Part shown: in pieces, positions 1 through 64,000 of the stretch
Numbering within the stretch: position 1 is the stretch's first letter
Layout: each line of letters starts with the position of its first letter
Assembly (NCBI GenBank): GCA_963681505.1
Contig: OY811983.1
Span: 3,836,122-3,900,121 of the forward strand
DNA from: Eunapius fragilis
Taxonomy: Eukaryota > Porifera > Demospongiae > Spongillida > Spongillidae
DNA length: 64,000 nt
Reading direction: 5' to 3'
Notes under the pieces: model-generated
What the model was told of the DNA's origin: nothing
What the model saw: the letters and a program-made list of their open reading frames with translations, nothing else
Databases searched by the model: none
Made by a program: the position numbers and the translations under genes

Positions 1-207
1 GGAGCCGATACCTCTTCCACAGCGTGCAGGAAATTGAATCACGCCTACGACACGTGGCTATTATTAAATTATTGCATTTAAAAATAGCTAGCTGATGTAA
101 TTGGGTATTTTTAACCGACTACCAAATGAGGTACTATTCGCTTTAGTTAATTGCCCGAACAGTTAGACGTCTAAATGACACCCGAAGATAACCTGCGGAC
201 GCATCCT

Positions 208-544
208 GAAGCGATTGGTACACTTGGCGTGCTTTACAAACGTTCCTGTCGGGAGTTATACTATCCCGAAGGAAGAATAAGAAGATTCTGAAGAAGCCGA
301 CGGAGGAGAAATTTTAGGTGGGACTGGGTACGGACGATGGGGACGAGTATTTTTGTTCTCTAGAAGTACACCGTCTTATGACACAGATACAGCGCAGAAA
401 TGTTCTCTTTTTTGATATCGCTCGATTGCCACTAAGAGCGAAGTGACCCGACGCTTGGCCGTCCCGCTAGACGTGAGTGACGTTTTTATAATGACATTCA
501 TGATACTGCAGGATTCCTATATGGAACCTACTCGCGTAGGTTCC
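208..544 (+). repeat. dispersed ~320 bp repeat, copy A, with terminal hairpin
   Basis: This is one of three diverged copies in the same orientation (others at 1040-1342 and 6382-6702). Shared blocks in order are AAGCGATTGGTA near the start, GAGTTATAC about 45 bases in, a purine-rich GAAGA stretch, a TTTGTTCTC-like block, ACGTTTTTA-AATGA, and a closing hairpin. Here the hairpin is at 523-544 (9 bp stem, loop TCGC). The copies are only moderately alike overall, but the hairpin stem is kept by paired changes. It has no long ORF. Its class is unknown: SINE-like, element end, or structured RNA gene are all possible. Confidence 0.6.
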
Positions 545-1039
545 GATTCCGCTCGTTGGTTGGATCGATTGAACGTTAATAAAACATCAATAACTTGCTA
601 GATACCAATTCCTATCTAGAACATACTACCGCATAAGGGTCTCTTTAGCTGTAGCAGGGACGTAGCACTCATAATAGGAGTGGTCCGACGAATTTAACTA
701 CTTCATACTAAATACAATTTTTAAAAACTCTTTTAAACCATGCATGAACCATAGATATTAGACTGGAATGCATGAACTGTCATAGCAAAATCACAAATTA
801 AAACAGAGAAAATAACCCTGGCCGATGTTGTGAACCCGCGATTCACTTGCACTCGCAATGACCTGGTTGTTATATAGTAAAATGAACAGACGCACATTTT
901 AAAGAAAATTAAGTGTAGGGGCAAAAGTGGTCCGGCGAAAGCCGGACTTGCCGGACCTATTCATACGTCCCTGTGTAGTTTCTTTGTAGATGTGATATGC
1001 ATTTATATGACATGATAGGATAACGTGCCGGTAAATTTC

Positions 1040-1342
1040 GAAGCGATTGGTACTATTGCCGTTCTTCAAAACCGTTCGTAGCTCGAGTTATACCTTACCT
1101 TCCTAAGAAGAAGACGACCAACAATTATTTTAGGACGGGCACGAGAAACAGGAAATTGTTAGTTTCTCTATAACCACACCCGTTTTATGACACGGAACCA
1201 ACATAGAACAGTAGATCGTTGTGCTCTCATTCAGCCGCGACAAAGAGATAAGCGATCCGTTTCACCGTTGTTCCTCCAGACGCGAGTTACGTTTTTTTAA
1301 TGACTTCATCAGCCCTTATATTGAACCTGCTGCCGCAGGTTC
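1040..1342 (+). repeat. dispersed ~320 bp repeat, copy B, with terminal hairpin
   Basis: Second copy of the repeat at 208-544, starting with the same GAAGCGATTGGTA block and ending in a hairpin at 1323-1342 (8 bp stem, loop TGCC). One stem position is G:C here where copy A has A:T, and both sides have changed. Confidence 0.6.
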
Positions 1343-2797
1343 AGATTAGAAACACTGTTCCTACATATTTCATTTTAACACCAGTTTTATAGTACGACAA
1401 ATTCTGTGGGTTGCAGGATTAAAATAATTCCTTACTGTTGCTTATTTTAAGAAAGATAATTATGTATATATCGCATATAAGCCCAATCATTTTAAGAGCA
1501 TTAATGCCTACTTGCTTAGGGATAGGTATTTACAGCTGCAACATGTCAAAGTTGTCATGTTCGTCATTTTCAATGCAGTATAGGCTCTATGGTACAGATT
1601 TTTCTAGCATGTTTCATATGATTTTTAAAAGCATTACTATATATCAAGCAAGGTAGATTACATAGGCTGTGTTTAAGTGTAGGAATTTCGCTTCATAGTT
1701 TAAAAGATATAGCCATTTTTGCTTCAAAATCTCATTTTCAGGCACTGCACATTATCAAGAATACGCATCGACAAACAATGACTTTTTTTATTGACTTGTG
1801 TAAACAATTTAAGATGGTGCCTGCATGGTTAATTGCTTAGAGCTGGAAAAGGTGTGGAATCTACAGTACTTGCATGTCAAATCCAGTGTTTGCCACGATT
1901 TTTACAGCTGTAGACGAGGCACCCGTTGTAAACAGGGAGAGCAAACTGTGGCACCATGCAGTACATGCATGTTTACTGATGAGCATATATGGATGAGGAC
2001 ACAGTAGGCTCTGTGTGTGACACATCATCAATTGATGCATCATATTGGCAATCTTTGTGCAAGTTGTAACAACCAAGGTTTTGAACTAGTATAATAACAC
2101 GTTGACCCAGTTGACTGACACTATATGTAATAAATTGGCTTACCATTCTGCCAACAATTAGTAATAGGATATCTCACATATTAGTACCTAAAGTAGGGAT
2201 GTGGGTAATCAATCAGTGGATGTGCAAAAAGCTATATGGCAAGTCAAAGATGTGTATTATTAATCCATGTCAAGCATGTATTATACAAAATTTGTCCAGT
2301 GTAAAGAGGTACTATAGTGCATGTACATGTAGCAGGGTGGCTACCAAAAAATATTTATAGGTGCTAGCTACATAGCAAATCAAAAATTCTTTCAAGAGTC
2401 TGCAAAGAATAAATGTGATTCTGTATGTGTATGGTCAGATTGTGCACAGGGAGTCAACATTGCCCGATCCGCTCACCTTTGCACAATTGGTGTAAGTGAA
2501 TGGTATATCTGTTTGACTTTCAACAAATAGAAATAAGCCACAGTACAAGATGATTCATTAAAAAATGCAATCTGAGGTAATTATTTGATTTCTGATTTCG
2601 CCCCAAATATAGCAAAATTGTGTACATTTCTCATGAAGGCGATGTTTAAAAAAAGTAGGACATTAGCTATTAGTTAATGTGATCTCATTCCTATTCCAGA
2701 GCTGGGAAATCCTAATTACTTCATGGCTATGGAATGTGGCTTATCATGGAACTATTACCATACAATTTTTTAATTTTTGCTGCTGGCTTCTATGCAG
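1343..2797. other. no gene recognised
   Basis: AT-rich sequence with only short ORFs (60-72 codons) that show no recognisable motif or convincing splice structure. Nothing else stands out. Confidence 0.5.
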
Positions 2798-2845
2798 GAA
2801 AACTGATATGAATGACTCCAATTGGAGTCATTCGTATCAGTTTTC
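2798..2845. repeat. 48 bp near-perfect palindrome
   Basis: Two 24-base arms meet with no loop at 2821/2822, with one mismatched pair. It could be a worn palindromic MITE or a cruciform-forming site. Confidence 0.8.
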
Positions 2846-4559
2846 AGAAGGCTTTTTCTCTAACATTTGCCAGGCTACATGCAGTGTTAATTGAACTCTT
2901 TTAGAAACGTATACTTTCTATGCACTTGCTTGGAAACGTATTTTCTGTACTTCATATCAGCACACTGAATAGGATCACATTCTCACTATCTTTGTATGGC
3001 TAGACCAAAAACTAATAGGTTTCATGGCCACAAGTACATATACGATGCTACATTCGTACACATTACATTTAGCATGCGGCTTTTTCCTCTCAGGACTGAG
3101 GTGTATATGTAGGCTTGAAAATGGCACATATACACATTCAGTGATCTTTTCTTTCTCCAGCTTTGGTTACTATGTACATGTACTGCCTCGAGTTCATACA
3201 GTTTTGTAATTGCTGTGTATAAATAGAGCATGGATTGATGCTGTTGATCTCCACTCGAGCACCCTTTCCCCCTACTGTACTCCAGTACATGACAGCATCA
3301 AGGAAAGTAAAAATAATAGCCAGTTAAATGTGTCTATGTAGTCCGAATAGTAGGTATTGGCTGAATGCGCTTGGCACTACATATTACATGGATTTGGCTT
3401 TGGGGTTGATGGCTTTGAGAGCAAGGCACAGTGTCAATCCATGCTCAATTACAAATAGTAATGTAAAGAAATCATTAATTTGGTCTCGCCACACAAAAAA
3501 GTGAGAGAATATGTTTCTATAGCCGTATATTCACTGAACTAATATGATGCACAAAAGATACGCTTCCAAGAAAGTATAACGAAAAATATGTAAAAACACA
3601 TCTCTAATTCTAAATGAGTCCAACAAAAAGATTAGAATGTAATTACAAAGCCCAACAATGCATACACTTTGTACCAAGATACTTATATATAGACACACCA
3701 GGAACATCCTAGAATCTGGTCTCAGGATTACTTATCCCATAGCCTCTATGCACCTGACTTCATGTTACAAGAACCGGGACTGTTATCTGTCACATTCAGA
3801 GAAATGTTTTCTGACCCTAATTACTCGAAGCACCATTAGCCTAGCCTTGAACCAGTTTTCCAGCGTAGCCCTAGGAACCGGCAGCACATAGTCCTCAGTT
3901 ATCCTATCTGCTTGAGTGTATCCAGTATAAGCCACATTCCATAGCCATGCAATAATAAGGGCCCAATAGCTGGTCTCGAATTCAGGAATGGGGAATGACA
4001 CATAATGCCATAAAATGAAAAAGTAACCTGTGCCTACTTAGCCTAGTATCCAAACTGTCTAATCACAGCTGCAAATTATATCACTGCTATGTGGAAAGAA
4101 GGTGTGGAGGAAATTGTACAACATTGTGACCAATGGGTGTGCCGTAATGAGTTCAGTCCATTCTTGTCGTGCCTCCGGAGCTACTCAGCAACCATAGCCT
4201 TACCCACAGGTGGAGTGGCAAACCCACACACTTTTGTATACTTGTCAGTATTTTCTAGTTCGCATATTTTATTCACCTGCCAGATTTTAGTCTTTTACAT
4301 CGTGTGGTTTAACACCTAGAGTGAATTAACAGTATGTGGTTCCGCCAAAATTGTGATCTGGCTATTGAAGCTCTCCTTCTAACTACAAGTTTCCATCGAA
4401 AATGGAATACGGGAAATGCAGGAGCTTTAGACGTGCTTGGTTACAAGTGTTTCCATGGTTGTCATATTCCAGGTCTTTAGATAGAGGTTTTTGCATAAAT
4501 TGTCTTATTCTTGAAGAATAAAAGTGTGGCTGCATGGTCAGCTTGTCATGCATCCAATA
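2846..4559. other. no gene recognised; short inverted repeat pair
   Basis: The only structure seen is a segment around GGCTATGGAATGTGGCTTAT at about 3930-4000 (minus) that also occurs near 2690-2750 (plus), so the two are inverted copies of some old repeat. A minus ORF over 3783-4001 lies in it but is not recognised. Confidence 0.45.
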
Positions 4560-5345
4560 AATAGCCTAACATGTGCAAAAAACTCTTCAGAAGCATTCTT
4601 TGCAGCAGTCACATCTTACATCAATGGATGATACTATGGTATATCTGGCAATGACAGAAAACATCCATCTCTCCTTGCAGCAGCAGTTAGAAACACAAGC
4701 TGTCCTTGAGGTTAAACATAACTGAGATGTTCTAATGTCAATCATCAAGGTTGTGGTTTTTTGTGGAAAGCAGAACATTGCATTAAGAGGTCATCGTGAA
4801 ACTTCTTTATATGGTGGATGACAATCCTCATGGTACAAATTCAGGAAACTTTCTGGCATTACTGAATCTTTTGGCTGATTCTGAGATGTTGTTCTTAGAG
4901 AACACATCAAGCCTGCTCCATAAAATGCCCAGTATTGGTCACCTATTATTCAAAATGATCTTATTGTGCTCTAGAAGAAAGGATACAAGAATAAAGTTTG
5001 GAGGAGGTACAGGAGGCTAAGTTCTTTTCTGTTTGTGCTTAAGTGGCTGAAGACTCATCAAACAAAGAGCAACTCTCTCTTGTGTTACGGTTTGTTGTGT
5101 AGTCAGAGAAGAGTTCATTTCATTTCTGTTATGCGAGTTTGGCACTACAGGAGAAGTGCTGTCTAAAATAATATCACTGTTGTGAGTAAGTATATGCACT
5201 GGGTGTTCAATGTCTTTGTGGACAAAGCTAGAATGGAGCAGCATTATGGCTGGGAAGTATGAAAGTGTTGCTTCACAAATCGAGCTAGATTATCCAAAGG
5301 CAACATAATTATTTTCATTGCGCATTAAACTTATGCATTTTTTTC
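4560..5345 (+). pseudogene. hAT transposase remnant (DUF4371 / ZMYM-THAP type)
   Basis: Translated pieces on the plus strand read like the middle of DUF4371-type hAT transposases. One is the CGKQNIALRGHRE motif near 4750-4800. It is followed by a GNFLALLNLLADS stretch near 4840-4890. Then come SSNKEQLSLVLRFV near 5055-5095 and AGKYESVASQIELDYPKA near 5248-5305, which correspond to the region leading to the second catalytic aspartate. The pieces lie in order but in different frames with stops between, so this is a dead copy. No zinc finger, C-terminal dimerisation region or terminal repeats were identified. The neighbours are non-coding. The family assignment rests on motif memory and order. 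Confidence 0.55.
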
Positions 5346-5778
5346 AGCACGTAGTGTCCAAATATGCATGGGACTATGCAAGAAATTTGTCTTTTTGTTT
5401 AAGCGATGAGCTGAGCTTGATAAGAACATCCAAGAAAAGGTGATAGTAAATAAAGCTTGTCACTGCAAAAATCACTGTGCAGATAGAATAGAGGCATATG
5501 AAAGCTTTAGTGACCTCCTACCAGCACAATAGAAACTATTAGTTGACAATTCATTACGCAATGGCATACTAATTTGAATAAATAATGAGCGGTAGAAATT
5601 AATATTTAATTACGAAAAGGTTCATGGTATAGTTTTTTGAAGTGCATATCTGATAATCGGACCGATTTATATAGTACATTATGGACTTGTCAATTTGAAA
5701 AAAGAAGCAAGATGACCGCCTATGTATGGGCCATTTCTGGATATGCACACATGCATACACATACAAACATGCATATAC
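5346..5778. other. no gene recognised
   Basis: AT-rich; nothing recognisable between the hAT remnant and the next MITE. Confidence 0.5.
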
Positions 5779-6066
5779 ACAAGTAAAGAAAAACATTCTC
5801 TAACGAGAAAGTTGGTGGGATATATGAATTGGAGGCAATGGTGGTGTAAAAAGGAAGGAAACAAGGTTTTGAGAAAAGGGTAATGAGACAAAAACCCTAT
5901 GTTTAGCAATTCTTTAGGTTCTGTTACATTTACACGTGCTAAATATAGGATTTTTGTCTCATTACCCTTTTCTCAAAACCTTGTTCCCTTCCTTTTTACA
6001 CCCCCATTGCCTCCAATTCCTATATCCCACCAACTTTCTCGTTAGAGAATGTTTTTCTTTACTTGT
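5779..6066. mobile_element. palindromic foldback MITE (~288 bp)
   Basis: The two halves are long inverted copies of each other (about 120 bases per arm), opening with ACAAGTAAAGAAAAACATTC and closing with its complement. The centre is a short unpaired spacer near 5905-5940. A degraded relative with the same GAGAAAGTT and GGTGGTGTAAAAAGGAA blocks lies at about 28640-28790. Confidence 0.75.
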
Positions 6067-6101
6067 TTCCTCTATTCGATTATTAATATGGCAAGTGCCC
6101 T

Positions 6102-6102
<1 letters not shown>

Positions 6103-6136
<34 letters not shown>
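6103..6136. repeat. poly-C tract (34 nt)
   Basis: Uninterrupted run of C. Similar runs of about 20-34 G or C occur across the window. Confidence 0.95.
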
Positions 6137-6137
<1 letters not shown>

Positions 6138-6381
6138 CCTTAATTACCGTCACGAGCAGACGCCCGCTTTTGTCTGGGATCACTGTAAGGAACGCGGGAG
6201 AATTCTAACTCGTCGTTTCGTTGTTTAGCTCTCCTCTTTTGTTTGCACAATTCTAAATTTACGTAAATGTCGCCATGGGAACGCTTCTATTTTACACTAC
6301 GCATTACGCAATGATTACGTCTGTCCGTTTTATGCTTTATTCATACATCTGATACTTGAAGATGTCCTTCCAGGAGATTCT

Positions 6382-6702
6382 AAAGCGATTGGTATAATTG
6401 GCGCTCTTAAAAACCATTCCTATCAGGAGTTATACTCACCCGAGAATTAGAAGACGACGACGTTGACGACGGAGAAGATTTGGCCTGGGGACGAGGTAAA
6501 ACACGAACTTTTTTGTTCTCTTAAAGCAAACAGTTCGAAGACAGGAATAAAACTTTAAAATGACCGTCTTTGCCTTTTGGTTCGATAGCAACAAAGAGCA
6601 ACACTATCCGTTTCTCGGTACGCGAGTTATACGCAGGTCACGTTTTTAAAATGATATTCACGACCCGGGTCAATTGCTATATAGGAACTACTATCGTAGT
6701 TC
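6382..6702 (+). repeat. dispersed ~320 bp repeat, copy C, with terminal hairpin
   Basis: Third copy of the repeat at 208-544. It begins AAAGCGATTGGTATAATTGG and ends in the hairpin at 6685-6702 (stem GAACTAC/GTAGTTC, loop TATC), which lacks one C:G pair relative to the other copies. A further hairpin (GCCTATAC/GTATAGGC) follows near 6780-6800. Confidence 0.6.
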
Positions 6703-6936
6703 ATTCATACACATGCACACACATCGTCCAAAAACTAATCCAACAAACTAGGCAATCTCTGTTTGCTATCACACAGTTAGGCCTATACAGTTGTATAGGC
6801 AGGCTGGTTGTAGTCAAATGTTGCGTATACGTAGTTACTTAGTCACGTTCTTACTTTGGCGGGGTCTGGTGAAATCGCAAGCTATATACAGCTAAGCCTA
6901 GAGGCCCGCGTAGCCATGTCTATGGGGGATAGGTCG

Positions 6937-6937
<1 letters not shown>

Positions 6938-6970
<33 letters not shown>
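6938..6970. repeat. poly-C tract (33 nt)
   Basis: Uninterrupted run of C. Confidence 0.95.
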
Positions 6971-7097
6971 TTCACGCCGTTTGATGCTTCGCCATTTAGT
7001 ATCATGCATGCAGGCCCCGAAGTTGACTGTCGCGGAAGCCCTCCTTGTATCGAACCCGAAGCATGGATAAATATCTGAAGCGAATGAGGATGCAGTC

Positions 7098-7189
7098 TAG
7101 TTTCGTCCCCAGACCCAGATTCCCAACAGCTGCTAACGGTGATGTAATCCACCGCAGCTGTTGGGAATCCGGGTCTGGGGACGAGATTA
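7098..7189. mobile_element. 92 bp palindromic MITE with 9 bp target duplication (copy 1)
   Basis: Ends are TAGTTTCGTCCCCAGACCC and its near-exact inverted copy. A direct 9 bp duplication GATGCAGTC flanks it at 7089-7097 and 7190-7198. Nine-base duplications and TIR-only structure fit a Mutator-like (MULE) derivative. A sibling with the same end pattern is at 34622-34709. Confidence 0.85.
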
Positions 7190-7198
7190 GATGCAGTC

Positions 7199-8029
7199 CT
7201 TGAATCAAAGGTATGGGCAACAGAAATGGAAATTATTGCAGCTGCATACATGCTCAGTACAACGATTTATTATTTTTCACCATCCGAACGGCATATAACC
7301 TGGGGCTGAAGTATTATGAAATTCATTAACAGTTTATCGTATAACTTAGAACACCCACCTTGACATCTGAGGGGACGAGCCCACCCCCTCCCCCGCCTCC
7401 GGTTCCGACGCCTATGTATATATGTAGGTTTGATACTCGGCCTTCTGCCAAAACGCGAAGGTCGGGCTACACCCAACTAATGAAACCCACTGAATACAAT
7501 TATGTATTCATCGTACGGCTTATACGCCCCTTAAAACCATCCACGCCCCTTTAGATTCCGCTCGGTACCGTAACGGTTGTTTAAACTGTAGAAACTGTTA
7601 CGGTTTTTCGTAGCAAACCCTACCCTTCAGCGCTATTATCTAGGGGCGCGTGTAACCAGTGGACTTTGCTTACGAATTTGAAATTTTACGTACAGTTCCA
7701 AATCCGTGGTAATCACCTTATTAAACTGCACCGCCTGCACGTACAGGGTGGGATTAAAAGGCGGGTGGTTATAAGGGGCGCGGCGTATATGGCAGAGGCA
7801 TGGACAAACTGGTGGGCCGCACAGATCCGTCTTCACTTAATATAGATGCCCCAAACGCTGTCGAAATTTTTAATACCTACGTGCTTACCCGGTCGTACAT
7901 CACAAGAATGCAAACATGTAACTGCATTATAAATTAACTGACCTGGTAAACAGGCCAAAATTAAGGATGAAGAATATCAACGATACAAATAAGCTAGGGT
8001 CGGTTAGTCTAAACAAACTTAATGACAAA
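7199..8029. other. no gene recognised; diverged 3' flank of the PLAC8 duplication
   Basis: Short ORFs only. The part around 7640-8029 shows patchy inverted similarity to the region after the second PLAC8 copy (34800-35250), including a GGTTATAAGGGG motif near 7767 that is tandemly repeated at 35112-35190. Confidence 0.4.
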
Positions 8030-8700
8030 TAACACATGACTAGCCATTCGAATTCTACCAGCCGAGGGTTTTCCAACTTTACACGTAGTAACGTCATCTT
8101 ATTCACGAGCCATAGCCATGGTCTTTACTCCCGATTTCAGTTCTCGCGCTTCCTGACAGGTCGCACACACCGTGCAGAATATATGGTACGCAATGTCTCC
8201 AGCGATGGTACCGACGATTCCCTTCTGCGCTCTGATTTTGGTCCGCACCGCTACCTGGGCCGCCAGAAGTCCGTAGCACAGACAGCACAGACAGCAGCTC
8301 TCGCCCACAGCTTCAGCGTTTTTCCCAAACGTGTAGCAAGGGCAAAAATAGGTCATGACGCAAATGCCGCAGTCATCGAAACATCCGCACAATCCGCTTT
8401 TCCACTCTCCAGACATGATTTGTCTATAAACGCGCCAAATTTCGATCGAATGAAAAGCTATATCGGCAATAATTATTTTTATATGTAGCAGGGTGGGGTT
8501 CGACGATTACATCATTCCGATCAGGCCTATGCGCCCTGAAATATTGGAATCCGTTAATTCGCAAAGCAGCCAGGACCTGTGGAACAATGAGAGGCTGTAT
8601 AGTACATGGAAATCGCCACCTTTAAGGGCAGAGACAATACCATAAGTATGGTGGCCCTAGGCCTGGAGATCACGAACTAACAGTGGTTTCGTACAAATAA
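8030..8700 (-). repeat. segmental duplication, PLAC8 segment copy 1
   Basis: Read on the minus strand, this stretch matches 34080-34810 closely across upstream sequence, coding region and start of the 3' flank. Long blocks are identical, for example the 45 bases before the ATG. The two copies are in inverted orientation about 26 kb apart. Confidence 0.8.
8099..8416 (-). CDS. PLAC8 / cornifelin-like cysteine-rich protein
   Basis: The 105-residue single-exon ORF has the usual length and pattern of the PLAC8 family. A short GLCGCFDDCGICVMTYFCPC segment lies near residues 8-27, a CCLCCLCYGLL run near 41-51, and a TVCATCQEARELK end near 82-94. The cysteine-rich hydrophobic stretches suggest a membrane-associated protein. 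Animal relatives act in cell growth, differentiation or metal handling, but no specific role can be read here. The ATG chosen is the only one before the conserved GLCGC block, and the sequence before it is shared with the second copy. That copy (34378-34792) is split by a MITE, so this one is probably the working gene. Upstream on this strand, the 5' flank runs toward the LTR element. Confidence 0.85.
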   Translation of the reverse strand: MSGEWKSGLCGCFDDCGICVMTYFCPCYTFGKNAEAVGESCCLCCLCYGLLAAQVAVRTKIRAQKGIVGTIAGDIAYHIFCTVCATCQEARELKSGVKTMAMARE

Positions 8701-8911
8701 CATCGGGTGGTTTCAGTTGTGTTTACTGTGGACCAAACAAACAACCAAATAAACATTAAATGGAACTCTCTAAGAGAATTAAAATGGGCTGTGTGGATTA
8801 AAATAGCATCCAATCAAATTCATATATCTTCCAAACTATAAGTGAAAATTATGTCTTTCTCATACGGGATTATATGTATAAACGCCACCTGTAAAGACCG
8901 CAAGATGATAC
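8701..8911. other. flank split by the LTR element
   Basis: No gene. The last ~30 bases (CGCCACCTGTAAAGACC...) continue, once the LTR element is ignored, into 13903 onward. The joined flank resembles the PLAC8 upstream segment. Confidence 0.5.
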
Positions 8912-9024
8912 TGTAGCGCATGCGCTATAGCTGCTCTTATTATGGACATGCGCAGTGTTTACACCTGAGGGTATTTAATGGCGTGCTGTACGATCTTATT
9001 TGATTAAACACTTGGATTGCTACA
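8912..9024 (+). repeat. 5' LTR (113 bp)
   Basis: Starts TGTAGCG and ends GCTACA. Contains the palindrome GCGCATGCGC near its start and a TATTTAATGG promoter-like motif. Identical to 13790-13902. Very short for an LTR. Confidence 0.95.
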
Positions 9025-9025
9025 C

Positions 9026-9043
9026 TGGTGTCAGAAGTGGGAT
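9026..9043 (+). promoter_or_regulatory. primer-binding site, tRNA-Leu type
   Basis: TGGTGTCAGAAGTGGGAT begins one base after the LTR. It is complementary to the 3' end of animal tRNA-Leu(CAA), including the CCA tail, as in several Ty3/gypsy lineages. Confidence 0.8.
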
Positions 9044-9058
9044 CGGACCGAATGCTAC

Positions 9059-12000
9059 ATGGCCGAGCAGGAAGAGCGGAAGGCTGTTCGGTTTAGCGCT
9101 AGACCGCCCGCTCGGTTTGCTAAGGGCGCTGACTTCAATCTCTGGGTCAAAAGGTTAGAACTGTACTTCAGGGAAGCGAAGGTCCCGGATAACAAGCGAG
9201 GAGAAGAGTTGGTAGCGCTGTTGGAAGACGACGCATTTCGGGTAGTGAGTCAGTCGGGTTTTGTTAGCGGTGACGGGGTGGAGTATGAAGAGGTGAAGAA
9301 ATGTCTGCAGGAGCAGTATGCGCCAAAAGGAGTCGAACTGGAATGGCAGCGCAAACTGCACTCAGCCCACCAGGAGAGACCCGAGACCCTGTTAGAATTT
9401 TCAGGGCGGTTGCGGATGCTGGCGGACAAGGCTTACCCTTCGTGGTCGGCGGAAAGACGACTTGAAATGGCGCGTGAGCAATTTATTCACGGTGTTATCT
9501 CTCCTTCTGTGCAGATGAGGCTTTTGAGGAAGCAACCAGAGTCGTTGGAGGCTGCACTTGCTTTGGCTAGCCAGTGGGAATCAGTGGAGCTGGCTCAACA
9601 AAGCCTACGCGGAGAGAAACAGGGGTCAGGTGCGAGTCTTGCCGTGTCAGGTGAACGAGACCTGGTACAAGGTGCATTGCGAGCTAATACGGTGGAAGAG
9701 TTGGCGTTACAAGTCCAACAGCTGTCACAGGAGATTAGTAAGTTGTCAAGTCGGGAAGTCGGTGAGAAAAGGAGCGCTCCGAAAAGGGTCCCTGTCTGTT
9801 GGAACTGCAAGCAAAAAGGGCATATACGGCGCAATTGTCCTCAGCGGAAGGAACGGAATGTATCTCCGAAGGAGATTGGGAAGGACAGGTCAGTGAAGTA
9901 CACATCGGCTGTGGCATGCACGTTGATACTGCAGGGTATGGTTGGGGGTCGTCCCACACGTATGCTAGTGGATACAGGATCATCCGTTACCCTTGTGCAT
10001 GAAAAGGTGTGGAATGACATTTCTCAAGACAGGAAACTCTTGACACCCCAATGTCCTGTGATGGCAGTTAATGGAGACTCGTTAAGTCTATGTGGACAGA
10101 TTGACCTTGATCTTATGGTGGGAAAGCATGTGAGAACTCATACTGTCCTTGTTGTGCGTGAGATGACGCAGGAGTGTTTATTGGGAACAGACTTTCTAGA
10201 ACAATACGGGTGTGTTGTTGACCTGGGGAGAAGAACAATGATCATGTTAGGCGAAACAATACCCCTAGACACCTTGTACGGGTCGTGTATTTCTACATGT
10301 CATGTGTTTGTACAGGAGACAGCTGTCGTGCCACCCTATCACGAGATGCGATTGCAGGTTCAGTTGGAAGGTGCGAAAACGGACGGGGACTATGTGGGTC
10401 TGTTCCAGCCAAAGGCGGAAATGTCTACTCAACGCGGACTTCTGTTTGCCTGTTCTGTATCTCCTGTCCATGATGGCAAAGCAGTAGTTCAGCTGGTGAA
10501 CCCCTCTGCAGTTCCTGTAACACTGCATTGCAAGGAGAAGGTTGGTCAGGTATCCCCATGGGATGGAAGAGAGGGAGCGAATATGGTTGAGCCTGCATTG
10601 GGCACACGGCTTCCAGCCCGATCAACAGAGGCAATTGGTAAAGCAGTTGGGGAATTAATGGGTGACACATCGGGGTTGTCAAGGGAGGAGTGTGCTAAGT
10701 TGAAAACAATTTTACATCATTTCTCAGATGTAATTTCTGTAGGTGACGGTGATTTAGGGCGTACCAATGTCTTACGTCATACCATCAACTCAGGTGACAC
10801 CCCCCCTGTTCATCAGCCGGCGCGGAGGCTTCCGTTTCATCAACGTGACGTGGTACAGAAAATGATCCAGGGAATGCTCCAACAGGGGATAATAGAGCCG
10901 TCCGGAGGAGCATGGGCCTCGCCTATTGTTCTGGTTAGGAAAAAGGACGGTTCATACAGGTTTTGTGTAGATTTTCGTCGCCTGAATAGCGTAACAAAAA
11001 AAGACGTGCACCCTCTTCCCAGGATTGATGATGCTCTGGACACTTTATCCGGCTCCAAGTGGTTTTCAACCTTAGATTTGGCAAGTGGCTACTGGCAGGT
11101 AGAAATGGATCCTGCGGACAAGGAGAAAACTGCGTTCATCACTCCGTTTGGTCTACATCAGTTCCGAGTAATGCCGTTCGGACTAACGAACGCTCCAAGC
11201 ACGTTTCAGCGGTTAATGAGTATGGTCCTGGCAGGACTCAGTTGGGTAACATGCTTGGTATACCTTGATGATATCATCATTTTTAGTCGAACGGTGGAAG
11301 AGCACTTGCAGCGGCTTACAGAGGTGCTACAGAGGCTTAAGGAGGCGGGGCTGAAGATCAAGCCTAGCAAATGCCATCTGCTTTGCAAGAGTGTGCGGTA
11401 TCTGGGCTACGTGGTTTCAGAGAAGGGTATAGCTGCGGATGCTGACAAGATCAAGTGCGTCGAAAACTGGCCTACGCCCACTGATCATGAAAGCCTGCGA
11501 CAGTTCTTGGGGTTTGCTTCCTATTATAGGAAATTCATTCGCAATTTTGCAGACACCGCTGCTCCTCTTCATGCACTAACAGAAAAATCCAAACCCTGGC
11601 ACTGGACTGAACTGTGTGATAAGGCATTTGTGGCTTTAAAGGGTAAGTTAGCTTCGCCCCCTATTTTATCCTTTCCACAGTTCGACAGAACATTTGTGGT
11701 TGATGCTGACGCCAGTCAGGAGGGTGTTGGAGCAGTACTATCACACTTGGACGATGGAAGGGTGATCGCATATGCTAGCAGGGTGCTTACAAAGGCGGAA
11801 TGCCAATATTGTGCAACGAGACGTGAGTTGTTGGCATTGGTATGGTCAGTTCGTCAGTTTCGGGCTTATCTATGGGGACGAAGGTTTATTGTTCGCACCG
11901 ACCACAGCGCGCTTCGTTGGTTACGTAGTTTTAAAGACCCCCAGGGCCAGGTGGCGAGGTGGCTAGAGATTCTCGCTGAATTTGATTTTGATGTTATTCA

Positions 12001-13762
12001 TCGTCCAGGTCTTCGTCATGGCAATGCAGACGCCCTTTCAAGGATCCAGTGTAAGCAATGTGGTATGCACAATGGCATTGCCACGCCGTGTTTGTTCCAC
12101 AATGCGTTTGGGGCCGTTAATGGTAACGGTGGTAATTTGTGGTCTGGATCGAATGTGCATTCTGAGGCAGGCCTCTCCGTTTTGCCACTGGAGAACTCTA
12201 AGGAGATGCAGGGGTCTGATGCTGATCTTCGAAGGGTAATTTCCTGGATAGAAAACTCGTCTCCACCAGCTGCTTTGCCAAGTGAGGGCAGTTACACTCT
12301 GCAGACATTGTGGGCACAGTATAAACACCTGGTAGTTCGGGATGGGGTTCTGTTTAGACAGTGGGAAGATGTTCCGGGAAAGGGTTGCAATAAACATCTT
12401 CAGTTGGTAGTACCTCGGAGTTGGATAGGCTCTGTCCTGCAGCAACTTCATAGCTCTCCCAGTGGTGGCCATCTTGGAATGTTCAAGACTTTGGAGAAAG
12501 TCCGTTCCCGTTTTTACTGGCCGGGTCAGCGCCATGACATCGAAGACTGGTGTCGAGCTTGTGAATTGTGTGCGGCACGGAAGTCACCTCCACGGCGCAA
12601 TCGTGCCCCAATGCAGCAGGTGTTGGCTGGTGGCCCATTCCAGCGTGTGGCCATGGACATCCTGGGTCCTCTGCCGCTCACGGATAGAGGGAACAAGTAC
12701 ATTCTAGTGTTAGGGGATTATTTTACAAAATGGGTGGAGTCTTATCCAATACCTAACATGGAAGCAAAAACTATTGCTAACGTGTTTGTTAGTCATTTTG
12801 TCAGCAGGTTTGGAGCCCCTGATGTTCTGCACACCGATCAGGGGAGGAACTTTGAGTCCGCCCTGTTTAAGGAAGTGTGTTTGCTGTTGGGAGTTCAGAA
12901 GACAAGGACTACGCCTTATCACCCGCAATCTGATGGGCTGGTCGAACGCTTTAATCGAACTTTGCTTGATCTCCTTAGCATTGCATCGAGGGAGGATGAA
13001 CAGAATTGGGACCTCTGTATTCCAGCAGTGATGCTAGCCTATCGTACAAGTGTGCAGGAGTCCACTGGGTGTACGCCATATTTCCTCCTCTTCGGACGTG
13101 AGGCCAGGCTGCCGGTGGATGTCATGTTTGGGTTGCCTCCAAATGTTCCACCTCAGCCGGTACACCAATATAGCAAAGATTTGAGAGCTCGACTGGATAC
13201 TGCGTATGAGAGGGTGCGAGAACGGTTAGGTTGGCGGCAGCGCCGTCAGAAGATGGTGTATGACCGCAGACGGACGGGAAGGCCGTATGGGATTGGTGAA
13301 TGGGTTTGGTTGTATTGTCCTGCTGTGCCCAGGGGGAAGTCGGCTAAATTACACTCTTATTGGCAGGGTCCATATAAAGTTGTGAAAGTGTTCAGTAATG
13401 TGTTATACTTGATCCAACACAGGGACTCCACTCGCAAGAAAGTTGTTGTTCATTTTGACAGGTTGAAGCCGTGTGCACGGGGAGGTACATACGAACAAGG
13501 GACAACCGCACCACGTGATGCAGCTGTTTTTTCTGAGGCTGAGGAATCAGATGTATCCGATGCTGAGGAAACTGAAGATGATAACTTGGTGATTGCTCCT
13601 CAAGAGGATAATCTCGAGCCAGAGCGCCAGGAGGAGCAACATGAAGTGGAGCCTCGGGATGATCAGCAGGAACAGCCGCCAGTGGAGCCATTGCCACTTC
13701 TCCGACAGTCGAAAAGATTAAGGAGTCGGCCGGACAGATTTGGAACAAACATTTTTGACTAG
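9059..13762 (+). CDS. gag-pol polyprotein of the Ty3/gypsy element
   Basis: One long frame of about 1567 residues if counted from the ATG at 9059; an in-frame ATG at 9017 overlaps the LTR and is less likely. Domains in order: a gag-like N-terminal region; a CCHC zinc knuckle (CWNCKQKGHIRRNC) near 9797-9840; an aspartic protease with LVDTGSS near 9965-9985; a reverse transcriptase with YLDDIII near 11259-11280; RNase H around 11690-11920; an integrase with an HHCC finger (12440-12580) and DDE core (12650-12960); and a GPY-type module (WQGPYKV) near 13360-13380. Gag and pol share one frame. The acidic, proline-rich tail ends 27 bases before the 3' LTR. Many ORFs in other frames here are shadows. 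Confidence 0.93.
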   Translation: MAEQEERKAVRFSARPPARFAKGADFNLWVKRLELYFREAKVPDNKRGEELVALLEDDAFRVVSQSGFVSGDGVEYEEVKKCLQEQYAPKGVELEWQRKLHSAHQERPETLLEFSGRLRMLADKAYPSWSAERRLEMAREQFIHGVISPSVQMRLLRKQPESLEAALALASQWESVELAQQSLRGEKQGSGASLAVSGERDLVQGALRANTVEELALQVQQLSQEISKLSSREVGEKRSAPKRVPVCWNCKQKGHIRRNCPQRKERNVSPKEIGKDRSVKYTSAVACTLILQGMVGGRPTRMLVDTGSSVTLVHEKVWNDISQDRKLLTPQCPVMAVNGDSLSLCGQIDLDLMVGKHVRTHTVLVVREMTQECLLGTDFLEQYGCVVDLGRRTMIMLGETIPLDTLYGSCISTCHVFVQETAVVPPYHEMRLQVQLEGAKTDGDYVGLFQPKAEMSTQRGLLFACSVSPVHDGKAVVQLVNPSAVPVTLHCKEKVGQVSPWDGREGANMVEPALGTRLPARSTEAIGKAVGELMGDTSGLSREECAKLKTILHHFSDVISVGDGDLGRTNVLRHTINSGDTPPVHQPARRLPFHQRDVVQKMIQGMLQQGIIEPSGGAWASPIVLVRKKDGSYRFCVDFRRLNSVTKKDVHPLPRIDDALDTLSGSKWFSTLDLASGYWQVEMDPADKEKTAFITPFGLHQFRVMPFGLTNAPSTFQRLMSMVLAGLSWVTCLVYLDDIIIFSRTVEEHLQRLTEVLQRLKEAGLKIKPSKCHLLCKSVRYLGYVVSEKGIAADADKIKCVENWPTPTDHESLRQFLGFASYYRKFIRNFADTAAPLHALTEKSKPWHWTELCDKAFVALKGKLASPPILSFPQFDRTFVVDADASQEGVGAVLSHLDDGRVIAYASRVLTKAECQYCATRRELLALVWSVRQFRAYLWGRRFIVRTDHSALRWLRSFKDPQGQVARWLEILAEFDFDVIHRPGLRHGNADALSRIQCKQCGMHNGIATPCLFHNAFGAVNGNGGNLWSGSNVHSEAGLSVLPLENSKEMQGSDADLRRVISWIENSSPPAALPSEGSYTLQTLWAQYKHLVVRDGVLFRQWEDVPGKGCNKHLQLVVPRSWIGSVLQQLHSSPSGGHLGMFKTLEKVRSRFYWPGQRHDIEDWCRACELCAARKSPPRRNRAPMQQVLAGGPFQRVAMDILGPLPLTDRGNKYILVLGDYFTKWVESYPIPNMEAKTIANVFVSHFVSRFGAPDVLHTDQGRNFESALFKEVCLLLGVQKTRTTPYHPQSDGLVERFNRTLLDLLSIASREDEQNWDLCIPAVMLAYRTSVQESTGCTPYFLLFGREARLPVDVMFGLPPNVPPQPVHQYSKDLRARLDTAYERVRERLGWRQRRQKMVYDRRRTGRPYGIGEWVWLYCPAVPRGKSAKLHSYWQGPYKVVKVFSNVLYLIQHRDSTRKKVVVHFDRLKPCARGGTYEQGTTAPRDAAVFSEAEESDVSDAEETEDDNLVIAPQEDNLEPERQEEQHEVEPRDDQQEQPPVEPLPLLRQSKRLRSRPDRFGTNIFD

Positions 13763-13774
13763 AGACAGATTCAC

Positions 13775-13789
13775 TAGGAGGGGGGATAG
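13775..13789 (+). promoter_or_regulatory. polypurine tract
   Basis: A purine run with a block of seven G lies immediately before the 3' LTR, in the normal place for plus-strand priming. Confidence 0.75.
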
Positions 13790-13902
13790 TGTAGCGCATG
13801 CGCTATAGCTGCTCTTATTATGGACATGCGCAGTGTTTACACCTGAGGGTATTTAATGGCGTGCTGTACGATCTTATTTGATTAAACACTTGGATTGCTA
13901 CA
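13790..13902 (+). repeat. 3' LTR (113 bp)
   Basis: Identical to the 5' LTR at 8912-9024. Followed by the duplicated ATAC. Confidence 0.95.
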
Positions 13903-14045
13903 ATACCATAAATATGCATGATGGTCCGGGAGGTCGCGAGCGAACACAGTGCAATTAGAGGTTTCGTAACATCGGGCTGTTTTGTGTTCACTGATAATAA
14001 CATAACTCGACCAAACATACGATCAAGCGAATCATGCAGCACATT
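13903..14045 (-). repeat. partial third copy of the PLAC8 upstream segment
   Basis: On the minus strand this aligns with the sequences upstream of both PLAC8 copies (8600-8700 and 34085-34200): CCCGATGTTA, CTAATTGCA..GTGTTC and CGCGA.CTCC blocks in the same order. The coding part is absent. The LTR element inserted within this copy. Confidence 0.6.
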
Positions 14046-14179
14046 GAACATTAAATATAACGTTCAACCTTCACAGATGACGAAACTCGATCATAAAACA
14101 TATCAGTTCACGACGAACGTTAATTATAACATATCTGAACCGTACACGCTATATCCATGCATGTCCTTTTTTCAAGACT

Positions 14180-14345
14180 TCGTACTACACCATTTCTCTA
14201 TGGTGAAATACATTTTGGGGTCTTGCATGTACTTGCTCCGTGCTATAGTATTACAACGTCCGATACCCCACAGGGTTTGAACCCGCCATAACTTTTCGCA
14301 GGACGTAATCATATCGCTTCAAATTCGGTCTGTAGGTCAAGCTAG
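14180..14345. repeat. inverted dispersed repeat, left member
   Basis: Its reverse complement matches 18075-18250: ACCGAATTTGAAGC, AAAGTTATGGCGGGTTCAA, GGTATCGGACGTT and ACCATAGAGA occur in the same order. The pair brackets the hAT transposon. The right member has gained a poly-G run. Confidence 0.65.
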
Positions 14346-14500
14346 AGATCCTGTATACTTATATTGATTTATTTTTACTTCTTCCGTTATGGTGATATAG
14401 CTGTGCAGAGTGATTGCACGGTTTCCGCTCCGATGATAGGCCCCTAGCTGCCTCCCATACATTGAACTACTTAAATCCTTGGCTGCGGGAAACTTTGCAT

Positions 14501-17500
14501 TAGGGGGACCTTTTTTAAAAATTAAAATCGATTATTTCGACTATGAAAAAAAGTCTAATCGATTTATCAGGTTTATTGCAACTTGTAAATCGGTTATTAG
14601 AAACATGCAATCGATTTTGGCGATTAATGCATCATTAATTTGCCAGCGATTACCTAGGTTTTTCAGGTTTATCCGATTTTAATTTAATATTGGCACGTCA
14701 ATCACAGTTACTCAGCCCATATTTTTATAGATGCTACTCATTTTAGTTTATTGGGAAGATGTACATAAGGCGCAAATCAAAGCATCGCACTCTACGACAA
14801 ACATTACGCAATATTGTATGGCTCAACAGCATCCGCCATGAATCCTCTTGCCTCATAACTGATAACGTCAACTTGAAATTATTAAAATCACACTTGCCCG
14901 TTCCACAGCATGCCCCCGAAGAATTCGAAAAAGCGACAAGTATCGGAACCAAAAAAAGCCTGTGAAACCTCATGGCAAACCTGGTGGAATTCAGCGAACG
15001 CCGCTTCACGCTTACGACAAAGCTGCCAACCAGGACTTGTACAATGTTCAGGATATCATCGCCGAACGACAGGAAAAAGGTGTGCCTAAGTATTTGGTGC
15101 GCTGGGAAGGATTCGGGCCTGAAGATGACACCTGGGAACCAATAGAACACTTAGCTGGTGCAGAGGAGTACATAGCGCGTTTCGTTGAGGAGCGTAATGC
15201 GGCAGCCAAGCGATCTGAGGAAGAACATGCAGCAAAACGAGCTAAGAGACGTGAATGTGCAGAGCAGCAATCATCTCAACCTGCTGATAATGATGTACCT
15301 GGGGGATCTCGTTCTGAGCCTGGAGAACCTGAGACTATTAAACGTAAAACTTCATGGGTCTGGCAAGCTTTTGACTATCTCCCTCCTTGCGATGATAAAC
15401 AGAAGGCTGACAAACCTCGGTACAAATGTCTGCTATCCTTGGACAATGGTGCAAAATGTGACACTGTATTGGTTTATTGTGGAGGTACAACTAATATGGC
15501 AACCCATCTCCGAACAAGGCACAGCAAATATGTCCTTGAGCATGATATGAAAAGCCAGACAAATTAAACACATTGAAAGTAGACACTGACAAAAATACAC
15601 TTCTTATGGGGAACATGGCAAAATGGACACCAGAGAGGCGACACCTACTGTGTCGGAAGATTGCATACTGGCTTGTTAAGCGAAATCGGCCTTTAACCTT
15701 AGTAGAGCGTGACACAGAACTGCGAGATGCATGTCTTCCTCGAACTTAGTGGTGGACGCTTTGATGGTTACAGTCACCATGAAATCCAGAAGCACTTGCT
15801 GCAGATGGTTGCTGTTGGTACAAAATGTTTAAAGCAACAGATAAGTGATTTGGTGCATGATGGTCTCCAGTTGGCACTTGCTGCAGACTTGTGGTCTGAT
15901 GGAACTGATTGTGCCCTGCTCGGTGTTTTCCTGTATTGGATTGACAAAGAGTGGGTTATGCATGAAGAAATGGCAGGATGTGTACCGTTTCATGGTATGC
16001 GCCACACTGGTGAGAACATACGCAAAGAAACAGAGGCATTGATGAAATCCCTAGACACCACATTGGATAGCGTTTTTGCTAGAGTGTGTGACAATGGTTC
16101 CAATATGAAAAAGGCTCTGGAAGTCCTAAAGGGCCTTTTCTGCTCAGCACATACCTTGGAGCGTTCTGTCCTGGTGTATACTGAATCACCTGGTGTGAAG
16201 GAAACCATTGGCAGGACAAAGGCTATCACTAGTTTCTTCCATCGCTCTCCATTAGCCATGGCAGAGATGCTGAAGATCCAAGTGACCAACAGTAATCCAG
16301 GCACTAGTACACACAAACCACCTAGTACAGGGAATGCAACCCGCTGGCATTTCACTCATGATGCTCTCAACTGGTATAGGATGCACCAGCAGACAGTGCA
16401 GATGTTTGATGTGACAAACTGGGGGGGTGAAGGATACAAAGAGCACAAGCTAGATTATGATGACTGGCAAGCAATACAACAAACAGTAGCTGTCCTAGAC
16501 CCATCTGCAAAAATGACAAACCTCATAGAAGGTACCAAGTACCCCACCTTGCCACTTGTCCTCCCCATGATCACCCATGTCATTCACCATGCTGCAAAGC
16601 CCTATCTGAGCAAGCCCTGGGACAAAAGAGATACATTTGATGACTTCACACCAAATGTGCAATTTGCTCGGGCAGCATTTTTTGCAGATCTCCGAGACAG
16701 ATGGGTGGATAACTTGAGCCCAGATGTAAGGCGCTTATTAGTGATTTCTACTCTCCTTGATCCACGATTTAAGTCCTTTGATTTCCCTTTACACGGAGGA
16801 AGGGTTTGTGCTTTGAGGCTTCTAGTGCGGAGTGGCGTATATATGGAAAGGAGTTGGCAGTGTGGCTATTCCTCCCATTATTGCGACTTCCAAAGTGCCG
16901 GTGGATTGTTTGAGTGCCTTTTTTTCGGAAGATGAAGCTGAAGCTGAAGCTACTGACAGCACTGATACTGAAAAATACATGGCGGAAGATGAACTGGAAG
17001 CGTACCTGGTGTGTCCTGATGAGGCAAAGGAAACTGATATCTTGATGTGGTGGAAAACAAAAAGCACTTGGCCTAAGCTGCAACTGATGGCAAGGCAGTA
17101 TCTTGCAGTTCCTGCAACTTCAGCTGGGGTGGAACGTCTGTTTAGCAAGGCAAGCCTCGCACATGGTGATTTAGCTAAAGCCATGAAGGAGGAAGCGTTA
17201 AGCTTTGCCTTATTTGCATCCTACAACTATGCCCCTTCAATGTATGAAGGTTTTCAAATGTAGGAAATTGCTAATGACCAGTTTAGTGTTTATTTGCTTG
17301 TATCAACACTTTGTTAACTTGTGATCTTAAATGCACACTGCAGAGAATGGAATGGTCTAGCGCGAGCGTGCGGGTATATAAAAAGTTCTGATCGAGCTAT
17401 ATTCTATTGTGCCGTGCGCGTGCACCCATGCATGCGCATGAAAACATGCACAGGGCCCGGAGAGTATTTTGAAAGGAGAGCAATGTTAATTTGATTACGT

Positions 17501-17782
17501 CAACAGACTGGCCGTTATAGTTAGTAAACTATTGCCGTATATCTGGGAAAAGCGAAGGGTGCCAGCATAAAAAGGTAATTGATTTCCTACCGATTTTCTG
17601 CATATGAAGGAAACGAATATCGACTAATCGCGCGCGACTAAGAAAAACAGAATCGGTTTTTTTCGACTACAGGAAAGTCTGAAATCGGTAACCTGCTACT
17701 CTACTAAGTGCATAGTCGACCGAATAGGTAATCGCGAATAACCGGTTAACCTACAAAACCTGAAAACCGGTTACACACCCTA
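14501..17782 (+). mobile_element. hAT DNA transposon with chromodomain and BED finger
   Basis: A 3282 bp element with hAT-like ends (TAGGGGGAC at the left, ACACACCCTA at the right) flanked by an exact 8 bp duplication CTTTGCAT at 14493-14500 and 17783-17790. Eight-base duplications are diagnostic of hAT. The subterminal regions are rich in AATCGATT- and ACCGGTT-like motifs, possible transposase-binding sites. The coding region on the plus strand is broken. Confidence 0.9.
14910..17263 (+). pseudogene. hAT transposase, chromodomain-BED-transposase-dimerisation, frameshifted
   Basis: A likely start is the ATG at 14910 (MPPKNSKKRQ), after which the frame changes in an A run near 14951-14957. 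The frame at 14962-15567 encodes a chromodomain (YNVQDIIAERQ, YLVRWEGF, DTWEPIEHL; about 15040-15190). It also encodes a BED-type zinc finger (SWVWQAF..YKC..C..HLRTRHSKY; about 15355-15530). The hAT core follows in other frames: 15575-15745, then 15709-16935 with LAADLWSDGTD, CDNGSNMKKAL and the LLDPRFKSF signature. The C-terminal dimerisation domain (WPKLQLMARQYLAVPATSAG and VERLF) is in the frame ending at 17263. At least three frame changes make this copy inactive, yet its ends are crisp, so the damage is modest and recent or the copy was mobilised in trans. Neighbours are unrelated repeats. Confidence 0.85.
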
Positions 17783-17883
17783 CTTTGCATATATATATAG
17801 CTATATATATCAATAATGAACAGAACAAATCAATTACATTTACTGTTTTCTTAGTGTCCTGACGAATGAAGGAGCTCATTTAA

Positions 17884-18010
17884 AAGCGAAGAGTCAGTGA
17901 GGTTCAGGCAGGGAGGAGCCTTCTGTCACCAGAGAGTCCTGAGCAAGTCCTTGTGGAGGAAATCAGAACCTTGGGAAGTGAAGAAAAAAAGAAGATACTG
18001 GCTGATGCAG
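17884..18010 (+). CDS. possible lone exon, unrecognised
   Basis: An open stretch of 42 codons, rich in Glu and Lys, ends in a good donor (GCAG/GTATTA). It lies just outside the hAT right end. The protein is not recognised, and no partner exon is seen nearby. It may be a transposon fragment. Confidence 0.2.
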
Positions 18011-18074
18011 GTATTACTCTAGATTCTAGATATAGATGCAAAAATCGGGCTTGCCATGAAAGCTGCACTATGTA

Positions 18075-18142
18075 TGCCTAAAACCGAATTTGAAGCAATT
18101 CAGTTAATTACCCTACCGAAAGTTATGGCGGGTTCAACCCCT

Positions 18143-18175
<33 letters not shown>

Positions 18176-18250
18176 ATCGGACGTTAATTGTACTACTGGT
18201 CCAGAGCAAGAATAAATGTATTGTATACCATAGAGATTTAGACATGCACT
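18075..18250. repeat. inverted dispersed repeat, right member
   Basis: Inverted partner of 14180-14345. It contains a ~30 nt poly-G run at about 18145-18174 that the partner lacks. Confidence 0.65.
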
Positions 18251-18289
18251 AGTACTCATTGAATGACCATTCCTCCTAGTTTCACAGGC

Positions 18290-20970
18290 ATGTCACCTAC
18301 CCATGTTGGTCCATTCAGTCAACCATAATGGGCCATTGGTGAGTGTGCCTATACATTGTACATCAACCCCTCTTGGTCCGCAGGATTGTCCTTTCCTGAG
18401 TAAAGCCTCCAATATTTGACAGAATTTAACTGGTGGATCTCTCGTACACGATTCCCCACAAACTGACGCCATCATTCCTTGTCAGTTCAGGATTCGATGG
18501 TGGCCAAGAGTCTAGATACCTGAAGTGCACCCAGTAGCTCTAGACGAGGAATACTGTGGTCTTGCATTGGAGAAGCTCTAGCCTTCACTGCAATAAGTCT
18601 CGCATAAAGGCAGACATACTTCCTGCCGATTTATCGCTTGCAACTCAAATGAATATGCGTAAAAACTCCGTAAAACTTTAGTTTACTGAATTTTCACCCG
18701 TATTCATTTGAGTTGCAGGCGATAAATTGGCAGGAAGTCGACCCGTGTATGTCGGCCTTAACCTCCACTGACAGTCTGTACCCAAAGGTATACACAACTG
18801 CTGCATAATAAGCTTGAAGTGAAGCGTGACAGAATCCAATCATGCAGGCTACAGGATCTCCACTTCTCCGTAAGTAACAACGTCAAACCTGCTTCAAGTC
18901 GTTTATCAGCATAACATCCTACAGTAGTTCACCTGTAAATGGCTCACTCATCCAAGGCTATTGTACTGATGCAAAGTTTCTGGAATAGCATCTTGAAGAG
19001 GACAGTGAATGGTGACAGGAGCCCAAGAGGGTCATAGGAGTAGAGCTACGGCGCCGAAGGCGCCTCGTTCACTCCAAGATGTTATTAAGGATAGGGGAGT
19101 TAGTAAGTTTCAATGAAGAGTGTCGGGAGGGAGGGACGGGTGCAATTCGGGTGCAATTTGAGGGTGGATTCGGAGAGGGGGTGAAAAGTTGAAGGGCTTA
19201 GCGGGCCTTCGTCCTTCCCCCCCCCCCCCCCCCCCCCCCCCAAAAAAATAAACCCAAAGCCAGAAACCCAAACAATATCGCATCGCTGCTCTTGTTAGAA
19301 TCTGTACACATCAATGATGCCCTGCTTGGTATATAGGCTCCACCCCATGCGCTGCTTCATAGATATGATGAATGTCAAAGGATAGCAGATCAAGGTACAG
19401 TCCCACTGGACCCCATGCACCTTCTCGCCACTCAGATTGAAATGGCAGCCACCTAGTGTGTTCCTCACACAGGATTCATCATCAGCTGTGGCGTTGTAGC
19501 TTCTGGTCACATGGAGCTAGATCAGCACCCTGGCACTCCTGCATATCTCTCCGCTATTGCAGTTCTGCCTTGGTGCGCGGCGGAACTTGCGAAGATTGAA
19601 GGCTCGATCTGTCTACTAACCAATTAACATTTGGCCTTCTTGTTTAAGTCATGTTCATTGCAGGTGCCAGATGTGCATGACATCATCCACATAAAAAGAC
19701 CGCTCAAACTTCTAAGAACTGCTGATCACTTCCTTGTAACCGTCCATGTGGTGCTGGATGGTTGCGTTTAAGAGGAAAGGACTTGAGGAGACACCAAACA
19801 CTATTTTTGAACACTTCAACACCTTGATCCTTGGCAGCTCAGAGTTGACGTCGTCCAACCACAGAAACCTTAGGATATCCTAGCTTGTTCTCATCAGCAT
19901 CATCAGCAACAGAGACCATCAGAAAGGCCTCTTCTATGTCTGCTATCAAGCCTACTGGATATATCCGGAAACATACCAAATTTATAATATGTCCGCATGC
20001 AATTCGAAGAATGGTCCAGCGTATAAAGGCAATTGTTCAAAGAAGGTCCAGTTGATCATAAACAATCCGGAGCTTGGCCATATAGATTTATCTTCTCGGA
20101 TGAATCCGTGATAAGGCAGATGGTGTATAGCTTGCTGGTCTTCACCGAGGTCCATGGATCTTCCACTATCTTTACAATTGCATGCCCAGGTGATTTTATC
20201 TTGAATTATGTTGTCATATTCACGGAGGATGTGCGGAGATTGTCTGAAGCCTCTTGATTAAACCAAAAAGTCTAGTCTGGCACAAGTTGAAGTTGTCGGG
20301 CAATGCGAGATGCTAATTCTTCTATACAAATTACGTATCTACGTACCATCTCGGAACACAATGTTCTGTGTAAACTTCCACGTATACAGATGACTCTTCA
20401 GCCTTGCTTCCAGATCCCGGAACTTCTTGAGCTAGTGTATCATCCAAAGTTGCATCGGCATGCACAGCCAATCATAGAAGCTTCTGCCTTCAGTATGTTA
20501 GTAGACTCATTGAGGTAGACTTGCAAGACAACCCGATAGCTGGCAGCTTAGTCTCAATGGCTGTGGGCCCATTTCCTTCCCGTGTTCTTCCAGCTAGTTA
20601 CCATCGACCAGTAAAGGTCTGCACCAATAATTATGCCCACATCCAAGCGGCTCTCAGTGTCACTGCAGTCTGCTAAGCTAGTCCAGCCAGCAAACACAGT
20701 AAGGATATACCGTCTTAACTTATACCTATATAGGTTCCTTGAAAATAGGCTCGAAAATGGTTGGGACAGCAAGCAAAGGCATTGTCATCTCATCTCCTCC
20801 TTTCGTTCTGACACATACATTGACGAAGCATTGCGAGAAATTTCGGACGCTCATGTGCAATTCCTGCATGGCCATATTTGCAACGCCCGTCACATGTCCC
20901 GCGTATACGCGTCCATAGAAATGTATGTAGTACCATAAATCAGGGAAACGCACTAGATAAGGATCCATTA
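18290..20970 (-). mobile_element. BEL/Pao retrotransposon fossil, pol region
   Basis: On the minus strand, scattered short frames recall BEL/Pao pol. There is a protease-like stretch (LDVGIIIGADLYW) near 20640-20660. Reverse-transcriptase pieces lie around 19690-20240, including VFGVSSSPFLLNATIQHH and YVDDVMH. A later fragment with LTNGPLWL sits near 18320-18350. The element is heavily broken and old. No LTRs were identified. A palindromic MITE at 18606-18760 and a C tract near 19218-19240 have been added within it. Confidence 0.7.
18606..18760. mobile_element. palindromic MITE (~155 bp)
   Basis: Arms of about 60 bases are inverted copies: AAGGC.GACATAC at the ends, then CTTCCTGCC.ATTTATCGC and TGCAACTCAAATGAATA. 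The spacer around 18660-18700 is unpaired. It lies within the BEL/Pao fossil. Confidence 0.7.
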
Positions 20971-22719
20971 AGTCCCATGATAGATAACATCATAACCTAT
21001 CACTCTGCCGGGCTGATGTAATTTTCAGCCTCTACTACTAGCTTCCTCATAAGGATTAGTACTCGGCCTCCATAGAGATGTACTGTATGTAACATTGCTT
21101 TTTTATAATCTTTTTGCTCACATTTGAAGATAGGAGGTATTGCATCCATCATTCAGATGATATTAACACGATCAAATTAAGCAATTAACTTTCAACCAGG
21201 TTCTAATGCCCGTATAGGCTTCTTCCCAGGGACACTTTTGGTCATTAGGGTACTTATAGTTGAAATCTTTTTTTAAAAATACGTGCTGGCAGTAACGATC
21301 ACGACAGCACGCATATTTGGTATGCCCTTTGTTTGAGTATGAATGCATGTTTTTGGTTCGATACTTAGGACTGAGCTATATGGTTTGATTGGTTGCTGAT
21401 ATATACAGAGGTCAAAAAAAGTCCAAAGAGCCTAGACCATATAGTGTGTCAAACGCGGAGTACAGTAGTCTGGGGAGATGTTGCCATAGATAACCGCTTC
21501 CAGTAGCTAGGCTAAGGAGATATAGAAAATCGCTGTCAGCTCCTAGATGAAACTGACGCGGAGGAGATCACGTGCTACCTACATCCGCCACGATGGAACA
21601 CAATCACCATCACCTTCTCGCTGTCTGTAGGAAAACTGACATTCTCCCACCCACTAAGATAGTCAGGGAGGTTCTTGTTGAATGAGCTAGGTGTCTTGAG
21701 ATGCAGCTGACACCTGTTTCGATCATCTCTGCATGTGCATGGGGCCTTAATTTGACGGATCGAAGGTGCCACCAAATACTGATGTGCATTGAGGAGGTAT
21801 TTATGCTACTACTTATGAAACTTAAATCATTTAGATGCAAACTTCCACGGGTAATCATTTTTTGTACAAAGTGACCAGGAATGTTTAATAACTATATGCA
21901 CTTCTTTTATTCACTGCATGAGGGAGGAATTTACAGAGCCTGTAGCAGCACCCAATCTGCTTATGTTTCGATTGGTAGATATGTATACAGATGCAACCCG
22001 TAAAAAAAAAAAACTCAAGTGTGACCTATGATATGATGGACTGGTTTTATATATTGAGAACAACTCACGTGGAGCTGTTCTTTTATTATGATATTATATC
22101 TTAGGAGGGGTCGACAATATGTTTGACACTTCAAGAGTACATACCTACACACCAGGTATGTGCCATTTTTACAACTGCCAGTGGCATCTAGAAGGATTCT
22201 ATTTCAAAGTCACATATAACGAGCACTAGTTGTATATGTTCCTCATGGTTGGCCGAATGCATGCATAATTGCGAGAATTCATCGGACGGTAGAACAACCG
22301 GCCACCTGGTTGTTTAACGGGACAGGCACAACTATATATCCAGTTGATCAACCAGCTAGCCGGTTGTTTAACGGGACATACACAACTATCCAATTGAAGG
22401 AGAGCTGCATACTATGATGTAACAAGGCATAAACTTCCCAAACTACTCACACATGAAATAATAACTTAACCATGCATCCATTACATTTACAGAAAAACGA
22501 TCCTACTATCAGTTTACAATTAAACGGCCTTTATGCATAGCGCATTTATGCATGTATTTATTTTTAGCCGTAATTTTTGGCCCATTGGGAAGTAATTCAT
22601 GCCTTGGTGCCCCATTGTCACTGGAAGCAGAATTGTTACAGGGGTGATAGCCTGCAGTGCATGCATTATAAAACCATGTGATTATTATTCCACTCATGCA
22701 TGCAGTGTGATTTAATATC
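20971..22719. other. no gene recognised; short tandem motif
   Basis: No convincing gene. Near 22298-22390 the motif CCGGTTGTTTAACGGGACA with a following ACAACTAT occurs about twice, possibly a worn transposon end. ORFs at 21575-21858 are not recognised. Confidence 0.4.
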
Positions 22720-22920
22720 CAAATGAAATTACTTTGTGATCTTGGCACAGGACTGGCCCTTCCATTGTAGTCTTTTGTTTGCCCATGCAGGCACGGCACA
22801 ACAAGCCTTATAATACCACTCAGCACATGAGGAACACTGCATCATGGAAGTGCCATCATCAATTATGCGGCAGACACAATAGATTGAGTAGGCTTCAATA
22901 TTTGGATCATTTGGAACACG
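22720..22920 (-). pseudogene. PHD-finger remnant, probably from a Ginger-like element
   Basis: On the minus strand, one frame reads YCVCRIIDDG, then QCSSCAEWYYKACC, then LQWKGQSC. This is the C-x-C, C-x2-C, WY-x2-C and final W..C spacing of a PHD finger, with the usual histidine replaced by tyrosine. The layout parallels the PHD finger at the end of the Ginger-like protein (58198-58340), which also starts with an F/Y-C-x-C-R block. The frame stops soon after. No Ulp1 or integrase sequence is seen upstream, where a poly-G run (about 23008-23027) interrupts. The link to Ginger is by resemblance only. Confidence 0.45.
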
Positions 22921-23364
22921 GGAGCTACATGTAGGAAAATGTGTGTTTCAAAGCAGTGGATGAGATCATTTTAGCCTGGTCATAGATTATGCAGGTCTTG
23001 CAGATGAGGGGGGGGGGGGGGGGGGGGTTATTTATGACTTTCAAATTCCTGGCCGTCCACTTGGGAGTTCATTCCCCATAAGGAAGGAAGATTTTTTGTG
23101 TAAATTTTTTTTTTCTTAAAAATAACACCCCACCTCTGCTAAATTTCTATCTATATTGATTTTTATGTATTCGTTAATTCATACAGCTATGGTTATAAGC
23201 TACCATTGATTAATACTTTGAATGATGCATACAATTAATGAATTATATCGTTTTCAAAACTCAACCAACTTGTCTAGACACTCCTAAACCTTCAATTGAC
23301 CTATCACTTCGCCTGCCTGAGTAACACATTAGAGCCTCGCCAAACTCTACGACTGTCTTCCTCC

Positions 23365-24497
23365 TTATTCCATTAGGCAGTGTGGGTTGGATCTGAAAAA
23401 GCGTTTAGCCAAAGCCGCTGCCCTGTAACCCCTGAAGGAAGGATTCTGGCCATCCCTCAGCTGCTGACATCTCTGCAGAGTGATAGATCTGCTCACTGCA
23501 GGTAATGTGCCAAGTGGTCGTCTATGTTTTGGTTGCCTGCTCCTCCACTGGGTCAGTGGAGTTACAGAGGACTTGTTCCAGGATGTTAAAAAAAAACCAC
23601 AACTGACAAGCCAGAGGAAGATGTCCGAGACTATGTGTCTGAAATGGCAAATGAGTACATGGAGGATGTGATCAAACTGACCGCAACCTAATACTGCCCC
23701 ATCTGCAAAAGGTACTAGTGAGACAGAGAGGAGACTATGGAATTGATGAGGAGTCCTTCCCTCAGCAGTAACTCTGGTTTTGTGTGAATCTGGTGTACTA
23801 ATCACTGATTGGTTGGCTCAGGCTGATGTGGAGACCCTTGTAGAAATCCCTGAGGTTGGTATGAGTGGCTCCCTTCTCTATGGTTCTAGTATTGAAGGGC
23901 TCTACTAGATGTACTCCCAAACACCACCAGAATGACCCTAAGCATAGATACTTTAGAGATGCCCTAAGGTAGGGGAGCTCCATTACTTCTCGAATCAAGC
24001 GGGTCAAGTGGTTGTTGATGTGGGAGTTCTGATTCAGAAACTCCACAAGATGAATTGTAGACAAGAACTGCTGCTGCTCTAGAAAGACAGCCAAACCGTT
24101 TATCCTCAAACAACACATTTTGCTTTGTGAACAGTTCCTTTTACTCTTTCACAGCTCTTGATTCTTCTTTCCCTGTCTCATCATTCCTCATCCTTCCAAC
24201 ACTGAATGTTTTCCTAAGCTTCTCCACCCTCCTCTGAATGGTGGATACTGACACACAGAAGGCAGTGTCATGGAAATACTTTGCATACACTTGCTTCGCA
24301 ACTTCCCTGACAGCCAAGGCATTGGTTACTGTGCCTTTACCTTGTCTCTCCGGGTGGTATCTCAGCTCCCTATTACACTCTTTATAGTGGGCAGTTGGTG
24401 AAAGGCTGGAAGTCCTTGAATGGGACAAAATCCCTATCAGCATCGAATGCCTTGTCTCTGGATCAGGTTTTGCACCCACTACTCCCCGCCTCACCAC
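23365..24497 (-). other. unrecognised coding remnant
   Basis: Three consecutive minus-strand ORFs look protein-like. The first, 24141-24497, is basic and has a VSVSTIQRRVEKLRKTF stretch. The second is 23798-24118, with MELPYLRASLKYL followed by LGVHLVEPFNTRTI and ATHTNLRDFYKGL. The third is 23365-23805. The first two probably belong to one decayed gene, since they follow each other and have non-random composition. The style recalls proteins of invertebrate transposons, but no family can be named. Confidence 0.35.
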
Positions 24498-24724
24498 TTG
24501 TCATGATTGCAAAAAGAGACGAAAATGAAGGAATAAAAACCAGAGATATTAGAGTAGATGAACACAATTCGTCTCCTTAGGAGATGCAAGAGCGACGATT
24601 AATCGTGTTCTGAGCTTATCCGTTTTGTTCGCGTGCGTGTTCTCATAAGCGGTAGTCGTTAATTGCCTATGCGTGGGTGTTAAAATGACTGATGCAGGAT
24701 GGGTGTTTATTTCACAACAGATAC

Positions 24725-25434
24725 TCATATCTTATACTGAATTTCATCTACATATGTCAATGAACAACTACCCAAGTGGACGCAACCCAATTCAACAATA
24801 AGTGCTTTTTTTGCAATTACCACCCCACCTATAATTGAATATTTTTTATTCATTCGTTTTGCCATTGCTAAGTATGCCTTTTCAAGTACCTTCAGCTGTT
24901 TTCTCAACTGTTGCTAGTGGGCTTCCAGAATCTGAGTTGATTTCTGCTCAGATCTATTTTCTCCTTCATATTTCATCTTCATTATCCTCCTCCTTACTGA
25001 CTGGAGTGTCATTATCCTCATGGTCATCATTTTCCATGTTGCCACCATCTTTAAATTATAGTCTTCATTGCAGCCACCATTTTCCAAGCTTCTACCATCA
25101 TCGTGATCCACAGTTATCATCTTCCATGCTGCAACATTCTTTATAGTCCTCCTTGCTACCACGTTCTTCAAGGTCCTCTTCCTTACTGCCATCATCTTCC
25201 AAATGTTGCTGGTCCTTTCTGCTATAGTCATCTTCATTGATCTACTCCTTTATATCTAATCCACATCGGTTTTGTTATCCTCCTCTCTGGTATCCTCTGC
25301 TTTGCTACATGTGTCGTACTTAAGGTCTTCCTCATCCATCTTTCCTCTGATTGCAACATCTGGCAGTACCACTGACCTGGGGGGGGCTGTCCAAACACTA
25401 ACTCATATGCATGGAGTGTGTTTTGTGGATTCAT
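24725..25434 (-). mobile_element. C-terminal part of a KRBA2/GIN-like integrase remnant
   Basis: On the minus strand, 25234-25434 contains YELVFGQPP, the hallmark that follows the catalytic core in integrase-only KRBA2-like genes. 24725-24907 has a basic helical stretch (KAYLAMAKRMNKKYS) like the region after it. Between them lies a low-complexity repeat. The matching N-terminal and core part is at 32240-33295 on the same strand. The piece is broken and separated from its other half by the 25454-32156 element. Confidence 0.55.
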
Positions 25435-25453
25435 GAACTTGAGAGTTGACCGT

Positions 25454-25493
25454 TACAAACCACTTCCAATCTCAAGTGAGAATTTCCAAATTC
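25454..25493 (+). repeat. left terminal inverted repeat
   Basis: Begins TACAAACCACTTCCAATCTC. It pairs with 32117-32156 with only a few mismatches. Confidence 0.75.
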
Positions 25494-25838
25494 TGATTGA
25501 ATTAAGAAAATTGTTCAAAATGTGCATAAAATCAACCTTTTTATATTATGTGAGATTTTTTCACCTGATGCAATAATTCTGCTATTTTATGCACATTTAG
25601 TGTACAAATCATGATATATGTCAAATATCTATTTTTTCTATTAGTTTGGTAAAACAGCTGTTTTAGGCAGATTAAAATGTGCACTTGCATTAAATTGTGA
25701 ATATCATAAGATTTGTTCATAGCATGTTGCCTTTAATGTTCAGTTAAGTAATTATACAAGTGTACCATTGGAATATAATGCCTTCAAGTCAGTGATTAAT
25801 TCTTTAGTGAGTCGGTTGGATTTGCTAATGGAAATTGG

Positions 25839-26177
25839 TCATAGTACTGCATCTTCACTGACTTCTTCAACCTGCTGTAGCCCTCTTATCTTCCAGGGTA
25901 CCCAGTTGGCTGTGTAGCGTCCTACCCACCAGCCAATTATTAGCTTTTTCCCATCTATCACAATAACTTCAGCTATTTGAGGTTCTTCATCTGCATATTT
26001 TTTTAACTTCAGTGCAACAAAGCCTCCATGTTGTACAGAAGCAAGCTGTGATACAGCTACTGAATCAGGTTCAACAGTTGTCTCATTAAGATGGGTGGAT
26101 GGTAGAATTTGTAGTGGTACCAGAGGGAGGGCTGATCTGCTGCTAGTTTTGCAGGGCTTCTTTTTGCCGCAGTATAC
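25839..26177 (-). CDS. C-terminal exon of an unknown minus-strand gene
   Basis: From an acceptor-like ATAG at 26178-26181, an open frame of 112 codons runs to a TGA at 25839-25841. The sequence starts CGKKKPCKTS and has a conserved-looking second half: GGFVALKLKKYADEEPQIAE, then a GWWVGRYTANWVPW segment rich in Trp and Gly. The WW.G.Y..NW..W pattern suggests a small beta-rich module such as those in chromatin readers, but no family can be named. Lack of an ATG fits an internal or terminal exon. The start of the gene may be at 27006-27249. It has no stop over a length where random AT-rich DNA would have several, which is the main evidence for coding. Confidence 0.5.
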   Translation of the reverse strand, partial: VYCGKKKPCKTSSRSALPLVPLQILPSTHLNETTVEPDSVAVSQLASVQHGGFVALKLKKYADEEPQIAEVIVIDGKKLIIGWWVGRYTANWVPWKIRGLQQVEEVSEDAVL

Positions 26178-26539
26178 CTATAAGCATAATACATGCATGA
26201 TTATAATATAAAAGGTCTGATGATAAAATTTAGTACTTCTTACTGCAGTGAGATACATGTACGCTGGGTTTGGTGCATCTGAAATTTCAAATTATAGTGA
26301 GTGAGGTTGTGCGATATTTTTAACTGCTGCGATATGCAGTTTGGTACTTCTGAAATTTCAAATACTATGATTTTTGTGACATTCTTTTGTTTATTGTTTG
26401 CACTATAGACCAAAAAATAATCATGCTATCTAATCATTAATGGTTATTATGTTACATTGTAACGTATCCTTTGTATTCTTCTATGTATCCATATAAAGCA
26501 TGTTAAAATTCATGAGTAAAGGGTTAACACTAACACTAC

Positions 26540-26710
26540 TAGTGGGTAGGTGGGAGGGTGTTATGGTACTAGTGTTGTAGGTGGGAGGGTGTGATGGTAT
26601 TAGTCTGTAGGACTTTGTGTAGGTGGGAGGTGGGATGGTACTTGTGTGTAGGTGGGTGGGTGGGAGGGTGCTTGTGTGTAGATGGGATGGTGCAATGATA
26701 CTAGTGGGGT
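26540..26710. repeat. minisatellite tract (GTGGGAGGGTGTGATGGTAC type)
   Basis: Irregular copies of a ~28-30 bp G/T-rich unit, the same unit as at 28000-28640. Confidence 0.8.
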
Positions 26711-27005
26711 GCAATGGTCCAAATAAATACTAGTAGACAGCATATAGACAATGGTAAATATGGACAATTGTTAAATTAAAACACTAGATACAGCGTGCTC
26801 AAGCACTGTTTTATGGTGCTGCAGGTCTAGAAATAATTTCATGTCTCATACATCTCAATCTCAAAAGAATATAGATAACTGAAATACTGTCATGCATGCG
26901 TGTATAATTTAGCCCTCCAGGGTGTCATGCCTACGGCTATGAACGACTTACTACTGTCTGAATTAATAAATGCCCCTACTAGAACTCAACAATTGATATC
27001 CTTAC

Positions 27006-27249
27006 CCAATAAATTGTCCCTCGAACTTGCAATGGCACGTAGCAATGAGTTAGTCGGTAAAGAGGATTCGCGTTCGCTGGATGTAGAAATCAGCTCGGAA
27101 TTAGTATCGGAGCAGTCGCGGAAATTAACTCCCGTCAATGAAGAGACTGAACTAGCGCTAGTGCAATCGCTAAAATTGACACTACAAGAAGCATCACTAG
27201 AACTCTCACAATCCGTAAACGTTAAAAACTCTTCTTCTGTCATCTTCAA
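27006..27249 (-). CDS. first exon of the minus-strand gene in the TIR element
   Basis: The frame starts at ATG 27249 (or the second ATG two codons on) and gives about 81 residues rich in Ser, Asp, Glu and Thr, beginning MTEEEFLTFTDCESS. A donor TTGG/GTAAGG follows at 27005. Acidic Ser-rich N termini are common in transposon-coded DNA-binding proteins, but there is no domain to name. The likely next exon is 25839-26177. The phases of the two do not join directly, so a further small exon or a break is needed. The start lies about 60 bases from the GC palindrome shared with the plus-strand gene. Confidence 0.4.
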
Positions 27250-27299
27250 TAGTGCACTTAGCTGCTGTATTGCATTATTAAGTCCAGCTGTGATACAAG

Positions 27300-27325
27300 G
27301 CGCGTTTGCGCATGCGCTTAATGAT
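27300..27325. promoter_or_regulatory. putative bidirectional promoter with NRF1-like palindrome
   Basis: GCGCATGCGC inside TTTGCGCATGCGCTT matches the NRF1 consensus. It lies between the divergent starts at 27249 (minus) and 27442 (plus), in a locally GC-richer patch. The LTRs at 8.9 and 13.8 kb also contain GCGCATGCGC. Confidence 0.4.
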
Positions 27326-27441
27326 ACCAGCTGCTCATTCTTTAAGTGTTGAGCTCTGGGCGAACAAAGGCTGTTATTACTTCATGGCATTTGAAGGTTG
27401 ACAATGATACCAGAATTTAACTGATGAAGGGAGAAGAAAAA

Positions 27442-30400
27442 ATGAAAGCGGAAGGCAACTACAAGGATGGAAAGCGACCGTACATCGGACCCGTTACAGA
27501 TGTCCGACACCACAGAACATCCGATAAAGCGTATCTTCTGGTAAGAGCAATACTCTTCCTAATTGAGGTATTATTATTATATTTTCACAGTTCAAAACTG
27601 TGAAAGACACTGTCCGTCCCAGACTTTGCTTGCTGACAATTTTAATGCGTCAGCAAACGATTTCTGTGAGTTGTTTCAAAGAGCAGGTTAAGCAAGTCAC
27701 TTCACGCAAATATGGAAAACAAAAGTAACGCCACATATGACCTCTGATGGGTACTTCTACGATGCTGGAATAGGTCAGGCATCAAAAGTATGTGTACTAA
27801 TAGTTCAAAGAACCTTAATAATATATTATCCAGGACCGAGCATGCAATAAAAGGGTTGGAGCATCACAAAATGAGGGGGAAAGCAAAGCTCCAGGTAAAA
27901 CGCGGTAATTTTGACACAACCACATTTACGAATTCTAGATGGGAAGGGTAAATGGCATGCGTATGCGCATATGAAACTGGATGGTATCCTGCTGTTCAAT
28001 ATGTAGGGTGTGATGATACTAGTGGGATTAGTGTGTTCATGGGAGGATATGATGTTACTAGTGGGGTGCAGTGTGTAGGTGGGAGGTGTGATGGTACTAA
28101 TGTGTTGGTGGGAGGGTGTGATGGTACTAGTGTGTAGTTGGGATGGTGCGATGGTACTTGGGTGTAGGCAGGAAGGTGTGATCGGACTAGGGTGTAGGTA
28201 GGAGGGTTTGATGATACTAGTGTGTAGGTAGGAGGGTGTGATGGTACTAGTGTGGAAGGGTAGTGTGTAGGTGGGAGGGTGTGATGGTACTAGTGTGTAG
28301 GTGGGATGGTGTGATGATACTAGTGTGGGAGGGTAGTGTGTAGAGATGAGAGGGTGGGAAGGTGTGATGGTACTAGTGTGCAAGTGGGAGGGGGTGATGG
28401 TACTAATGTGTAGATGGGAGGGTGTGATGGTACTAGTGTATAGGTGGGAGGGTGTGATGGTGATAGTTTGTAGGTGGGGGTGTGATGGTACTTGTGTTGT
28501 GGGAGAGTGTGATGGTACTAGTGTGTAGATGGGAGGGTGTGATGGTACTAGTGTGTAGGTAGGAGGTGTAACGGTACTAGTGTGTAGATAGGAGGGTGTG
28601 ATGGTACTAGTGTGTGGGTGGGAGGGTGTAAGAGAAAACAATTCTCTTAAAGAGAAAGTTAGTGTGATTTAGGATTTGAAGGCATAGGTGGTGTAAAAAG
28701 GAATGGAACAACAAAAATGAGAAAGAATAATTAGCACTTTATTTGGTTCAGTTGCATTGTTTTCTTTTCCCAAAACCTTGTTCCCTTTTCTTGTAGGTGG
28801 GAGACAGGGAGGGTGTGTATGATAGTGGGGGTTGATGGTACTAGTGTGTATGGTGAGGGATGTTTTGTTGCAATTATCATGTATGAGTGTATGGTGTTAC
28901 AATCAGCTTGTATGAGGAGTATGGTGCTACTATAAGCATTCATCGTTGCTCGCACTGGCCTTGTGTGTGCACCAGTCTAGTGTACATAAAGATTAAGCCT
29001 GCTGCATTATCCTATCCTCCACTAGACACATTATTTGAAGGTGCACCAAAACCCAAGAGACAAAAAACTGCTGAGTCTTCAAGTGCAGAATCCTCCTCTT
29101 TATCATGCCCAAGCTCCTCCATGCTGTGTGCTGAAAGTGAGGCAGCATACAAGGATATAGACTCATGCTTCATAGGTCTGTTTAATAATGTAAACAAGTA
29201 CTTAGCATAATAAACAACTATGCCATATAATTCCCACTATTTATAGTATTTTATTATTCTGTCTATCAGGGAACTTTAACATTCCCGTCTCTTGTCTGTT
29301 ATCACCTGGCAAAGAGTACTTGATAAGAGAGGCCGACGAAAAGTTTATTGAGTGCCTGAAGCATGAAATGGTACAGAACAGAACGTGTGATGTTGCCCCA
29401 ATTGTCGTAACAGCGCGATTGTCGGATGATGAGCAATTTGACTTCAAGCATCCCGAAGCGTATACCTATAATACTATTGGTGGTAATCATTCGCGGATCG
29501 CTCTGCAACAGTTGATCACTGAAAACAAGGAGCTGGCAAAGGATCCAACGTTTTCGTCCCGCCGTGTCTCAGTTTATGGGAGATTGTCTGCTGAGCAAGC
29601 TCAGCATCTTGCACATAGGCATAATCGTGCTACCGAATTTACCAGTAAGATGAACACGCAAGACAAGGTATACTGGAAATTCCTTTCAATGCATGAACAT
29701 ATGATGAAATCAATGATTGTGGTAGACGAAAGTTGAAATTTGTGTGTCAGCATAGTAACATTTATTTATCATATTGCTTATTGTTATCATTACCCCCATA
29801 TATAGGTACATTTGTGCAGGTTAAGGCTATACACGATTGCAGGAAGATCAGTTAGTGATGAGCCACCTGAAAAGACGAATAAATGGAGGGAATCATGCGC
29901 AACGACTTTAATGATGACGGTAAATCTTATAGAGTACTTTGATTATTCTGGTTATGAGATTCAAATAACTAAATCTTTATAGTAAAAATGAAACACCCTG
30001 TTTTGTTGAGTTTATGCATATATGGAACAGTGTCGATCATAAACTTATCAGTATAAAAATTCAACGTTACATTAATGTGTTTATCTTCACAATCTGAGGC
30101 TCATATAGCTATCCTTACAAACTAGGTTGATATCGCTAGACACTGTCCCACATTATTTTTTGAATGGATATAATTTCATTTACTTTCATTTACAGAAGAA
30201 GCAGTTGGACGAGAATATGATTTATGCATTAGCATCATTAAGTAATGAGAATTATAAACTTTACCAAGCAATTGTATATTGATGTGAAAAGGGTAAAGAC
30301 AAGAAGACCAAGAAAAGCTCCTTAGGGCTGTCCTGCAACAAAACGGACTGCAAAGGCAGTAATTTTCGTGGTATACGTGGCTTAACTGAGGACGAAATGA

Positions 30401-31873
30401 CAGATATGCTACAAAAGTGTGCAAATGGTGAAATCACTCTCCAAAAAATTAATTTGGAATGCTCGATTTCAAAGAAAATCAAAACAATCAAAGAAGCGTT
30501 TATGGATCGAGTGGGATGCGTAAATTGGCTCCAAACAGTGGAACAGTATGGACATTTTGCTGATGAAAACATTCTCAGGGACTTGTTTATAGAGCTCAAA
30601 TTGTCTCCTAATGTACCTGCTGCATTCAATGAATATTGTGCTAAGGCACTAAAGTAAGTGAATTTGTGTTAAATGAATTGCAATGACGAATGTTTTATAA
30701 ATACAGTTCCAAGCTGGTGGGAACAAAATCATCTGAAATTGATGCGAGAACTGCAGCTGTATAGTCAGAGGATCGAACATCTCTAACACTGCTAATTCCT
30801 CAGACGATTACCCTACTCTCCTTTGAAGACATTAAGAAGAATGTCAGACCATTTATTGGATGTGCTCTGACTTTGGTGAAAGATGGGTTGGAAAAAGAAG
30901 ACGTGAGTTATTCTAGCATCATGTGTGCAATATGACTAGTTTGTAACCTCAATGTTATTTGTATTTAGACAATTGCTGTCATACGTGGTATTAAAGCAAT
31001 CAATGCTGCCGTCGTGCTATACCATTGTCTGAATGTCATCACTAAAGTATCACCCGCACGTGCCTGCGAACTATGTGAACTACTTCAAGGATCACAGTTC
31101 ATAGTGCAAATGGCATACTATACACATAATCAAGTTGCAAGTGGTATTTATAACATTATTGCATGGAGTACTCTGGTTACAATTGGTTATTATTATTATT
31201 ATTATTCATTCTTCAGGCCCCCTTTTCACTACAGAAGTAGAGCCTTTTGTAGTCGCTGCTTCAGATCACACCTGTACCAAAATCAAAAGAAGTAATTTTT
31301 TTTCAGTCACTGAAGAACAATTCTATGAAGAAGTAATTAGTTCCTTTACTTCTGAAGGTGACTACATCCTCACAAACAACACCAGTCCATGTAAGTTACT
31401 TTCAATGCAGCATAAAATTGCATTTGTAATGCAAAATAACTTGTATTATAATGATACTGATGCTTTAATGAAATGTCAGTAAATTGGAATGCAGTTTAAA
31501 ATCTACAACACTAGGCTTTTGAAATTTCAAAAAGAACAAAATTATATATCAGTATATGCATACCATGGAAACTTGTAAAATATTAATTAAAACAAACCAC
31601 ACTTTGCCACATCTGAAATTTCAAGACCACCAAATTGGCATTGCACCTTAACATCATGATTGGGTTATGCATATAAGATATAAGATTGAGCGCAAGTTCA
31701 ATTCAAACAACTTACAAAATAATCACTTCTTTGTTTCAGGCATTCCAGTCAGTGCTGGAAAAAAGAAAAGACACGTCATTGTAGCAAATGAAAACGGAGC
31801 CGAATCACTCCTTCAAATAAGCACAAGCAATGATGACGTGGAAGAAACTCCAAATGATAGTATTGAGTATTGA
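27442..31873 (+). pseudogene. multi-exon gene with ParB/Srx-like domain and methyltransferase-like end
   Basis: Exons inferred from splice signals: 27442-27540 (MKAEGNYKDGKRPYIG...), about 27590-27790, about 28990-29175, 29270-29667, about 29820-29919, 30196-30653, 30707-30902, from 30969, 31217-31390 and 31740-31873. The 29270-29667 exon holds the ParB-like core: NFNIPVSCLL and KEYLIREAD..IECL, then TIGGNHSRIALQQLI near 29473-29517, then AEQAQHLAHRHN. This order (strand, R-x-x-D, GG-N-H-x-R, Q-x-x-x-x-A-x-x-H-N) is that of ParB/sulfiredoxin folds. The last exons (EEVISSFTSEGDYIL, then KKKRHVIVANENGAESLLQI) recall motif I of DNA methyltransferases with its D-x-F-x-G-x-G residues lost. In-frame stops (TGA near 30282, TAG near 30759) and a probable frame change near 29825 indicate decay. 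Confidence 0.5.
28000..28640. repeat. minisatellite, ~28-30 bp unit
   Basis: About 20 irregular copies of a unit containing GGGAGGGTGTGATGGTACTA and GTGTGTAGGT. It lies in an intron of the ParB-like gene. The long Pro/Thr/Ser/His-rich ORF on the other strand is an artefact of this repeat. Confidence 0.9.
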
Positions 31874-32116
31874 CTGAGTATTGACTGGTGATATGCTAGG
31901 ATATATATATATAGGCAAAGAAAATTGTACTTCATTGGTTTCATGAGACAATATTAATCACATATGAAAGACAGTAATTAATAGTGACAACGTGAAATTC
32001 TATAACCTCGCAGATCATTACTGAAATATTTCCTCAATTCATTTACATTATGTAATTCAGATCACCAATTTGCAAGCTAGTATAGCAATTAATCATCTTT
32101 GTCAAGAAAAAAATCT

Positions 32117-32156
32117 GGAATTGGAAATTCTCACTTCAGATTGGAAGTGGTTCGTA
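32117..32156 (-). repeat. right terminal inverted repeat
   Basis: Read on the minus strand it begins TACGAACCACTTCCAATCTG, matching the left TIR at 25454. Confidence 0.75.
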
Positions 32157-32239
32157 TCTATAAAAGAAAAATCATCATTACTCATTAATTCCTTGTTAAA
32201 TGTTCCGACTTAAAAATAATGTAGGGCAAGCATCTTGTC

Positions 32240-33295
32240 CAAGGTGGTGACTTGGATCCACGTTCTGCAATTTTAACACTCAACATTCACTCTAAAGTAT
32301 AATGAACCTGTTCAACTAAGCATTGCGATTCACACGTTGAACACTCCCAGGCCAAGATGCCAGCACATCTTCAATCAGCTTGTTCACAAATTCCCTACCG
32401 TTGTCACTCTGTATAATACTTAGCAGAGCAATAAATGGAAACCCACATTTTTCCAGGTCGCACACTGGTCACCTCCTTAGCTGACTTTTGTGGCAAGGGG
32501 AATGCAAAAGTGAATTTCAACCAGTGGTCAACTACATTCAGTATCCACTTGAATCCATCATGAGACAAATGCCTCATATTGATTAGATCAACCTACACAG
32601 GTGTTGATGCAAGACTTTTTACCAATATTATCACATAATGTAATGAGATACCTGCATGTACTCGACAACCCATTTGCAATATATGGGCCGAAGATTTGGC
32701 TTTGTTTTTTGAGGCATTCTGAGGCTGTAAGTGACTCACAGCTTTATGTAGTGCTCAACCACACTTCTTGGAAAAAATTAAGAAATACAAACTCTGAATC
32801 GAAAAAATAAATGCCATAATCGTATACATCCACAAGCCACATTTGGTTGCAAATACCTTTGCATACGTCTTCTTAGTTCCTGCTTACAGACAGTCCTTGT
32901 TATGAACCTGTCACAAAATTTCGTATAAAATTCCTCTGCTATCGCAACTCTTCGATGCGCCTTCAACACCGTTCAAACATTGCCATTCTAAAATCAGTAC
33001 AACTTTATTGAGACTGTTGCTCATTACAATTGTGTAATACCTGCTTCTTTTCTTTCACAGAAACAAACAGGACGTCTCTAATTCAAGCCACCGGTATGCA
33101 AAGCCGCTTTTTTTTAATGAAACGACGAAAGGCACCATCCGCATCTTGAGTACCTTTTACATGGTTAACGATGCGCTGCGCTACGTCCTTTCTGATCACC
33201 GAGCTTCTGGTATGTTTATCACCAACATGCAGGAAAAGAGGAGTCTGTATATTCTTGAAACAAAGTCTTGGCCGAGCCTTTCCGAGTTCACACAT
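32240..33295 (-). mobile_element. N-terminal and core part of a KRBA2/GIN-like integrase remnant
   Basis: Minus-strand pieces in order: 33083-33295 (basic N-terminal stretch), 32778-32969 (EEFYTKFCDRFITRTVCKQE) and the integrase core at about 32240-32590. The core has VDLINMRHLSHDGFKWI and VVDHWLKFTFAFPL around the first acidic residue, and SDNGREFVNKLIEDVL around the second. The order and motifs are those of KRBA2-like integrase genes, which descend from Ty3/gypsy or Ginger integrases. The gene is broken and continues at 24725-25434, beyond the inserted 6.7 kb element. Confidence 0.6.
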
Positions 33296-34079
33296 TCATA
33301 CAAGCATGCGCGTTATGGCATGTCCGGCCCGGTTACTGAAAAACAACCGGTTAACCGGTTAATCAACGGGTTGGCCGGCTAATCAACAAGCTACATCCGT
33401 GCGGTACATATATGTAGGCTCTAGAGCATTATCTCTGCTTTCAAAAAAATTTTAAAACCCCACCAAAGCCTATGAATCATGTGCGCTGAGCAAATTATTC
33501 ATGATTTGGGCAGTATGTTATTTTGATTTATACCAGTTGACAGGAACGCAGCACCACCGGATAAAACCTTCAGTGCAAAGGATGATGCTACTTGAATGTT
33601 TTGTTTTGAAGGGGACTAGGGAGGGGTGGGGGGGTGGGGGGAAAGATACAAAGCCCAGACTGAGAGGATAATTTCGCGCCAATCTGGAAAATTTGTATGC
33701 GCGTAGTAAAAAAACTGCACAGTAGCAGACGTTACAGCATGAGTAGAGCTAAATTTACATAGAAAAATAGTTGTAGCAATTAATATTTAGTCCATTCAAT
33801 GTTATCGTGAAAATTTTAATGAGGTGGAAGAACCGTAATTATAAATGTCGTACTATGTTGGCTATTGCTGGGTTCTCTCTGCGTTAGTAGCCATTGTTCA
33901 AATTCGGTTTACCTGCACATGCACTATAATGAGTTTTATTATTAATAGTTTCATACACGATGAATTTAATCTCAACCTATCATAAACAACCAAAACAGGT
34001 TGGTATATATAGACTTGGTCAAACTGACTGCTGAATGCCAGTCATCTGGTCCCCAGTACTCCTGACCAACCTACGGGCC
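33296..34079. other. no gene recognised; ACCGGTT-rich patch
   Basis: Near 33325-33390 repeated ACCGGTTAA and GGCCGG motifs resemble the subterminal repeats of the hAT element at 14.5-17.8 kb. A GGGTGGGG-rich patch lies near 33611-33645. No coding evidence. Confidence 0.4.
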
Positions 34080-34377
34080 TGAGAATCACAACAACGCCCG
34101 ATATTATTTGGACGACAGAAACCCCTAATTGCATTGTGTTCTCTCGCGATCTCCAGGGGCACCATATCTATGGTATCGTCTTGTCCCTTAAAGGTGGCGT
34201 TTTTCACGTACTATACAGCCCACAAGTCCTGGCAAATTAACGGATTTCAATATTTCAGGGCGCATAGGCCTGATCAGAATGATGTAATCGTCGAACTCCA
34301 CCCTGCTACATATATAAATAATTATTGCCGATATAGCTTTTCATTCGATCGAAATTTGGCGCGTTTATAGACAAATC

Positions 34378-34792
34378 ATGTCTGGAGAGTGGAAAAGCGG
34401 ATTGTGCGGATGTTTCGATGACTGCGGCATTTGCGTCATGACCTATTTTTGCCCTTGCTACACGTTTGGGAAAAACGCTGAAGCTGTGGGCGAGAGCTGC
34501 TGTCTGTGCTGTCTGTGCTACGGACTTCTGGCGGCCCAGGTAGCGGTGCGGACCAAAATCAGAGCGCAGAAGGGAATCGTCGGTACCATCGCTGGAGACA
34601 TTGCGTACCATATATTCTGCATAGTCTCGTACCCAGACCCACATCGCAGCTGCGGATGGAATACATCACCGCCTACGCGAGTAGTGGTATAGGTCTGGGT
34701 ACGAGACTATATTCTGCACGGTGTGTGCGACCTGTCAGGAAGCGCGAGAACTGAAATCGGGAGTAAAGACCATGGCTATGGCTCGTGAATAA
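34378..34792 (+). pseudogene. second PLAC8 copy, split by a MITE
   Basis: From the ATG at 34378 the first 80 or so residues match the intact copy at 8099-8416 residue for residue up to YHIFC. There an 88 bp palindromic MITE (34622-34709), with its 9 bp target duplication, interrupts the frame. Translation then runs into unrelated residues and stops near 34692. The remaining coding sequence (VCATCQEARELK to the natural TAA at 34790-34792) is still present beyond the insertion and unchanged. The near identity of the rest implies that duplication and insertion are both recent. Only splicing out of the insert could give a near-normal protein, and no good splice sites bound it. Confidence 0.85.
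34622..34709. mobile_element. 88 bp palindromic MITE with 9 bp target duplication (copy 2)
   Basis: Ends are TAGTCTCGTACCCAGACC and its exact inverted copy, flanked by the direct 9 bp duplication TATTCTGCA (34613-34621, 34710-34718). The empty site is known from the intact PLAC8 copy at 8.2 kb, which proves the insertion. Same family as 7098-7189. Confidence 0.92.
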
Positions 34793-35111
34793 GATGACGT
34801 TACTACGTGTAAAGTTGGGCAACCTTGGTAGAATGGCTATAGACATGTTATGTATGTATATTAGTCAGTTTCTGTATTCATGCTTTGTTTTGACCAGGGA
34901 CTCTTTTATATGCATTCCTCATTCCTTATGTCTATCTTTGACCGGGTGCACAATTAATTTGGCCTGCTACTAGCTGATCATGTTTGCATTCATGCGATAA
35001 AGACCGAGTAAGCATATATGGCGACGCATACGGCATACCCAGCAAAATTAGACTAGTACAGCTTTTTTTAAACAGACCGAGCAAGAGCAGAATTTAAAGG
35101 GGCGTATATAC

Positions 35112-35190
35112 GGCGGTCTGCTATAAGGGGGCGGTCTGCTATAAGGGGGCGGTCGGTTATAAGGGGGCGGTTGTCTATAAGGGGCGGGGT
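35112..35190. repeat. short tandem repeat, ~18 bp unit
   Basis: Four to five copies of GGCGGTCTGCTATAAGGG and variants. A single related copy lies at 7755-7785 in the other PLAC8 flank. Confidence 0.8.
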
Positions 35191-35821
35191 GTATGCATAT
35201 ATGACGGGCAAACGATGCATGAAAATGTGACGTATACGTACACAAATGCATGGCATTTACAAAAACTTGAAGCGTCTTCATTTAATAGACGCTCTGGCCA
35301 GAAATAAACATAAGGGATGAGGTATGCAAATGAAACAAATAAAAGAGAAATTCTATTAAGACATGCGCATGTAACTCAAAGTGGAGTAGCAAGGGTGGAG
35401 GGGGCCGCTTCTATAAATTCCAAGCGTAGCTAGTTAGTATCAGACGGAATATATTGAACATCAACTAACACATGCGCATGCACTAAAGATGGAGAATGGC
35501 GCGCGCATATGCTGAATTCAAAAGTCTGGACATCACTGAGTTTGAAATAGAGCAAACTGCTGCGCACTATACATTTTCTCCTTCTGGTGAAGTTCTGCAT
35601 GGAATATACCCGTCCTTGCAAGGTAGCCTGTTCTATGAATCAGCTTATGGTTATTGCATACACGTCAGTAAACCGATAACAATTACACAACACAACGACC
35701 GCACGAATGTGCATTTCAAAGTCAATCCGACGGGTGTTCCAGAATCCAGACTTCAACTCAGCGATCTGTCTCTACATTACATTATATTACATTAAATTAT
35801 ACACATTAGTCCAAATATATT

Positions 35822-36385
35822 ACACTTCTTCCCCTTTAGAATCGATCTGGGGGACGATGAGGATGTGTTGATGAGGGCGTCGCAAACCCTAGCCTGTTGC
35901 AGGTGGAGGTGGTTGTACAGGAACAATGGGGACCATCTCACTTCCACTGAAGGTGGTGCTGGCACTGGTGGCACAAGGGAAAAAATCGTGTTCCGGACCT
36001 TGGGTTTTACCCTATCTACCTTGGGATCTGTTCCATCAAACGTATTCAAAGTGCCTAAGACAACAGTGAATACATTTGATGGCACAGAATCCCAAGGTCG
36101 AAAACCCAAGGTCCGGAACACGATTTTTTTTTCCTGTGTGGAGTAACGAACACTGATGGTAATGGGTCACGCACATGCACGATCAACCTGATATTGTGCT
36201 TCTTTCCACCCTTCAACTTTACACTTTGACCTTTGACCAACACCCCAGAAATCCACTTGGGTCCCTCTATGGTTAAGCACATGAACCTGGCCTTTATGTG
36301 GAGATTTACGACTATTCTGACAAGCTACACATTCCTTCATCTTACCCTCCAGTTGAGTTTAACCCTGGCACCAGACCACACCCCT
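35822..36385 (-). mobile_element. Ty3/gypsy fossil, 3' end of pol with purine tract
   Basis: On the minus strand, pieces recall the integrase zinc finger (KECVACQNSRKSP, near 36310-36350) and the GPKW-type C-terminal module (about 36190-36260). A proline-rich tail leads to an AAAGGGGAAGAAG purine tract next to TGTAATAT at about 35822, probably the start of a worn LTR. The element is broken and old, and carries a nested MITE (35972-36140). Confidence 0.5.
35972..36140. mobile_element. palindromic MITE (~165 bp)
   Basis: Outer arms AATCGTGTTCCGGACCTTGG and its complement pair almost perfectly. Inner arms CCTTGGGAT and ATCCCAAGG pair too. Nested in the gypsy fossil. Confidence 0.75.
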
Positions 36386-37074
36386 GCATGGTGTATACTG
36401 GATCCCTATCAGTCCATGATTTTATATATGGAGAAATGGCGCGGTCATCTTGCATTTTAATTCTAAATAAACTCAAAAAATGCTAACAATTGGTCTAAAT
36501 TCGAATTGGATTTTTCAGTGCATTATAATTAAAAGCAACGTTATACAAAAAATTTAATTACTATCGCTGGTAACTATAATATTCAACACTGCCCACGGGT
36601 GTTACGATCCATAGAATTGATGGACAAAAAGTCCTACGCCCCAAAATTTTGAAATGGCAATTACCTCACCTAGCAACGGTTGTAATGATTTGTACCCGTT
36701 GGAATTCGTTGTACAGTTACTGAATAGAACACGTAATGACCCTTTAGACGAAGTATTGTTGAAGGTGAACCTGTGCTCTACTGAACGAGGTATGTTTGGG
36801 CATCAAAGATGGTTTCGGTCTGGAGAAGTGTCGTACAAAAGCGGCCTACTTACGCGGAGGTAGAGTTTCAAAACTAGTTAGTCCGGGACGTGCGAACTTC
36901 CAGTTGAGAAACGACTTTTACAACGGTATTGTACATAGATAGAGCTTTCGTTTTATGTTACTCTTTTTCTGAGACGCGACTTATATGCTTCAAAAGTAAC
37001 GTGCAAACATCGTCAAGTGGAATAGGGAACGCGCGTGTTGTGTTTTGTGTACGTGAATATAAATCCACTATACT
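36386..37074. other. no gene recognised
   Basis: AT-rich. An ORF at 36654-36863 (69 codons) is unrecognised and could be chance. Confidence 0.4.
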
Positions 37075-37143
37075 ATGAAGCAGCAGTGTGTTTTGGCGTA
37101 CGTTTTGCTGTCTTTGTGGGTGGCTGAGCATGGATTGAGTCAG
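37075..37143 (+). CDS. possible signal-peptide exon
   Basis: ATG at 37075 opens 23 codons (MKQQCVLAYVLLSLWVAEHG...) with the basic start and hydrophobic core of a secretory signal peptide. They end at a CAG/GTACAA donor. An open stretch at about 37676-37795 ending CAG/GTTAG could be a later exon (MEWHAPTLANVPSD...). Neither is recognised. Confidence 0.25.
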
Positions 37144-37316
37144 GTACAATACTTATGAAGTGATCTTTAACGATGCACCGTAGCCTCTATTCTTTTTTTC
37201 TGATTGAACTGCATGTAAAGGGTGTTCATAGGCTAGATTTGAATTGCTAAGTATATTTTGTCCATCCTGGTCTCATGGCAACCTATTTAATGCTATTATG
37301 TCTGAAAGGTGAATAC

Positions 37317-37426
<110 letters not shown>

Positions 37427-38257
37427 CACAAAGTGCATTGAAACGATGGGTGAATCAATTCAGCACCTTGCTCACCCAGCACGCCAAATCCAATGTTGTA
37501 TCCTCTCACCCACTCAACTGTGTGCTCCTCGAATAGGTGCATTTTGGTTCATTGGGGAAATTGGTTCATAAAGGGAACTATAGCTTCATGTGAAAAATAA
37601 TACTCATCCACTGTGACGTCATGCTGCTATTACCTAACTCAACATTTCTCATCTGTTAAAAAACATTGGTCATAGATGGAGTGGCATGCTCCAACTCTAG
37701 CAAATGTCCCTTCAGATTTGTCTGCAACCATGCATGAGGAGAACAGGATTTGGCTGGGCCACATTCTTTATAGACAACCACAAGACTTTCAGGTTAGTAG
37801 CTATGTAATGATAACCAATATCGTATTTCCTTGATTACAAGCTGTGGCTACAGAACTGTACCCGCATTATAACTGCTACTTTGACTTGCTATACAGTTGG
37901 ATGAACAGACCCGAGTCAAGAGCCAATCGGAGCACGAGTAGAGCGAAAGGTGCGCAAACACTACCGGCTACACAACTGTAGCAATTTAAAGTACCGGTAA
38001 ATTTTTAAATGCAGGTACAATTGTGTCCTGAATAGAAGGCGCAACTTGTAATCAAGGAAATAGTACACGGTAGTTTGATCTTAATAAAGTATCTTTTCAG
38101 GACAATTGTCTGACCTTCAAGTCTTGTGAATGGGGTTGCACCCAAAGTATTGCTGGGCTCCACTCCAATGTTCTGAAGTGTTACATAATGACTTTTCACA
38201 AACGGACCATCATGCAATTTAAAGCCTTCTTTGGTGATCTTTTCAATAGTTTACAAC

Positions 38258-39239
38258 TTACTGCTTGCTGTGCTTCAATTGTGGTTTGTTCTGACAGTTC
38301 CTGAAGACTTCAAACTTTTTAATTGGATTTACTTTAGTTGGAATCTGCAGAACATTTGGCTGTGGGCTTTCAGACAGCATTCTTTGAATTACAGATGCCG
38401 ACTTGTACCTCAGTATCCATTTCACATGGAGGAGATAAAGTGTTGCAAACATGTGTGAGGTACTCTCCTGCTGAAATGTTTGATCTGTTTTACAGGAGTC
38501 GTATAGAAGCAGTACATCACTTAGGAGGGACAAGAACACATCAGGAGCTGCATTTATGCTGGAAGCAGTTAAAGGTGAGTTGTCATAACAACAGGGACAT
38601 GTGTTGTTTGCTGACAACGTCAGGCATGTTATGATACATCCTGCACAGACATGACTTCGGCATGGCAGCTCTACTGGTCTGCACAATGGCCGAGTGGACA
38701 CTTCAGATAGTTATTTGAAATTGTTGGTGCAATTTCAATATGTGCAACTAATGACTGTAGTGATTCACTGGATGTTTGGCTGTATGTTTTGTCACATTTT
38801 TTCTTCATGCCACCTTTCACCAGCACCTCATTATGCTGGCAAACCTAAATGTGATCATGTAATTAAATTCAGTTATAATTTGCTCTTCACTCACTTCACA
38901 CATATGGACTTTCCACTTGTAGGGCATGACCATCTGAATGGTACTAGCTCTTTCTGCCTCTTAACACCCTCTCCGTACATGGTTTGCAGAATGAAGGTGA
39001 CATGATCAATGATCATATCAATACCAAATGCTAGTTTAAGCTCTTTTTTGTAAGATTGGGAGTCTTTTTGATTTATTTGCCACCACCAATCTCCCACCGC
39101 ACACCCTGCAATGTTTTGTAAGCAGACTGCAATGGAACTCCATCGCAAAGCATCTATAATAACCAAGATGTTGATAATTATTCATAGATTTCAACAGCGA
39201 TTTTATATGCCTTAGACGTCGCGTCTCGAGACGTGACAC
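38258..39239 (-). pseudogene. RAG1 N-terminal-like (N-RAG type) remnant with RING finger
   Basis: On the minus strand, three pieces follow the order of the RAG1 N-terminal region. First is KHCRVCGGRL (about 39085-39115), like LCRICG in RAG1. Next is ELKLAFGIDMIIDHV (about 39000-39045), like the DLIAKVFRIDVKADV stretch. Then a RING at about 38515-38690 has PVELPCRSHVCAGCI, then NTCPCCYD and a following FLSLLSDVLL, like PVETNCKHVFCRVCI, CPSC and FL-x-x-L in RAG1. The spacing between pieces is also similar. The frame changes at least twice and a stop lies before the RING, so it is not functional as read. Invertebrate transposons carrying a RAG1-N-like region (N-RAG-TP) are known in molluscs and cnidarians, and this is best seen as such a remnant. 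No RAG1 core or Transib catalytic motif is seen. Confidence 0.5.
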
Positions 39240-40011
39240 AGCTTGGATTGTTTTACAATGCCCCTAGATTCTGTATTTTATCGTCACAACTCACCTGGAA
39301 GTTCGAGAGCCTCACAAATAGTCCACCAAAAGATGCACTCGTAACGAATTAAGGAGCACGTGATTACTAGAAACGTTGCACCGTATGTTGAAATGCGATA
39401 AACATGTGAGCAGTTGATTTGGGTTTGTGCTTAGACTATTACTATGCATGGAGTTATCAATGGAGAGGCGTAGTGATACTGGGTCGTAGCAGAAACCGGC
39501 CTTGAATATGTTAGTGCGTTAATGAGCTAGCAAAATCATTTTTACGTAAATGGGCAATTGGACATCTAAATATCCGTAAATGTCCACTCCGAAACACCCG
39601 TGCATGCCGGCCGTTAGCTTCAATAACTTCAATAAGCAGCATTTCGTTAATAAACTCATATCACTTAATCATGTACTCGCATGCACCTCAGCCCCACCCC
39701 ATCCGACGAGGGGTGGATGCGCATCAATTAGCATATAGACGATTATTGTAAAGGTGGGTTATGTACAATTACGGATTCTTACTAAGTGCAGAATGGCATT
39801 TTGTCACTGTTACAGTAGTGGCGGATATGCATAAGTACTATGCATATAGTACACGTCACGTTCACCATAATACTAGTAGTTTAAACTTAACACCGATGGG
39901 GGGCCGGGGACCGCAATCCCATACTGTACTCCTTCCAGGCAATCAATTACCCCCCCCCCTCCCCCCATTCAGGAATCGCAGTACTATAGTGGGGGACAGC
40001 ATTGAGGAAGC
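39240..40011. other. no gene recognised
   Basis: No coding evidence. A C-rich patch lies at about 39951-39967. Confidence 0.45.
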
Positions 40012-40552
40012 GATTTGGCGGTCAAATAATAAGTGGCAATATCGCGGTCCACGCACTAATAGAGAGCTTTTTTTAATCCGCAATGTTGAAGTGAACTTTT
40101 CCCCTGATTTTATTACTTTTTAGGACTTCAATTTTTTCAAGTTAAAAAAGGGTTAATTATTTAAATTCAATATTTAGGACTTAATTTGGTACCGCGTTGA
40201 TTTTTTTTCCCAATGAAATCGGTTTCTATGGGATATGAGACATCCAACACAATTTTCCCCATATTTTTCCTATGCTCCGTTCTTAAACTTATGGAACGCC
40301 GTTGCCGCCATGGGAAAAAAAAAAAAACAACCAAAAAAAAAAAAAAAAAAAAAAAAAAAAACATTGCAACTTTTTTTTTTTTCCCTACAGCTATGTTTTG
40401 GGGGCGGAGAAAGGAAATGAGGGGTGGAGTTATTAGGTGAGGCGGTCTCAGTATATACTTAATAGCCGGACTAATGACACCCGATACATGTGTATGCGTT
40501 GTCTGTGTGTGCGTGCGTGTTGTGTGCACGTTGTGTGCGTGCGTTTGTGCGC

Positions 40553-40634
<82 letters not shown>

Positions 40635-41187
40635 ATCACAAGTCTACTTTAGATCGGCAAAGACTGCAACGGTTCTTTTCCTCTCGAGACTAAACAGAAG
40701 CACGTGCAGCAGGCTACATGCGATGGTTATTACGCATATGCTTACTATCAGCGTGTTGAATGCACGCTTTGGGTGTGTGTTGACATCAATGTTCAAGAAC
40801 GCGAAGTGCATGTTTATGATAGCTCAGACAAGAGAGCTGACGTGTACTAAGATATACACGATATTGCATGCATAAGGTTTGCTAACTATTTCACTCCAAT
40901 GAACTGATTGAACATCACAGACTATAAAGAAGTATGTGTAAGAACCAGAAGTGGCGTTTGTTCGGAGTTGCACAGGCACGAAGAGTGGCAATAGAGTTGA
41001 GAGATCTGGTTTGTGCCAAGACGTGGTTCACTGAACTTTCTGATAAGGGTTCTGGAAATATAAACAATTTGGAGAATCTCCAAACTGTATCTGTGCATGT
41101 GCATGTGGAGTACTGAGGTGAGGCGGACTAGTGACACCCGATACATGTGTATGCGTTGAAGTTTGTGTGCGTGCGTATGTTTGCATG

Positions 41188-41249
<62 letters not shown>

Positions 41250-41628
41250 GGAGGATCACTTGCTGAACGTAGCAAGCTAGCTCTTTCGGGTTTGTCTGTA
41301 CTTACGTGTGCTTTTTAAATGCTGGTGCATTTACAAGGTACATATACAAGCCATGCGCAAATCAAAACTACAATTCAGTCATGGTGAACAATATATACAA
41401 AATTCAGTATATGCATGGTGAACAGTGCGAATAAAGAGCTTAGCAGCCATATAATGAGCAATCAAGCACTCCTGCATGTTCACACCTGTTATTGAAGGCA
41501 AGTGGCTTATTTCAATGTCTAGATCAGCTTTCTGGTCACTGGTCAATAACATCGGCAATTCGTCCACATTGACTGCATGCTCATCATTTGAGGGTGTTGG
41601 ACCCTCCCAGTCTACTCCATACAACTCA
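40012..41628 (-). repeat. left inverted arm
   Basis: Inverted copy of 44708-46397. It includes an antisense copy of the last transposase exon (41379-41628, minus), a (TG)n tract at about 40551-40631 and a second at about 41190-41249. Confidence 0.9.
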
Positions 41629-42536
41629 ACGCACTTAAGACTTGGCACCCGCGTTTTATTGCACGAGTTTGCGCATTATGATCCTTTTTTTTTTTGGCTA
41701 GGATAGAAGCACAGTACTTCACACCAAGATGTAGTTTCTGATTCGCCAAGCTTTCTACTATCAAAGAGTGTGTGTTTGAACTCTCTAATTCTCATGTTCT
41801 TAGTATAATTAGGCTTTTTAGTACAAGCTGTCTAAAGCACTTCTACGGGTTAGGCGGAGTACTGAGCTCTCGCTCTTAACTGAGCACTTAAAAGGCTTTA
41901 TTTTGAAGAGACTCTTCTGGACTATATATCACTTTGCGTACTGCTTGTGCCGCATACAGTCAATGGGAAGCATGTTCGGGCTGGGTTAGTTCACAGCGCA
42001 CTTTCTGGGTGGGGAATTAATGTACTGTTTGGTAGAAACAGTGTAGTACTAAGCTTCCATTTTGATACGTGTCAACAAAACTGTAAAATTGATTATAAAA
42101 AGTTCTTACTTTTTCATGTTATAACATGATGCATGCACGCCATCATCAAGCAGGACCCAACATTTTCCTATCAAGTGTTTTAGTAGCACTTTTATTGCTA
42201 GTAACAAGGTTTTAAACCTCCGCCTTTTTTGAAAACTATACTGTCCTTTATGAGGCCATTTCAAGCGGATGCATATCACGTGATGCGTGACATTTTTCGC
42301 GGTACCGTACTCCTGCACGCAAGCAGCTGAGAATCCGTGATCCGTGACAGTGAAATTGAAGAACGAAGATGAAAAGGGAGTGTAACAGTAGGCAGATAGC
42401 AGTAATAAGGGTCATGGGGAAGCATACAAACTATAAAATTGAATGTGAAGTAAACATGTCCACCCTAACCTGGATCTGCAATGTAAATCATGCTGTGTCT
42501 ATAAGTGATATACTAACCAAGGCCGTAATCAGGGGA

Positions 42537-42538
42537 AA

Positions 42539-42570
<32 letters not shown>
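42537..42570. repeat. poly-G tract (~34 nt)
   Basis: Uninterrupted run of G preceded by GGCCGTAATCAGGGGAAA. A second, shorter run lies near 42686-42701, and an AT dinucleotide-rich patch near 42905-42960. Confidence 0.95.
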
Positions 42571-42572
<2 letters not shown>

Positions 42573-43419
42573 TAAGCACCCCCAAAACATTCAGCTAGCG
42601 AATATGCACTAGGTCGAACGCGCTACACTCTGTGTAAGAATTGTTGTTAATTGATTATTAATTTGATACGAACGTATACGGAGGTTGGGGGGGGGGGGGG
42701 GTTAAATATAACCCACTGCTATCTAATTGGGTGGGGGAAGGGGTGAGTTAAAAACAACCTAATATTCTAATTGCTTGTAAAGCAAAAAAAAATCAGGGTC
42801 TATCTGTCGATCCATGCGCTGATTTTTTTTTGCTTCCATGCCCTAGAACAAAACATCCCCTCCTCCCCATCATGTGTGTGTGTGTCATGTAACGATGTAA
42901 CGATGTATGTATATATGTATATATGTATATATATATATATATGTATGTATACATATGTGTATGTGTATGTGTGTGTGTTGGGAAACAGATTGTAAAGCAA
43001 GAAGAAATGTGGCTCATGAGAAACGTAAGAATTGGAATGCATTATAGAACTGAAAACATAACAATTCGAATACTTAATCTATCCATGATGAAAATTGAGA
43101 TGCCAAACACTACCTAATTTGACTCTCGAAAATCCATTGTGGTTTTTTGAATGCTGCTTTGCTTTAATTCAACATCAATTAGCTTATGCCGTTAATAACA
43201 TGCCAAAGGTAAAATGTTACAGTATTCAATGGTCCATATAATTAATTGACAAAACCTGACATTGATATAGTTGGCACTGTGTCTCCTACCATGCAACTGC
43301 CAAGCACTACTGAACCCACCATAACCAAAAAATGTACTCTGTAATGCATCATATGTAAATGATTTCATTTTTAATTTTCATTGCGGCATTGTTGAAAAAC
43401 AAACAGTACATAAAAAGCG

Positions 43420-44959
43420 TTGCTCAGGCTGACCGTGGCTTTAGAGGACGTATTAGGTTGTGCATCCGAGTTCATAGGGTCACTTCATCGTCTTGTGAGA
43501 TGTATCGAAGGCAAGCTAGAACAGAAGTATCGCTCACTGAATGTCGAAAGGCGACTTAAGATATCAATAGAAGAAGAAAAGCTGAGATTTCTTGTTGAGA
43601 CTGGCTTTCACCTTCGTGACTTAGCACGTATGTTTCGATGCAGTACTCGCACCGTAGAAAGACGGTTGCAACACTTAAACATCAGTTTAAGAAGCTACAG
43701 TATGATCAGTGACGAGCAGCTTGACTTCCTTGTTTCTCAGGTGACTCGATATAATCCAAAGTGTGGTGAAAAGTCTATTACAGGTCGTTTAAGAAGTGTA
43801 GGTATTTTGGTGCAACGAGAACGGGTGAGAGCATCCTTATACGACGGGTGGATCCAAATGGAGTTGTGTTACGCTTTGCGACAGTTCTACATCGTCGCGT
43901 TTATACCGTTCATTCACCAAACGCTTTGTGGCATATAGATGGATACCATAAACTAATCAGATGGAAGATTGTTATTCATGGGGGAATCGATGGATACAGT
44001 CGTTTGATAACCTATCTGCAGGCATCAACAAACAACCGTGCAGCTACTGTTTTGTCTGCATTCCAGAATGCTGTACAAGAGTATGACCTTCCTTCCCGAG
44101 TGAGAATGGATGCTGGTGGGGAGAATGTATTGGTATCTCATTACATGGCTGAAATGCGAGGCATTGGTCGCAACAGTGCAATTGTAGGGAGGAGTGTCTT
44201 CAACAAAAGAATCGAACGGCTATGGAGGGATCTGTTCAATGGCTGCATAAACTTTTTCTATCACTTCCTCTATTTCATGGAGGACATAAACATTCTAAAC
44301 CCTGACAACCCATTGTATTTGTATGCTTTGCACTACGTTATCATGGATGTGTTGCAAGAAAACATGATCGGATTCAAAAACGGTTGGGGGCACCACCCTC
44401 TCCGAACGGAACACAACCGGACCCCAATGCAACTCTGGGTTATGGGTCTTGTTGACATGGAGGATTCAGAATCAAGTTCTGCTGTAGAATCTGGAATTTG
44501 TGATGTATGTTTTTTTGCTATGAATAGGGGCAAGCTTTGACTATATCTGCCATGTTTTTACAAAGAGGTGGAACTCTTACATTTCTGTTATTTGATCAAA
44601 TGTGCTAAATTTAAGTCCTACCTTTTTTTAATCGCATGGAATGGTAGCTTAATAGATTAACATCTAATTGTGTGTGTCTCAGTTTAATACATTTCTCCTT
44701 TTTACAGCCAAATTTGTATGGAGTAGACTGGGAGGGTCCAACACCCTCAAATGATGAGCATGCAGTCAATGTGGACGAATTGCCGATGTTATTGACCAGT
44801 GACCAGAAAGCTGATCTAGACATTGAAATAAGCCACTTGCCTTCAATAACAGGTGTGAACATGCAGGAGTGCTTGATTGCTCATTATATGGCTGCTAAGC
44901 TCTTTATTCGCACTGTTCACCATGCATATACTGAATTTTGTATATATTGTTCACCATGA
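43420..44959 (+). pseudogene. IS3EU-type transposase: HTH, DDE integrase core, C-terminal exon
   Basis: The first frame (43420-43845) gives an N-terminal region with a helix-turn-helix (DLARMFRCSTRTVERRLQ). The second (about 43840-44520) gives the catalytic core: first Asp in HIDGYHKLIRWKI, second in RMDAGGEN, and Glu in NKRIERLWRDLF. A last exon at 44708-44959 after a TTTTACAG acceptor starts PNLYGVDWEGPTPS and ends at TGA. The first two frames overlap and differ, so a small indel near 43835-43850 breaks the gene. This motif set is typical of eukaryotic IS3-like transposases, found in fish, cnidarians and others. The last exon also exists, inverted, in the left arm. Confidence 0.7.
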
Positions 44960-45088
44960 CTGAATTGTAGTTTTGATTTGCGCATGGCTTGTATATGTAC
45001 CTTGTAAATGCACCAGCATTTAAAAAGCACACGTAAGTACAGACAAACCCGAAAGAGCTAGCTTGCTACGTTCAGCAAGTGATCCTCC

Positions 45089-45140
<52 letters not shown>

Positions 45141-45693
45141 CATGCAAACATACGCACGCACACAAACTTCAACGCATACACATGTATCGGGTGTCACTAG
45201 TCCGCCTCACCTCAGTACTCCACATGCACATGCACAGATACAGTTTGGAGATTCTCCAAATTGTTTATATTTCCAGAACCCTTATCAGAAAGTTCAGTGA
45301 ACCACGTCTTGGCACAAACCAGATCTCTCAACTCTATTGCCACTCTTCGTGCCTGTGCAACTCCGAACAAACGCCACTTCTGGTTCTTACACATACTTCT
45401 TTATAGTCTGTGATGTTCAATCAGTTCATTGGAGTGAAATAGTTAGCAAACCTTATGCATGCAATATCGTGTATATCTTAGTACACGTCAGCTCTCTTGT
45501 CTGAGCTATCATAAACATGCACTTCGCGTTCTTGAACATTGATGTCAACACACACCCAAAGCGTGCATTCAACACGCTGATAGTAAGCATATGCGTAATA
45601 ACCATCGCATGTAGCCTGCTGCACGTGCTTCTGTTTAGTCTCGAGAGGAAAAGAACCGTTGCAGTCTTTGCCGATCTAAAGTAGACTTGTGAT

Positions 45694-45762
<69 letters not shown>

Positions 45763-46397
45763 AACGCACGCACACAACGTGCACACAACACGCACGCACA
45801 CACAGACAACGCATACACATGTATCGGGTGTCATTAGTCCGGCTATACTGAGACCGCCTCACCTAATAACTCCACCCCTCATTTCCTTTCTCCGCCCCCA
45901 AAACATAGCTGTAGGGGAAAAAAAAAAAAGTTGCAATGTTTTTTTTTTTTTTTTTTTTTTTTTTTGGTTGTTTTTTTTTTTTTCCCCATGGCGGCAACGG
46001 CGTTCCATATAAACTACACCATTTCTTATGTTGTTCAACTTTTTTTACATGGATTACATGTAAGTGAGTTTAATGTTTCATAGTTAGTTTAGCAATCGCA
46101 CACCAGATCTATCCACGTAAAAAGGGGGAAAACTTAGGAACGTGTATCTTCAGATCGCAACGCAGAAAAATTTGTTTTGGATGTCTCGTATGCCACAGAA
46201 ACCGATTCCATTGAGAAAAAAATCAATGCGGTACGAAATTAAGTCCTAAAAATGGAATTTAAATAATAAACCTTGAAAAATTGAAGCCCTAAAAAGTTAT
46301 AAAATCAGGGAAAAACTTCACTTCATCATTGCAGATAAAAAAAGCTTTCTACAATTGCATGAATTGCGATATTGCCGCTTAATTTGACCGCCAAATC
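44708..46397 (+). repeat. right inverted arm
   Basis: Begins exactly at the last transposase exon and mirrors the left arm. Contains (CA)n at about 45090-45135 and 45698-45760 and poly-A/T runs at about 45919-45983. Confidence 0.9.
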
Positions 46398-48154
46398 ACA
46401 ATATACTTGTCGTACTGTCTGAAAGTACTGCACATATAGCCGTATGAAAGTTAGGAGCGCATATTTTTATAGGCCTAATAGGAGTGGTCTGTGCTATGAA
46501 AGGAATGGTGAGGCTCAAATTATTTAATGCTTGAGTATCCTTTTTGCTTCTGTCTTGTGGCTCCTTGGGGTGCATAAATTTGTATTTACATGTATGCCAC
46601 TGCTCTTTACATCTACCATTTGTATGGCGCTTCGGTTTTTTTTAGCATGCTTGCTTCATCACACCTGGGAAACATCAGGTTGTATGAAGCAAACTTCAGG
46701 CAGCATGTTAATGTTGTCCTGCGCAGTATTATGCACACCATCACACACATAATCCACAGATACTAACAAGTGCGCACTCAGTTCACAAAGCACACAGCCA
46801 CACTCAGAATTTTATATTACTCGCCCAATGCACCAAATAACATTTTTCACCCCCCCAACATGAATGTACACTCCCAGCATACACAAATATATGACCTCCC
46901 ATCAACATACACACCCAACTCATACTCTCCACCAACCACACACCAGTACACACCAATGACCCTACACACCCTCCCATATTTTTGCCCCCTCTTTGGCAAT
47001 GAAGGGATAACAAGTGACACAACACATGCACAGAATTGCCTTGCTTTTAATAAATTGCTCCTAAACATTTCAACTTAACATATGTCTTCCCCCCCCCCAA
47101 CCCCCCCCTCTAATGTGTTTTTCTCGGTGATGGGTTGTATCACTTGTTATCTCTTAATAACAGCATGTACACACCAGGTTACCCCACTGATACACCAGCA
47201 CAGCATATATAGCTGGCCTACCCACCTAACCTACTTATCGTTAGACAAACATAGTTTAATTCTCACCCACACACACACTCACACACACATACACCAATAG
47301 CAGTGAAAATAACAGTGAACACTACCACCAGCACATATCAGTTATTGCCAAGGAGGGGCAACAATATTGCAAATGTCCACATGCACCCCATACACCAATC
47401 CATACATCAACTAATATGTACACCAAAGGCATGCACTACAAGATAACATTTATCACATATGCAGTTTCCAAAATTCTACCTTACATGTAGTGTAAGGGTC
47501 CTTGTTCTTGGCCTACCCCTATCAGAGGTCATCTGCCTCACATAAAGGGGTAGTGATCAATAGGATAGGCTAAGAACACTAACAGTTTCTTTTTCCAACC
47601 TTACATGACATGCTCCCTAGGTGGCTGTATGGTCTATGTGATACAGCCAGCATGACAATAAAGCTTCAGCAACAACTCAAATAGAAGGGACATTGCAGGC
47701 TTTGTGTGGTCATCAAGTAGCTACAAGGCTCTGCAGACTTCATGTGATGCATGGGCATTTGTATTTGGCGAGGCATGATCTGTGCATGTGAATGTGGATG
47801 TACAGAAGGTGTTGGCATGGAACTTTGGACAATGGTGGACTTGCTGAAAGCAACCTGTTGAGTGAGCTGTACATGTAATAATATAACATCCAGCCATTTG
47901 GTCATTTTTTGCCACCGAGTATCTACATGTGTGAGGCATACTGGTGTGTGTTGGTGATGGTCTGTGTACATGTGATGAATATGGTGTGTAGGTACGGAAG
48001 CCTGGTAGGTTGCATTTGTGTCTGATGAGCTTCGAGTGGTTATTGTGTTGTACTCAAGACATTATGGTACTTCTATTTTGCTCAAAAGCAATGATGCAAT
48101 TAGCATTTTGACCATAACCATATACACCATGTAGGATGATAAGTACTGGTCAGA
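46398..48154. other. no gene recognised; C/A-rich low-complexity
   Basis: From about 46730 to 47350 the sequence is rich in CACACC/CCAACC motifs without a clean period. A small inverted pair (TGTTCTT.GCCTA) brackets about 47508-47585 and may be a worn MITE. A minus ORF at 47666-47971 is not recognised. Confidence 0.45.
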
Positions 48155-48260
48155 TACGGGGCCTGAAGCATCCGCGCCCCCTCCTTAGATGCCCCCCGCT
48201 TTTTGTATTGCAGGTCTAACCTGTATACCCCCCTTTTCGAAAATCCTGTATCCGCCCCTG
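48155..48260. mobile_element. small hAT-like MITE (~105 bp)
   Basis: The right end reads CAGGGGCGGATACAGG on the minus strand, a start common among hAT-derived MITEs. The left end has a degenerate counterpart. The interior is C-rich. Confidence 0.45.
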
Positions 48261-48799
48261 ATGTATGATGCATGTAAGGTCACCTATTAACCATATCCAA
48301 TCCCCCTCTATATTAGTCCTAACAAGAAGTGTTCATTGCAAACTCCTTTGTATAATTGCCACCTCCATCTTTGTAACATGTATTCCCAATTAGTGCAACC
48401 TGCATGTGCAGTCAGTACGTTACAATAGTTATTGGTCACTTAACTACAACATCAAAAACAGATAGGTCACGACTGACTGACGATAAGTGGCATGTGATGA
48501 TTATCTTGTTTGTGGGGTGTATCTCATTAACCATTCAATGGAAATGCAATTTGAAGGCCCAAAGCTCTGGGGGAAAAAATGAGGATAAATAAGTACACTG
48601 ACTACGCTCTTATAATCCGTGGGCACCTATCATTTGGTTGGGAAACCTTTGATGACTGAATAACGAAATGAGATTAAATGGACATTGGAAACCTTGCATA
48701 AATAATATGGAAGTGCGGATATACCTAAGGTGCAAAAAATGCCAAATAGTACTCACATTGCAAATCCGAGAGCACCTAGTCAACACTTGGTTTTGTTCT
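48261..48799. other. no gene recognised
   Basis: AT-rich with no coding signal. Confidence 0.45.
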
Positions 48800-49500
48800 G
48801 CAACTAGCTGCAGTTTTCTGAATGCGTCAATACATTTCGACGGACATTGAATTACGCAATGACCGAATACCACGTAATCCTTTCGACCGCCAATTTCTCG
48901 ATATGATGGCAGTTGCAGATAGGAGCCTATGTCTGAAAGGGCCTCCATCAATAAGTATCCCCTGGTACAGGAACGCTGCTTGTGCTAGCCTATTCAGCTC
49001 TTGCTCAACTCTTCCCCGTAAAGCATGCGGCACTGACCGAGGCCTAAAGACCGTGATGCTACATAGGGATCCACATAAAGCTAGTTACCCCCTTCACCAA
49101 CCTTCCTCATCCTTGAAGAGCTCAGTGTGATGGGACAATAGTTTCTGAATGTGGTGCTTACAGCCAGTCTCTCCTCATATGGAAGCAACCCACAAGTAGG
49201 CTCAGGGAAAAATAGATTCGGAGGTACCATGCACAATAACACACTGTACCCTTAACTCTCAACTGCTCCCCAGTATTTATTATCGGAGGAGGACTCGGAG
49301 GAGGACATCTGTGGCCTGCAATTGTTGCCGTCTCTGCTTTGACCACATCGCCAAGTACTCGCTAATAATGGATGATGCTGGGATAATGACAGATGCTGCA
49401 GCTCCTGTGTCATACAGTTTCATTACTATGAGAGAATCATTCAACAGGACAGGTAAGCTAGGTCAGAGATTTCTTGGAATGGTCCTGCAGAGGAAATAAG
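48800..49500 (-). mobile_element. Ty3/gypsy fossil, protease and start of RT region
   Basis: On the minus strand, an aspartic-protease-like LYDTGAAASVI lies near 49385-49425. An ALRGRVEQELNRL segment near 48990-49025 resembles the stretch that opens gypsy reverse transcriptase. The rest is too worn to read. Broken, old, without visible LTRs. Confidence 0.45.
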
Positions 49501-50127
49501 GTGTATATATGTATCCTTCTAACCCGATGATATTCTGATGCACTGTGGTGGCCATCACATCCGGTAACAGGCATCTTGCTTACCTTGTGCAGGAGTTGCT
49601 GCTTGATCAAACAATGTGTACAGGTCCGGGGTCCCCGACAGGGGGCCAAATTTCCTCGGCGCTCTTATCTGCCAGCTTCGCCAAGTTATACTATATGGCG
49701 TTCCATAAACAGAGAGTGGTATTTTGTGAGCGAAAACATATGTGCATATCTTTATATCTGGTCTCTCCATCATCCCATATCCCCCAACATGAAAAAGTTT
49801 ATAGTGCCTACGTTTCAACATTTAAAAAACAGATTCCTACAATGTGTATTGCATATAAACCTATACAATTATATTTTAAAATCATAAAATTATGCATGAT
49901 GGCGTAACTATACATCTACATCAACAAGTTGCTAATCCTAGTCAAGTCATAACTGACATATGAATTGTGGATGCAATAAAATGCATGATTCATTATTAAT
50001 AATTATTTACCCTTAATGTGTTATATGGGATAAAAAGAACATGTACTTATTTATTACAGGAATATATACACATATGGCTAACAACATGACCTAACATATA
50101 CATATCCTAACGCACTCACTCACTCAC
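49501..50127. other. no gene recognised
   Basis: Several overlapping short ORFs in both strands at 49545-49907 with no recognisable motif; AT-rich after 49800. Confidence 0.45.
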
Positions 50128-51450
50128 TCATGCATACAATACAACAATTTTTACTAAAAACTCTTCCTCTTCACTGTCCGTTTTAATTGTTCCCAACATA
50201 GAAGCTGCATTGCCACGTTGGATGGCAACTGAGAGTCTCTGAGTGAGGTATATGTATGCAAAGGAGTTGGCTTCTCCAGACACCTACCTCAATCGATGCC
50301 CCAACTCTTTCAGGAACTCCGTAGTCTTTGGTCCAAAAACTCCACTTGTCTCTATAAAGTAGCATGAGTCAAGGTGTTTATACTTCTGCATCTTTCTATC
50401 TTCTGCCTGTTGAGCAACTGCTCCAACTTGGTGTGCAGCAATTGTGGAGTAAGAAGGTGCAAAAGTATCCGGACACGTTGAATCCCACACCAAAAGTTGC
50501 CCACACTTCCAAGGGACAATTGAAACACCATCAGGTCGCTTCCCATCTGAATGATACAGACCTGAAGGCTCCAAACGTGATGGAACATGTGCTGAAACCA
50601 AAGCTCTGTGTATAATCTCGTTCACAGCTGAATGGCGGTGATGGCGTCCTGCAATCTTTCTGCAGCTTAAGCCATGCGTGGCAAAACTGAGACACTTCTG
50701 CCCCACAGTGTTGGCAGGTATGGCTTTGACATAAAGGTAGTCCCAGATGGAGACCCATAGATATTCTCATAGTAGCATTATCCATGCATAGTCCCAGTGA
50801 TGTAACCGGCAGGGCATTTAACCATGCACCGGACTCCTACAGGATGCTGCAAGGAAACGAGCCCTGTGCATTGGATCAGATGAGTCTGTATCTGCAATAG
50901 AAGATACTCTGATTGGATCCCATGTCTTCTGATGATGGGCAGCAGCATCAGTGGGGGGTTGTTCTTGACATCCTTGGGACCATACAGCAAGAGCCTCATC
51001 CACATAGCTGAGCTGGGGTGGTTGCATATTTGCTGGCAGAATTAGGTGAGCAAGTCCGGAGGAGGCAGCAGCTAAAGTCAAGAAGGCAGAAGGCATGCCA
51101 GCTGCACAGCGCTCCGAATTCCAAGCCCACCATGACGCACAAGCAAAGTGGATTGTGTCCAAGAGGGGTCACTTTCAGCCAGTTGGATATTAAAAGAGCT
51201 ACAGACTGTTACTCTGAGTTCATCATCATAGATCTTTAAACTGGATGAGAAAACAAGGTGACGTTCTAAGCAGGTACAAAAGTTTAGGTATGGCCAAAAA
51301 GTGACGCAATAGAAGATAGGCATCATGACAAGTTAAGTAATGGAGTCTCTCACGAAGGCACTTCAGCATGGCGGTCTTGGCATCAATAGCAACTGTGTTG
51401 GAACCAATATCTCCAACTGGTGAACCAAATAGTGCATCAGCTTGATTAAC
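50128..51450 (-). mobile_element. LINE (non-LTR) remnant, region after the RT
   Basis: On the minus strand the pieces read like the C-terminal half of ORF2 of an invertebrate LINE. First is AKTAMLKCLRERLHYL then LLRHFLAIPKLLYLLRTSPC (about 51270-51400), then a GLGIRSAVQLA-like stretch near 51090. The SYVDEALAVWSQG stretch follows near 50985-51020, then [14 protein letters not shown] near 50690-50730. Next is [20 protein letters not shown] near 50620-50680 and a [14 protein letters not shown] stretch near 50510-50550. The tail VAIQRGNAASMLGTIK is near 50185-50235. Frameshifts and stops separate the pieces. The reverse transcriptase proper is missing or unrecognisable upstream, where the actin gene begins. 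Confidence 0.7.
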
Positions 51451-51749
51451 CTTTACCCTTAATTGGCATAGAGGTCCTCACGCATGTCATCGGTTTGTGA
51501 ACACCATTTGTATGAGCTCACTACGTACACAAGGCTCATAGCATGATCTGTCAGTTGTACATTCACATTCAGTGCAAAAGCAAATTGTGTATCAATAAGC
51601 AGAAAAAACTTATCACCACTGCATAAAATTTATGCCTTAAGCTTTATGTAAAAGCAACATAGACTTAACTGAGAGGGACATAAAACCTGAAATTTTTGAT
51701 TGCCAGAATAAACACAATACATGGAATACACACTCATACACGAGCATTC
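51451..51749. other. 3' flank of actin gene
   Basis: No gene recognised. On the minus strand this is the downstream region of the actin-like gene and probably includes its 3' UTR. Confidence 0.4.
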
Positions 51750-52628
51750 TTAAAAGCACTTCCTAGGGCTGTAATGACACCCCACCTCATCATACTCCTG
51801 CTTGTAAGTCCACTTCTTCTGAAATGATTGCATGCTGGCAAGGATTGAACCACCAACCCAGGCACTGTACTTCGGTTCTGGAGCTGCAATGATATTGACC
51901 TTTGTGGTGGGTGGGGTTAGTGTCAGGATTTCCTTCTGCATCCTGTGTACAATGCCAGGGAATAAGGTGCTACCTCCTGACAAAACAATATTGGCATACA
52001 GGTCCTTCCTGATATCAACGTCACACTTCATAATGGAGTTGTAAGTGGCCTCATGGATGGCAGCAGACTCCATTCCAAGGAATGTGGGCTGAAAAAAAGA
52101 TTCTGGACACCTGAATCGTTCATTACCAAGAGTTATCATCACACCACCAGGTAATTCATAGCTCTTTTCCACACTGGAGTTCTGAGTAGCCATCTGCATC
52201 TCCTGGTCAAAGTCCAGAGCAACATAGCATAGCTTTTCCTTGATGTCACGAACAATTATTAAGTTTTCGGAAGAACCTGTAAAACTGTAGCCACTCTCTA
52301 TCATAAGTTTCATTAGATAATCTGTCAGGTCATGACCAGCAAGGTTTAAACTGAAAATGGCATGGGAAAGGGCCGAACCCTCATAGATAGGCACAATGTG
52401 GGAGACATCATGACCAGATTCTAACACGACACCAGTGCTTCATCCACTGGAATAAAGAGACAACATTGCTGGAATGGCCACATGCATGGCAGGGACGTTG
52501 AAGGTCTCAAACATGATCTCTGTCATCTTCTGACGGTTGGCCTTTGGGTTGAGAGGGTCCTCAGTAAGGAGAACATGGTGCTCCTCTGGGACTACATGGA
52601 GTTCATTATAGAAAGTGTGATGCCAGAT

Positions 52629-53569
52629 CTGAAAAAGAAAGGGTATATTTTATTTCGATGTAGCACTCTATATATGGTACAATACTTTCTCTTCCTCTTA
52701 AACTTCGGAAGGCCAAAGGGCCTATTTACATTGTGCTCATCATATTATGTTAGTTAGCCATGTAGTAAAAGTTTGATGACTTTTTATCATTAGCAAGATT
52801 ATGTTGCCAATTAAAACTGTACATTTACAATTATGGCTCCATCTCTTTTCTTTTAAGGAGCGGACTCAGTGGTATCATGAAAACAGCACTTCACGTATCA
52901 GCAAAAGCAAAGAAATTGTTGTGTGCCCACCATAGAATGTGGTGCATGCACCTATAATATTGAAGACCTGAAGCAAGGGTCTGTAACAGATTTTCAGGGG
53001 TTATTCATGATCAGCAAAACCTCTAGATATAGACCTGTATATGATGGGTTCTTAATCGATGTTTATGTTTATCCCAGATTCAAAACTATAACTGGCAATT
53101 TTTGTAATGACAGCTAGCAAGGAGATGTATAATTGCAGAACACCAGGGTACCACGAAAACACATGCATATGCTCACACACAACCAACCATAGATTGTACA
53201 TGGAAGTAAATAGCGCGTGACGTCATTTCCCGTCGTTGCTCGTGTTCGTGTTCCTTTTCTAAACTTACTAATTACTTCAGATAGCTTGCCTGATACTACT
53301 GAATTCTATTGAAGTCTTACTTACGGTAGGTAGGACAGTCATAGTTGGGCCGAGTATTTGGTTGCGTACTTTGAACGTAACAACTCTGCTAGATTTTTTA
53401 TGGCCTACTACTTGCTGTCGCATAAGTAGTATTGCCCTGTGGTGTTTTTACATTTCGCGAACACGGGCATATGGTTCGAACCAATTATCTGTATGGAAAT
53501 CTTCCACGCGTGCGGGTTGTGCGACGGGTGGGGGCAGGATGCCACACCTATAATATAATTTAATAATTG
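52629..53569. other. actin intron, non-coding part
   Basis: No gene. A short plus-strand stretch near 52855-52915 (ERTQWYHENSTSRISKSK) faintly recalls YqaJ-type nucleases but is too short to call. Confidence 0.5.
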
Positions 53570-53890
53570 GGCCGCACCAACTTTGCATGGACCGAGTGCG
53601 CCGGGCCTGTCATGGAAAAGGTCCGGGTCCTAAAAGGTCCGGACGGTATTCAATTTGATTTTATACGTCCACGTGGTTGAAAGCCACTTTGCGAGTGATT
53701 GCGGAGATAGAAAAAGTAGTAGGCGATGGTTCCGATTGTGATGATGTTGTCGAGAAGGCCTGTGTCCAAGACGTATCCTGAATGTGTCAATGAGAGCAAA
53801 AAGAGAGTGATACAAAGAAAGGCTGCGAAGTTGAATATATCGTCTGAAGGAGAGCTATTGTATAAGCACTACTGCAGTACTGCGACCCAC
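53570..53890 (+). mobile_element. 5' fragment of a second Ginger-like element in the actin intron
   Basis: GGTCCGG motifs (about 53620-53645) like those near the ends of the 54541-58970 element are followed by a frame reading [20 protein letters not shown] and then EGELLYK. This parallels exon 1 of that element (YPVGASVARKRCIRRKAQKF, then DGEMYFK). The rest of the gene is absent. It lies within the actin intron, antisense to the actin gene. Confidence 0.5.
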
Positions 53891-54723
53891 CAGAAAAAAT
53901 GGCGCCCCTCCCATATATTACATTTCGCCAGAGATCATATCTATATATAGCTAACCAGCTAACCTGCTCCATGTCATCCCAGTTGGTTACAATGCCATGT
54001 TTGATGGGGTAATTTAGTCTTAGGATACCTCTTTTGCTCAGGGCCGCATCACCGACGTAGACGTCCTTTTTGTCGATACCCATCGTCCCCAAGCCTCTGC
54101 CCACGATAGATGGGAAAAGTACTCTAGGGGCATCATCCCCTGCAAATCCAGCCTTGAATATCCCACTGCCATTATCAAACACCAACGCATAAGTACCGTT
54201 GTCACTCATGTTATTCTATAAAGCAGCATTTGGATTTAATCCTTATTTGGGGCACCAAACCACGAACTCATTTAATTGGAATAGGATTAACGGTATTCCT
54301 CCAGTACTTTGTGTATTGTAGGCATGGCCCGATGAAATATTGGAGAAATACCGTTTATCCAAATCAACACATTACAATGGTAATGACGCATTGATGCTGT
54401 CGACATTATTTTGACCATAACAATAAATTAGCAGTGTATGTGAATGGTATGGTGTGCGCATATTACCGCTGAGTAGGTAAATATCAAATATACAAGCCGC
54501 TATGGATTTATTAGGCACGCGTACGAAAGTCCACAACTCTGAGGCAGTGAAAAGGGACCTGTCACGAAAAATTTGGTCCGGGAAAAAAATCGGTCCGGCC
54601 GGACCAATTTTGGCGACCAAAAGTGGTCCGGCCGGACCGAAAATGACGCCAAAATTTGTCCGGGCAAACCAAAACTGGTCCAGGCACATAACACCTTGAA
54701 CACGTGGAGCATTCGTTTTGAAA

Positions 54724-55604
54724 ATGGCTGATTCAAGTGAAGAGGGAGATGCCAAAAGTGCGGGGGATCTAGTAGAAGAAGCATATGAGTACTTGGTAAG
54801 AAATGTGTACCCTGTGGGTGCAAGCGTAGCGCGCAAGCGGTGCATACGAAGAAAGGCTCAGAAATTTGTTGTGAAAGATGGAGAAATGTACTTTAAGAAG
54901 AAGAAGGGCAAGGTTTGTTCATTTTTTAATTTGGCTAATGCACACCTACTGTGTCGTCCGCACGTCATGGGTTGAGCTTAATTATTATAGATAATGGAAA
55001 TACGATTTGTCGGAGTTAAGGAAGAGCAGCGTCGTATTCTGAAGGCTTGTCATGTGGATCCGATGTCCGGGCACATGGGAGTGAAGCGCACTTTGAACAG
55101 GATCAGCGAGCGGTTCATTTGGCCATGCAACTTAGATTTTTAGTAATAGATTTCTATAAAGTCCATACCTGAATTTAAATAACCGCAGGTCGCCAAATGT
55201 GACATCTGCCAGCATGCAAATCGGAAACACATGCATACAGCCCCAGAACTACACCCGGTTCCAGTGAAGTCACCATGGAATCACATTGGCATTGATTTTG
55301 TTGGGCCACTTGTGAAATCTAAGTCAGAAAATCAATACATCCTGACTGTGTGTGACTACTTCTCCAAATGGGTAGAAGCAGTCCCACTTCCATCTAAACA
55401 TGCAATTGGAGTTGCCAATGCACTCTACAAGGTAGGTCAATGAAGCAACGTTTTCCTATGTGTAATTACATTATAATTGCATTTACATTGCAACTGAGAT
55501 ATATATGTGCTTATTATTTTAGAAATTAAGTTATGGTACAGTAATATAATGCCATGCCCACTCCAGGCCCTTAGCCAGGAAGGGGGGGGGGCCAAGAGGC
55601 TGAG

Positions 55605-55637
<33 letters not shown>

Positions 55638-58353
55638 ATGCAAGGGAGACCCCACACACATATACACATTCGCATTTGGCTAAATGTGAGGGGACCTCCC
55701 CCACTTTCAAAAGTCCTGCTATCGATCCCCCCCCCCCCGTCAAATGTCCTGGCTACGGGCATGCACTCATAGTCTAATTCACTGTATTCTATCCTTGCAG
55801 ATTTTTATGAGAATGGGTTTGCCCAAGATCATTACAACAGACAATGGCACTGAATTCAAAAACGAATTAAACAAGCACCTTATGGATCTCCTAGGTATAG
55901 ATCACCGGCTGACAACAGCGTACCATCCACAGGTCTGTAATATGTCTGCATTCATTTTTTCCATGCTACAATAAATTATTGCGTATGTTAAAAAGTAGTG
56001 AAGCCATTTTTGAAGTTAAATCCAATTATTACTTAAAGCAATGAGAAGAAATGTTTAAGGAACAACACTGTAGATTTTATATTTTGTTGTCTCAATACCT
56101 AAAAGGAAGACAGACCGTTTCCATAATTAATAAGGGTTAATGGACTCGTATAAATTTAAATGATTGGTAGAATACCATTAAAATTATGCTTTTATCCAAT
56201 GCCAACTTTGCATTCATTTTATAGGCCAATGGTCTTGTTGAAAGACTTAATCAGACCTTGCAAAATATGATTGTCAAATTTTGCAACGTGAAGAAAACCA
56301 ATTGGGATGATGTTCTGAATACGTTTTTGCATACAACACTTCTTGCCACGAAAGCACACTTTATACGCCGTTTGAGATTATGTTTGGGAGAAAGGCAATT
56401 CTACCAATTGATTTCCAAATGCATGTAGACATACCAAATGCTTCTGAAATAGAACGAATTACTGATGAAAGAATAAAGGTACTGAAACAAGCGAAAGCAA
56501 ATATTCAATTGGCACAAAAGAAGCAGAAGCTAGAATATGACCGGAAACATGCTAACCCAAAAGCCTATGAATTAGGTGCAAAAGTCCTAAAAAAGGATTT
56601 CAAAAGGAAAAAAAGGAGAGGAGGAAAATTGGACTACAAGTATGTGGGCCCATTTACTATAACAAAGTGTCTTGGAAAAGGTTTGTACTCACTTCAGTCA
56701 ATTGAAAACCCAGATGTAGTCATCAAGAGCGTAAATGGTGTCCACATCAAACCATATCTTACCCCACACAGTACTTTTAGTACACATTCAAGCTCAAACT
56801 CATCCAGTTACACACCACCAGTAGATAAATCAGTTCTTCATAAGACTGAGGTTGTACTTTCCAGTGGTGATTCATTCCACAAGAGAGGTGACTCATCAGC
56901 AAGTAGTCCTACATCCAAGTCTCAGCACTCCAAAGAATCAGAGGCCACTCTCCAACATCTTAGTGCTAGCAAACAACATATGGAAGAGCATTATTATGCT
57001 GATAATCACTTAAGTAATGTTCATGATGATGGCAATCTGCTTTATGCGTGGAAGTGTGTGACATATACATTAGAAGGCTGTAAAAGTGAAAGCTTAAATG
57101 TCTTTGATCATGAAAGTACTCAAATGGGTGACCTTGCATTTGTATTGGAGTCTTCCAAGCATATCACAGTACCTGAATTGCCAAATCCCCATAGTGAGAT
57201 GGTTACAAGTACTCCAACTTTAAGTGGAGGATATTTTACACCAATGGAAGATGGAAACTTATCTCCAATACCAGTTTGTAATGTGCTGAGCCACTATAAG
57301 GAGAGCTGTATTCAACCTGCACTTTCCACCACTGCCTCTATCCCAAACCCCACATCCTCGCCTGCTTGTCCATCACAGGTTCCTCAAACTAGCAGCTGTC
57401 CACAGAGAGATTTTCCAAAGAGTCCAAATTCACAAATGCAATTAAAAATTGCTATCACAAAGGATAAATGTCATTTGAAAAGCAAACACCATAAGAGCCA
57501 CTGTGAAAAACGTGAAGTGATTCCTAGTGAAGAAAGTAAGTGATTATGATTATATTCAATTTTATAAAAATTATTGCATTTGTTTATTTCCACAGAACAA
57601 AAGAAATCTCAAGGGTTACAAGTTTGGATACCACAACTGAACCTACTAGCTGAAGACAACCAGGCCATTGAAGAAGGAAAATGGTTATCAGGTCGTGTTA
57701 TAAATGCTGCACAGGAACTACTGAAATTCATCAATACTTCCATTGGCGGGCTACAAAATGCCTTGTTGGCACAAAACTTGCAATTCACTATTGAAAGAGA
57801 CAGGTTTGTACAAATTTTACATGTTTCGGGGAATCACTGGATAACAATAGCAAATAATGGATGCACAGGTGGAGAGATAAAGGTTTATGATAGCATGGGA
57901 CATTCAGATCTTCCAGAGGAGACTAAACAGCAAGTAGCTGCGTTGATTTTTACCTCAGTCAATAAGATCACACTGACATTTCAGACTGTTCAACGGCAAC
58001 AAGATAGCAGCAGTTGTGGTCTATTTGCGGTTGCTTTTGCTACATCTCTTTGTTTTGGATCAGATCCATGTACCATAATGTATGATTCGGCAACCCTAAG
58101 GTCCCATCTTAAGCATTGTTTTGTATCAGGAATCATGGAGCCTTTCCCAGGCAAGGAAATAAAGGCTCGAAGGCCATATAGCCATGTACAATATGATATA
58201 TTTTGCAGTTGCAGGCTGACAAGAGGAAAGGAAAAGATGGCCAGATGCGACAAGTGTCTGGAATGGTTCCACAAATCATGCGAAAAAATTCCTGGTTGTG
58301 TGTTCTCTAAGAGCCAGAAGTGGTTTTGCCACTCTTGTAACTCCTCAACATAA
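54724..58353 (+). CDS. Ginger-like transposase: integrase, GPY/F-like, Ulp1 protease, PHD finger
   Basis: Six exons by splice signals: 54724-54912, 54991 to about 55140, 55189-55431, 55801-55932, 56225-57535 and 57596-58353. Exon 1 is acidic then basic (MADSSEEGD...). Exons 2-3 carry the HHCC finger (HVDPMSGHMG, then CDICQHANRKH). The DDE residues appear in GIDFVGPL, TTDNGTEF and ANGLVERLNQ. A GPY/F-like module (YKYVGPFTITKCLGKGLYSL) is near 56640-56700. A Ser-rich linker follows. Exon 6 holds an Ulp1/C48-like cysteine protease with His in GNHWITIANNG, Asp in KVYDSMG and Cys in QQDSSSCGLF, then a PHD finger (FCSCR, CDKCLEWFHKSC, WFCHSC). All catalytic residues are kept. The exon 2/3 junction is not clean, and one frame change is apparent between the DDE core and the GPY/F region, so this copy may be dead. 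Ulp1 and PHD additions are known in some Ginger transposases. Confidence 0.7.
55567..55762. mobile_element. MITE-like insertion in an intron, G/C-tract bearing
   Basis: Ends GGCCCTTAGCCAGGA and TCCTGGCTACGGGC are inverted copies with few changes. The interior has poly-G and poly-C runs (about 55580-55590 and 55605-55635). It lies in the intron between exons 3 and 4 of the Ginger-like gene. Confidence 0.6.
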
Positions 58354-59163
58354 ATGTATTTTTAATTCACCATTTATTGCATGCACATGCAGCATGCATG
58401 CTTTTTGCTTATATATACATCATTCACTAACCATGTACTGTGCATGCACTATGTATTTATTCCATTCATGTATTATACGCTTACGTACATGTACATGTAC
58501 AAGGCGCCGGCCTCTACTACAGTGTATGTACCCCAGATATTGTATAATTGAGCAATCAAGCCTGAAAAATTGCTAGGACAGGCTTTGCGTGTTTTGTAAG
58601 TACGAACTCATTGGACGAAAAGCGGACCGTTTTTGGCAAGGTAGGACCATTTTTGGCGGACAGATATGGTCCGGGCGGACCACTTTTGGCGACCAAAATC
58701 AGTCCGGCCGGACCACTTTTGGCGACCAAAAGTGGTCCGCCGGACCACTTTTAGGTAGGACCACTTTTGCCATGATAGACCTAGCGCATTTTTTTTCAAG
58801 GTTTCAAATTATTTCATATTCAAAGAGACACCTCTGTCCTCTACAACTTCTTTCTTACGTACTGGAAATTAGATCGTCCATCGTGGTGGCCAGAATTTTT
58901 AATTTCGCGTGCACACATGCACGCATCACGGCTAGATAATTTTTATAATATGGTCCCTTTTCGCTGCCTCGACCTCATATATTTATTTCATTGTAGCTAC
59001 CAACTGAATTAATTAATATTATCAGGAGTCATCGAGAATACCCTTTCTCCTGGCTCGAGTGAGTGAGCGTTATCCGTTGCGAGTGTTTTAATTGTCGGCA
59101 GTTTCTCTATACATTATAGGGATTGTACAAATACAGTATATCGCCAATAGATGGGATCGTATC

Positions 59164-59354
59164 AGCGAAAAGGGACCTAGCACATTTTTTTTTTTAATTT
59201 CATATTCTAAGAGATACTTATGTCCTCTACAACTTCCTTCTTACGCACTGGAAATTAGCTTTCCATCATGGAGTTAAAGTGGCCTGAATTTTTTTTTAAT
59301 TACGCGTACATTTGAATTACTCCCTCCTGGAAAATATGCGCGTCCCTTTTCGCT
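59164..59354. mobile_element. 191 bp MITE related to the Ginger-like element
   Basis: Ends AGCGAAAAGGGAC and its exact inverted copy match the TIR core of the 54541-58970 element. Its interior matches the last ~170 bases of that element (blocks TGTCCTCTACAACTTC, TTCTTACG.ACTGGAAATTAG). It is therefore a non-autonomous derivative, 194 bases downstream of its parent's end. Confidence 0.8.
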
Positions 59355-59480
59355 ACCACTACACTTGAAATCGTACATACACGGAGTTAGTACATGTAAA
59401 ATCCTCCCATTGTCATACATTCAACAGAATTAATGCCTATCTTACATGCTCTATACAACAGCAAATACACATTACAGTGC

Positions 59481-62400
59481 TCAGGACAGACCAGTAATCT
59501 CCTCAGTATCAGGATCGATATCCATATCAAAGAAGCAGGGTCTGGTGGACAGCCCTGGCATAGTGCTCATGTCCCCAACAAGGGGGTAAATGAAGCCAGC
59601 ACCAACGCTAGCCCTCACATCACGAATGGGCAATACAAAACCTGTAGGTCTTCCCTTTAGCTCTGGGTTGTGGGAAAACGAGAGGTGGGTCTTTGCCATG
59701 CAGATTGGCAGCTTCCAAAACCCAAGTGCAGTGTAGGTCTCCAACTTCTTATTGGCTCTCTCAGAGAACTCCACGTCATCTGCTCCATACATCTTACAAG
59801 CTATCGTCTTGATCTTTTCTTTGAGGGGAAGGTCGAGATCGTACAGAAACTTGAAGTTGCTTGGTTGCTGGGTCGCCTTCATCACAGACTCAGCAAGAAT
59901 GACCGCACCAGCCCCTGCAATGGACAACTGGTGTGTCATACAAGAACCACAAAATGTCTCACATGCCATTCTTTCTCACCTCCCTTTGCCCAGTGGTTAC
60001 ATATCACAGCATCAAATGCACCAGCACTCTTGCTTAGCCTCTGTAGCAGTTCCAGTTCAGCTCTTGAGTCAGATGAGAAAGTATTGATAGCCACCACTAC
60101 AGGCACTCCAAACAGACACACATTCTCAATGTGCTTCTTCAAGTTCACAAAGCCTGCCTCCAGCAGTGGGATGTTCTCTTGTGTGTAAGCCGAGTCAAGG
60201 GGCTGGCCAGCTGTGACCTTTGGACCACCTCCATGCATCTTGAGAGCTCGTACAGTAGCCACCAACACGGCACAGCTTGGGAGCAGACCTGAAGAATGGT
60301 GTAGATAGAAAGTCAGCAAGAGATATCTGTCAATACTGGCAATTTATTAACTTCTGCTTGTACTATACATTTTAAAAAACTAGTGCAAAGTTCCCTCCAT
60401 TTGCCAGCTCTTCAAAGTACAGCAATTGAAACAATACTCCATATACATGCATTCTCCATCAGAAAAAGGTGTTATGGTACAAAACACCCAGACACCATTC
60501 AAATGATTATGTGACAACAGTGGTTTCGTTAGTAAAACCTGAAAATGTAAGAACATGCATCCTTTGATAACCAAACTAAGCTCCAAATGTACACCTAACT
60601 GATATTACAAGCTCCAAATGTACCTAACAGTTCTACAAAAATTGAAGTTTCAAATGCACATGTAAATAGAAGAATACAAGCTCCAAATGTACATGTATAT
60701 TCACTTACCACTGTATCTGCACTTGATGTTGAAGAACTTCTCCATCCCAATATCTGCTCCAAACCCTGATTCTGTCACCACCACTCCATTCTTTCCAACC
60801 AGTTTGAGGGCCAACATGTCAGCCAAGATGGAGGAGTTGCCATGGGCAATATTGGCAAAGGGCCCGGCATGGACCAGGACAGGACTACCCTCTGATGAAG
60901 AAATAAAATGTTTATCCCTATAGGCCTCATGAAGCCATCCTGAGCATGGCCACTTGCACATGACCATCATGCATCCCACCTGCCAGGCATGAACGGTCAC
61001 ATGGTCACATGAACGGTCACATGGTCACATGAACGGTCACATGGTCGCATGAACGGTCACATGGTCACATGAACGGTCACATGGTCGCATAAACGGTCAC
61101 ATGGTCGCATGAACGGTCACATGGTCACATGAACGGTCACATGGTCGCATGAACGGTCACATGGTCGCATGAACGGTCACATGAACGGTCACATGGTCGC
61201 ATGAACGGTCACATGAACGGTCACATGGTCGCATGAACGGTCACATGGTCGCATGAACGGTCACATGGTCGCATGAACGGTCACATGGTCGCATGAACGG
61301 TCACATGGTCGCATGAACGGTCACATGGTCGCATGAACGGTCACATGGTCGCATGAACGGTCACATGGTCGCATGAACGGTCACATGGTCGCATGAACGG
61401 TCACATGGTCGCATGAACGGTCACATGAACGGACACATGGTCACATGAACGGTCACATGAATGGTCACATGGTCGCATGAACGGTCACATGGTTGCATAA
61501 ATGATCACATGGTCGCATGCATTTCTCCCAATATGATGGTAAACACTAGACGACATTTTGCACTTAGGGTGAGGTATACTTTAATTGGGACATCGAAGCA
61601 AAGTGATAGAAGAAATAACAGTTACAAGTATTAAAAGGTAAACGTAGTTACATCATGAATATACATGTGTATGCATCTATGCATGCACTTACAATAGTTA
61701 GTCGACTCAATCCATTAATCATAAATTATTCAGTACGTAAATTAATCCGTACGTACTTACATTAGCATGATGCTTACTTAATGTCTATTGTCCTGAGTGT
61801 CCACCTGGGGGTACAATTGGACACCCGGGCGAACAGCAAAGAACGTTTCTGCCATTCGGTCAGGGAAGGGACCTGGCTGCATTTAACGGTACTGGCTTAC
61901 AGAACAAGTCTTTTCAGGATCGGGCCGAGATAAGCAAGGCTTAACTCCTTTTGGTACTCGTAGAACGAGCCGTGCTAGCGGGCCTATCCATTAAGCTCCA
62001 TGCGGATCAGTCGGAGCGTAATGGATAGGTCTGCTAGCACGGCTCGTTTTACGGGTATTGAAAGGATTTAAGCCTTACTTATCTCGGCCCGATCCTGAAA
62101 AGACTTGTTCTATAAGCTGGTACCGTTAAATGCCACTAGGTCTCTACCGTGACCGAACGGCAAAAACTTTTTTTGCTGTCCACCCGGGTGTCCAATTGTA
62201 CCCCCGGGTGGACACTCAGGACAATAGACATTAAGTAAGCAAGCTAAAATCAATATTATTATGTTTAGGTACACTTATAGCAAGCTCTTTTTTGAACCAG
62301 TATTAATGCCTATTGTCTTGAGTGTCCACCCAGGGGTACAATTGGACACCCGGGTGGACAGCAAAAAAAATGTTCTTGCCATTTGGTTATGGAAGGGACC

Positions 62401-63899
62401 TAGTTGCATGTAACGGTACTGGCTCATAAAACAAGTCTTTTTAGGATCAGGCTGAGATAAGTAAGGCATAAATCCTTTTGGTATTCATAAAATGAGCCGT
62501 GCTAGTGGACCTATCCATTATGCTCTGTGCGGTACATTGTATACGAGCTACGGCCTAATGGATAGGTCCGCTAGCATGGCTCGTTTTACAGGTATCAGAA
62601 GGATTTATGCCTTACTTATCTCGGCCCGATCCTAAAAAGACTTGTTCTATGAGCCAGTACCGTTAAATGCAACTAGGTCCCTTCCATGACCGAATGGCAA
62701 ATACTTTTTGTGCTGTCCACCCGGGTGTCCAATTGTACCGCTGGGTGGACACTCAGGACAATCGACATTAAAAGACGATGAAATGTAGACTCCTATGTAA
62801 TACTGAAATCACATATCACACACGATGTGAGGGTTTTGGGAGTCTTGAGCTGGTATTGCTTACCTAAGTAAGCAATTTCTTACTTAAGTATGCACCTGAT
62901 CAATCTATGATTAATAACCATTCACTGTGAGCAACATGTTGCTAAGAATTCCTGCAACATCTGGAATTTAAACATTGCCTACTGTATGGCCACTGTGATG
63001 AATTCCATTTCCAAACAACCACAACTCCCACCCCCCCCCCTCCCCGACACACATACCCAGAGTCTGCATAAGGTTTGGTTTGATAGCATCCTTCATTAAC
63101 ACTGCCAGAGCACCAGTTACCCCCAGATCATCGGCAGTCACTGGACATCCACTACGACTGTTGGCAACTACAATTCTTCCTGAAAAAGGAACAGATGGAT
63201 AACAAGTAGGAAACGTTCGGGTCTTGCCCAATACATGTATGCCCACATGGCTAAGCAAATAATTATTACACTGTATATTGCACACATAAAATAAATGGGG
63301 GAGGACATCTTTGTTACTGAAGGGGCAATTTTTGTTACTGATGAAAGGGCAAACTATTTGAACAAGGTGTACATATTAGTAAACACAAATACATCTTACA
63401 ATATGAAGTTTGTCGTTTACTTAACTACTACACATGATTTGAAGCTCACACCTCCATCACAGACTCAAGTTATGCTACAAACAAACTCAAATTGAACTTT
63501 ATGCACACATAGATTGCCGACAAGTCACAAATATAAAAATGAAGTACTTATACTAATCCTCAGCCAAAATAAAGAAACATCAAGGTGGTTCCTACCTCGG
63601 TGTGACCTGAACTTCTGGTCTCTGAGGCGCATAATCACACCAGTGTTACTGCTTACTGTATACCCTTCACCCACCAAAGCCACAAATGCACCAACCAATC
63701 CTACACTCACCACAGCACCGATCAACCTTCCGCCCAACCTGCCCTTCACACACCAAAGCACACCAACCCTCCCCTCCATTCAACCATTCCTTCACTCACC
63801 AAAGTACATAAGTCACTCACCAATCCTCTCCTTCATATCTCTTAAACTTGTCGTCAGTGCTAGAATGGCCATCAGCTCACTGGCAACTGAAATATCAAA
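59481..63899 (-). CDS. MTHFD1-like: C1-tetrahydrofolate synthase, formate-THF ligase domain, 3' part
   Basis: Five exons on the minus strand: 63821-63899, 63057-63179, 60709-60891, 59980-60288 and 59481-59914. All have GT-AG borders and matching phases, giving about 375 codons to a TGA at 59481. They encode the C-terminal half of formate-tetrahydrofolate ligase, which makes 10-formyl-THF from formate, THF and ATP in one-carbon metabolism. Landmarks in order are [95 protein letters not shown]-like [25 protein letters not shown] and [16 protein letters not shown]. The reading frame is intact. Upstream exons, including any dehydrogenase/cyclohydrolase part, lie beyond the window. Cytosolic and mitochondrial forms cannot be told apart here. 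The 60892-63056 intron is swollen by a minisatellite and two MITEs. Confidence 0.92.
60987..61520. repeat. minisatellite, ~20 bp unit
   Basis: About 26 tandem copies of ATGAACGGTCACATGGTCGC, with some units shortened to ATGAACGGTCAC and a C/T-A variant (GGTCAC for GGTCGC) in the first copies. Intronic, in the folate gene. Each unit has one or two GGTCA motifs. Confidence 0.95.
61782..62230. mobile_element. 449 bp palindromic MITE flanked by TTAA (copy 1)
   Basis: Long inverted arms of about 200 bases each start TGTCTATTGTCCTGAGTGTCC. They run through CACCCGGG, GCTAGC and CGGGCCGAGATAAG blocks to a short centre near 62000. TTAA lies on each side (61778-61781, 62231-62234), as in piggyBac- or Kolobok-derived MITEs. 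The flanks TGCTTAC/GTAAGCA are also inverted. Confidence 0.85.
62307..62767. mobile_element. 461 bp palindromic MITE flanked by TTAA (copy 2)
   Basis: Sibling of copy 1, in the same intron 73 bases further on, with TTAA at 62303-62306 and 62768-62771. Arms and centre correspond throughout with scattered changes. Confidence 0.85.
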
Positions 63900-64000
63900 C
63901 TGTGTCTATGAAGGAGGAGATTTTATTCAAATGTGATTCACGAAGTGAATTACGCAAGTTGCAGCTACATATCTGTTTCTACCACAATTCAAAAAAGTTA

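Follow-up and report, generated by a model that had tools for sequence, protein, structure and literature searches.

The window, the whole 64,000-nucleotide stretch of Eunapius fragilis DNA analysed here, lies on contig 13 of a searched genome of 219 Mb in 24 contigs (abbreviated C1, C2 and so on). At 25454-32156 it contains a damaged and presumably non-autonomous member of a family of cut-and-paste DNA transposons that carry two genes and reside in an animal genome. Wnt (PF00110) marks the genome as animal, with seven exon-level matches spread over three places and none in 14 control genomes. We refer to this copy as W, to the other two-ended copies of its subfamily (fam1) as A to I, and use copy F as the full-length reference. 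Full copies of about 10 kb carry two divergent genes, a left, minus-strand gene encoding a DUF7869 protein and a right, plus-strand gene encoding a spliced protein with a ParB-like region; what W retains of the DUF7869 gene is its final exon and its first coding region. The features of W are as follows.

25451..25457, unstranded: left target duplication, CGT-TAC-A, that is CGTA plus three bases (from the C12 empty site)
25458..25498, plus strand: left terminal inverted repeat, starting AACCACTTCC (from the genome search with the ends)
25839..26177, minus strand: the left (DUF7869) gene's last exon, still present in W; open, with a stop and an AG acceptor, and the same ORF in F
26280..26289, unstranded: TGAAATTTCA, left site 1
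26351..26360, unstranded: TGAAATTTCA, left site 2
26494..26496, unstranded: deletion joint, F 1032-3864 missing (blastn of F against W)
26537..26713, unstranded: 30-bp minisatellite, short block
26986..27381, minus strand: 5' coding region of the left gene (stop-to-stop ORF)
27442..27540, plus strand: probable first coding exon of the right gene, with donor GT, proposed from counterparts seen by eye in F and fam3
28001..28638, unstranded: 30-bp minisatellite, long block, probable right-gene intron
29044..29175, plus strand: right gene exon a, start not fixed
29270..29667, plus strand: right gene exon b, ParB-like region
29806..29919, plus strand: right gene exon c
30196..30653, plus strand: right gene exon d, interrupted in W by one in-frame stop
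30707..30902, plus strand: right gene exon e, interrupted in W by one in-frame stop
30969..31143, plus strand: right gene exon f
31217..31390, plus strand: right gene exon g, within the C-terminus presumed to derive from a methyltransferase (family match in fam7 only)
31520..31529, unstranded: TGAAATTTCA, right site 1, between exons g and h
31614..31623, unstranded: TGAAATTTCA, right site 2, between exons g and h
31740..31873, plus strand: right gene exon h, ending in a stop
32112..32152, minus strand: right terminal inverted repeat
32153..32156, unstranded: right target duplication, CGTA (from the C12 empty site)

A preliminary description of the locus had proposed matching inverted ends, and these were confirmed: 25454-25498 and 32112-32156 pair over 45 nt with 89% complementarity, the longest inverted pair reported within 24500-33500. 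The true termini, AACC...GGTT, lie at 25458-32152, the outermost 4 bp on each side being target DNA, and the element ends read AACCACTTCC...GGAAGTGGTT. When the genome was searched with the left 101 bp and the right 141 bp, we obtained 21 and 26 places, respectively (left/right cross-matches counted), which pair up into ten two-ended copies, W and A-I; five single-ended stretches (J and R1-R4) were also aligned. The near-complete copies A, B, E and F measure 9,990-10,070 bp, with A, B and E 98.2-99.5% identical to F. Deletions are found in W, C, D and I, copy H (19.7 kb) has an insertion of about 10 kb, and copy G, at 809 bp, consists of two left ends face to face. The mobile element family suspected from the window was thus recovered by searching with the ends and the ParB-like exon: several copies carry the same genes between the two ends, 4-bp duplications occur, and one precise empty site is present at a paralogous locus. 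As the ends enclose this gene set in more than one copy, we rejected the reading of them as isolated repeats, and the ParB-like gene was not seen at conserved positions without these ends. Nothing observed suggested a Polinton or a virus. Searches of the window for tRNAs and Rfam families returned no match. The central GC palindrome of the preliminary description is present at 27307; as the window has five such sites with at most one mismatch, it does not stand out and was discarded as a landmark.

Inverted ends, a target duplication of fixed length and a precise empty site (paralogous, in one copy) together identify cut-and-paste insertion. With flanks anchored on AACC...GGTT, exact 4-bp direct duplications, which the preliminary description had suggested looking for in better-preserved copies, were found in nine of the 13 copies scored, from four subfamilies. 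They read TATA (B), TGTA (C), TATT (E) and TTGC (F) in fam1, TTTA, TTAA and AGAA in fam2, ATTA in fam3 and CACC in fam4, and together are 81% AT. Copies H and I, each truncated at one end, had been dropped before the 13, and the four copies lacking an exact duplication (W, here scored as a miss, A, D and G) count against our best explanation. The empty site accounts for W. W interrupts a single decayed gene on the minus strand, whose two halves form its flanks, and four fetched paralogues of that gene read through the insertion point; they are 72-84% identical to the W flanks, and the empty site is therefore paralogous rather than allelic. The C12 paralogue reads GACCGTATCTATAAAAG, and across the insertion point exactly GACCGT-A-TCTATAAAAG, indicating that the target of W was CGTA. 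The right duplication is CGTA and the left one is CGTA plus three extra bases (CGT-TAC-A). Among the four paralogues only C12 has CGTA at this point, with CATA in C10 and TGTG in C17 and C15. The split gene of the preliminary description was accordingly upheld, and its label as an integrase is based on stretches recognized by eye (NVVDHWLKFTFAFPLP, SDNGREFVN and YELVFGQPP); three short pieces of it searched against Pfam gave no match. The right end of W recurs with its flank at C1:7056497-7057035, where 400 bp of flank are 100% identical; this is a segmental duplication.

Neither gene had been thought to resemble a known transposase. F positions 1032-3864 (2.8 kb, including the DUF7869 exons) are missing from W, which is why no transposase is visible there; since the deleted gene is present in full copies, we rejected this reading. 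DUF7869 (PF25273) was detected in exons of F at E 4.4e-13 and 4.8e-7 (49.7 and 30 bits, above the Pfam cut-off of 26 bits) and in the fam7 exon at E 1.7e-36 (126 bits), with 90 matches across the genome, counted exon by exon. Two acidic motifs, IIDGMDQ and LQLDN..RENKN, recur across F, fam2, fam3 and fam7, with IQLDN in place of LQLDN in fam3. The fam7 sequence also reads GHTHEDVD. DDE/D transposases are marked by a catalytic acidic triad within an RNase H fold. The motifs would fit a DDE/D transposase, and the DUF7869 protein is probably a DDE-type transposase. Acidic ORFs resembling W 26986..27381 were seen by eye in fam2 and fam3.

The right gene comprises eight exons, a to h, with GT-AG introns and exon lengths equal in W and F, and its frame is open over 592 residues in F and interrupted by two in-frame stops in W. 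The predicted exon at 29270-29667 was borne out as exon b, bordered by AG/GT, and contains the ParB-like region with GGNHSR ... RHNRA. This exon has 27 genome matches, counted exon by exon, with weaker ones at C11, C20 and elsewhere. Divergent pairs of DUF7869 and ParB-like genes were found in five of six subfamilies (fam1, fam2, fam3, fam4 and fam7). Outside fam1 the pairs are spaced 4.4-13 kb apart at seven loci, all of which also match right-gene exons d-e: C9:9.40, C23:1.04 and C2:4.44 Mb in fam2, C4:0.70 and C12:2.01 in fam3, C9:3.17 in fam4 and C4:9.24 in fam7, the most divergent subfamily. The C12 locus, once taken as a sixth family ("fam6"), was reassigned as a fam3 copy, being 98-99% identical over the right and ParB parts and 93% over the DUF7869 part. 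In fam5 (C4:7.00) the right gene is present and no DUF7869 was found among the matches listed nearby, which counts against the best explanation. One end type runs through fam1-fam5, with AAC..CTTCC at the right ends of fam2-fam5 and the left ends of fam2-fam4 (one change allowed for the fam4 left end), and copy-to-copy identity stops within 4 bp of this terminus in fam2 (left) and fam3 (right). The fam7 ends form an inverted pair at C4:9228941/9247379 (44 bp, 84%), at which no target duplication was found.

The preliminary description could not match the element to a named eukaryotic group. However, transposons with ParB-methyltransferase genes are already published for algae (PMC12477816), so that an element of this kind is not without a name. 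It is an evenly balanced question whether the family is itself a Sola element, Sola1-like, with DUF7869 as the Sola transposase and little new but the host. According to PMC12477816, Sola1-1_Ec32 of Ectocarpus, a large DNA transposon of 21.5 kb, carries a gene for a ParB-like domain plus an N4/N6 methyltransferase on the strand opposite its transposase, and similar genes are cited from green and red algae. Sola2 elements (PMC3627910) have AT-rich 4-bp target duplications like those described above, where nine of 13 are exact and W is explained by its empty site, as well as short terminal inverted repeats and a second protein beside the transposase. In Sola2, however, that second protein is Fanzor1, and the methyltransferase of Sola1-1 is predicted to make 4mC or 6mA, whereas here the motifs look lost. 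Against a Sola assignment, the passages on the known elements mention no palindrome arrays, and the name DUF7869 was not found in any paper of the literature searched. The palindrome arrays and the animal host are what the present family adds to Sola1-1, and neither an animal ParB-methyltransferase transposon nor such arrays were found among the titles and abstract openings of the literature matches listed. In animals, KolobokP (PMC9587614) is a DDE transposon whose opposite strand carries a second gene, of nuclease type, and a Bacillus cereus ParB-methylase is reported to have nicking activity (PMC5512222).

We observed palindromes 0.45-2.7 kb inside the element ends, and these arrays are a new observation of this analysis. 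The sequence TGAAATTTCA occurs in five subfamilies: two on the left and two on the right in W, A, B, C, E, F, I and the fam2 copy, and 31 and five in fam3 (many 32 bp apart). For fam4, the left 2.28 kb and the right 511 bp that were read hold six and one, respectively; the right-hand stretches read hold two in fam5 and nine in the C12 fam3 copy. Fewer are found in D (two), H (three) and G (none). The right sites of W lie between exons g and h; those on the left separate the final DUF7869-gene exon from the remainder of that gene. No TGAAATTTCA was found in the 57,297 bp of the window outside the element or in 38,333 bases made up of flanks and two intronless DUF7869 loci, and first-order simulations of F, fam2 and fam3 gave expected means of 0.03-0.08. 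The sites persist across subfamilies whose non-coding sequence is barely alignable: between fam3 and F there is no DNA alignment at E <= 1e-10, and fam2 aligns to F in short pieces only. Across the genome, 105 pairs of TGAAATTTCA were spaced 15-45 bp apart, compared to 0 for the reversed control. Among the listed places of such pairs are fam3 and its C2 copy, a region at C2 7.23-7.24 Mb with DUF7869 and right-gene exons in which no ParB-like exon was found, and 41-43-bp arrays at six loci on C1-C4 (four identified by letters, two by spacing). Arrays at other loci, away from both genes, count against the best explanation. Some arrays read TTTGG...CCAAA by eye. Beyond the 10-bp core, an extended dyad had no consistent excess over background in six sets (4.5/3.96, 4.25/4.04, 5.0/4.13, 3.67/4.51, 5.5/4.43 and 4.33/4.34). 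Exact TGAAATTTCA is absent from the fam7 DNA read, where a different but similarly placed palindrome, GGAGTACA-N4-TGTAYTCC, is present in 19 copies near the left end and, oppositely oriented, in 13 near the right; it occurs in none of the twelve other elements scanned.

These palindromes have the look of docking sites to which a protein encoded by the element itself would bind. Subterminal repeats of other DNA transposons are bound by element proteins, and the palindromes might accordingly be subterminal sites of the DUF7869 transposase, with the right gene unrelated to them, a reading that we find possible but rather doubtful. It would be consistent with the divergence of both proteins together with the site in fam7, and with a locus at C2 9.86 Mb that combines TGAAATTTCA pairs and DUF7869 with no detected right gene, which also counts against our best explanation. 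Weakly opposing it, the two intronless DUF7869 loci, of a distant lineage, lack TGAAATTTCA and have only (AT)n among their repeated 10-bp palindromes. We consider the ParB-like protein a somewhat more likely candidate for the binder because ParB proteins bind palindromic sites. The co-variation does not single it out, given that the transposase, terminal inverted repeat and palindrome all differ in fam7, which is one case.

The affinities of the right gene were assessed with alignments of seven (A1) and six (A3) sequences; L052 (stop codons) and L051 (a stop) were excluded from A1. Exon b matched no ParB family in Pfam (0 of 7 sequences), NCBIfam or PDB, and a six-frame search of the genome with ParB_N (PF02195) gave no match at E <= 10. 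In PHROG, ParB-like partition families were matched over the expected region by one of seven sequences (E 0.24-0.25), the best match being to a family of unknown function (E 0.016, five of seven members). The broad ParB/Srx superfamily is recognized by its fold and a pocket motif. Alignment by hhalign with eight ParB-like YbdM/IbrB proteins, known from E. coli and phages, gave P 0.039 for the whole and 0.019 for the core, with 3 of 300 core column shuffles scoring higher, and paired GGNHSR with DGFHR and RHNRA with RHNRA. The statistics of this likeness are weak, and the YbdM/IbrB proteins differ in that several adjoin PAPS reductase genes and are not in transposons. The ParB-like domain of the preliminary description is thus a plausible label, suggested by motif order and marginal profile scores, and it did not extend to a ParB_N match.

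The C-terminus of the right gene seems to be derived from N6/N4 DNA methyltransferases. In fam7, and there only, it matched N6_N4_Mtase (PF01555) at E 3.9e-4 with 20.9 bits against a curated cut-off of 26.7, spanning profile positions 168-219 of 221 (the last 52); a longer construct gave E 0.0012. The last fam7 exon was spliced by eye, and constructs without it gave no match. A six-frame search of the genome with PF01555 found nothing, and PDB contained no methyltransferase counterpart. A viral VP2 family also matched the fam7 C-terminus, at E 0.0032 at best, which we take as chance. SAM-binding and DPPY-type motifs are the marks of an intact N6_N4 DNA methyltransferase. Neither was seen intact by eye in fam1-fam3, which appear further decayed at this motif than fam7, where a remnant-like VIDLLGTAG persists; the domain has thus apparently lost its catalytic motifs. 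These comparisons suggest a likely origin of the right gene in a ParB-methyltransferase protein. That it instead belongs to a eukaryotic family of unknown fold with chance-similar motifs is unlikely: the missing database matches favor this, as do 64 viral-contig and 84 prokaryotic-contig pattern matches of which none was confirmed as a relative, and phage and plasmid matches at E 2 or worse only, but the shared motif order, the position of the PHROG matches, the methyltransferase resemblance and the same domain pair in the algal transposons argue against it.

We consider it quite likely that the family is a two-gene transposon with a DUF7869 transposase and a ParB/methyltransferase-derived accessory protein, one or the other of which binds the element's own subterminal palindromes. 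The DUF7869 protein would cut at the AACC termini and join them to staggered target cuts, a 4-bp stagger being the simplest reading of the 4-bp AT-rich duplications. The right gene would supply a spliced accessory protein with a ParB-like region, a middle part and a methyltransferase-derived C-terminus. The palindromes at both ends would be binding sites of one of the two proteins, and a partner loading on them may bridge or shield ends 10 kb apart, or mark the element. More tentatively, and with our judgement leaning slightly against it, the pair may represent a eukaryotic ParB-parS-like module, in which the palindromes at both ends of the transposon are loaded with its own ParB-like protein, whose methyltransferase domain is catalytically inactive, and protein and site have co-evolved, including the site switch in fam7. 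Bacterial ParB-parS systems likewise combine a ParB-like protein with clustered palindromic sites on one DNA element; they differ in that here the sites lie at both transposon ends.

These findings suggest a role for DUF7869, and would extend ParB-methyltransferase accessory proteins from algal to animal transposons. As the candidate cognate sites differ between subfamilies, the matching of protein to site is directly testable.

The element splits a decayed gene on the minus strand that looks integrase-like by eye and has several paralogues. Within the element lie two blocks of a 30-bp minisatellite, the length of which varies among element copies, and a neighboring exon encodes a PLAC8 domain (E 2e-16).

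Window 25370-25453 and 32300-32620, minus strand: parts of the interrupted gene
Window 26537-26713 and 28001-28638: minisatellite blocks
Window 34318-34689, plus strand: PLAC8 exon

The window locus and C1:7056497-7057035, on another stretch of the source genome, have the right end and host flank in common, with the flank 100% identical over 400 bp. Additionally, an 809-bp fold-back at C6:4135947-4136755 (L023) is composed of two left ends.

Among the matches listed, we observed arrays of 41-43-bp units around TGAAATTTCA, the subterminal palindrome, at six loci that lie apart from matched DUF7869 or right-gene exons; these are possibly non-autonomous relatives.

C1:6417812, C1:12992722, C1:24468468 and C2:1528811: arrays, sequence letters seen
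C3:5074304 and C4:3206061: arrays, assigned by spacing

A separate, intronless DUF7869 lineage with an ORF of 891 residues occurs at C3:739700-746700 (L067) and C6:4115600-4122600 (L068). Given that 5.5 kb is identical between both loci, this lineage looks to have been recently mobile or duplicated.
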